In this document: one piece after another, positions 1-24,015 of the stretch | How positions within the stretch are numbered: position 1 is the stretch's first letter | Layout of the letters: the number at the start of each line of letters is the position of its first letter | IMG/VR virus record: IMGVR_UViG_3300005253_000644 | Span: 1 to 24,015 of that record | Reading direction: 5' to 3' (one strand) | From: a virus | Length of the DNA: 24,015 nt | Notes under the pieces: generated by a model | Told to the model about the DNA's origin: nothing | Seen by the model: the letters and a program-made list of their open reading frames with translations, nothing else | The model's database searches: none | Made by a program: the position numbers and the translations under genes

Positions 1-1100
1 CCATTTGTGCTATCTCTAACTGATAAATTACTTGGACCAGCTCTTGTTACTAATAAATCAGTTGCCGTTATATCAGATGCATCTGTTCCTGCTCCCACAT
101 GCAACAATTCTTGAGGACTCGCTGTTCCTATTCCAACATTGACATCAAATATCACCTCATCCGCAAACTGAAAATGATTCTCATCTTCCATCCAAGTAAG
201 AACGCCTGAGTTTGTTGTACCTACATAAGTTGTAACCAAATCTGTATCAGCAGCGGTTTGAAATTCAAAACCAACAGCAGATTTTAAATTAAGGTCTCCT
301 GCCCCCACTTCTATATTTCCGTCTGTTTGGTCGTGCCAAAATTGGATAAAGTCAGTTGAAGCAGCAGTATCTGACGATTGAATACGAAAATGTGGGTCAA
401 CAACATCAACTAAATTTATCTCTGTATTTTGTCCTCCGTCTACCATAATTACTATGTTACCCTCTGAACCAGGTTGATTTAACTTAGTTATTATGAGGAA
501 GTTTTCAGCATTGGCTCCAACAGCTTTCCAAATGAAACGAACATCATTACTAGTTCCAAAGTTTACATTTGCATTATCTCTAAAAACATAGGTAAATCCA
601 GAACCATTAACATCAAATGTAATATTTCTGTCAAAATAGGCTTCTCTACTAACTTCTAGTTCACCTTCTATAAATAAATCTCCGTCTCCATCAGCAAAAC
701 TTACTGTTCCTGCATCACCAATATGAACATAACCACCCTTAAATTGAAATTGTCCTGCTGTAACCGTATGCACTGCGTCATTGCCATCCCAACCTATTGT
801 ATAATCGGGAGTAGGAGAATTAAGTCCGAAACCTATAACATTGCTATCAGAATCTATAAATATATCCTGTCCAAAACTCACATTTGGAGTAAAAGAAAAG
901 GTATTACTACTGTCTCCAAGTGATTGATTGTTAATAGTTGTTGTTCCATCAATAACAACTGTACCGAATGTTCCTGTGCCCGTAGTAGTGAGATTCTGAG
1001 ACCCTATATTTATAGTAACATTGGCATTAGACCCATCTATTTTTAGATAGTTTGCGTCTAAATAGCCCAGAGTTCTTATATTATCAATGAGTATCGGCAC
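1..1100 (-). CDS. Tail-fibre-like protein, N-terminal part (runs off left edge)
   Basis: The frame is open from a GTG at 1100 to the left edge, giving 366 codons and no stop. I chose this start because GAAAGGA lies about eight bases upstream and translation begins IDNIRTLGYLDANYLKIDGS. The protein is rich in G, T, N, S and D, with beta-strand-like segments. Near the edge it contains VGIGTASPQELLHV, a phrase common in phage fibres and surface proteins just before a C-terminal S74 intramolecular chaperone domain. Such fibres form trimers that bind the host surface. The gene overlaps the upstream gene by 17 bases, so the two are probably translationally coupled. The S74 domain itself is not in the window and is only inferred. 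Confidence 0.8.
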   Translation of the reverse strand, partial: MPILIDNIRTLGYLDANYLKIDGSNANVTINIGSQNLTTTGTGTFGTVVIDGTTTINNQSLGDSSNTFSFTPNVSFGQDIFIDSDSNVIGFGLNSPTPDYTIGWDGNDAVHTVTAGQFQFKGGYVHIGDAGTVSFADGDGDLFIEGELEVSREAYFDRNITFDVNGSGFTYVFRDNANVNFGTSNDVRFIWKAVGANAENFLIITKLNQPGSEGNIVIMVDGGQNTEINLVDVVDPHFRIQSSDTAASTDFIQFWHDQTDGNIEVGAGDLNLKSAVGFEFQTAADTDLVTTYVGTTNSGVLTWMEDENHFQFADEVIFDVNVGIGTASPQELLHVGAGTDASDITATDLLVTRAGPSNLSVRDSTN

Positions 1101-1680
1101 TTGGTCTGTTCCTTTCTACATCCTTCCAAACAATCCTCTCCACAGGTGTCGTTATCCATTGCAACCGAGGCACCTCTATTACCTTCTCCACCAATTTAAC
1201 ATCCCTCAACTCATTCATCTTCTTCCTTAACTCCCCCAATTCAACAACGAGCTTCGGCACAAGGTCCATTAACGATCTTACATTCTCCATATCCTTTATT
1301 GACGCAATTACATATTCCTTCTCTACAATCCTAGGCCTCTCATATGGTTTATCAACAGGAATCGGTCGTTCCACAGAAACCTCTTTTACAACAAATTTGA
1401 TGGTCTCTTTCTCTGTAACCTTAAACTTTGTTGTCTGTTCCTCCACCACACCATACTTAACTGTGGGCTTTTCAACCGTTTTATATTTAACCTGTTCCTC
1501 AACCTTTGTTTTATACTTTACCTGCTCCTCAACTTTCGTCTTAATAACTGGAACTATATAGGTCTTTGGAACTTCTATTATTTTAATCTCCTCCACAACG
1601 AGTGCCTTTGTCAGTTTCTCGCCCTTAATCTTATATGTGGGGACTTGAGCCTTCGCACTCCCACTTATCTGGTGTGGCAT
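1084..1680 (-). CDS. Virion-associated protein with alveolin-like decapeptide repeats
   Basis: 198 residues; the start follows AGGAGG at good spacing. Residues 40-125 are alternating Val/Ile, Lys and Glu strands with a period near ten residues. TKVEEQVKYK occurs twice in tandem (48-57 and 58-67), then come degenerate units TVEKPTVKYG, VVEEQTTKFK and VTEKETIKFV. Around 103-120 is a proline-charged segment, ERPIPVDKPYERPRIVEKEY. The composition resembles the VPV-type repeats of alveolin and articulin cytoskeletal proteins, but I have no evidence of homology. Residues 130-175 look helical. The gene lies between a small structural gene and the fibre gene, so a tail or fibre-attachment role is inferred. 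Function is unknown. Confidence 0.75.
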   Translation of the reverse strand: MPHQISGSAKAQVPTYKIKGEKLTKALVVEEIKIIEVPKTYIVPVIKTKVEEQVKYKTKVEEQVKYKTVEKPTVKYGVVEEQTTKFKVTEKETIKFVVKEVSVERPIPVDKPYERPRIVEKEYVIASIKDMENVRSLMDLVPKLVVELGELRKKMNELRDVKLVEKVIEVPRLQWITTPVERIVWKDVERNRPSADTH

Positions 1681-1692
1681 TTATTTTTCCTC

Positions 1693-2076
1693 CTATGCTA
1701 TAGATTCCACCGTTATATATACTGGCATTGCAACACTTGCTGTGTTTACATATGTTACCCTTATTGAATGACCTGCGTCTAACATCTGCATAGCCCCAAA
1801 ATCTAATGAAATGGTTACGCCACCTCCTATATTGAAGATGCCCGTTGCTATCTGTTTCACCACAACACCCCCCGTTGTTGCCGTTGTGGTTACGTGGGCT
1901 ATATCTATATAATCATCTAGTCCTGCAGAATCGGGTGTTACGCTAACACCATTAACTGCACAGGCCCTTGTTGATGGAACTATTGCCACTGGGTAATCAC
2001 CAGATGCACTATCAACTGTTATCTTCTTACCCTGGTATATAATCCCACCCTGTTTCACCCTCTTCGCAATTGCCAT
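1693..2076 (-). CDS. Small beta-rich structural protein, function unknown
   Basis: 127 residues starting MAIAKRVKQGGIIYQGKK, with GGGGAGG upstream of the ATG. There are no cysteine clusters, signal peptide or membrane segment. The second half is glycine- and valine-rich with alternating strands (ATGIFNIGGGVTISLDFG, then YVNTASVAMPVYITVES), consistent with a small beta-sandwich virion protein. It is co-directional with the fibre genes, and the copy A palindrome lies between it and the upstream LamG gene. A head or tail accessory role is inferred from position alone. Confidence 0.7.
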   Translation of the reverse strand: MAIAKRVKQGGIIYQGKKITVDSASGDYPVAIVPSTRACAVNGVSVTPDSAGLDDYIDIAHVTTTATTGGVVVKQIATGIFNIGGGVTISLDFGAMQMLDAGHSIRVTYVNTASVAMPVYITVESIA

Positions 2077-2092
2077 CGCCTAAATCCTCCCC

Positions 2093-2115
2093 ATATGTTT
2101 AATTATTAAACTTAC
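2093..2115. repeat. Dispersed AT-rich palindrome, copy A
   Basis: Core GTTTAATTATTAAAC (2097-2111) is a perfect inverted repeat around one central base. The flank TTAC on the right and ATAT on the left nearly extend it. It includes the stop codon of the LamG gene (2112-2114) and lies 17 bases before the start of the next gene. Read in the direction of transcription it matches copy D at 22 of 23 positions. The stem has no GC core and no U tract, so an operator-like protein site is more likely than a terminator. Confidence 0.8.
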
Positions 2116-4025
2116 GGTTTCTGGTTCCTATAGTCTACAATCACATCCCCGCCTGCCCCAGTTCTTACAATGTGTATTCCATTCGCACACCTCACGGGAA
2201 CCTTAAATGCGTCATGCCTTTTCAACCCCTCTACACTGATATCCAACGTGTTCTTATATACAATGGTGCCACTTGCAGCAGATGCATTATCATATATAGT
2301 TGCACTTACATCAGCTGCAGCTGCAACCAACTGCACCGAGTGTAGATATCCTGCCTTTACCCTTTCATCTTCATACAGGGCTGTAATTTCACCTTGCGTT
2401 AGAGCGTGGTTGTATATTCTTACATCATTAATCCTACCATCAAAATAGTCAGTATATGTGGGGGTATCAGCATTGTTGAATCTCCTCCCTATTTGAATAG
2501 CAAGGGAGTTGTCAAGTATAATTCCCGCACCATGGGAGAATACAGACTTACCATCCACATATAGAGTTGTAGTCCTTGTGGTTTTTACGAAACCTACATG
2601 GTGCCACAAAAGGTCATTCACCGACGTACTCGTTTCAGTAGTATGCAGGTCACCACCTGCTGAAACCATTAAATTGCCGTCACTCTTAACTCTAAACATA
2701 AATGATTGACAATTTACAACTTCATCTTTAGTAACAATAGCATCAAAATTTCCTGCATCATCCCTTCTAATCCATGCAAAAACACTCATTACACCTGTTT
2801 CAGGAAGCTCAACCAAGGGATAGGCTATCTTCTTAACATAAACATCTGAGCTGGAAGTTGCCCCTCCATTGGTGCACCATGCAGCTATGAGATTACTAGA
2901 ATCCACCTCGGCTATTTTTATATAAGAAGAATCACTTGCTCCATGTAAGATTTCAATTTCTTTAGTCCATGTAGTTCCCTCATCAGTAGACGAATAGATA
3001 TGGGTTTCATAACCATCAGCGTCATTATGGGCAAAAGTTGCTAAAAGGGTATCGTCTGACAATCTTACTAAATCACAAGGAGTGCCGCCACCAACGGGTA
3101 ATTGAGTTTCCTCTGTTCTCGCAGCCCATGTAGCCCCACCATCAGTAGAAGTTAATTTCCAAAACTTACCTGCATTATCTCTCATAATACCAAGTAAATC
3201 ATTGGTATAAACACCACCCGACTTTAATTGGAGAATAGACATCTCCTCGCCGTCAGCTGTAGATACTGTAGCTAAATCTGACCAAGTATCTCCTCCATCA
3301 CTTGAAGTAACAACATAGGTGTTATCATTAGTCCAAGCATCATAGAGGGGAATGATTATATCTCCATCATTAGATTCTCCTGGTCTATTTATTACGATTG
3401 GTTTACCCATGCTTGCTCGTTGTGCTCCAGCCTTAATAGCTATATCTGAACCAAAGGCCGTCCAATCAGATACAGGTGATTTTGTTACATAAGCCCTAGC
3501 ATCACTATTATCCCAAGTATTATAGACAACAAGTATGGTCTCAGTTCCATCATCATCAAAAATTAGAATATTTGCATTTCTATCATCAAGATTAAATTGA
3601 TCTGCTGGCGTAGTTGCAGCACTCCACGTCTCACCACCATCAGTTGAACGCTTTATTCCTAACTTGCCATCAATATCAAAGCCATGAGTACTCCCTGCTG
3701 CCGTTCTATATACGCAATAGATATTCCCAGAAGAATCCACCGCTATTCCAGGCCAAGCTTCATAATCATTGCGGCTATTTGAGACTGGATAGACCTTTCT
3801 AAGTGTACTGCTGGATATGTCAACTGCAGATACATTGGTTATTTCCACCCGTTCATCTGTTCCATCGAAGTCCAACGCACCCCCAACCCTTCCAACAACA
3901 CTACCAGTGTCCGTGTCTAAGTTGCCCCCACCATCTTTATAGGTCCCATCTTGTGTTCCAACGGTATCTATGACAGTTGCACTACCTGCATTATCGTCCA
4001 TTTTATAGTGAACAACAAGAGCCAT
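2112..4025 (-). CDS. LamG lectin-fold protein with inserted sialidase-like propeller
   Basis: 637 residues. Residues 1-72 are the beginning of a LamG/concanavalin-like domain (LVVHYKMDDNAG, then ALDFDGTDERVEI). Residues about 75-405 are a BNR/sialidase-type propeller with four Asp boxes (S-x-D-x-G-x-x-W) at 127-134, 241-248, 293-300 and 346-353. Residues about 406-556 resume LamG (MSVFAWIRR, LLWHHVGFV, TTTLYVDGK, GRINDVRIYNHAL). Residues 557-637 form a small beta domain also present in the upstream 107-residue protein. The likely role is recognising or trimming host surface glycans on the virion. A full catalytic set (Arg triad, Tyr/Glu pair) is not clear, so the propeller may only bind. The start has GGAGGG upstream and overlaps the previous stop as TAATG. 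Confidence 0.88.
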   Translation of the reverse strand: MALVVHYKMDDNAGSATVIDTVGTQDGTYKDGGGNLDTDTGSVVGRVGGALDFDGTDERVEITNVSAVDISSSTLRKVYPVSNSRNDYEAWPGIAVDSSGNIYCVYRTAAGSTHGFDIDGKLGIKRSTDGGETWSAATTPADQFNLDDRNANILIFDDDGTETILVVYNTWDNSDARAYVTKSPVSDWTAFGSDIAIKAGAQRASMGKPIVINRPGESNDGDIIIPLYDAWTNDNTYVVTSSDGGDTWSDLATVSTADGEEMSILQLKSGGVYTNDLLGIMRDNAGKFWKLTSTDGGATWAARTEETQLPVGGGTPCDLVRLSDDTLLATFAHNDADGYETHIYSSTDEGTTWTKEIEILHGASDSSYIKIAEVDSSNLIAAWCTNGGATSSSDVYVKKIAYPLVELPETGVMSVFAWIRRDDAGNFDAIVTKDEVVNCQSFMFRVKSDGNLMVSAGGDLHTTETSTSVNDLLWHHVGFVKTTRTTTLYVDGKSVFSHGAGIILDNSLAIQIGRRFNNADTPTYTDYFDGRINDVRIYNHALTQGEITALYEDERVKAGYLHSVQLVAAAADVSATIYDNASAASGTIVYKNTLDISVEGLKRHDAFKVPVRCANGIHIVRTGAGGDVIVDYRNQKP

Positions 4026-4348
4026 TATAATCCCTCCGTCACGTAGAAGACAATGGCCTCATCTGCGCCATCGGTTCCAGTATAACTGATTGTGCATCCA
4101 CTCTTGAATATGACTGGGATAAATGCGTCAGTTTTCCCCAACCCTTCAACAGAACTATCCACTTTCCTCTTATACAACACCGTTCCACTTCGGGCAGAAG
4201 CGTTATCGTATATAATGAGGGTTGGATCAGCTGTCGATTTAACAATCAACTGAGCTCCACACAATTTGCCCGCTGTGGTTGCAATCACTATCGCTGCATC
4301 CGACGCAGTCTTTACATCACTTGATAAACATGCATTTATCTTACCCAT
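4025..4348 (-). CDS. Small virion protein sharing a domain with the LamG protein
   Basis: 107 residues from the ATG at 4348, chosen because GGGAGGA stands seven bases upstream. A longer in-frame extension to 4414 overlaps the adaptor gene and lacks a ribosome site. Residues about 30-107 align with the last 80 residues of the downstream LamG protein, sharing IYDNASA-x-SGT, SVEGL and DAF at matching spacing. This suggests an oligomerisation or attachment module used both alone and as a C-terminal tag. The gene lies between the head-tail adaptor and the LamG gene, so a tail or baseplate-side role is likely. No enzyme motif is seen. Confidence 0.8.
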   Translation of the reverse strand: MGKINACLSSDVKTASDAAIVIATTAGKLCGAQLIVKSTADPTLIIYDNASARSGTVLYKRKVDSSVEGLGKTDAFIPVIFKSGCTISYTGTDGADEAIVFYVTEGL

Positions 4349-4362
4349 ACATTCCTCCCATA

Positions 4363-5109
4363 TTATAGATAACCATATAATGGATCTTCCACAACTCCCC
4401 ATGGGTCCAACCACGGTTGACCACTACCAATTTCGCCCCTTCCACTATGAGGCTCGGCTTGAGGTTCCCAATCCACATCACCCTCCACCATTATTGCATC
4501 CCGCAGGAGGCCCGTAACCCTCGCCGCCCATATGGCGACATCTTGATACTCTTCCAGCGCAAGATAAGTTTCCATCACAGCAGTGTTCAACAAGAGCTCA
4601 TCTTTATCTGTAAAATCAGACGTTTGCGCACCAGTGCTGAAGTCTATTGGCCACTGGGCATATCTTATATGCAAGGTGTATACTGCATTTGGAATCCTAA
4701 ACAATTCTATGTCATTCCCATGCCGCACATATACACTTGGCCTTGCCTCACTGTAGTTCTCTGGCCTAGGGAATTTCCAGTCAAATTTCCTATAAGCCCA
4801 CCTATCCAACTTCCTACTATTTGCCGAGTCAACCAATCTAATAGATAAGATGTCTTTTGGCCTCACAAGTCCCAAATTGTTTGACCCAGTCGCCATTGGG
4901 TATCTCTTAGTGCTTGCGACTGTTGCAGCACCCTCTGTATAGGTGTTCAATTCATGGAAATTATGAGCCCTAGCCAATCGCTTCTGTGCCCAATTTAGAA
5001 AGGTCCTCACTCTTGATTGCCAGGTTGCACCAGATACTGCAGTTCCCGTTTCCGACTTCCCAACCGTATTGCATATTTCTGTTACAAACTGATCCCTTGT
5101 TAGTGCCAT
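4363..5109 (-). CDS. Head-tail connector adaptor (SU10 adaptor-like)
   Basis: 248 residues. The N-terminal half carries the pattern of phage adaptor proteins that bind below the portal: a helix with FLNWAQKRLARAHNFHEL (about 37-54), then a beta segment KRYPMATGSNNLGLVRPKD and IRLVDSANSRKLDRW. The C-terminal half has a helical DELLLNTAVMETYLALEEYQD segment. The length and order fit the SU10/T7-gp11 kind of adaptor that joins portal to tail. It follows the capsid genes and precedes fibre-type genes, as expected. The start has GGGGGTGAG upstream and overlaps the previous stop as TAATG. The family call rests on pattern recognition. Confidence 0.72.
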   Translation of the reverse strand: MALTRDQFVTEICNTVGKSETGTAVSGATWQSRVRTFLNWAQKRLARAHNFHELNTYTEGAATVASTKRYPMATGSNNLGLVRPKDILSIRLVDSANSRKLDRWAYRKFDWKFPRPENYSEARPSVYVRHGNDIELFRIPNAVYTLHIRYAQWPIDFSTGAQTSDFTDKDELLLNTAVMETYLALEEYQDVAIWAARVTGLLRDAIMVEGDVDWEPQAEPHSGRGEIGSGQPWLDPWGVVEDPLYGYL

Positions 5110-5477
5110 TACTTCTCACCCCCAGGATAACTTAGAATATTTGAGTATGGATTTTTGCCCCTCTCAAATTTCTTAGGAATTCCAACAGCACTTTCTGCCG
5201 CCGATGTTTCTTCCTTACCAATCTTTTTCCCCCTAAGCAAACCAACCGCTTGCATCCTCATATCCATAAATGATGGTTTTTCAAAACTCTCCTCTTGCTC
5301 TTTAACATTTAATGTGTTGGTAAACCTAGTATGTTTATCTCGTAATGCAGTGTATCTTGAGTAATGCGTAGGGTTATCAAATACAGCCAAAAATGACATC
5401 CGCGCTTTAACAATATTGGGTGCAACTCCACCCTGTAGCATTCTATCTTCTACCTGAGCCAGAATTTTTGGGTCCAC
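5109..5477 (-). CDS. Small helical protein of the head-tail region, unknown
   Basis: 122 residues from a GTG at 5477, with CGGAGGA six bases upstream. It is mostly alpha-helical and charged, with no cysteines or membrane segments. The N-terminus VEDRMLQGGVAPNIVKARMS looks like a helical hairpin. The C-terminus is basic and flexible (KKFERGKNPYSNILSYPGGEK). It is translationally coupled to the adaptor gene through a one-base overlap, suggesting a structural or assembly partner of the adaptor. The terminator at 5508-5536 lies just upstream, so its transcription needs read-through or a promoter in between. Function is not recognised. Confidence 0.75.
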   Translation of the reverse strand: MDPKILAQVEDRMLQGGVAPNIVKARMSFLAVFDNPTHYSRYTALRDKHTRFTNTLNVKEQEESFEKPSFMDMRMQAVGLLRGKKIGKEETSAAESAVGIPKKFERGKNPYSNILSYPGGEK

Positions 5478-5507
5478 TACTTCCTCCGATGTCGCTTACT
5501 ATTAGGG

Positions 5508-5536
5508 AAAAAGGGAAGGCCATTAATAGCCCTCCC
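5508..5536 (-). terminator. Intrinsic terminator inside the virion operon
   Basis: On the minus strand GGGAGGGC (5536-5529) pairs with GCCTTCCC (5520-5513) around an eight-base AT-rich loop, with one G-U pair, and is followed directly by five T (5512-5508). It begins nine bases after the stop of the 147-residue structural gene. This would make transcripts of capsid genes more abundant than those of the adaptor and tail genes. Confidence 0.7.
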
Positions 5537-5544
5537 CTATCTCC

Positions 5545-5988
5545 TTATCCTCTCATAAACCCTATCGCAACGAACGAAACCTCACCACAATCAACATCAG
5601 TTGCTGCCTCTATCCCTGCAGCAACCATTGTGCCAGCAGTACTAGCTGCAGCAAACTGCCCCTCAGTTAATAGTACAGTTACATTACCCCCAGTCGCACT
5701 ACCTGATAATGTAATCTGTGTTGGTTTATACGCCTTAAATGCTCCAGTGGTGTAATCCCATTGAAGGTTATGACCATTGTCACTTATACCATCAACCACA
5801 ACCGCAATTATCCCCTGGGTGAACCCTGCAACTCCTCCAGTTGCAAAATACTTGGTAATCGATGTTTGTTTGATAAGGGTTGTGTTGTAGTTAGTGAGGT
5901 TATATTTACCCGAGTAAATACCTAAACTCCTGGTTATTCTCTCCGCCTTTTTAAGCGGGGTGCTTATTGTTGCAGCATAATCTCCCAT
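5545..5988 (-). CDS. Abundant-type virion structural protein
   Basis: 147 residues with GGGAGGA seven bases before the ATG. The motif run ITKYFATGGVAGFTQGIIAVV, SDNGHNLQWDYTTGAFKAYKP, then a Gly/Ala-rich strand region is a pattern I associate with small beta-barrel virion proteins of environmental phages. Such proteins are thought to decorate heads or form tail parts. There are no cysteine clusters beyond a single VDCGEV, and no signal peptide. It is followed by the terminator at 5508-5536, making it the last gene of the high-expression capsid segment. The exact role is unassigned. Confidence 0.75.
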   Translation of the reverse strand: MGDYAATISTPLKKAERITRSLGIYSGKYNLTNYNTTLIKQTSITKYFATGGVAGFTQGIIAVVVDGISDNGHNLQWDYTTGAFKAYKPTQITLSGSATGGNVTVLLTEGQFAAASTAGTMVAAGIEAATDVDCGEVSFVAIGFMRG

Positions 5989-6009
5989 TGTATCCTCCCT
6001 TTAGTGCCG

Positions 6010-6891
6010 TTACTTTAACCGTTTTCCTATAGGGTTTTTGCCCTTTTCCTTCTCATAGAAGGGTATTCCACCAATCGCCTTACTCTTCATCTCAGTCTCA
6101 GCTGCTTCCAGTTTCATTCTCATCATCGCCTCATGCCTCTTCATCTCCTCAGGCGTGAGTACCACCATCCCCCCACCCTTCTTTGCCCTTGCATTAACCA
6201 TCCCCATCTGCACCCAAAGGGGTTGGTTCTCCCTTGTCACTCCCCTATGGTTGAGCCAAACGTCGAAGTGAGCATAATAGTCCATTTTCTTGTCAAGCAC
6301 TCTATCAGCAAACCAACTATCAGTGGGTGCTTGATTATCAGAGGAGAACCAGGGCTTTTTTAGGTTCTTAAATACTGACGTCTTTATCATTGTGAAACAG
6401 AATGGAACAAGGTCAACTTTTACAACTCCCTTTCTCTGTTCGGGAGGCACCTCATATAAGCGTGCTGGACCCTTCAAAATAGGTTGGTCTGCTACCTTAG
6501 TTTTAGCATCATACCTTCTAAATGCACACATTGAATAGGGGAAGCCACTTGCGTGCATTATGCCCGCTACCACATCCCTATCCGCATCCAACAGCTTCAA
6601 AAAGTCATCCACCGTTACATCATAAATGTCGTCATCCATCAGCAATAAGTGTGTGCACCCACTGGCAACAGCCATATCTGCAAGCTGTTCCTCCGCTTTA
6701 TGAACGGGCATTCTATACATAAATCTATATCCTACATGGAATTTCCTCCCCTTATGTTTATAGGTCATTAGTGCTGACCAAAAATTGAGGAAGCTCTCTG
6801 CAAATTCGTGAGTCCATGCAAGTATAGGAACACCTATCAATATCTTTGGAACCTCAACCTCTTTCGCCTTACTTCTTGGTTTTTTCGCCAC
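6010..6891 (-). CDS. GT-A (family 2-like) glycosyltransferase
   Basis: 293 residues from the GTG at 6891, chosen because AGGAGGT lies seven bases upstream. The frame is open to 6990 but the extension overlaps the YkgJ gene. A Rossmann-like start, KILIGVPILAWTHEF, is followed by THLLLMDDDIYD with the DDD triad near residues 86-88, the metal and nucleotide-sugar site of GT-A enzymes. A later DVWLNHRG supplies a plausible metal-binding histidine. The C-terminal 50 residues are helical and basic. It would transfer a sugar from an NDP-sugar in the host cytoplasm. Its position among head genes suggests glycosylation of a virion protein, but lipopolysaccharide modification is also possible. It overlaps the upstream gene by 23 bases. 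Confidence 0.82.
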   Translation of the reverse strand: MAKKPRSKAKEVEVPKILIGVPILAWTHEFAESFLNFWSALMTYKHKGRKFHVGYRFMYRMPVHKAEEQLADMAVASGCTHLLLMDDDIYDVTVDDFLKLLDADRDVVAGIMHASGFPYSMCAFRRYDAKTKVADQPILKGPARLYEVPPEQRKGVVKVDLVPFCFTMIKTSVFKNLKKPWFSSDNQAPTDSWFADRVLDKKMDYYAHFDVWLNHRGVTRENQPLWVQMGMVNARAKKGGGMVVLTPEEMKRHEAMMRMKLEAAETEMKSKAIGGIPFYEKEKGKNPIGKRLK

Positions 6892-7174
6892 GCCTATACC
6901 TCCTACAATAATGTTGTTTGCAACGCATAGGTCTAATCTTATACATTCTGCATCGCTTGCTTTTATCATCAAATGCCTGGCACTCGCCATACACCTTTGC
7001 CGAAACCGCTGAAATGCTTTTATAGCTTACTTCAAACGCACTACCAACAGATGATAGAATGTTCAGTGCTGTCCTACCTGTTCCAGGGTCCTCTGGGGAC
7101 AAAAACATTTCAAACTCGTTACAGCAATCGCCACACTTTTTGCACACATAACTCGCCGCAATTTTCTTCGCCAT
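6869..7174 (-). CDS. YkgJ-family cysteine-cluster protein
   Basis: 101 residues. The signature CKKCGDCC (about 11-18), then CQAFDD-KSKRC, then KIRPMRCKQHYC matches the YkgJ/CxxCxxCC family (PF03692), whose members are predicted to chelate zinc or an iron-sulfur cluster. The spacing of eight cysteines plus the RP-x-x-C turn is intact, so the fold is probably functional. The biochemical role of the family is poorly defined. It is coupled to the glycosyltransferase by a 23-base overlap and sits among virion genes, which hints at a modification pair. AGAGGG precedes the ATG. Confidence 0.85.
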   Translation of the reverse strand: MAKKIAASYVCKKCGDCCNEFEMFLSPEDPGTGRTALNILSSVGSAFEVSYKSISAVSAKVYGECQAFDDKSKRCRMYKIRPMRCKQHYCRRYRRGEKTKK

Positions 7175-7192
7175 AATTCCCTCTAAGCAATC

Positions 7193-7218
7193 TGGTGGGG
7201 ACTTCTACATCCCCACCA
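7193..7218. other. Strong GC-rich hairpin between capsid-module genes
   Basis: TGGTGGGGA (7193-7201) and TCCCCACCA (7210-7218) form a perfect nine-base stem with an eight-base loop, in the 58 bases between the decoration-like gene and the YkgJ gene. No T tract follows on the minus strand, so it is not a clear intrinsic terminator. mRNA protection or a processing site is possible. Confidence 0.7.
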
Positions 7219-7232
7219 ATATGCTTTCTAAC

Positions 7233-8000
7233 CTAAGGTGCAATTGTCAAGAACATAACTCCATACTCAGATGCAGTTGCATCCATCATCATATGACCTA
7301 TGATTGGGTATGCCGTACCAGACGACTTGTTGTCAAAAGCAATGGCCTGACCAGTTACGTCAGTGACCATTAAATCGCCCTTTGTTGCTGCAGCACACTT
7401 AACATTACATGGGCCCCATGTTTGAAGCCAATAGTAATCGGCCGTTGTCAGTGCTATAGGGGAAACCCCTACAGGTAGGGTGTTGTTTCCCGTTGTAGCC
7501 TCAATTGTGTTTAAATATTGGTTCTGCTGAATCGCATACTGAGCAGCAGATTCCTCATCAACCACAATTGGATCATACAGAATAAGCGTTCCAACAGTGG
7601 TTTTTGCAATAGCAGCGTGAGACTTAATTCTGTAAAAATGCCCAGCGGTTACTACATTCAGATATCCTTCCGCATAGGTATCTTTGGCTATTGCTGTTGC
7701 TGCATAGAAGGTGAATGTTTTGCCCCCTGATGCATTTGTTCCACCACCAGTTGCTTCCAAGAACTCGCTCTGATTTTCTACAATATCACCAGCGCCAATA
7801 GCTGTAGCACCAGTGAAACACTTTGCGTAGCTGAATACTCTATCGCCTACCACCTTCCTAGAACCCAATTGTGCGAGCTGGATGCTAGAGGACTTATAGA
7901 TGGACTGTCCACCTTGAGGGACACTTACCTGATCCCCTCTCCAGTTGACCTTACCTGAGTCATCCACAGCCCCACTATTCCTTTGTGTAATGTCCGCCAT
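7233..8000 (-). CDS. Capsid decoration or structural protein downstream of the capsid gene
   Basis: 255 residues; GAAGGAGG precedes the ATG. The sequence is Ala/Gly/Thr-rich with beta-strand patterns (FTFYAATAIAKDTYAEGYLNV, YRIKSHAAI, LILYDPIVVD) and a conserved-looking WLQTWGPCNVKC. There are no enzyme motifs. Genes of this size and composition directly after the major capsid gene usually encode head decoration or minor head proteins. That is the inference here. The length exceeds the typical 110-130 residues of small decoration proteins, so it may have two domains. A strong hairpin follows its stop. Confidence 0.65.
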   Translation of the reverse strand: MADITQRNSGAVDDSGKVNWRGDQVSVPQGGQSIYKSSSIQLAQLGSRKVVGDRVFSYAKCFTGATAIGAGDIVENQSEFLEATGGGTNASGGKTFTFYAATAIAKDTYAEGYLNVVTAGHFYRIKSHAAIAKTTVGTLILYDPIVVDEESAAQYAIQQNQYLNTIEATTGNNTLPVGVSPIALTTADYYWLQTWGPCNVKCAAATKGDLMVTDVTGQAIAFDNKSSGTAYPIIGHMMMDATASEYGVMFLTIAP

Positions 8001-8074
8001 TTTCCGTTCCTCCTTCTTTGGTTTTATGCTACCTCAAAGGCCCCATTGGCTTAGAGCCCGAAGGTAAATCCAAG

Positions 8075-9073
8075 CTATGCAGCTTGACTTGTTAACACAC
8101 CATGACTCCTTCTCTTATCAACCCACACGTTTCCCCTTTGAACAATCTGGGAAACAACATCTTTGAATTGATTCGGGATCTCTTTCCATGGACCCATAAC
8201 CATATTAACAGCAGGGTCAATACTGAACCCTATATGGTTTCTGTCTATGAAATAGGTGTATCCCGTGGTGCATTTTGGACTCCAAATCCAAACCCTACCC
8301 TTGAAGGTAATGTGGTCCAGACCTAAGCTTACTGCTTCCTTATTCACCACCTGCACCCTTTCAAGTGCTTCCGACTCGCCAAGTTCATACGTGGTTTGGT
8401 CCGACACCATACAATCCGTTTTCCCCCATCTACTACAGGTGTTGAATAGATTGGTCATGTCCGACTCGCCATATACAGAAAATGCTCCACTAGAGGTCTT
8501 TTGTTGATTCTGCCAAATCTTGTTACCATCAACATCGACAATTGTGGATTGGTCTAAGCCATGAACTGTTACACTATCGGTTGGTGCATCATCAATGAGG
8601 TATGGAAGTCCATTGTAGTCGTCAACGCTTGTTCCGCCCGTGTCCGCCCAGAGGGCATCTTCTACTTTTAACATGAGGGCATCACGCATTGTGTCTATCT
8701 TTGCGTTCATCAGCTTCAAATGAGCTGTCTTACTTCCCCCATTCACTTTATCATCCACCCAATATCTCACGAGTTGATCGCCGAGGTTCTTCCAATAATC
8801 GTATGCAATGGATAGTGGATCGAAGTCACTAATTGTGAAGGTAGCACCTTTTCCAAAGAACTTGGCTGTATTGGATTTATTCACCCGTAGAGGAATTTCC
8901 AACCTTCTACCATCAGTTGACTCCATCTTTACCATACCCTTGCTTTTCCATAATGCAAGAAGTCGGTTCTCCTCGAAGACTTGGTCTACCACCCCTTGAC
9001 GCCTTTTTGCCCACGTGCTTGTGTATAAGCCATTAAGCGTTTCAGTGAGTGTTCCAGCAGTTGCTAATGCCAT
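8075..9073 (-). CDS. Major capsid protein (HK97-fold candidate)
   Basis: 332 residues. The N-terminal TETLNGLYTSTWAKRRQGVVDQVFEENRLLALWKSKG is the arm segment typical of one class of environmental phage capsid proteins. It is followed by an E-loop-like beta region (GRRLEIPLRV, KFFGKGATFTI) and a helix with TMRDALMLKVEDALW. The C-terminal domain contains FKGRVWIWSPKC and a final DVVSQIVQRGNVWVDKRRSHG. It follows an acidic scaffold-like gene, as capsid genes do, and the length is normal for this class. The family is inferred from pattern and order, not from a search. Confidence 0.8.
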   Translation of the reverse strand: MALATAGTLTETLNGLYTSTWAKRRQGVVDQVFEENRLLALWKSKGMVKMESTDGRRLEIPLRVNKSNTAKFFGKGATFTISDFDPLSIAYDYWKNLGDQLVRYWVDDKVNGGSKTAHLKLMNAKIDTMRDALMLKVEDALWADTGGTSVDDYNGLPYLIDDAPTDSVTVHGLDQSTIVDVDGNKIWQNQQKTSSGAFSVYGESDMTNLFNTCSRWGKTDCMVSDQTTYELGESEALERVQVVNKEAVSLGLDHITFKGRVWIWSPKCTTGYTYFIDRNHIGFSIDPAVNMVMGPWKEIPNQFKDVVSQIVQRGNVWVDKRRSHGVLTSQAA

Positions 9074-9094
9074 CTTCGTGTCCTCTCTTTTTGG

Positions 9095-9838
9095 TTATAC
9101 TGCGGGGGGAAGACCGCCTTCCCCTATATTTTCATCCCAAGCCTCTTCTGCTGCGGATTCTGCTGTGTACTTTTTATCCTTATCGAATGACTTACTTCCA
9201 CCAGTAGGTTTTTCCCCACCCATCTTTCTCTGTATATCCTTCTCATCATCCGTGGGTTCATTTGCCAGCGTCTTTATCTCACTCTTAGCCTTTTCATACA
9301 GTTCGTTTAGACTCAACTTTGAGTTGGTCTTGTCCAAGGATAGACCATACATCATAGGTCTAACCTTGTTGAAGTCTGTGTGAGTTCTAGCAAATTGGTC
9401 CACTTCCATCTGAGTGGATGCCTTACTGGAAGTTTCCCACTCACTCTTGACTTTATTGAGCTTCTCGTCAAAGTCGGTTGAAAGGTCCTTCTTGGCCTTT
9501 TCATATACATCCTTCTTCGACATCTTTTCAAACTCATCGTCAGTCGTTGCTGGTGGAAGGGGTTCTGTAGGTCCCCCCTTATCCTTCTTATCGAGGAATT
9601 CTAAGTACTCTGGAGTCATTACTTCCATCCTCATATCTTCACCCGATTTCTCCAGTTCTTGAATCCGAACATTCGCCTTTTCTAAGTCTCCCTTGGGAAC
9701 AGTATCACCTGCAGCGCCTTTTCCATCATCGCCGGCGCCTTCACCTTCGCCTCCACTACCACCTTCGCCTTCACCTTCTCCAGCAAAGGTCATTCCGAGC
9801 ACTCCAAATGGTAGTAACCATCTTAACAGCCAATCCAT
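9095..9838 (-). CDS. Scaffold-like acidic protein
   Basis: 247 residues, strongly acidic and coiled-coil-prone. Residues 45-66 (KGDLEKANVRIQELEKSG) and 105-140 are helical. The helical C-terminal part is the usual capsid-contact region of scaffolds. It stands directly upstream of the capsid gene, the standard place for the scaffold that directs procapsid assembly. Two things are odd. The first 20 residues (MDWLLRWLLPFGVLGMTFAG) are hydrophobic, resembling a membrane anchor or signal. They are followed by a Gly-Glu repeat tract (about 20-36). No protease triad is seen. GAGGAGGT precedes the ATG. Confidence 0.72.
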   Translation of the reverse strand: MDWLLRWLLPFGVLGMTFAGEGEGEGGSGGEGEGAGDDGKGAAGDTVPKGDLEKANVRIQELEKSGEDMRMEVMTPEYLEFLDKKDKGGPTEPLPPATTDDEFEKMSKKDVYEKAKKDLSTDFDEKLNKVKSEWETSSKASTQMEVDQFARTHTDFNKVRPMMYGLSLDKTNSKLSLNELYEKAKSEIKTLANEPTDDEKDIQRKMGGEKPTGGSKSFDKDKKYTAESAAEEAWDENIGEGGLPPAV

Positions 9839-9841
9839 CGC

Positions 9842-10063
9842 CTACCTCCTCTTTCTAGTGAGTTCGTGTCTTCGTACTTTATATCCATGGGAAATCGCCC
9901 TTTTAGCAGCCCTCAAGAGAGTGCCACTCCAAAATCCCATCACTTTTACATCAAACTTGCCATCAGGCATTATCCTAACCTCTATCCTCTGTTCTTCCTG
10001 TTTTTCCTTCAACGACTCACTTCGTTCTCGCCCCTCCAGCTCTTCCTGTGTTCCAGCAACCAT
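9842..10063 (-). CDS. Small charged protein between portal and scaffold genes
   Basis: 73 residues, with AAAGGAG before the ATG. The first 27 residues are a charged helix rich in Glu and Arg. The middle RIEVRIMPDGKFDVKVMGFWSG forms two likely strands, and the C-terminus is a basic helix (LLRAAKRAISHGYKVRRHELTRKRR) that could contact nucleic acid. Position among head genes suggests an assembly or head-completion accessory. I do not recognise a family. Confidence 0.7.
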   Translation of the reverse strand: MVAGTQEELEGRERSESLKEKQEEQRIEVRIMPDGKFDVKVMGFWSGTLLRAAKRAISHGYKVRRHELTRKRR

Positions 10064-10082
10064 AACTCTCCTTTCGCCGAGT

Positions 10083-10316
10083 TCATATATCTAGGGGCTT
10101 TTTAACATCATCCCTCAGCACAAGCCCCCTCTTATCTAATTCCCTTTTAAGCTCCTCTTTATCCCTCACCTTCACTGGCTTATCCCCAAGTCCCCAGTGC
10201 CATCCACTATAGTCCTTACTCTTTCTCTCAACATGCCTTTCCCTCACTTCTTTATGCTTACCCCTATCTGCGAGCCAATTATCATAGTCATAATTATCTA
10301 GGCCATATTTCCCCAC
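10083..10316 (-). CDS. Small portal-coupled protein, unknown
   Basis: 77 residues from a GTG at 10316 that overlaps the portal stop as TAGTG, with only a weak AGGA upstream, so it probably depends on translational coupling. The N-terminus is rich in Tyr, Asp and Trp (YGLDNYDYDNWLADRG). Residues 37-70 (SGWHWGLGDKPVKVRDKEEL) resemble a short segment often seen in proteins encoded next to phage portals, ending in a helix with KRELDKRGLV. No metal site or membrane segment is visible. A head-assembly role is inferred from position. Confidence 0.68.
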   Translation of the reverse strand: MGKYGLDNYDYDNWLADRGKHKEVRERHVERKSKDYSGWHWGLGDKPVKVRDKEELKRELDKRGLVLRDDVKKPLDI

Positions 10317-12040
10317 TATACTAGTCCTGGGAACCTGCTTGCCCCAGGTCCTCCCTGACCCATGCCTGCAAACTCCTGAAATCCTATTGGCTGTTCGGGA
10401 CTATTACCTTTACCTGGCCGAGGGAATAACTGCTTCGGGTCTATCCAATCAAAATGGGATGCATAGGACTCAAGAAGATATTGCATGTTCATTCCTGGGA
10501 TCTTTGCCGCAAGTTCCATAAATTTCTCTGCCTCAGTCTTTTGGGTCATCTTGTTCTCAGGAATCGATTCCTCGGGACTCACTTTAAACTCAAACTCACC
10601 TTTTATCTGTTTTCCAGTAAATCTGACCCAATGCCTAGCACCATCTTGACCAATAACGTCAATCACCTTTTCCGTAGACCAATTGGCGAATATCAGTTGA
10701 TTCCATGCCCTCACTACTGATGACAACATGTCAGCCATCGTATCTCTCCGCTCGTCTACTCTTATCTGAGAAGCAGCCCTTACAATCTCTGCTTCGTGGG
10801 CAGTTCTCCTACCCCCAGGGGCTTCAAAGGCACCGAGTTGGTTCCTGGAAAATCCAATTATCTCCCTCATGTCCTCACGTGTTTCCCTTGCCGAAGCATA
10901 TAGGTCAGGTGGTACGTGGCTTTGAAATAGGGTAACAGCTTTCCTTATGTCCATGTGCTGACCTGAATCTACTGCAACTGCTGCTTTCACGTCTGGGTCA
11001 AGTAACTTGGATAGCTCGTCTTTCCCTAAAACGCCCTTATCATATAATATCTTAATAAGGCCTGCCCTTCTGTGCTTCGCAGCCATTGTTCTAATGTCGT
11101 TTATTTCCAATTGCTGGGGTTCGATGTATTTGGCATCGGGCGTCCACCAGAAGAAATCGGGGTCTTCGTTAAAGCCTAGAACACGGGCTGGGAGGCCCTC
11201 CATCTGCAAGTAGTCAAAATCATTACGCAGGAACTTGTCATGATCCAATGAGAGAACGAATACCCTACCTGAACGTTGATCATGGATTTGCCACAATTCC
11301 ACCCAATTCATATCTTCTGTTTCTTGAAACTTCTGTATCTCCCTATCAGCCTGAGGGGTTTGTTCAGGTCTTACCAAGTTGCTTGTGTATACTCCTTTCA
11401 AGCCCTTTTTGCCCGCACTTGGATACTTAGGGTCTTCTATTATGTCTTTAATGGGGCGCATCTTACGAAAGGCAAACCATTGGGCTTCGTTCCATCTCTG
11501 TGTCCCCCATGGGACTATGAAATCCTCTGGATTGCACCTGATGAACCAAGGCATTCCAGGTTTAACATTATAATTGTATTCTATCCGTTCCCCCTTTTTG
11601 TTGAAGGAGGTGAGGGAGCTATCTTCAAACTCATCCGATGCAAATTCGGGCTTATAACCATATTCCGTGTCATATCCAATAATCCCTGGACCCCTACCGC
11701 AAAGGAAACTATCCAGTGCCATCGACTTCATCTGTTCCTTCAGCCCAAGCTCCCTTATGAGTTGATTATCTATTCTCTCCACCACTCGCGCTTGCATTGT
11801 GAGGCCTGGTTTCATCCCAGTCACTAATACTCTGGGGTTGCGGAAGTATATCTGAGGTATCATTGCCCGTGCATATGAGTACATTATATTAACATATATC
11901 TGGTTTTTCTGATAAAAGGTACCCCTATAATAGTTCTTAAAGCGTCTCCAATCCTTGGATTTCCCAAATACAGACCTATATCTAATCCCTTTCTTTATTT
12001 GGTCCTTCCAATGATCCAACGGCTTCTGTTTTTCTGGCAC
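10316..12040 (-). CDS. Portal protein
   Basis: 574 residues from a GTG at 12040, with AAGGGG upstream. It follows the large terminase and precedes the scaffold and capsid genes, the canonical portal position. Visible portal-like parts are the N-terminal helical region (WRRFKNYYRGTFYQKNQIYVN), the clip/wing beta region with PWFIRCNPEDFIVPWGT, and the long stem helices around 355-450 (MDIRKAVTLFQSHVPPDLY, then REDMREIIGFSRNQLGAF). Twelve copies would form the DNA entry ring at one capsid vertex and dock the terminase. The C-terminus is Gly/Pro-rich and flexible. Length is within the normal range for portals. Confidence 0.85.
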   Translation of the reverse strand: MPEKQKPLDHWKDQIKKGIRYRSVFGKSKDWRRFKNYYRGTFYQKNQIYVNIMYSYARAMIPQIYFRNPRVLVTGMKPGLTMQARVVERIDNQLIRELGLKEQMKSMALDSFLCGRGPGIIGYDTEYGYKPEFASDEFEDSSLTSFNKKGERIEYNYNVKPGMPWFIRCNPEDFIVPWGTQRWNEAQWFAFRKMRPIKDIIEDPKYPSAGKKGLKGVYTSNLVRPEQTPQADREIQKFQETEDMNWVELWQIHDQRSGRVFVLSLDHDKFLRNDFDYLQMEGLPARVLGFNEDPDFFWWTPDAKYIEPQQLEINDIRTMAAKHRRAGLIKILYDKGVLGKDELSKLLDPDVKAAVAVDSGQHMDIRKAVTLFQSHVPPDLYASARETREDMREIIGFSRNQLGAFEAPGGRRTAHEAEIVRAASQIRVDERRDTMADMLSSVVRAWNQLIFANWSTEKVIDVIGQDGARHWVRFTGKQIKGEFEFKVSPEESIPENKMTQKTEAEKFMELAAKIPGMNMQYLLESYASHFDWIDPKQLFPRPGKGNSPEQPIGFQEFAGMGQGGPGASRFPGLV

Positions 12041-12113
12041 AATTTTCCCCTTCTAGCTTAGTATGGTTTTCTTCTTTTCCCCATCACAATTCCTCCAATC
12101 GTGTTAGAACCAA

Positions 12114-12163
12114 GTTCGGCAAAAGCGAGGCATTTTCAGGTACGGCAAAAGCGAAAAGCTTTT
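12114..12163. repeat. Short direct repeats between terminase and portal genes
   Basis: GTWCGGCAAAAGCG occurs at 12114-12127 and 12140-12153, 26 bases apart, followed by the palindrome AAAAGCTTTT (12154-12163) and then the dispersed palindrome copy B. Read on the minus strand these give CGCTTTTGCCGAAC and CGCTTTTGCCGTAC, close to GCTTTTCACCGAAC in the repeat cluster at 18711-18845. The 143-base gap between the two genes has no reading frame of its own. Confidence 0.65.
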
Positions 12164-12164
12164 G

Positions 12165-12187
12165 GTAAGTTCAATAATTAAACTTAC
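12165..12187. repeat. Dispersed AT-rich palindrome, copy B
   Basis: This is the most symmetrical copy: GTAAGTT and AACTTAC arms with one mismatch in 11 pairs around the centre at 12176 (core GTTCAATAATTAAAC). It contains the stop codon of the large terminase (12184-12186), just as copy A contains the LamG stop. Confidence 0.8.
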
Positions 12188-13836
12188 GCCCAGTCTGCAA
12201 CTGGTTCAAGATCTTCATTCGTGAAGTTGTCCCCACTCTCCTCTGGCATATATTGGTCAAGAAACCCCTTACCCTTTTTGCCCTCCATCGCCCACTTCAG
12301 GAACTTATCCATATCAGCCCTAAACACATACTCCTCTTTGCCCTTTCGAACTATAGCCCTGGGTTCCCCTGGCCTCGCTATTTGCAATTGGTATGCAGCA
12401 GCATCAAGCATATCATTCCTAACCGACCTATCATTAGGCACGTAGTTGCAGAACTCATCTATGAAGTCCTTGTGTTCTGGTCTACAATGGATTGCCATGT
12501 TGGATGCAATAGGTTGCAATGCCCTTATACGGAGGTCTTTTGAAACTGAGCTCTCTGTTCGCAGAGGTGCCATATGCAACCAACCCCTATTTTCCATCTC
12601 TTTCCTTAGGAAGTGTAATAGGGCTTTTTGGTAGTAGACTGTTTCAACACCAATCTTTTCGGGCTCATATATTCTATTATGTTTATATATGATATCTATG
12701 ACCTCACTTGGATTGAACCTTCCCACATCGTATCCAAGTACCCACATATGATTCCTGTCACACCATCCACAGGTGATTATAACAGCCCTTGAACCGTAGT
12801 TTTTCCTCTTACTCTCATTCCACCCAGCAAGGTCCACCGTGGTGAATACTCTCATGGATTCGGGCAGTTCGCCCTGACCCACATAATATTGTAACCACTC
12901 AGGTTTGAACAGCATATCCTCAATCGCCATAGGTCTATTCAAGTACTGTGTCGCAAACATATATGGACCTTGACTTGACCTAATCCTATCCAGCACCTCA
13001 CGCCCATACTGCTCTGGCCAAGTGGGTTTCCCATCTATAGTCCCATCATCTGTTGCTGATATATCCAGCACCTTATACTGCTTTTCATGAGTGCGTATGT
13101 GGTCCACTACATCATGCCTCGCCCACCTAGTTCCAATATTATGTATGCGTGTATGTGGACCAGGCACTAATAGGGAAGAAGCAAGTTTGTGCCACCCTAT
13201 TGCCTTGTCTATATCATCCTGGTTGGGCTGAAGTTCCTTCCCCGTGAGGTCGTCTTTCTTTGCATATATGATGTCATCTTCTATAATAAGGTCGTAGTGA
13301 CGAGACACCGTGGAGCCCCCAATACTACCAGCCTCAAATGTGCTTTCGGTGTAATCCTCACTCCTACTAATACATGCTTCTGAGTCACTCCATTTAACTT
13401 TGTTGAAGTTGGGAGGTATGACCTCAGGGAACAATGCTTGTAGGGATCTATTCCTCTCATATATTTTTCTAATTAAGTTTATAATCTTATGCGCATTAGC
13501 TACGACGTTAGATACTATTAGAATTCGGGCATTTTGCCCTAGCCCATAAAACTTATCATCCATCCCAATCCCCTCAGGGAATTCATCCCCCCGTTCTCTA
13601 GGCAATGTAACCCACACGGAAAATGCAATAGAGCCTATCCAGGTTTTAACAAACCCTCTTGGTAATGTCAGTTGTTTCCACCTATCTGGTTCTTCAAGGA
13701 ACCTGCAAACGCCCTTATGCAAACCCTCAGTGAGGTCATCATAGCCCATAACTGCGATGCAGAAGTTAAACAGGCTACTCAGACATCTCCTGCGTAATTC
13801 TAAGCGTGCTGATTCCTTCAATCTCGTTAGGTCCAT
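12184..13836 (-). CDS. terL: Terminase large subunit
   Basis: 550 residues. The ATPase domain shows a variant Walker A, LPRGFVKTW (58-66), a Walker B with LIIEDD (183-188), and a GTRW coupling-like motif near 235-238. The RNase H-fold nuclease supplies FTTVDLAG (Asp 335), IGVETV (Glu 398) and RNDMLDAA (Asp 475). Together these cut concatemeric DNA and power packaging through the portal. The Walker A has Val where relatives often have Gly or another small residue. The start at 13836 lies 62 bases inside the small-subunit gene and has a poor ribosome site, so translation may depend on coupling. Confidence 0.93.
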   Translation of the reverse strand: MDLTRLKESARLELRRRCLSSLFNFCIAVMGYDDLTEGLHKGVCRFLEEPDRWKQLTLPRGFVKTWIGSIAFSVWVTLPRERGDEFPEGIGMDDKFYGLGQNARILIVSNVVANAHKIINLIRKIYERNRSLQALFPEVIPPNFNKVKWSDSEACISRSEDYTESTFEAGSIGGSTVSRHYDLIIEDDIIYAKKDDLTGKELQPNQDDIDKAIGWHKLASSLLVPGPHTRIHNIGTRWARHDVVDHIRTHEKQYKVLDISATDDGTIDGKPTWPEQYGREVLDRIRSSQGPYMFATQYLNRPMAIEDMLFKPEWLQYYVGQGELPESMRVFTTVDLAGWNESKRKNYGSRAVIITCGWCDRNHMWVLGYDVGRFNPSEVIDIIYKHNRIYEPEKIGVETVYYQKALLHFLRKEMENRGWLHMAPLRTESSVSKDLRIRALQPIASNMAIHCRPEHKDFIDEFCNYVPNDRSVRNDMLDAAAYQLQIARPGEPRAIVRKGKEEYVFRADMDKFLKWAMEGKKGKGFLDQYMPEESGDNFTNEDLEPVADWA

Positions 13837-14308
13837 TGGATAACACCCTATCCCATCTATCAGATATTTTTCTATCTATTTCCACAATAGTTTTAGTCTT
13901 AGCTGGTTGCTTTGCATATCCAGCTCTATCAAGTATGTCTGAAGAAGCGGCATTTTTGACAAATGCATTCCCATTCACCAAGAGGTCTTTTTTGACATCA
14001 ATAGCTGTTCTTGCAAGGTCTTTTATCTCCTGTTCAATGGGGTCGCCCGCGGCAATTTTATCACTTTCATTGTCAACCACCTTTGCCCTCAACTCTGCCC
14101 ACTGTTTATCCCTTTGCACTTTATACAATGGACTATTAACTATAATGGACACCTGTGTATTAGTCATCCCTTCCAACTGCGCAATTCGCCCCTTCTTGTA
14201 TCCTGATATGTCATAAGCCAATATACGTTGAATACGAGTCGAATCCCTCTTAGGTTGCAAGTTTATGGTGTTGGGCGATTTCATGTGTTGTGGCACATAC
14301 TTTGGCAT
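13775..14308 (-). CDS. terS: Terminase small subunit candidate
   Basis: 177 residues from the ATG at 14308, selected because GTGGAGG lies six bases upstream. An in-frame GTG at 14320 overlaps that ribosome site. Residues about 28-60 (RILAYDISGYKKGRIAQLEGMTNTQVSIIVNSPLYKVQR) look like a helix-turn-helix DNA-recognition segment, as in small terminases that bind the pac or cos site. A long helical oligomerisation region (66-125) follows. It is the first gene of the virion module, directly upstream of and overlapping terL. The subunit identity is inferred from this order plus the domain pattern. Confidence 0.8.
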   Translation of the reverse strand: MPKYVPQHMKSPNTINLQPKRDSTRIQRILAYDISGYKKGRIAQLEGMTNTQVSIIVNSPLYKVQRDKQWAELRAKVVDNESDKIAAGDPIEQEIKDLARTAIDVKKDLLVNGNAFVKNAASSDILDRAGYAKQPAKTKTIVEIDRKISDRWDRVLSNGPNEIEGISTLRITQEMSE

Positions 14309-14338
14309 AATTGCCTCCACTTCAAATGGGAGTGAGAA

Positions 14339-14360
14339 AAGGTAGGTCTGTGCCTACCTT
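14339..14360 (-). promoter_or_regulatory. Leader hairpin upstream of the small terminase gene
   Basis: AAGGTAGG and CCTACCTT (14339-14346 and 14353-14360) form a perfect eight-base stem with a six-base loop, about 30 bases before the terS start. The minus-strand transcript would carry it in its 5-prime leader, followed by TTTTC. It may be an attenuator or a protein site. The ten bases GGTAGGTCTG recur exactly at 15475-15484. Confidence 0.6.
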
Positions 14361-14432
14361 GTAAGTTTAGTTCGGCGATTTCGGGCCGATTCCCCTAACC
14401 CCATATGATACAATATCTTGTGTCCAATATAA

Positions 14433-14461
14433 AGTATACACTATATCCGGTAGAAAGTCAA
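14433..14461 (-). promoter_or_regulatory. Sigma70-type promoter for the virion module
   Basis: On the minus strand TTGACT (14461-14456), a 17-base spacer, and TATACT (14438-14433) each match consensus at five of six positions. Transcription would start near 14426, giving a leader of about 118 bases before terS. The control region supplies no better candidate on this strand. Confidence 0.7.
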
Positions 14462-14769
14462 GTTTTTTCTTTAAACTTGCGCCAAAATCGCCCGAGGGTA
14501 TAAGCCCTAAGTCCTTTACCTATATGGATTTGTGAAAAACCCCAAAATTTATGTGAGTAATTTTGGAGGGTGTTATAAAATAACACATTCCGCATTGGGG
14601 GGCCCCCACCCCTACCTTTATTACAAAACACCACACCCATGTACACTCTCGGCGTGTATGTGCTGTGCAATATAGGGAATTTCGCCCAATCTTATAACGA
14701 CAAAGGGGGAATAAAAATATAACTCTATACATCATATGCACTTACAAGCACGCAACGCGCAAGTTTCCC

Positions 14770-14798
14770 TTGCCTTTCTTATAGGAATGTGCTATAAT
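14770..14798 (+). promoter_or_regulatory. Extended -10 promoter for the right-hand module
   Basis: TTGCCT (14770-14775), a 17-base spacer, and TGC-TATAAT (14790-14798) give a perfect -10 with the TGn extension and a four-of-six -35. Expected start of transcription is near 14805, 60-odd bases before the 14868 gene. Host RNA polymerase could read it without phage factors. Confidence 0.78.
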
Positions 14799-14867
14799 TA
14801 TATCATATAGACAAGTATATGGTTCTTTGATAATATGGTGTGCATGCATAGAAAGTAAAGGTGTATT

Positions 14868-15200
14868 ATGGGAAAAGCAATAGAAGGACAAGGCGCGTAT
14901 AAGGCTCCAGACGGGACAAATGTAAGTTTTACCTATGAATATACGCAATACGATAGCATAGCCGACGCCATTGCGGAAATAGGCGAAATTAAGGCCCTAA
15001 AGGACCTACAACGCATGATTAAGTTAGACGCGAGTAATCCTGCCAGAGAAAGTGCAAAGGTCGCTAATGGCCACTCAACGCGTATTTCGCTTACCGAGGA
15101 ACAAAAGGCCGACGCCAAATCCAAACGGCTTGCAGACAAATCCCTCTTAGAGGTTCTGAAAGCAAAAGGGATTTCCCTCGAACAACTTCAATCCATGTAG
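14868..15200 (+). CDS. First gene of the right-hand module, unknown
   Basis: 110 residues; AAAGGTG lies seven bases before the ATG. The N-terminal 30 residues are beta-prone (GAYKAPDGTNVSFTYEYTQYD). The remainder is helical and charged, with IGEIKALKDLQRMIKLDA and a C-terminal DKSLLEVLKAKGISLEQLQSM helix. There are no cysteines and no DNA-binding motif I can name. It is the first gene behind the extended -10 promoter and is isolated from the next gene by almost 700 non-coding bases, so it may be an early protein. Function is unknown. Confidence 0.72.
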   Translation: MGKAIEGQGAYKAPDGTNVSFTYEYTQYDSIADAIAEIGEIKALKDLQRMIKLDASNPARESAKVANGHSTRISLTEEQKADAKSKRLADKSLLEVLKAKGISLEQLQSM

Positions 15201-15472
15201 ATTTAAATGTAGTTAAATTTGCACTCACACCATATTTTCAATCCAACCAAGAATTCCCTCACAAATTCCCACTCAACTTATTAAATTCACTTCCCAACCG
15301 CCCTTTTCCTGTGAAACTTGCACTTTTTCGTGTAACCATGCAAAGTATTTAAGAATAGTGTTTATATGGGTTTATATTTTATACGCTTAATTCACCGTTT
15401 CTCTCTTTTTTTTTTATTATTTTTTTTTTTTAAGAACAAAAAAACAAAGCTAACTTTCCTTTACTAACTCCA

Positions 15473-15528
15473 TTGGTAGGTCTGGGGGGAAACCAATTTC
15501 CCTCTTTCAAAAGCCAGCTCTCTACCAA
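15473..15528 (+). ncRNA. Candidate folded RNA element
   Basis: TTGGTAG (15473-15479) pairs with CTACCAA (15522-15528). Inside, CTG (15482-15484) pairs with CAG (15515-15517), and GGGGGAAA (15485-15492) pairs with TTTCCCTC (15497-15504) across a CCAA loop with one G-U pair. It stands 40 bases downstream of the T tract. The outer stem has the same TTGGTAG/CTACCAA bases as the larger candidate at 19256-19411. No known family is assigned. Confidence 0.45.
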
Positions 15529-15583
15529 ACCCGACAACCCCCCGTGCAATTGTGTTTTCGTGTAAACTCGCCCTATATTCAAT

Positions 15584-15674
15584 CACCATAAGCAGTTACA
15601 ACAATTCTCCATTATGCAACCCAAACGCCCTCGTGATTAGGCCATACACCATATGTAGTTACATCACTTTTCCA
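15584..15674. repeat. Imperfect 30-base direct repeat
   Basis: Segments 15584-15613 and 15645-15674 begin CACCATA, share AGTTACA in the middle and end TCCATT, matching at 25 of 30 positions with a 61-base period. They lie in the G-poor non-coding stretch. They may be protein-binding sites or the remains of a duplication. Confidence 0.6.
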
Positions 15675-15883
15675 TTCTCGGCCAAATTCAACCCCCAAAC
15701 TTGCGCCAACCCCCCAAACTTTATTTTTCCAACTTACCCAACCCCATACACCACTTAAACTTACAACCAAAAATAAAACTTGCTTTTTCCCCACTTCCAT
15801 GGTATACTTTCATTAAGACCACACCCCGACTCCACAAAAACAACCACAACCACATCAAACTTATTAAAGGGGTAAAATTAGTT

Positions 15884-16186
15884 ATGCAAAACCAACCAAC
15901 TAAACTTACAACCTCGCCACCAGACACAAGGGAGTCAGCACTTATTAGGTTAGATATTGCATCCTTTCGCACGGAGATGGCTTCCTTTCGCATAACCATA
16001 GCTTCATTTCGGGATAAGATTGCTCACATCTCAGAACAGATTTTCCACCTCACGCGAATGATACAAGACCTCGCCCCAGGTAATCCCATCTCTTATAGGG
16101 CTAAGGATATTAAGGCAAGATTACTAAGAGATAAAGATGATAAACGTAATAAGGGTAGGAGTAAGGGTAATGGAATACACAGATAA
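15884..16186 (+). CDS. Small coiled-coil protein with ASFR heptad repeats
   Basis: 100 residues from the ATG at 15884; AAAGGGG lies about a dozen bases upstream. An in-frame extension to 15701 is Pro/Asn-rich and lacks a ribosome site, so I excluded it. Residues 25-53 are a run of heptads: IASFRTE, MASFRIT, IASFRDK, IAHISEQ, I, with hydrophobics at a and d positions. This predicts a short coiled coil. The underlying DNA is a 21-base tandem repeat (15956-16018). The C-terminal 30 residues are very basic (LLRDKDDKRNKGRSKGNG), suggesting nucleic-acid contact. It overlaps the next gene by 17 bases. Function is unknown. Confidence 0.65.
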   Translation: MQNQPTKLTTSPPDTRESALIRLDIASFRTEMASFRITIASFRDKIAHISEQIFHLTRMIQDLAPGNPISYRAKDIKARLLRDKDDKRNKGRSKGNGIHR

Positions 16187-16346
16187 GTTGATACAAGAAT
16201 TTATAGGTAAGATTGATGAGCTCAAGCTCCAACTGGCTCAGCTCAGGGCAGAACTTAGGGCTTCTACACGACTGTGTGTTGAATTGGATGCAGAGGTTAC
16301 TCGACTTGAACAATTGATATTTGCGTGTGATATGGAAGGGAGGTGA
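16170..16346 (+). CDS. Small coiled-coil protein, unknown
   Basis: 58 residues from the ATG at 16170, where GTAGGAGTAAGGGT gives a ribosome site; the longer frame from 16137 has none. Residues 6-47 form one continuous amphipathic helix with Leu and Ile in heptad spacing (FIGKIDELKLQLAQLRAEL, then LDAEVTRLEQLIF). It follows another coiled-coil gene and overlaps it, so a hetero-oligomer is possible. No family is recognised. Confidence 0.62.
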   Translation: MEYTDKLIQEFIGKIDELKLQLAQLRAELRASTRLCVELDAEVTRLEQLIFACDMEGR

Positions 16347-16351
16347 TTTAA

Positions 16352-16468
16352 ATGGTATGTGATATCTGTAGACATAGATTTACTTGTGAGGGAGCAAAAG
16401 AAAGAATTCAAGACAGAGAAAAGTTATTAGCTACAGGAGAGCCCCCTTGTAATGATAAGGAAGAATAA
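16352..16468 (+). CDS. Mini cysteine-containing protein (38 residues)
   Basis: ATG at 16352 follows GGGAGGTGATTTAA, an excellent ribosome site, and the frame closes at TAA after 38 codons. Four cysteines sit at 3, 6, 12 and 31 (CDICRHRFTC and PPC), which could bind one zinc ion. The rest is a charged helix (EGAKERIQDREKLLATG). Its N-terminus resembles that of the 117-residue protein encoded at 17286, which also opens with spaced cysteines. Function is unknown. Confidence 0.6.
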   Translation: MVCDICRHRFTCEGAKERIQDREKLLATGEPPCNDKEE

Positions 16469-16485
16469 AAGAGAGGTGAATTCAA

Positions 16486-16626
16486 ATGGAACAAGCAAAT
16501 GCAATTTTAAAGGATAGCACCGTTGGCGAACTCAATGATTGGCTCAAGGACCAAACGGTTAGGGATTTAAAGATGTTAGAGCATCTACTCTCTAAGGAAC
16601 TTATGAGGAGGGTAGAACCCATCTAA
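16486..16626 (+). CDS. Small helical protein (46 residues)
   Basis: ATG at 16486 follows AGAGAGGTGAATTCAA. The 46-residue product (NAILKDSTVGELNDWLKDQT, then RDLKMLEHLLSKELMRRVEPI) is predicted to be two amphipathic helices with no cysteines. The gene is co-directional, with an 17-base gap from the previous one, and palindrome copy C follows its stop. It resembles the many small phage proteins that act by binding host factors, but no specific role can be assigned. Confidence 0.58.
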   Translation: MEQANAILKDSTVGELNDWLKDQTVRDLKMLEHLLSKELMRRVEPI

Positions 16627-16648
16627 CACCTATGTGTGCAAGCTTGGC

Positions 16649-16671
16649 GTATGTTTAATAATTAAACTTAT
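16649..16671. repeat. Dispersed AT-rich palindrome, copy C
   Basis: Core GTTTAATAATTAAAC (16653-16667), flanks GTAT and TTAT. It sits between the stop at 16626 and the start at 16703, about 30 bases before that start. Its less symmetrical flanks are oriented opposite to copies A and D relative to transcription. Confidence 0.78.
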
Positions 16672-16702
16672 GAATTGCTCCACCAAAAACAAGTGAGGAC
16701 CA

Positions 16703-16921
16703 ATGCCAACAACAATGCCAACAAGTATAAAAGAAAGGTGTCCAGTTTGTCAAAGGGCTTGGGCATCAGCACTCACGCCTGATGAATGGGATGAAGCCAT
16801 CATATCAATGGAGTATTATATCCACTACAGTGCAAAGCTCAATGTAAGGGAAGAATCGATATACAAGGACATAATTAGTAAACTGATGCTGTTAAGAGAA
16901 AGTGAGGTCACACGTGACTGA
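16703..16921 (+). CDS. Small protein with one CxxC, unknown
   Basis: 72 residues; GTGAGGA precedes the ATG. After a short lead (MPTTMPTSIKER) comes CPVCQRAWASALTPDEWDEAI, half a zinc knuckle, followed by a helical region rich in Ile, Leu and Glu. With only two cysteines it would need a partner or dimer to bind metal. It is downstream of palindrome copy C and overlaps the next start in GTGACTGA. Function is unknown. Confidence 0.62.
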   Translation: MPTTMPTSIKERCPVCQRAWASALTPDEWDEAIISMEYYIHYSAKLNVREESIYKDIISKLMLLRESEVTRD

Positions 16922-17168
16922 GTCAACAAAGGAACGGGCAAATTGTAAATACCTATTCTGCACCCACTGCAATGAGTGGCCAGACGACATTGTTGACACC
17001 AACGAAACCTACACAGATAGGAAGTGGAACGGCAACTGCTACGACTTTATAAGTGAGGATACAAATGTAGCTCAATCAGAGTGTGGTGAGTGCAACAACA
17101 TACTCATAAATAAAGACGAACCCACACCTGACTCAAACAATGGGGAGGACACTGATGCCAAAGGATAA
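16914..17168 (+). CDS. Cysteine-rich putative zinc-binding protein
   Basis: 84 residues from the GTG at 16914, preferred over the in-frame GTG at 16902 because GAGGT lies just upstream of it. Cysteines occur as C-x4-C-x2-C (CKYLFCTHC), one at NGNCYDF, and a C-x2-C (CGEC), enough for one or two zinc sites. The tail is acidic and disordered (DEPTPDSNNGEDTDAKG). It overlaps both neighbours, so it is translated as part of a tight small-gene operon. Function is unknown. Confidence 0.6.
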   Translation: MTESTKERANCKYLFCTHCNEWPDDIVDTNETYTDRKWNGNCYDFISEDTNVAQSECGECNNILINKDEPTPDSNNGEDTDAKG

Positions 17169-17289
17169 ATATGTAGTTGAGTTGATTGTTGAAACAGATG
17201 ACTCAGGGCTCACCCACGTATCCATTGGGAGGGTTAGGGAGTATACGGATAGGGTTCTTTTGGAACCAGATACGGAGGAGGAAGAATGA
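17155..17289 (+). CDS. Small beta-strand protein (44 residues)
   Basis: ATG at 17155 follows GGGGAGGACACTG, and the frame ends in TGA at 17287-17289, overlapping the next ATG. The product (KYVVELIVETDDSGLTHVSI, then GRVREYTDRVLLEPDTEEEE) looks like a short beta sheet with an acidic tail. The strong ribosome site and the overlaps on both sides support it as a real gene. No family is recognised. Confidence 0.58.
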   Translation: MPKDKYVVELIVETDDSGLTHVSIGRVREYTDRVLLEPDTEEEE

Positions 17290-17639
17290 CACCTTGCAAC
17301 TATGATAAATCATTCGCTTGCTTCCGAACTGGTTGTTCCTTCGAATCCATCACCAATTGTTTGAAGGAGGCCCTTGCGTCTACGCAGAGGGACTTGGCTC
17401 TCTTGCAAATGGACCACACCAAACGAAAAACAGCTCACTCGGAGAAATGGAGAAGAAGTTGCACATATTATAGGAATAGATGTAGGGAACTTGAGGCGAA
17501 ATTGGGTATTAATGGAAAGGGGGTTAGGGATGAGGGGATTGAGGGACAAGTTCATAGTGCTGAAGGCAAAGGGCCCGAAGGACAAGACAGTGATAGTGGG
17601 GGAAACGATTCACCAGGATATGGCAATCAGCAAGGCTGA
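17286..17639 (+). CDS. Cysteine-bearing helical protein with low-complexity tail
   Basis: 117 residues; ACGGAGGAGG precedes the ATG, which overlaps the previous stop. Cysteines at 4, 12, 17 and 25 could form a metal site. A helix follows (LKEALASTQRDLALLQMDHT), then a second region with CTYYRNRCRELEAKLG. From about residue 77 the sequence becomes a Gly/Asp/Ser-rich string (EGKGPEGQDSDSGGNDSPG) that is out of frame with the better-looking product of the overlapping gene at 17530. The tail may therefore be a by-product of that overlap, or a frameshift may join the two frames near 17520-17530. Confidence 0.6.
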   Translation: MTPCNYDKSFACFRTGCSFESITNCLKEALASTQRDLALLQMDHTKRKTAHSEKWRRSCTYYRNRCRELEAKLGINGKGVRDEGIEGQVHSAEGKGPEGQDSDSGGNDSPGYGNQQG

Positions 17640-17931
17640 CGCCACCTATGAATTGGAAAAGGTTGATAGGGTTATAGTTGTGGAAGTTGACTTCAATAAG
17701 ACGTTCAACGATTCTGTATTTAACATAATATATAAGAGGGAAAGAACCTGCAAGCACACCGAGGCACTCCAATGGACATACTCACCCTCATTTAATACAA
17801 TAGATGCAATGTGTCCCACTTGTGGGCTCATATTTCACACTCGGCCAGCAACCCACACCGACCCCATACAACCAGCACCCAAACAATCAATCCAACCAAA
17901 TGTTGACACAATTCAAGTAAAGGTGGTTTAA
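17530..17931 (+). CDS. Beta-rich protein with zinc-knuckle-like C-terminus
   Basis: 133 residues from the ATG at 17530, chosen because AGGGGG lies about seven bases upstream. Frames before it are basic, low-quality translation. Strands LRDKFIVLKAKGPKDKTVIV and RVIVVEVDFNKTFNDSVFNI are clear. The C-terminal part holds RTCKHTEALQW and MCPTCGLIFHTRP, giving C-x-H and C-x2-C ligands for a zinc ribbon. The tail is Pro/Gln/Thr-rich. It overlaps the previous gene by 110 bases, unusually long for this genome. Function is unknown. Confidence 0.58.
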   Translation: MRGLRDKFIVLKAKGPKDKTVIVGETIHQDMAISKADATYELEKVDRVIVVEVDFNKTFNDSVFNIIYKRERTCKHTEALQWTYSPSFNTIDAMCPTCGLIFHTRPATHTDPIQPAPKQSIQPNVDTIQVKVV

Positions 17932-17933
17932 AT

Positions 17934-18323
17934 ATGAAGCGAAATATGACAAAACAGGAAAAGCTTATATACTTAGCAGGCATTATAGATGGTGAGGGCT
18001 ATGTATCTATTCTAAAGAAATGTGATAGGGAAAGCCCTCGGTATCAATCATACGTTGCCGTATCTAATACACATCACGAGTTGATTAGATGGATTAACGA
18101 GGAATTTGGTGGCAGTGTCCACCATCAGCCCATCGAACAGCACAGAAAACCAGTAATGATGTGGACAATTTGTGCAAACCAAGCAGACGGTCTAATAAAA
18201 AAGGTTTATCCATACCTATTGGTCAAGCGAAAACAGGCGCAAACACTTTTCTTTTTTGAGTCGTTGAAAGATCGTGAAGGAGGAGAAAAGTTTTGGTTTG
18301 AAATGAAGGAGTTGCATAGATGA
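17934..18323 (+). CDS. LAGLIDADG-type homing endonuclease, single motif
   Basis: 129 residues; AAAGGTGG precedes the ATG. YLAGIIDGEGYVSI (13-26) is the LAGLIDADG helix with the catalytic acidic residue, followed by the strand-turn-strand pattern SYVAVSNTHHELIRWINEEFGG that contacts DNA. With one motif it would act as a homodimer cutting a near-palindromic site. It stands free, neither in an intron nor fused to another protein, and starts three bases after the preceding stop. It shares an ATGA overlap with the next gene, so it is well integrated into the operon. The likely role is its own spread into related genomes. Confidence 0.85.
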   Translation: MKRNMTKQEKLIYLAGIIDGEGYVSILKKCDRESPRYQSYVAVSNTHHELIRWINEEFGGSVHHQPIEQHRKPVMMWTICANQADGLIKKVYPYLLVKRKQAQTLFFFESLKDREGGEKFWFEMKELHR

Positions 18324-18706
18324 AAAAGGGTGATATAGTAGGAAAAACAACTGAAGATGGGGATAATCTGAAAGCACGAGTGAATTGGATTATGGAAAAA
18401 GAGGCTGCAATCACCTATCTTTCTCCAGAGAGTTGGGTAGGAGGGCATGCAATAGTGCCCACCAATGATTGGACCGTTCTAATTGAAGCCGCACCTTCCT
18501 ACCAATCAACCGTTGCTTCCATGACAGACGACCAACTGCAGTCAGCTATTGCAGGCCTGAGGGACCAACGGAAGGGCGTGTCCATGCCCCATAGGGGTTC
18601 GGGCAAAAAGAGGGCGCTGGTTAAAAGTGACCCAATTGCAGACGCACTCGCCAACATGACACCAGAGAAGAGGGAAGCACTCAAAAAGAAGTTGGGGATT
18701 GTTTGA
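18320..18706 (+). CDS. Unknown protein with helical basic C-terminus
   Basis: 128 residues starting in the ATGA overlap with the endonuclease stop, with GAAGGAG eight bases upstream. Residues 1-55 form a small beta domain (KKGDIVGKTTEDGDNLKARV, then AITYLSPESWVGGHAIVP). Residues 66-128 are helical with basic patches (RGSGKKRALVKSDPIADAL, then MTPEKREALKKKLGIV). The final segment resembles the C-terminus of the 14868 product in being a short Leu/Lys helix. No cysteines or membrane segments. Function is unknown. Confidence 0.7.
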   Translation: MKKGDIVGKTTEDGDNLKARVNWIMEKEAAITYLSPESWVGGHAIVPTNDWTVLIEAAPSYQSTVASMTDDQLQSAIAGLRDQRKGVSMPHRGSGKKRALVKSDPIADALANMTPEKREALKKKLGIV

Positions 18707-18710
18707 CAGA

Positions 18711-18845
18711 AAAGCTTTAGCTTTTCACCGAACTCACAGTCACCGAACTAAGGGGATTTAGGTATGTAGCTTTTCACCGAACACATAGTTGCCGAACACA
18801 TAGTCACCCAAACCTTTCTCGGGCTTTTTCCCACGAACACATAGG
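18711..18845 (+). repeat. Cluster of CCGAAC repeats, iteron-like
   Basis: CCGAAC occurs at 18728, 18743, 18777 and 18792, with degenerate copies ACCCAAAC near 18806 and CACGAAC near 18832. Three intervals are exactly 15 bases. Longer shared words are TAGCTTTTCACCGAAC (twice) and CGAACACATAG (three times). A GAAAAGC/GCTTTTC hairpin (18709-18726) leads the cluster. The block fills the whole gap between two genes and ends at the next ribosome site. Ordered short repeats of this sort bind replication initiators or repressors. Confidence 0.72.
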
Positions 18846-18852
18846 AGGAATA

Positions 18853-19245
18853 ATGATGAAAGAGAATAAAAGTTTCAGAATATGCTGGGGTCAGGGGTTT
18901 CATGTCACCTTTCCAAATCATGTTGTGTTGTCTACACAATTTGGAGCAGGTAATTATGGGGACCATTATGATGCTGCTATTGGGCGATTTCCAAAGTGCT
19001 GCAGCGATGGGGGGTATTCCATAATTGATGATTGTCAAGCTGACAAGGTGGAAATAGGAATATGGCTTGATGATGTTAAAGTTGAAGTGGAATTCTTTGG
19101 TAAGAAAAGCGAACAAAACAAATGGATTACTAAGGAAATGTATAAGGAAGTTTTTCCAGCCGAAGAACCTGATGATGTTATGGGTTATGTAGAGATTGAT
19201 AATTGGCTTAAAGTATTTAATTGGTGTCAGAATTATAAAGGTTAA
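18853..19245 (+). CDS. Unknown protein downstream of the repeat cluster
   Basis: 130 residues; AGGAGG lies four bases before the first ATG and seven before a second ATG at 18856, either of which could start. The N-terminal half is glycine/aromatic-rich (CWGQGFHVTFPNHVVLSTQF, then DHYDAAIGRFPKCC). The middle alternates strands (VEIGIWLDDVKVEVEFFG) and the C-terminus is helical (IDNWLKVFNWCQNYKG). Five cysteines, two adjacent, but no standard metal motif. It is followed by the candidate structured RNA. No family is recognised. Confidence 0.68.
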   Translation: MMKENKSFRICWGQGFHVTFPNHVVLSTQFGAGNYGDHYDAAIGRFPKCCSDGGYSIIDDCQADKVEIGIWLDDVKVEVEFFGKKSEQNKWITKEMYKEVFPAEEPDDVMGYVEIDNWLKVFNWCQNYKG

Positions 19246-19255
19246 ATATTTATAA

Positions 19256-19411
19256 ACTTGGTAGGTGGCGTTCAATGAAAACGCTGATAATGTCGGTAAA
19301 GATGTGTAAGGGCGACATAGTATAAGGCAAGTAATTGTGAGTGTTCCACTTCGATGAAAGCACGGCTCCCATAAGCACACTAAAGTAGGCGGAAGTCCTG
19401 CCCTACCAAGT
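19256..19411 (+). ncRNA. Candidate structured RNA closed by a ten-base stem
   Basis: ACTTGGTAGG (19256-19265) and CCTACCAAGT (19402-19411) are perfect complements 156 bases end to end. Inside are GCGTT/AACGC (19268-19272 with 19280-19284), ATGTCG/CGACAT (19290-19295 with 19313-19318) and AGTGT/ACACT (19340-19344 with 19377-19381). GTAGG at 19385-19389 can compete for the same CCTAC as the closing stem, so two folds are possible. The segment lies between genes, has no reading frame with a ribosome site, and ends 12 bases before the next ribosome site. I cannot match it to a known family. Confidence 0.62.
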
Positions 19412-19435
19412 CTATTATTAAACAGAGGGGGAAAA

Positions 19436-19786
19436 ATGAGTAAATATACAAAAGGACCGTGGAAAGTAGCAAATGAACATGACGGAGTACACGCTGGAAC
19501 ACATACGAGAATATATAACGATGATGGAATGTTTATTGCTAAAACAACTGTTCAAGACGGTAGAGGAAGAATGGAACGTAAACGAGTAGAAGCCAATGCC
19601 CAACTAATATCAGCTGCACCAGAGTTGTTGGAGGCGTGTAAAACTATGCTTGTTGCCACTGATTTTAATGCTCCTTTGCCAAAAGGACACTCAGGACAGG
19701 AAGCATATTTAAATGTAGTAGCCAAGCCCAGAGTTGAACAAGCCATAGCCAAAGCTGAAGGACTAAGTGAAAAGAGGGAAGGATGA
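19436..19786 (+). CDS. Small conserved-type phage protein, unknown
   Basis: 116 residues with GAGGGGG before the ATG. The body has MSKYTKGPWKVANEHDG and the ending ANAQLISAAPELLEACKTML, a pattern I recognise from short proteins widespread in phage early regions, where WK followed by ANAxLIAAAPELLEAL is a hallmark. The role of that family is unknown. It follows the candidate RNA by 24 bases, so the RNA could lie in its leader and affect its translation. It overlaps the next gene in an ATGA junction. Confidence 0.75.
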   Translation: MSKYTKGPWKVANEHDGVHAGTHTRIYNDDGMFIAKTTVQDGRGRMERKRVEANAQLISAAPELLEACKTMLVATDFNAPLPKGHSGQEAYLNVVAKPRVEQAIAKAEGLSEKREG

Positions 19787-20058
19787 AGAAGCCAGAAATA
19801 AAATATTGGACAGGAGAATGCGGGGGGCTTGAGAAATCAAGCGTTACCCGTAATAAAGCAATAGAAGAATATGAGGAGTATCATAACTATGTGTTGAGTA
19901 AGTTACCGACAGAAGAAGACTTAATGTGCATTATTACAAACAGCGAAATGTATGATACCATACAGAACAGGGAAACTTTAACTGTTGGTAGTAGTGTTGG
20001 TATGATAAATTTAGCCAAAGCTATCTATAAAAGACAGCAGAGCATTAAGGAGGAATAA
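19783..20058 (+). CDS. Small helical protein, unknown
   Basis: 91 residues; starts in an ATGA overlap with the previous gene, with GAGGGAAGG upstream. It is largely helical and acidic (NKAIEEYEEYHNYVLSKLPT, then GMINLAKAIYKRQQSIKEE), with two cysteines and no motif I recognise. Coupling to its neighbours supports it as a real gene. Function is unknown. Confidence 0.65.
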   Translation: MKKPEIKYWTGECGGLEKSSVTRNKAIEEYEEYHNYVLSKLPTEEDLMCIITNSEMYDTIQNRETLTVGSSVGMINLAKAIYKRQQSIKEE

Positions 20059-20060
20059 GT

Positions 20061-20357
20061 ATGGAAAGGGTAAAGTCAATGATGTATTCCACAGATAAGG
20101 ATTCAAAGTTTGCAAAGGACTCAACATATAAGATGAAAATCATGGGGTGTAGGAGGGTTATGAACTCGGATATGTTTGTGTCCGTTACCAAAGAGGGAAA
20201 TCATGTTGAAGTCACGGGTTTCACCTCAGGTGTTGGGGGGAGTGCACTCATGCTTCTTGCATTGATTAAACAGTTTAAAACCATAGCTGATGACTCGCCC
20301 ACTGCTGATACACTGATAGCACTGGGCGCACTTAAGACAGCACTGGGGAACTTATGA
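20061..20357 (+). CDS. Small protein with a Gly/Ala-rich helix, unknown
   Basis: 98 residues; AAGGAGG precedes the ATG. Residues 1-55 are a beta-prone domain (STYKMKIMGCRRVMNSDMFV). Residues 56-98 hold a hydrophobic Ser/Gly/Leu stretch (SGVGGSALMLLALIKQF) that could be a buried helix or a weak membrane segment, then a second helix. Its stop overlaps the radical SAM start as ATGA. Function is unknown. Confidence 0.65.
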   Translation: MERVKSMMYSTDKDSKFAKDSTYKMKIMGCRRVMNSDMFVSVTKEGNHVEVTGFTSGVGGSALMLLALIKQFKTIADDSPTADTLIALGALKTALGNL

Positions 20358-21427
20358 AGAAAGGACACTACTTATTTGATGGTAATAAGCTTCTATGGCA
20401 TATGGATAGGGTCCACGAACACTACAGGGGTAAGAAGAGAATTTATCCCCTCCATATAGATATAGGCGCCACTAAGGTCTGTAATGCCAAATGCACATAT
20501 TGTTACGGGCTTTTCCAGAAGATGACGGGCGAAATCATACCAGCTGACGTATTGGTTCAATTATTTAAGGATGCCCCAGACCTCGGCATCCGTTCCCTCA
20601 CACTCACGGGCGATGGGGAACCCACGCTTAATCCTGCCGTCTACCAAGCCATATATGAGGGTCACGCAAGGGGACTTGACATAGGGTTTGCAACCAACGG
20701 CATCTCACTCAATAAGGCACGCATTACAACTCTACTTGAGTCCTGCACTTGGCTTCGCTTCAACCTATCTGCGGTTGACAAAGGATCATATAAAACCATA
20801 CACGGTGTTGATCGGTGGGAGCGAGTGCAGGACAACATCATCACCACCACAAAGTTGAAGAAGAAGATTGGGAGTAAGTGTACAATAGGGTTGCAAATGG
20901 TTCTTATACCTGACTGTTTGGACCAAGTTTTGCCCGAGTACAAATTCGCCATAGCCCATGGACTTGACTACTTTGTTATTAAACAGTTTAGTGACCCAGA
21001 TTGTAAAGAGATGAGTCAGTTTGACCTGAGTTGGTATAATAATGTGGAAACGGAAGTTATACTTAAAATGGCCGAATTTGCCTCAACAGAACAGACGAAG
21101 ATTATACCTAAGTGGAATACTATTGCCAGTAAGGGTAAGAGGCCATATGACCACTGTGTTGATTGCCCCCTAATCTTTCAAATCAGTGGCAATTCTAAGT
21201 GTTACCCATGCGGTTTCTTGTTTAACAATGAAGAATACTGTTACGGTGATTTAAAGAAAAATACCCTTAAGGAAATTTTGGATTCAGAACATTACTGGTC
21301 TATAATTAGAAAAATGAGGTATGAGTTTGATGTCCACACCCAATGTGTTGGGTGTTGCAGACACGATTCAACAAATGCATTTGTTTGGAACTATTTGCAT
21401 GCACCAACACATTTGAGTTTCATATAG
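20354..21427 (+). CDS. Radical SAM enzyme with SPASM-like C-terminal cluster domain
   Basis: 357 residues. CNAKCTYC (43-50) is the CxxxCxxC motif that holds the 4Fe-4S cluster binding S-adenosylmethionine. LTLTGDGEPTLNP (82-94) fits the GGE-type loop, and a TIM-barrel pattern follows. The C-terminal domain places cysteines at 268, 271, 283, 286, 296, 331, 334 and 335, and YGDLKKNTLKEILDSEHYW is typical of SPASM auxiliary-cluster domains. Such enzymes make radical modifications of peptides, sugars or other small molecules. Start overlaps the previous stop as ATGA with GGGGAA upstream. The substrate cannot be read from sequence. Nearby genes include an E1-alpha-like enzyme. Confidence 0.9.
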   Translation: MKKGHYLFDGNKLLWHMDRVHEHYRGKKRIYPLHIDIGATKVCNAKCTYCYGLFQKMTGEIIPADVLVQLFKDAPDLGIRSLTLTGDGEPTLNPAVYQAIYEGHARGLDIGFATNGISLNKARITTLLESCTWLRFNLSAVDKGSYKTIHGVDRWERVQDNIITTTKLKKKIGSKCTIGLQMVLIPDCLDQVLPEYKFAIAHGLDYFVIKQFSDPDCKEMSQFDLSWYNNVETEVILKMAEFASTEQTKIIPKWNTIASKGKRPYDHCVDCPLIFQISGNSKCYPCGFLFNNEEYCYGDLKKNTLKEILDSEHYWSIIRKMRYEFDVHTQCVGCCRHDSTNAFVWNYLHAPTHLSFI

Positions 21428-21433
21428 GCAGGT

Positions 21434-21456
21434 GTAAGTTTAATAATTAAACATAC
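21434..21456. repeat. Dispersed AT-rich palindrome, copy D
   Basis: Core GTTTAATAATTAAAC (21438-21452) with flanks GTAA and ATAC. It begins seven bases after the radical SAM stop and ends 14 bases before the ribbon-helix-helix start, overlapping that gene's probable leader and ribosome-site region. Confidence 0.8.
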
Positions 21457-21470
21457 GGAAAGGACAACCA

Positions 21471-21674
21471 ATGGCAAGGAAAAAGAAGTCAGAGGAACTT
21501 GTGTTCAGGATTGAAGTGGGCCTTACGGAGGAGTATATGTTGAAGCTCTTTCGCATCCATGACCACTATAAATGTAGTGCAATATTGGCAAATATAGTGC
21601 AGAATAGATTAGAGAAGGGGATAGATATTGGTAAGGAGGTGGATGGGGATGAAAAAAGCTTCTACAAAAGTTAA
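21471..21674 (+). CDS. Ribbon-helix-helix DNA-binding protein candidate
   Basis: 67 residues; AAAGGA precedes the ATG. A basic start (MARKKKSEE) leads into a strand LVFRIEVGL, a helix TEEYMLKLFRIHDHY, a turn at KCS and a second helix AILANIVQNRLEKG. That is the order and size of ribbon-helix-helix repressors, which bind palindromic DNA as dimers through the paired strands. The gene starts 14 bases after palindrome copy D, so autoregulation through that site is a natural inference. It overlaps the following gene by 26 bases. The family assignment is structural guesswork from pattern. Confidence 0.62.
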   Translation: MARKKKSEELVFRIEVGLTEEYMLKLFRIHDHYKCSAILANIVQNRLEKGIDIGKEVDGDEKSFYKS

Positions 21675-21984
21675 ACCATACTTAGGGCTCAAAGACCATG
21701 AGGCAACCTTAGTTGTTACCCTTGGGGACCTTGTGGATCGCTTGTCCATCATCAACTTAAAAATATGGCACTTAGAAAATGACATTAGAAAGGGCGGAGA
21801 AGGGCGATTTTCCCTCGAACAAGTTGGTAAGATTGCCCTTAAGGTTCGTGACCTCAACAAAGAGAGGGTTGCTTATAAAAATGCCCTCAATAAAATTGAA
21901 GAGAAGTATTATAATGATATAAAGGTTGACCATAGGTCTGCACATAGAGAGGATAATAATGAGAGAACCGTGGACTCCAGATAG
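21649..21984 (+). CDS. Helical partner protein upstream of the E1-alpha-like gene
   Basis: 111 residues from the ATG at 21649, nine bases after AAGGAGG. An in-frame TTG at 21628 overlaps the ribosome site, and the ATG at 21643 is too close to it. Residues 20-90 are helical with VTLGDLVDRLSIINLKIWHL, then RDLNKERVAYKNALNKIEEK. I have a weak recollection of this LSIINLKIWHLE pattern in small proteins encoded beside sugar and TPP-enzyme genes (DUF4254-like). It overlaps both neighbours, so it is probably co-produced with the E1-alpha-like enzyme. Function is unknown. Confidence 0.65.
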   Translation: MKKASTKVKPYLGLKDHEATLVVTLGDLVDRLSIINLKIWHLENDIRKGGEGRFSLEQVGKIALKVRDLNKERVAYKNALNKIEEKYYNDIKVDHRSAHREDNNERTVDSR

Positions 21985-22597
21985 ACTGATTAAGTTTGAA
22001 CTGAAGGCAAAAGATCTGTTTGAAAAGGGCGAAATCAACTGCCCCCTCCATTTATCCTGGGGAAATGAGGAACAGCTTATAACTCTATTTGAATCCATCA
22101 CCCCAAATGATTGGGTCATCAGCACACACCGAAATCACTACCACTACTTGCTAAAAGGTGGAAGTTCTAAGAAGCTTATGGATGAGCTCTTGGGTAAACC
22201 CAGTGGCATATGCGGTGGATTAGGAAGGTCAATGCACATATTTGACAAGTCCATCAACTTCATAAGCTCAGGGATAGTCGCCGGCGGGTGTGCAATAGCC
22301 TGCGGGATCGCAATGGCCATCAAAAAGGAAAACAAAGGGAAGAAAACTCGCCCAATGGTTTGGGTTTTCATTGGTGATGGGGCGGAAGATAGTGGGCATT
22401 TCATGGAAGCCCTTAGGTTCTCCATTTCCCGTGAGTTACCAACTACCTTCATTATTGAAGACAACGATCTTTCCATTGACTCGACCAAGAGGGATAGATG
22501 GCACAATCATAGTCCAATCAAGAGTCAGAGGGTTATTAGGTATGAATATAAGAGGAAATGGCCTCACGTAGGTGTGGGGAAGTTTGTATCATTTTAA
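21959..22597 (+). CDS. Thiamine-diphosphate enzyme, E1-alpha-like core
   Basis: 212 residues from the ATG at 21959 (GAGAGGATAATA upstream). STHRNHYHYLLKGG (55-68), LLGKPSGICGGLGRSMHI (77-94), SSGIVAGGCAIACGIAMA (103-120) and the thiamine-diphosphate motif GDGAEDSGHFMEAL (139-152) ending at EDND (167-170) follow the alpha subunit of 2-oxoacid dehydrogenase E1 step by step. Metal and cofactor ligands look intact. Family members usually run 320-400 residues and need a beta subunit, so this is a compact form. The ending YEYKRKWPHVGVGKFVSF may be a natural terminus of a short branch used in sugar pathways. The substrate is unknown, and no beta subunit is in the window. Confidence 0.82.
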   Translation: MREPWTPDRLIKFELKAKDLFEKGEINCPLHLSWGNEEQLITLFESITPNDWVISTHRNHYHYLLKGGSSKKLMDELLGKPSGICGGLGRSMHIFDKSINFISSGIVAGGCAIACGIAMAIKKENKGKKTRPMVWVFIGDGAEDSGHFMEALRFSISRELPTTFIIEDNDLSIDSTKRDRWHNHSPIKSQRVIRYEYKRKWPHVGVGKFVSF

Positions 22598-22613
22598 ATG
22601 GAAGGGAGGAGAA

Positions 22614-22682
22614 GTGATAGGGCGATTTCTCGTGTGGCTAAGGAAATGGAGGAACCTATATGAATATCTTAAGAATGATTAG
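22614..22682 (+). CDS. Possible 22-residue peptide overlapping the lipoprotein start
   Basis: A GTG at 22614 follows GGGAGGAGAA and reads IGRFLVWLRKWRNLYEYLKN, an amphipathic basic-aromatic peptide, before TAG. A competing frame from ATG 22598 gives a 21-residue product without a ribosome site. Either could act by coupling the lipoprotein to the upstream gene. Evidence is only the ribosome site and composition. Confidence 0.28.
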   Translation: MIGRFLVWLRKWRNLYEYLKND

Positions 22683-22755
22683 CGCTATGTGTTTGATAGT
22701 CGTGTTGTGTGGTTGTGCACATTCCCACCAGCGTGCCATCGATGATAATTGGTGA
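22660..22755 (+). CDS. Mini-lipoprotein (31 residues), possible outer-membrane spanin-like
   Basis: ATG at 22660 follows GGAGGAACCTAT. The product begins NILRMISAMCLIVVLCGCAH, a basic start, hydrophobic core and lipobox ending LCGC, so a signal-peptidase II lipoprotein with a mature part of only about a dozen residues is predicted. Phage lipoproteins this small are often Rz1-type outer-membrane spanins or lysis/exclusion factors. No inner-membrane spanin partner or proline-rich mature part is visible, so that role is weak. The stop is followed immediately by a strong hairpin. Confidence 0.6.
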   Translation: MNILRMISAMCLIVVLCGCAHSHQRAIDDNW

Positions 22756-22779
22756 GGGGTTACTCACTTGAGTAACTCC
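22756..22779 (+). terminator. Hairpin after the lipoprotein stop, weak terminator or attenuator
   Basis: GGGGTTACTC and GAGTAACTCC form a ten-base stem with one G-U pair around ACTT, directly after the TGA at 22753-22755. Only TTTC follows, so full termination is doubtful. A second inverted repeat, AGACCTG/CAGGTCT (22793-22822), stands just after it. Confidence 0.45.
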
Positions 22780-22798
22780 TTTCGGACCACTTAGACCT

Positions 22799-22978
22799 GT
22801 GAGGGATGTAGAGGTCAGGTCTTCTGCAGGAGGGGTAGAGGAAGAATTGCCTAAGGGATATAGAGTAACTAAAGAACTATTAGAAGGCGATTGGAAGCTA
22901 CCCCTCGTGTGGCAGGTAGCAGCAGAGGAAGTGGCTAATCAGTTAGAACATTATACTGTGAGGAGTAGTGCTATATGA
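22799..22978 (+). CDS. Small acidic helical protein (59 residues)
   Basis: The frame from GTG 22799 encodes a product with EEELPKGYRVTKELLEGDWK and PLVWQVAAEEVANQLEHYTV, a sensible amphipathic sequence. It ends in TGA overlapping the next ATG, the coupling style used across this module. The start is uncertain: no good ribosome site is seen, and the frame is open back to 22772. It could also be translated as a continuation of the lipoprotein by frameshifting across the hairpin. Confidence 0.5.
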   Translation: MRDVEVRSSAGGVEEELPKGYRVTKELLEGDWKLPLVWQVAAEEVANQLEHYTVRSSAI

Positions 22979-23409
22979 AAGATAATGAATGGCAAGTAGT
23001 AAATCGTGAGCTATCTAAGGCGTTGAAGAAGGCGGGATTCAAGCAGGAAGGGATTTTCTGGTGGGTTTTTCAAGGGAATGAATGGAAGTTAAGGTCTGCT
23101 GAATGGCTGCATAATTGGATAGGCGGTCAGGAATTAGATATATGTATTGCAGACTTGATAGAAAGAGGGACGGCTGTTGTCGCCCCTACAGTAGCAGAGT
23201 TGGGGGGAGTATTACCAGCTTATTATCCTTTAAATAATTTTGATTATAACTATGTTTCCATTAAAAAAGTCTCTACGGCATTTAAGGAATTTTGGGTAAG
23301 CATGTATTTTTGTGGAACACAATGTATAGGGCAAGAATTTAAAGCTGACACTGAAGCCAATGCCCGTGCAAAAATGTGGCTCTATCTTAAAAAGGAAGGA
23401 TTACTTTAG
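22975..23409 (+). CDS. Hypothetical phage protein of an early-region type
   Basis: 144 residues; GAGGAGTAGTGCT precedes the ATG, which overlaps the previous stop. The pattern is DNEWQVVNRELSKALKKAGF at the start, then TAVVAPTVAELGGVLPAYYP and a helical ending ANARAKMWLYLKKEGLL. This recalls short proteins of phage and prophage genomes with a PT-x-AEL-x-x-xLP motif and an ARAKMLIYL ending. No function is known for them. There are several aromatic residues and three cysteines, but no metal site or membrane segment. Confidence 0.72.
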   Translation: MKDNEWQVVNRELSKALKKAGFKQEGIFWWVFQGNEWKLRSAEWLHNWIGGQELDICIADLIERGTAVVAPTVAELGGVLPAYYPLNNFDYNYVSIKKVSTAFKEFWVSMYFCGTQCIGQEFKADTEANARAKMWLYLKKEGLL

Positions 23410-23418
23410 GAGGTAGGT

Positions 23419-23541
23419 ATGAGATGTTTAGAGTGCGATTGTGAATTCATAAGGGATTATAAATGTCCTCATAATTGCGATTGGTGTAAAGATTATGACC
23501 CTGAAGAAGGTGAGGAGGAAAATGACGATAAGAATTGCTAA
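23419..23541 (+). CDS. Mini zinc-ribbon-like protein (40 residues)
   Basis: ATG at 23419 follows AGGAGGTAGGT. Cysteines in MRCLECDCEFIRDYKCPHNC and DWCKDYD are arranged C-x2-C-x-C then C-x3-C-x2-C, enough for a zinc site, with an acidic tail. The frame overlaps the start of the next gene by 20 bases. It is one of several cysteine-rich mini-proteins in this module. Function is unknown. Confidence 0.6.
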   Translation: MRCLECDCEFIRDYKCPHNCDWCKDYDPEEGEEENDDKNC

Positions 23542-23707
23542 AACAGGATATTATAGTGGTTTATTTAATTTATTTTTTGTAGAACAATTTAGTGTTAGAA
23601 AATATTGGAGTGGTAAAATCATTAATATTGGTTTAGATTCTATTTATTTTGAGCTAGATTTTAGAAAGAATTGGATTAAAGATATGATAACAGGGAAACC
23701 AGAATGA
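23522..23707 (+). CDS. Small AT-rich gene, unknown
   Basis: 61 residues from the ATG at 23522, with GTGAGGAGGA just upstream, chosen over an in-frame ATG at 23495 that lacks a ribosome site. The product is rich in Ile, Lys, Phe and Tyr (GYYSGLFNLFFVEQFSVRKY, then SIYFELDFRKNWIKD) and probably forms a small beta barrel. The gene is visibly more AT-rich than those to its left, as is the next one. The overlap of its stop with the next ATG suggests they arrived or travel together. Confidence 0.62.
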   Translation: MTIRIAKTGYYSGLFNLFFVEQFSVRKYWSGKIINIGLDSIYFELDFRKNWIKDMITGKPE

Positions 23708-24015
23708 TTAAGGAAAAATATAAAGAATTACAAAAAATTTGGCATAAAGAGAATCCTTGGGCACATCATTGCTACTCAGCCAAAACTAGATGCACCAATC
23801 CTAATGTAAAAGATTATTCTAGATATGGAGGAAAAGGCATTAAATTCTTAATGACTGTAAGCGACTTTAGATATTTATGGCTTAGAGATAGGGCATACAA
23901 GATGGAAAAACCTAGTATAGATAGAAAAAATGGTAAAGGAAATTATACTTTAAAGAATTGTAGATTTATAGAAAATTTTTTAAATAATAGTTTGGCACAC
24001 AGAGGAGAAAAATGT
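23704..24015 (+). CDS. HNH/AP2-type homing endonuclease, N-terminal part (runs off right edge)
   Basis: 104 codons without a stop from the ATG at 23704, overlapping the previous stop. Residues RCTNPNVKDYSRYGGKGIKF, then SDFRYLWLRD, then PSIDRKNGKGNYTLKNCRFI reproduce the RC-x-NP/YGG-x-GI/DR-x-x-x-x-G-x-Y-x-x-x-NCR pattern of phage-borne HNH-like endonucleases that often carry AP2 DNA-binding domains. The catalytic Asp-Arg and Asn-Cys-Arg parts are intact up to the edge. The gene is very AT-rich compared with the virion genes, consistent with recent transfer. The C-terminus is not visible. Confidence 0.65.
   Translation, partial: MIKEKYKELQKIWHKENPWAHHCYSAKTRCTNPNVKDYSRYGGKGIKFLMTVSDFRYLWLRDRAYKMEKPSIDRKNGKGNYTLKNCRFIENFLNNSLAHRGEKC

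Follow-up and report, generated by a model that had tools for sequence, protein, structure and literature searches.

The presence of two exact ten-base complements at either end of a non-coding spacer between two small phage genes raises the question as to whether that spacer carries a structured RNA of its own. The spacer lies in a 24,015-base record of an uncultured virus, the whole of which was analysed and is referred to here as the window. An earlier note, made from the sequence alone, had taken the spacer to contain an undescribed phage RNA, with several local helices inside a closing stem and a possible switch between two folds, perhaps controlling the gene that begins at 19436. Our analysis indicates that the element is probably a real stem-bounded unit, either an orphan intercistronic RNA or a miniature inverted-repeat insertion. 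It would be premature to designate it a new functional RNA, because its interior is not specially folded and no relative of it was found.

The gap and its inverted repeat

The structural genes of this virus are on the minus strand, including those for the terminase large subunit (12184-13836) and the portal (10316-12040), while small genes are clustered on the plus strand from about 14868 onward. The gap that contains the element (Table 1) is conspicuous locally since the gene junctions further downstream in the plus cluster overlap or almost abut, yet several other gaps of the cluster are equally long or longer. For the ORF upstream of the gap neither Pfam nor PHROG gave a match at E 0.001, and the viral contigs yielded no relative. 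No tRNA or tmRNA gene was found in the window with ARAGORN.

The gap had been described as having no credible reading frame. On the minus strand a stop-free frame of 267 codons spans the gap, and the description stands only in so far as protein support for this frame is absent. In antisense orientation the frame (18751-19551) covers the 130-aa gene and the element as well as the first part of the 116-aa gene. No protein relative was found for its stretch over the gap when the frame served as a proxy protein in a degenerate scan of viral contigs and in tblastn, and the frame is probably a shadow of codon bias.

The ten-base arms are exactly complementary, as the earlier note had it, with 136 nt between them and an outer span of 156 nt. 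They form part of a longer inverted repeat of 19 nt and 84% identity (19247-19265 and 19402-19420) which nearly fills the gap, beginning two bases past the upstream stop codon and ending just short of the Shine-Dalgarno-like AGAGGGGG of the downstream gene. As plus-strand RNA the helix has 10 bp. As minus-strand RNA, a reading that had been overlooked, it runs to 14 continuous pairs (19252-19415, one of them G-U), the greater length being due to a plus-strand A-C mismatch that becomes G-U on the opposite strand.

Table 1 Coordinates of the stem-bounded element, its parts and its flanking genes
Feature	Position	Strand	Length	Remarks
Upstream neighbour, 130-aa ORF	18853-19245	+		Co-directional with the 116-aa ORF
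Intergenic gap with the element	19246-19435		190 nt	From the ORF list and the sequence
Stem-bounded element	19252-19415		164 nt	Helix of 14 bp as minus RNA, 10 bp as plus RNA
5' arm of perfect 10-bp closing stem, ACTTGGTAGG	19256-19265	+		Within 19-nt imperfect arm 19247-19265
Local hairpin GCGTT-7 nt-AACGC	19268-19284			In minus minimum-energy fold, absent from plus one
Local hairpin ATGTCG-17 nt-CGACAT	19290-19318			In minus minimum-energy fold, absent from plus one
Hairpin GUG-C-UUUCAU-CGAA-GUGGAA-CAC	19341-19363	-		9 pairs, in minus minimum-energy fold
GTAGG, proposed competitor of the closing stem	19385-19389	+		Predicted occupancy zero
3' arm of closing stem, CCTACCAAGT	19402-19411	+		Within 19-nt imperfect arm 19402-19420
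Shine-Dalgarno-like AGAGGGGG of the 116-aa ORF	19423-19430	+		
Downstream neighbour, 116-aa ORF	19436-19786	+		PHROG 1273 (unknown function)

Stem and interior against shuffled sequence

Taken over the whole window the closing stem is at chance level. Perfect ten-base inverted repeats with arms 20-300 nt apart number eight, against 6.4 +/- 2.7 in shuffled sequence, and a single helix was observed window-wide that scores at least as high as the 14-bp helix of the minus strand, against a mean of 0.9 per strand in eight shuffles. A different picture is obtained when the gap is considered by itself. In 20,000 dinucleotide shuffles of the gap a helix this strong stretched across at least 80% of it in 39 cases on the plus strand and in one case on the minus strand, corresponding to uncorrected p values of about 0.002 and 0.00005 respectively. 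A total of 16 gap-strand tests were made, and after correction for these the values are roughly 0.03 on the plus strand and 0.001 on the minus strand. The requirement of at least 80% of the gap was chosen after the stem had been seen, and the evidence for the stem is weaker than these figures suggest as the test was post hoc. None of the seven other gaps tested had a spanning helix with a score above 18, and the plus cluster has other gaps, of 117-377 nt, without a comparable stem. For the 19246-19435 gap, then, a stem reaching across it exceeds chance expectation, and this fit of the inverted repeat to the edges of the gap is the sole positive fact about the element.

The interior presents no such signal. 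Folded alone it gave z scores of +0.73 (plus) and -0.41 (minus) relative to shuffles, and with the closing stem held fixed +0.62 and -0.56, so the earlier observation of at least three further helices is uninformative, the interior folding no better than shuffled sequence on either strand. Two pairs of the 19341-19363 hairpin are G-U on the minus strand and would be A-C mismatches on the plus. The element as a whole reached a folding z of -3.5 (minus) and -1.4 (plus), values that come from the closing stem given that the interior contributes no signal. Control segments selected likewise, each framed on another stem of the window, ranged from +0.3 to -5.3, several of them at -3.2 to -5.3, and the region of the element was not prominent in a sliding-window folding scan. 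The thermodynamic mark of a structured RNA, folding beyond the closing stem that is clearly better than in dinucleotide shuffles, was not found.

Gene control and the search for relatives

The proposed switch relied on a second copy of the 5' stem bases, and this GTAGG is indeed present. The hairpin that it would form in competition with the closing stem has a predicted occupancy of zero, and forcing it costs 6.5 kcal/mol on the plus strand and 7.9 kcal/mol on the minus; the model does not support two alternating folds, and at most the hairpin could form transiently during transcription. Control of the 19436 gene likewise found no anatomical support. The Shine-Dalgarno bases (19424-19430) lie outside the closing stem, with unpaired probabilities of 69-85% in the predicted ensemble, and no terminator-like site was found at the element, so neither form of riboswitch expression platform, terminator or ribosome-site sequestration, was found for this gene. 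Promoter-like sites are about as frequent as in shuffled sequence (4 against 3.2). One of them, on the minus strand at 19472-19443, would be suitably placed for a minus-strand RNA but scores only 9/12.

A check against Rfam, as the earlier note had advised, gave no match for 19150-19500 on either strand even at E 10, and no known ribozyme core was found in that search; the whole window gave no match to Rfam 15 at gathering score. The note's statement that no reverse transcriptase or TnpB-like gene is in the window was borne out, RVT_1 (PF00078) being absent from what is possibly a fragmentary record and PF07282 being absent also. Nor did 30 sampled tnpB loci, compared together with their flanks, show any similarity.

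Sensitive blastn of the element against phage and plasmid records gave no match, and no second copy exists within the record. Viral contigs were scanned for patterns made from the closing stem, two internal segments and a 14-mer, and no homologue was found, the matches being chance ones in unrelated and mostly coding contexts. A loose pattern of stem plus gap matched at least 120 stretches of genome contigs, with no extended similarity among the matches listed. The element DNA was searched against a sample of about 760 bacterial genomes, which may not include the host, and no copy was found; the search of two phyla (753 genomes) returned eight weak matches, the rate expected for so many searches, and none of the eight covers the whole element. 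Covariance models built from the single sequence, for either strand, recovered only the window itself when run against its relatives. A faint hint of the 3' end of an insertion sequence led to a comparison of translated plus frames with plasmids, which gave nothing. Five sequence fragments were sought in about five million open papers, and none of them was found.

The gene neighbourhood of related phages gave the same result. The closest relative (L011), with a terminase 56% identical, retains equivalents of gene 18320 and of the radical-SAM gene 20354, and in the stretch between these two both the element and the genes on either side of it are missing. Relatives of the 116-aa gene (PHROG 1273) occur in five contigs (L002-L006), where the upstream sequence is different and the element absent. 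Absence from the collections searched is not proof of uniqueness, since these may omit records very close to the window.

It is very improbable, on these results, that the element belongs to one of the named classes that had been suggested: a riboswitch-like leader of the 19436 gene, a self-cleaving ribozyme, a retron RNA or a nuclease guide. Its position directly upstream of a gene and its stem-closed domain do resemble the anatomy of such RNAs. Against this are the lack of an Rfam match at E 10, the absence from the record of TnpB and reverse transcriptase domains and the lack of anything similar in the 30 tnpB loci, together with the exposed Shine-Dalgarno sequence, the missing terminator-like site and an unpopulated switch fold. 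The msr-msd RNA of retrons is enclosed by a closing repeat, a1/a2, and the element likewise has about 160 nt within a closing inverted repeat; unlike a retron, its record has no reverse transcriptase and its predicted folds contain no long hairpin of the msd type. The c4 antisense RNA and the manA and wcaG motifs are regulatory RNAs or cis elements of phages and prophages that were found by comparative genomics (PMC2864571). The element resembles them in being non-coding, phage-borne, organised by stems and located in a 5'-UTR or intergenic position; whereas each of those classes was established from numerous members showing conservation and covariation (PMC2864571), the element stands alone, neither a relative nor an Rfam match having been found.

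Competing readings and other features of the window

The reading that we tentatively prefer, with somewhat less than even confidence, is that of an intercistronic RNA domain, an orphan non-coding unit that is discrete, bounded by its stem and about 164-174 nt long. As the surrounding ORFs lie on the plus strand, the element would be read on that strand within a polycistronic mRNA, and the pairing of its ends would make it a separate domain of that mRNA, lying between the 130-aa gene and the 116-aa gene. The likeliest effect would be on mRNA processing, mRNA stability or the separation of cistrons; ligand sensing and occlusion of the ribosome site are less likely, because the downstream ribosome site remains open. 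A variant of this reading would have a small RNA made off the minus strand, where the helix is longest. We regard as quite improbable the further proposal of an undescribed phage RNA family of about 164 nt with a 14-bp stem, transcribed from the opposite strand or excised from the mRNA and acting in trans as a small RNA during infection. If the element is a functional RNA it adds to the uncharacterised non-coding RNAs of phages another that belongs to no known family.

Two other explanations dispense with an RNA function. The inverted repeat may be close to the two gap edges by chance, in an ordinary non-coding spacer or the remnant of a lost gene. This is somewhat unlikely in our estimation. 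In its favour are that eight ten-base inverted repeats were seen window-wide where about six are expected, that shuffling yields a stem to match the 14-bp one about once per strand, that the interior folds at shuffle level with no conservation found, and that gaps of 117-377 nt occur in the plus cluster without any such stem; what opposes it is the rarity of a gap-spanning helix in shuffles of the gap, with p of about 0.002 on the plus strand or 0.00005 on the minus strand before correction for 16 tests. Bacterial MITEs are short non-coding units bounded by inverted repeats and are foldable when transcribed, a description that the element fits in being short, non-coding, bounded by inverted repeats of 10-19 nt and foldable if transcribed. 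A MITE-like or decayed insertion between packed genes, in which the stem is a terminal inverted repeat and the RNA fold incidental, would account for terminal repeats (19-nt, 84%) flush with the edges of the gap and for an interior with no special fold, as expected of a terminal-repeat element. A 5-bp direct repeat, TTAAA, is also found on both sides (19242-19246 and 19418-19422), and joining the flanks at TTAAA would place a stop codon, a Shine-Dalgarno sequence and an ATG in a span of 20 nt, resembling the tight junctions further downstream. However, this direct repeat is equalled by 35% of flank shuffles and is not a significant target duplication, no second copy of the element exists in the record, and none was found in the phage and plasmid records or in the roughly 760 bacterial genomes sampled. 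We consider an insertion of this kind unlikely. The present value of the locus is mainly cautionary in that a long-range stem may look striking, yet equally strong ones arise about once per strand by chance in 24 kb, and the fit to the gap is the sole reason to keep the element listed.

Several other features of the window and of related phages were recorded in the course of the analysis. A segment at 14271-14495 on the plus strand, between the terminase small subunit gene and a 110-aa ORF, is framed by the closing stem TTGGGCGATTT / AAATCGCCCGA and has a folding z of -5.3, making it a statistically stronger structure candidate than the 19252-19415 element. The lowest sliding folding z of the window (-4.9, 30 shuffles) is at 19891-20055 on the plus strand, inside and at the end of a 91-aa ORF. 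The gap upstream of the 130-aa ORF (18707-18852) is filled by four or five imperfect copies of the short repeat CCGAACACATAG(T), a possible operator or iteron-like array. In L011 repeats of TTGAACTTA and GTTACAC, in either orientation, are scattered through a 1.5-kb AT-rich gap (6285-7816), possibly an origin or a regulator array, and in a gap of another related phage (L013) a perfect 17-bp inverted repeat, TAAGTCCTTTATTTATA, lies at 1647-1753, its arms enclosing 73 nt.

Among the plus-strand genes, a free-standing ORF of the LAGLIDADG homing-endonuclease type lies about 1 kb upstream of the element (17934-18323). It matches PHROG 5046, which is labelled HNH (E 2e-22), and a PADLOC homing endonuclease (E 9e-7), with a Pfam LAGLIDADG match only below the cut-off. 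The radical SAM/SPASM protein encoded at 20354-21427 is conserved in L011 and has a PADLOC match to prokaryotic viperins (E 9e-16), which may be explained by the broad radical SAM fold. The ORF at 21926-22597 matches a dehydrogenase E1 component of the thiamine-diphosphate type (E 4e-22), an unusual metabolic gene for a phage, and has a counterpart in L011 at 184-807.

Follow-up and report, generated by a model that had tools for sequence, protein, structure and literature searches.

A compact E1-alpha-like protein in a phage genome is the cofactor half of a minimal two-domain thiamine-diphosphate enzyme family encoded beside a radical-SAM protein or a zinc alcohol dehydrogenase

E1-type alpha/beta pairs have been described among sugar-modifying genes. 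AviB1/AviB2 and Pau11/Pau12 are pyruvate dehydrogenase (PDH)-like pairs for which the addition of a two-carbon branch to keto-sugars has been proposed (PMC4425429, PMC4753412). In aco clusters, the E1 alpha/beta genes of acetoin dehydrogenase adjoin the gene for 2,3-butanediol dehydrogenase, which makes the alpha-hydroxyketone substrate of the former (PMC6595428). The compact family described here is like the E1 components of PDH and branched-chain dehydrogenase (BCKD) in that its PP half corresponds in fold to residues ~32-268 of E1-alpha and its Pyr half to residues ~1-177 of E1-beta, and it retains the GD...N motif, the activating Glu and the catalytic His. Unlike alpha2beta2 E1, it has a compressed alpha C-terminal part and lacks the beta C-terminal transketolase domain; its two parts measure 200 + 170 aa, compared to ~325-400 + ~325-345 aa in E1, are often joined in one chain, and no E2 was seen. 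The occurrence of an E1-type pair among sugar-modifying genes is shared with AviB1/AviB2 and Pau11/Pau12; unlike the members of the compact family, Pau11 and Pau12 are full-length (325 and 345 aa). As in the aco clusters, the compact pair can adjoin an alcohol dehydrogenase; the aco systems differ by a full-length E1, the presence of E2 and E3 and the lack of a sugar pathway. Two cyanophage proteins annotated as ‘transketolase central region-containing protein’ (SSM2_198 of S-SM2 and AIR93527.1 of P-TIM68) belong to the same family with 42-43% identity to the protein studied here, but they are PP-Pyr fusions and adjoin a Zn alcohol dehydrogenase (ADH) instead of a radical-SAM protein. A search of titles and abstract openings, with subscription journals mostly outside its scope, yielded no published account of a compact phage E1/thiamine-diphosphate (ThDP) family associated with radical SAM.

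The window, i.e. the whole stretch of DNA analyzed, is a virus record of 24,015 bases from IMG/VR. It encodes a terminase (12184-13836), a portal protein (10316-12040) and a major head protein (8075-9073), all on the minus strand, and the phage setting of the PP gene is therefore real. Within the structural gene block there is also a glycosyltransferase-like gene (6010-6990, minus strand; phrog_1574, E 2.7e-9; phrog_1579 glycosyltransferase, E 0.0096). The PP gene itself, encoding the compact E1-alpha-like half of a split ThDP enzyme, lies at 21959..22597 on the plus strand and comprises 212 codons plus stop with an ATG start, immediately 5' of which AGAGAGG is seen by eye. It shares a 26 nt overlap with the upstream ORF (21628..21984, plus strand, start codon uncertain) for a small DUF4254-like protein, whose match to DUF4254 (E 1.3e-4) is below the cut-off. 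Several of the closest relatives carry a homologue of the DUF4254-like gene close to PP, and tblastn matches were obtained in 9 fetched loci.

The top profile match of the PP protein was Pfam E1_dh (E 3.7e-22; 79.1 bits, the cut-off being 22; aligned over positions 6-170 of the 300 in the profile), whereas transketolase models scored far lower and Transketolase_N was not the best match. The NCBIfam equivalog PDH_E1_alph_y gave a score of 127.5, far short of its cut-off of 393.85. The protein also matched positions 5-200 of 405 of PHROG_34187 (E 1.7e-51), which is annotated as ‘unknown function’. Catalytic and cofactor positions are H31, R58, H62, G139-D140, N169 and H203. The cofactor motif, with GD at 139-140 and N169, reads GDX28N and falls within the published range GDX25-30N. 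An AlphaFold model based on 36 family members (pLDDT 94.2, pTM 0.91) aligned with human PDH E1-alpha over 202 of 212 residues (Z 20.5, rmsd 2.4), covering residues 32-268 of the 362-residue chain; the C-terminal part of E1-alpha is thus absent from the PP protein. With its motif and histidines complete, the protein is the intact cofactor half of an E1-type ThDP enzyme. An E1-alpha-like ThDP protein on a phage had been proposed by an earlier, sequence-only reading of this DNA, and the E1_dh score, the GDX28N motif, the histidines and the terminase, portal and head genes bear this out.

Relatives were collected by a scan of IMG/VR, which returned 354 candidate stretches, 339 of them encoding relatives, the best 80 of which were fetched; a further 36 loci came from scanning 84,980 prokaryote genomes. 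Compact and full-length forms were divided at 200 bits on the PP profile, and 20 full-length E1 loci were set aside. Three repeats (L002, L003 and L006, repeating L016, L017 and the window, respectively) were removed before counting. The resulting number of 103 refers to loci and not to contigs, since L091 and L100 share one contig. Compact PP domains scored above 200 bits, and their proteins measure ~200 aa, rising to ~400 aa when fused; full-length E1-alpha proteins reached 78-134 bits at lengths of 320-700 aa. When 37 cluster representatives were placed in a maximum-likelihood tree with five full-length E1-alpha proteins, the latter were separated from the compact family with 100/100 support. 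The sequence-only reading had also stressed the unusual shortness of the protein. At 212 aa it is indeed short compared to full-length E1-alpha, but this is no peculiarity of the window phage; compactness is the norm across a large family found in viruses and microbes.

Three family members from Prochlorococcus single-cell genomes (L096, L097, L099) grouped with cyanophage P-TIM68 and may represent phage DNA in the assemblies. One archaeal MAG contig carries two different compact PP-Pyr pairs ~10 kb apart (L091/L100), with radical-SAM genes around them. Two candidates were rejected as members. The ‘transketolase’ of Campylobacter phage CP21, the top BFVD fold match, scored just 9.6 bits on the PP profile and had no Pyr match in 50 kb, and the match in Acinetobacter phage MD-2021a belongs to an ordinary aco operon. 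The CP21 protein (192 aa, ‘putative transketolase’; L126, 25189-25767, minus strand) is a distant solitary PP-like protein that is conserved in 11 Campylobacter phage records, with several radical-SAM genes nearby.

Conservation of the active site across the family is nearly complete. H31, R58, H62, G139, D140 and H203 are invariant in all 103 loci and N169 is found in 102 of them, S-SM2 having D at the aligned column. Provided that the last five residues align without gaps, H203 corresponds by the aligned ends to H263 of PDH-alpha and H291 of BCKD-alpha. Two residues of the Pyr domain, the Glu at the place of PDH-beta E59 and the His that the aligned ends put at H128, are invariant in all 34 clusters having this domain. 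A comparison of the window PP gene with five relatives gave pN/pS values of 0.29-0.38, with pS (0.84-0.92) near saturation. Relatives that are 42-64% identical to the window protein show the same compactness; some are encoded by a gene of their own, others are joined directly to a Pyr half. The test for a decayed fragment set beforehand by the sequence-only reading was therefore negative, and a pseudogene or frameshifted fragment is out, because relatives are equally short or directly fused and the residues are conserved.

Compact members consist of a PP part of ~200 aa and a Pyr part of ~170 aa, encoded by one fused gene (~400 aa) or by two genes. The Pyr gene or domain was found in 98 of the 103 compact loci (30 fused, 68 separate). 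Among relatives with a PP and a Pyr gene, L016 and L017 are the closest. The Pyr-half profile matches residues 5-178 of the 331 residues of PDH E1-beta. A model of the fused L095 protein (pLDDT 85.1, pTM 0.89) aligned through its Pyr half with residues 1-177 of 325 of E1-beta (Z 23.8), while the whole chain aligned with human transketolase only to residue 477 of 620, the model ending with the Pyr domain. Likewise, Pfam searches with the Pyr halves of L017 and L001 and with the fused L095 protein detected Transket_pyr and no Transketolase_C; the beta subunit of the full-length locus L114 has both. As both Pfam and structure alignments stop at the Pyr domain, the transketolase C-terminal domain is absent from the compact enzyme. 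This domain, which comes after the Pyr domain in PDH E1-beta, has a role in E2 binding, and the compact enzyme, lacking it, probably serves no 2-oxoacid dehydrogenase complex.

The window belongs to the five compact loci without a Pyr gene, together with L014, L018, L038 and L054. In these, the PP gene lies 1,421, 2,473, 186, 947 and 1,180 bases, respectively, from the contig end, and the contig ends on the side where relatives carry the Pyr gene. No Pyr gene was present elsewhere on the whole contigs of L014, L018, L038 and L054. A search of both window strands for a Pyr gene gave no more than tblastn matches of E > 1 to three Pyr proteins and no match to the Pyr HMM, in agreement with the statement of the sequence-only reading that no beta subunit is in view. 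At the expected place (22598..24015, plus strand) three ORFs are found instead (22975-23409, 23495-23707 and 23704-24015), for which no match existed in the fetched loci. The last one, interrupted by the window end and without a profile match, presumably resembles an HNH/AP2-type homing endonuclease as judged by eye, and it could stand between the PP gene and a Pyr gene farther right. Exact-pattern scans of viral contigs returned 0 matches for an overlapping contig that would prolong the window rightwards. Since the PP gene is near a contig end in all five Pyr-less loci, the Pyr gene of the window phage is probably located beyond base 24015, most likely as a separate gene of ~170 codons just to the right. 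A partner outside the window had been suggested before; this remains probable given the 98 of 103 loci, but we expect the partner to be Pyr-only and to lack the transketolase C-terminal domain of a normal E1-beta.

Beyond what the sequence-only reading had noted, the module has a further partner, which is either a radical-SAM protein or a Zn-ADH. In the window this is the radical-SAM protein ‘rS1’ (20354..21427, plus strand; 357 aa) with a SPASM/twitch-type C-terminus (Radical_SAM 4.2e-13, SPASM 1.5e-4). When profiles made from neighbor clusters were searched within the fetched flanks of the 37 PP clusters, ADH (14 clusters) or rS1 (23 clusters) was found in 35 of them; both were found in two clusters and neither in two, the latter with contigs of ~5 kb. 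Hence the two are alternatives in 33 of 37 clusters (Fisher p 3.8e-6, uncorrected for shared descent). Taking the nearest gene as partner, rS1 was assigned to 21 clusters and ADH to 14, and the label switches at least three times on the tree. In the two double-partner cases it is the ADH gene that lies directly next to PP-Pyr, and the radical-SAM match is weaker and more distant. The weak rS1 match in L100 (76 bits, 7.7 kb away) may belong to the L091 module. Moreover, both partners occupy the same slot, as seen from the orders Pyr-rS1-PP (L009, L019) and Pyr-ADH-PP (L067), and from the gene before the fused PP-Pyr gene, which is rS1 in L095 and ADH in L021 and S-SM2. A tandem arrangement is present in L028 (7995-12392), where an E1-type PP-Pyr-rS1 module is followed by a transketolase-type compact PP-Pyr pair (Transketolase_N, Transket_pyr) and another rS1.

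The radical-SAM enzyme BtrN, whose auxiliary cluster has four cysteines, catalyzes the two-electron oxidation of an aminocyclitol alcohol to a ketone (PMC9012708). In an alignment of 17 rS1 proteins, C43, C47, C50, C268 and C286 were invariant and C331 and C335 were present in at least 90%; rS1 thus has the CX3CX2C motif and four cysteines of auxiliary-cluster type, as in twitch-type, BtrN-like radical-SAM dehydrogenases. In related antibiotic pathways, the BtrN-type step is performed by Zn dehydrogenases. As BtrN and Zn dehydrogenases both do it, alcohol oxidation is the simplest task common to rS1 and ADH, and by this analogy both partners may oxidize an alcohol. Two results count against this assignment. 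In a phmmer search of window rS1 against the PDB, BtrN was not among the matches listed; the best of these were other radical-SAM enzymes with weak scores, and the list comprised MoaA, anSME, BlsE-type proteins and others. Moreover, rS1 fell far short of the cut-off of its nearest named radical-SAM model, that of a tungsten-cofactor maturase.

The wider neighborhood was analyzed by a Pfam scan of 90 proteins of 200-900 aa encoded within 2.5 kb in 36 loci, with ADH and rS1 left out. Other radical-SAM proteins (12), PfkB kinases, GT9 glycosyltransferases, epimerases and SDRs (7 each) and B12-binding proteins (5) were recorded; no lipoyl or E2 family was among the 25 most frequent of the 58 families. 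The P-TIM68 PfkB kinase and the L051 nucleotidyltransferase had the two domains of the heptose enzyme HldE as best matches, below the equivalog cut-offs. Two close relatives of the window, L014 and L018, carry a GT9 gene between rS1 and PP. The PP-gene neighbors in the window are rS1, the DUF4254-like gene and small ORFs, and for this reason a glycan role rests on the relatives. That no glycosyltransferase, kinase or epimerase gene adjoins the window PP gene counts against such a role, as does the finding that heptose-type genes mainly accompany the fused/ADH branch and not the branch of the window.

The 20 full-length E1 loci served as a control. None had a strong ADH, and rS1 was found in four (L106, L108, L114, L118; Elusimicrobia and other MAGs), always beside the alpha gene and directly upstream; the rS1 association thus extends beyond the compact form. 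L108 and L114, loci of Elusimicrobia, are nucleotide-sugar loci with HldE-like and GmhA-like genes, and L108 has CDP-glucose and GDP-mannose enzymes in addition. The compact form may therefore be a reduced version of a cellular pairing of full-length E1 with rS1.

In many viruses, and in some microbes as well, the pair has a sugar-oxidizing enzyme and other sugar genes beside it, and the building of an unusual sugar therefore appears probable. The explanation we favor, to which we assign about an even chance, is that a split minimal E1-type ThDP enzyme cooperates with alcohol oxidation to provide an unusual sugar for a phage-directed glycan. The PP subunit encoded in the window and a Pyr subunit of ~170 aa with the activating Glu would jointly form the ThDP site, as is usual for the PP and Pyr domains of other ThDP enzymes. 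The dehydrogenase, rS1 here and Zn-ADH in other lineages, would convert a hydroxyl of a sugar or polyol to a ketone. The ThDP enzyme could then attach to this ketone a two-carbon acyl carbanion derived from a 2-oxo acid, as has been proposed for AviB1/AviB2 and Pau11/Pau12, or the new alpha-ketol might serve as its donor in the style of acetoin dehydrogenase or transketolase. Where present, the SDR would reduce the product, and an HldE-like kinase and nucleotidyltransferase followed by a GT9 or GT2 glycosyltransferase would put it into the glycan. Of the earlier suggestion of an auxiliary role in glycans or nucleotides, the glycan or sugar part is thus probable, whereas nothing among the neighbors examined speaks for modified nucleotides. 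More tentatively, and with somewhat less than an even chance, we propose that the compact proteins of phages, huge phages, CPR bacteria and archaeal MAGs are an unnamed minimal two-domain E1-type ThDP family, whose alcohol-oxidizing partner has been swapped between a Zn/NAD ADH and a radical-SAM dehydrogenase independent of oxygen, and whose product, a branched or chain-extended sugar new to phages, is destined for viral glycans.

A PP and a Pyr domain without a third is also the minimal ThDP architecture, and sulfopyruvate-type decarboxylases (SPDC/PPDC) are recognized as separate superfamilies; with the E1-type His and Glu conserved, the enzyme might be a stand-alone two-domain 2-oxoacid decarboxylase of the sulfopyruvate-decarboxylase kind, releasing an aldehyde without branching any sugar. 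This is unlikely, as it explains neither why 35 of 37 clusters have a dehydrogenase partner nor why sugar-activation genes are present; sequence and fold are E1-like, and sulfopyruvate decarboxylase was absent among the matches listed. Strict pairing with an oxidizing enzyme is equally unaccounted for if the pair is a split mini-transketolase that moves ketol units to make a heptose backbone (sedoheptulose-type supply) while the dehydrogenase acts elsewhere. Some loci contain HldE-like, GmhA-like and HAD-phosphatase-like genes, which would suit such an enzyme, as would the true transketolase-type PP/Pyr pair, itself with rS1 next, that follows PP-Pyr-rS1 in L028; the window protein, however, is E1-type with much lower transketolase profile scores, and we rate this possibility as low as the decarboxylase.

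The closest fold and sequence matches are PDH/BCKD E1-alpha and E1-beta, and the histidines of reductive acylation are kept. One His pair of the E1 family doubles in this reaction in PDH/BCKD, so that an E2-like acceptor is possible, a point that counts against the favored explanation and would suit a true dehydrogenase E1, an auxiliary metabolic gene product joining a host E2 and feeding central metabolism with acyl-CoA. Given the missing transketolase C-terminal domain, the lack of a lipoyl/E2 family among the 25 most frequent neighbor families and the missed NCBIfam E1 equivalog cut-off, we regard this as very improbable. Hardly more probable is a leftover in the window phage, with the Pyr partner lost and the PP subunit idle or non-catalytic. 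The Pyr gene is indeed absent from the 1,421 bp downstream and the rest of the window, and also from the 2,473 bp downstream of PP in L014, a close relative, which again counts against the favored explanation. Nevertheless, all catalytic positions are kept, the frame is intact, pN/pS is 0.29-0.38, and the window ends soon after the PP gene, while the Pyr gene lies 376-869 bp from PP in L001, L011, L016 and L020.

If the sugar-building explanation is correct, the family illustrates the extent to which an E1-type enzyme can be reduced, with neither third domain nor E2 left, and still remain under selection, and it would represent a natural minimal scaffold for ThDP carboligation. PHROG_34187 and the cyanophage ‘transketolase central region’ genes would obtain a function, and phages in many waters would be predicted to make sugars possibly beyond the repertoire of their hosts. 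The alternation of radical SAM and Zn-ADH would, in addition, make the reaction of the rS1 family directly testable.

In L013 (1870-3900), as well as in the relatives L011 and L012, an in-frame LAGLIDADG intein interrupts the rS1 gene exactly at the third cysteine of CX3CX2C. In the window, the ORF at 17934-18323 is LAGLIDADG-like (Pfam E 0.064, below the cut-off), and its sole homologue among the fetched loci (L001, 1755-2162) is located between the PP and Pyr genes of L001.
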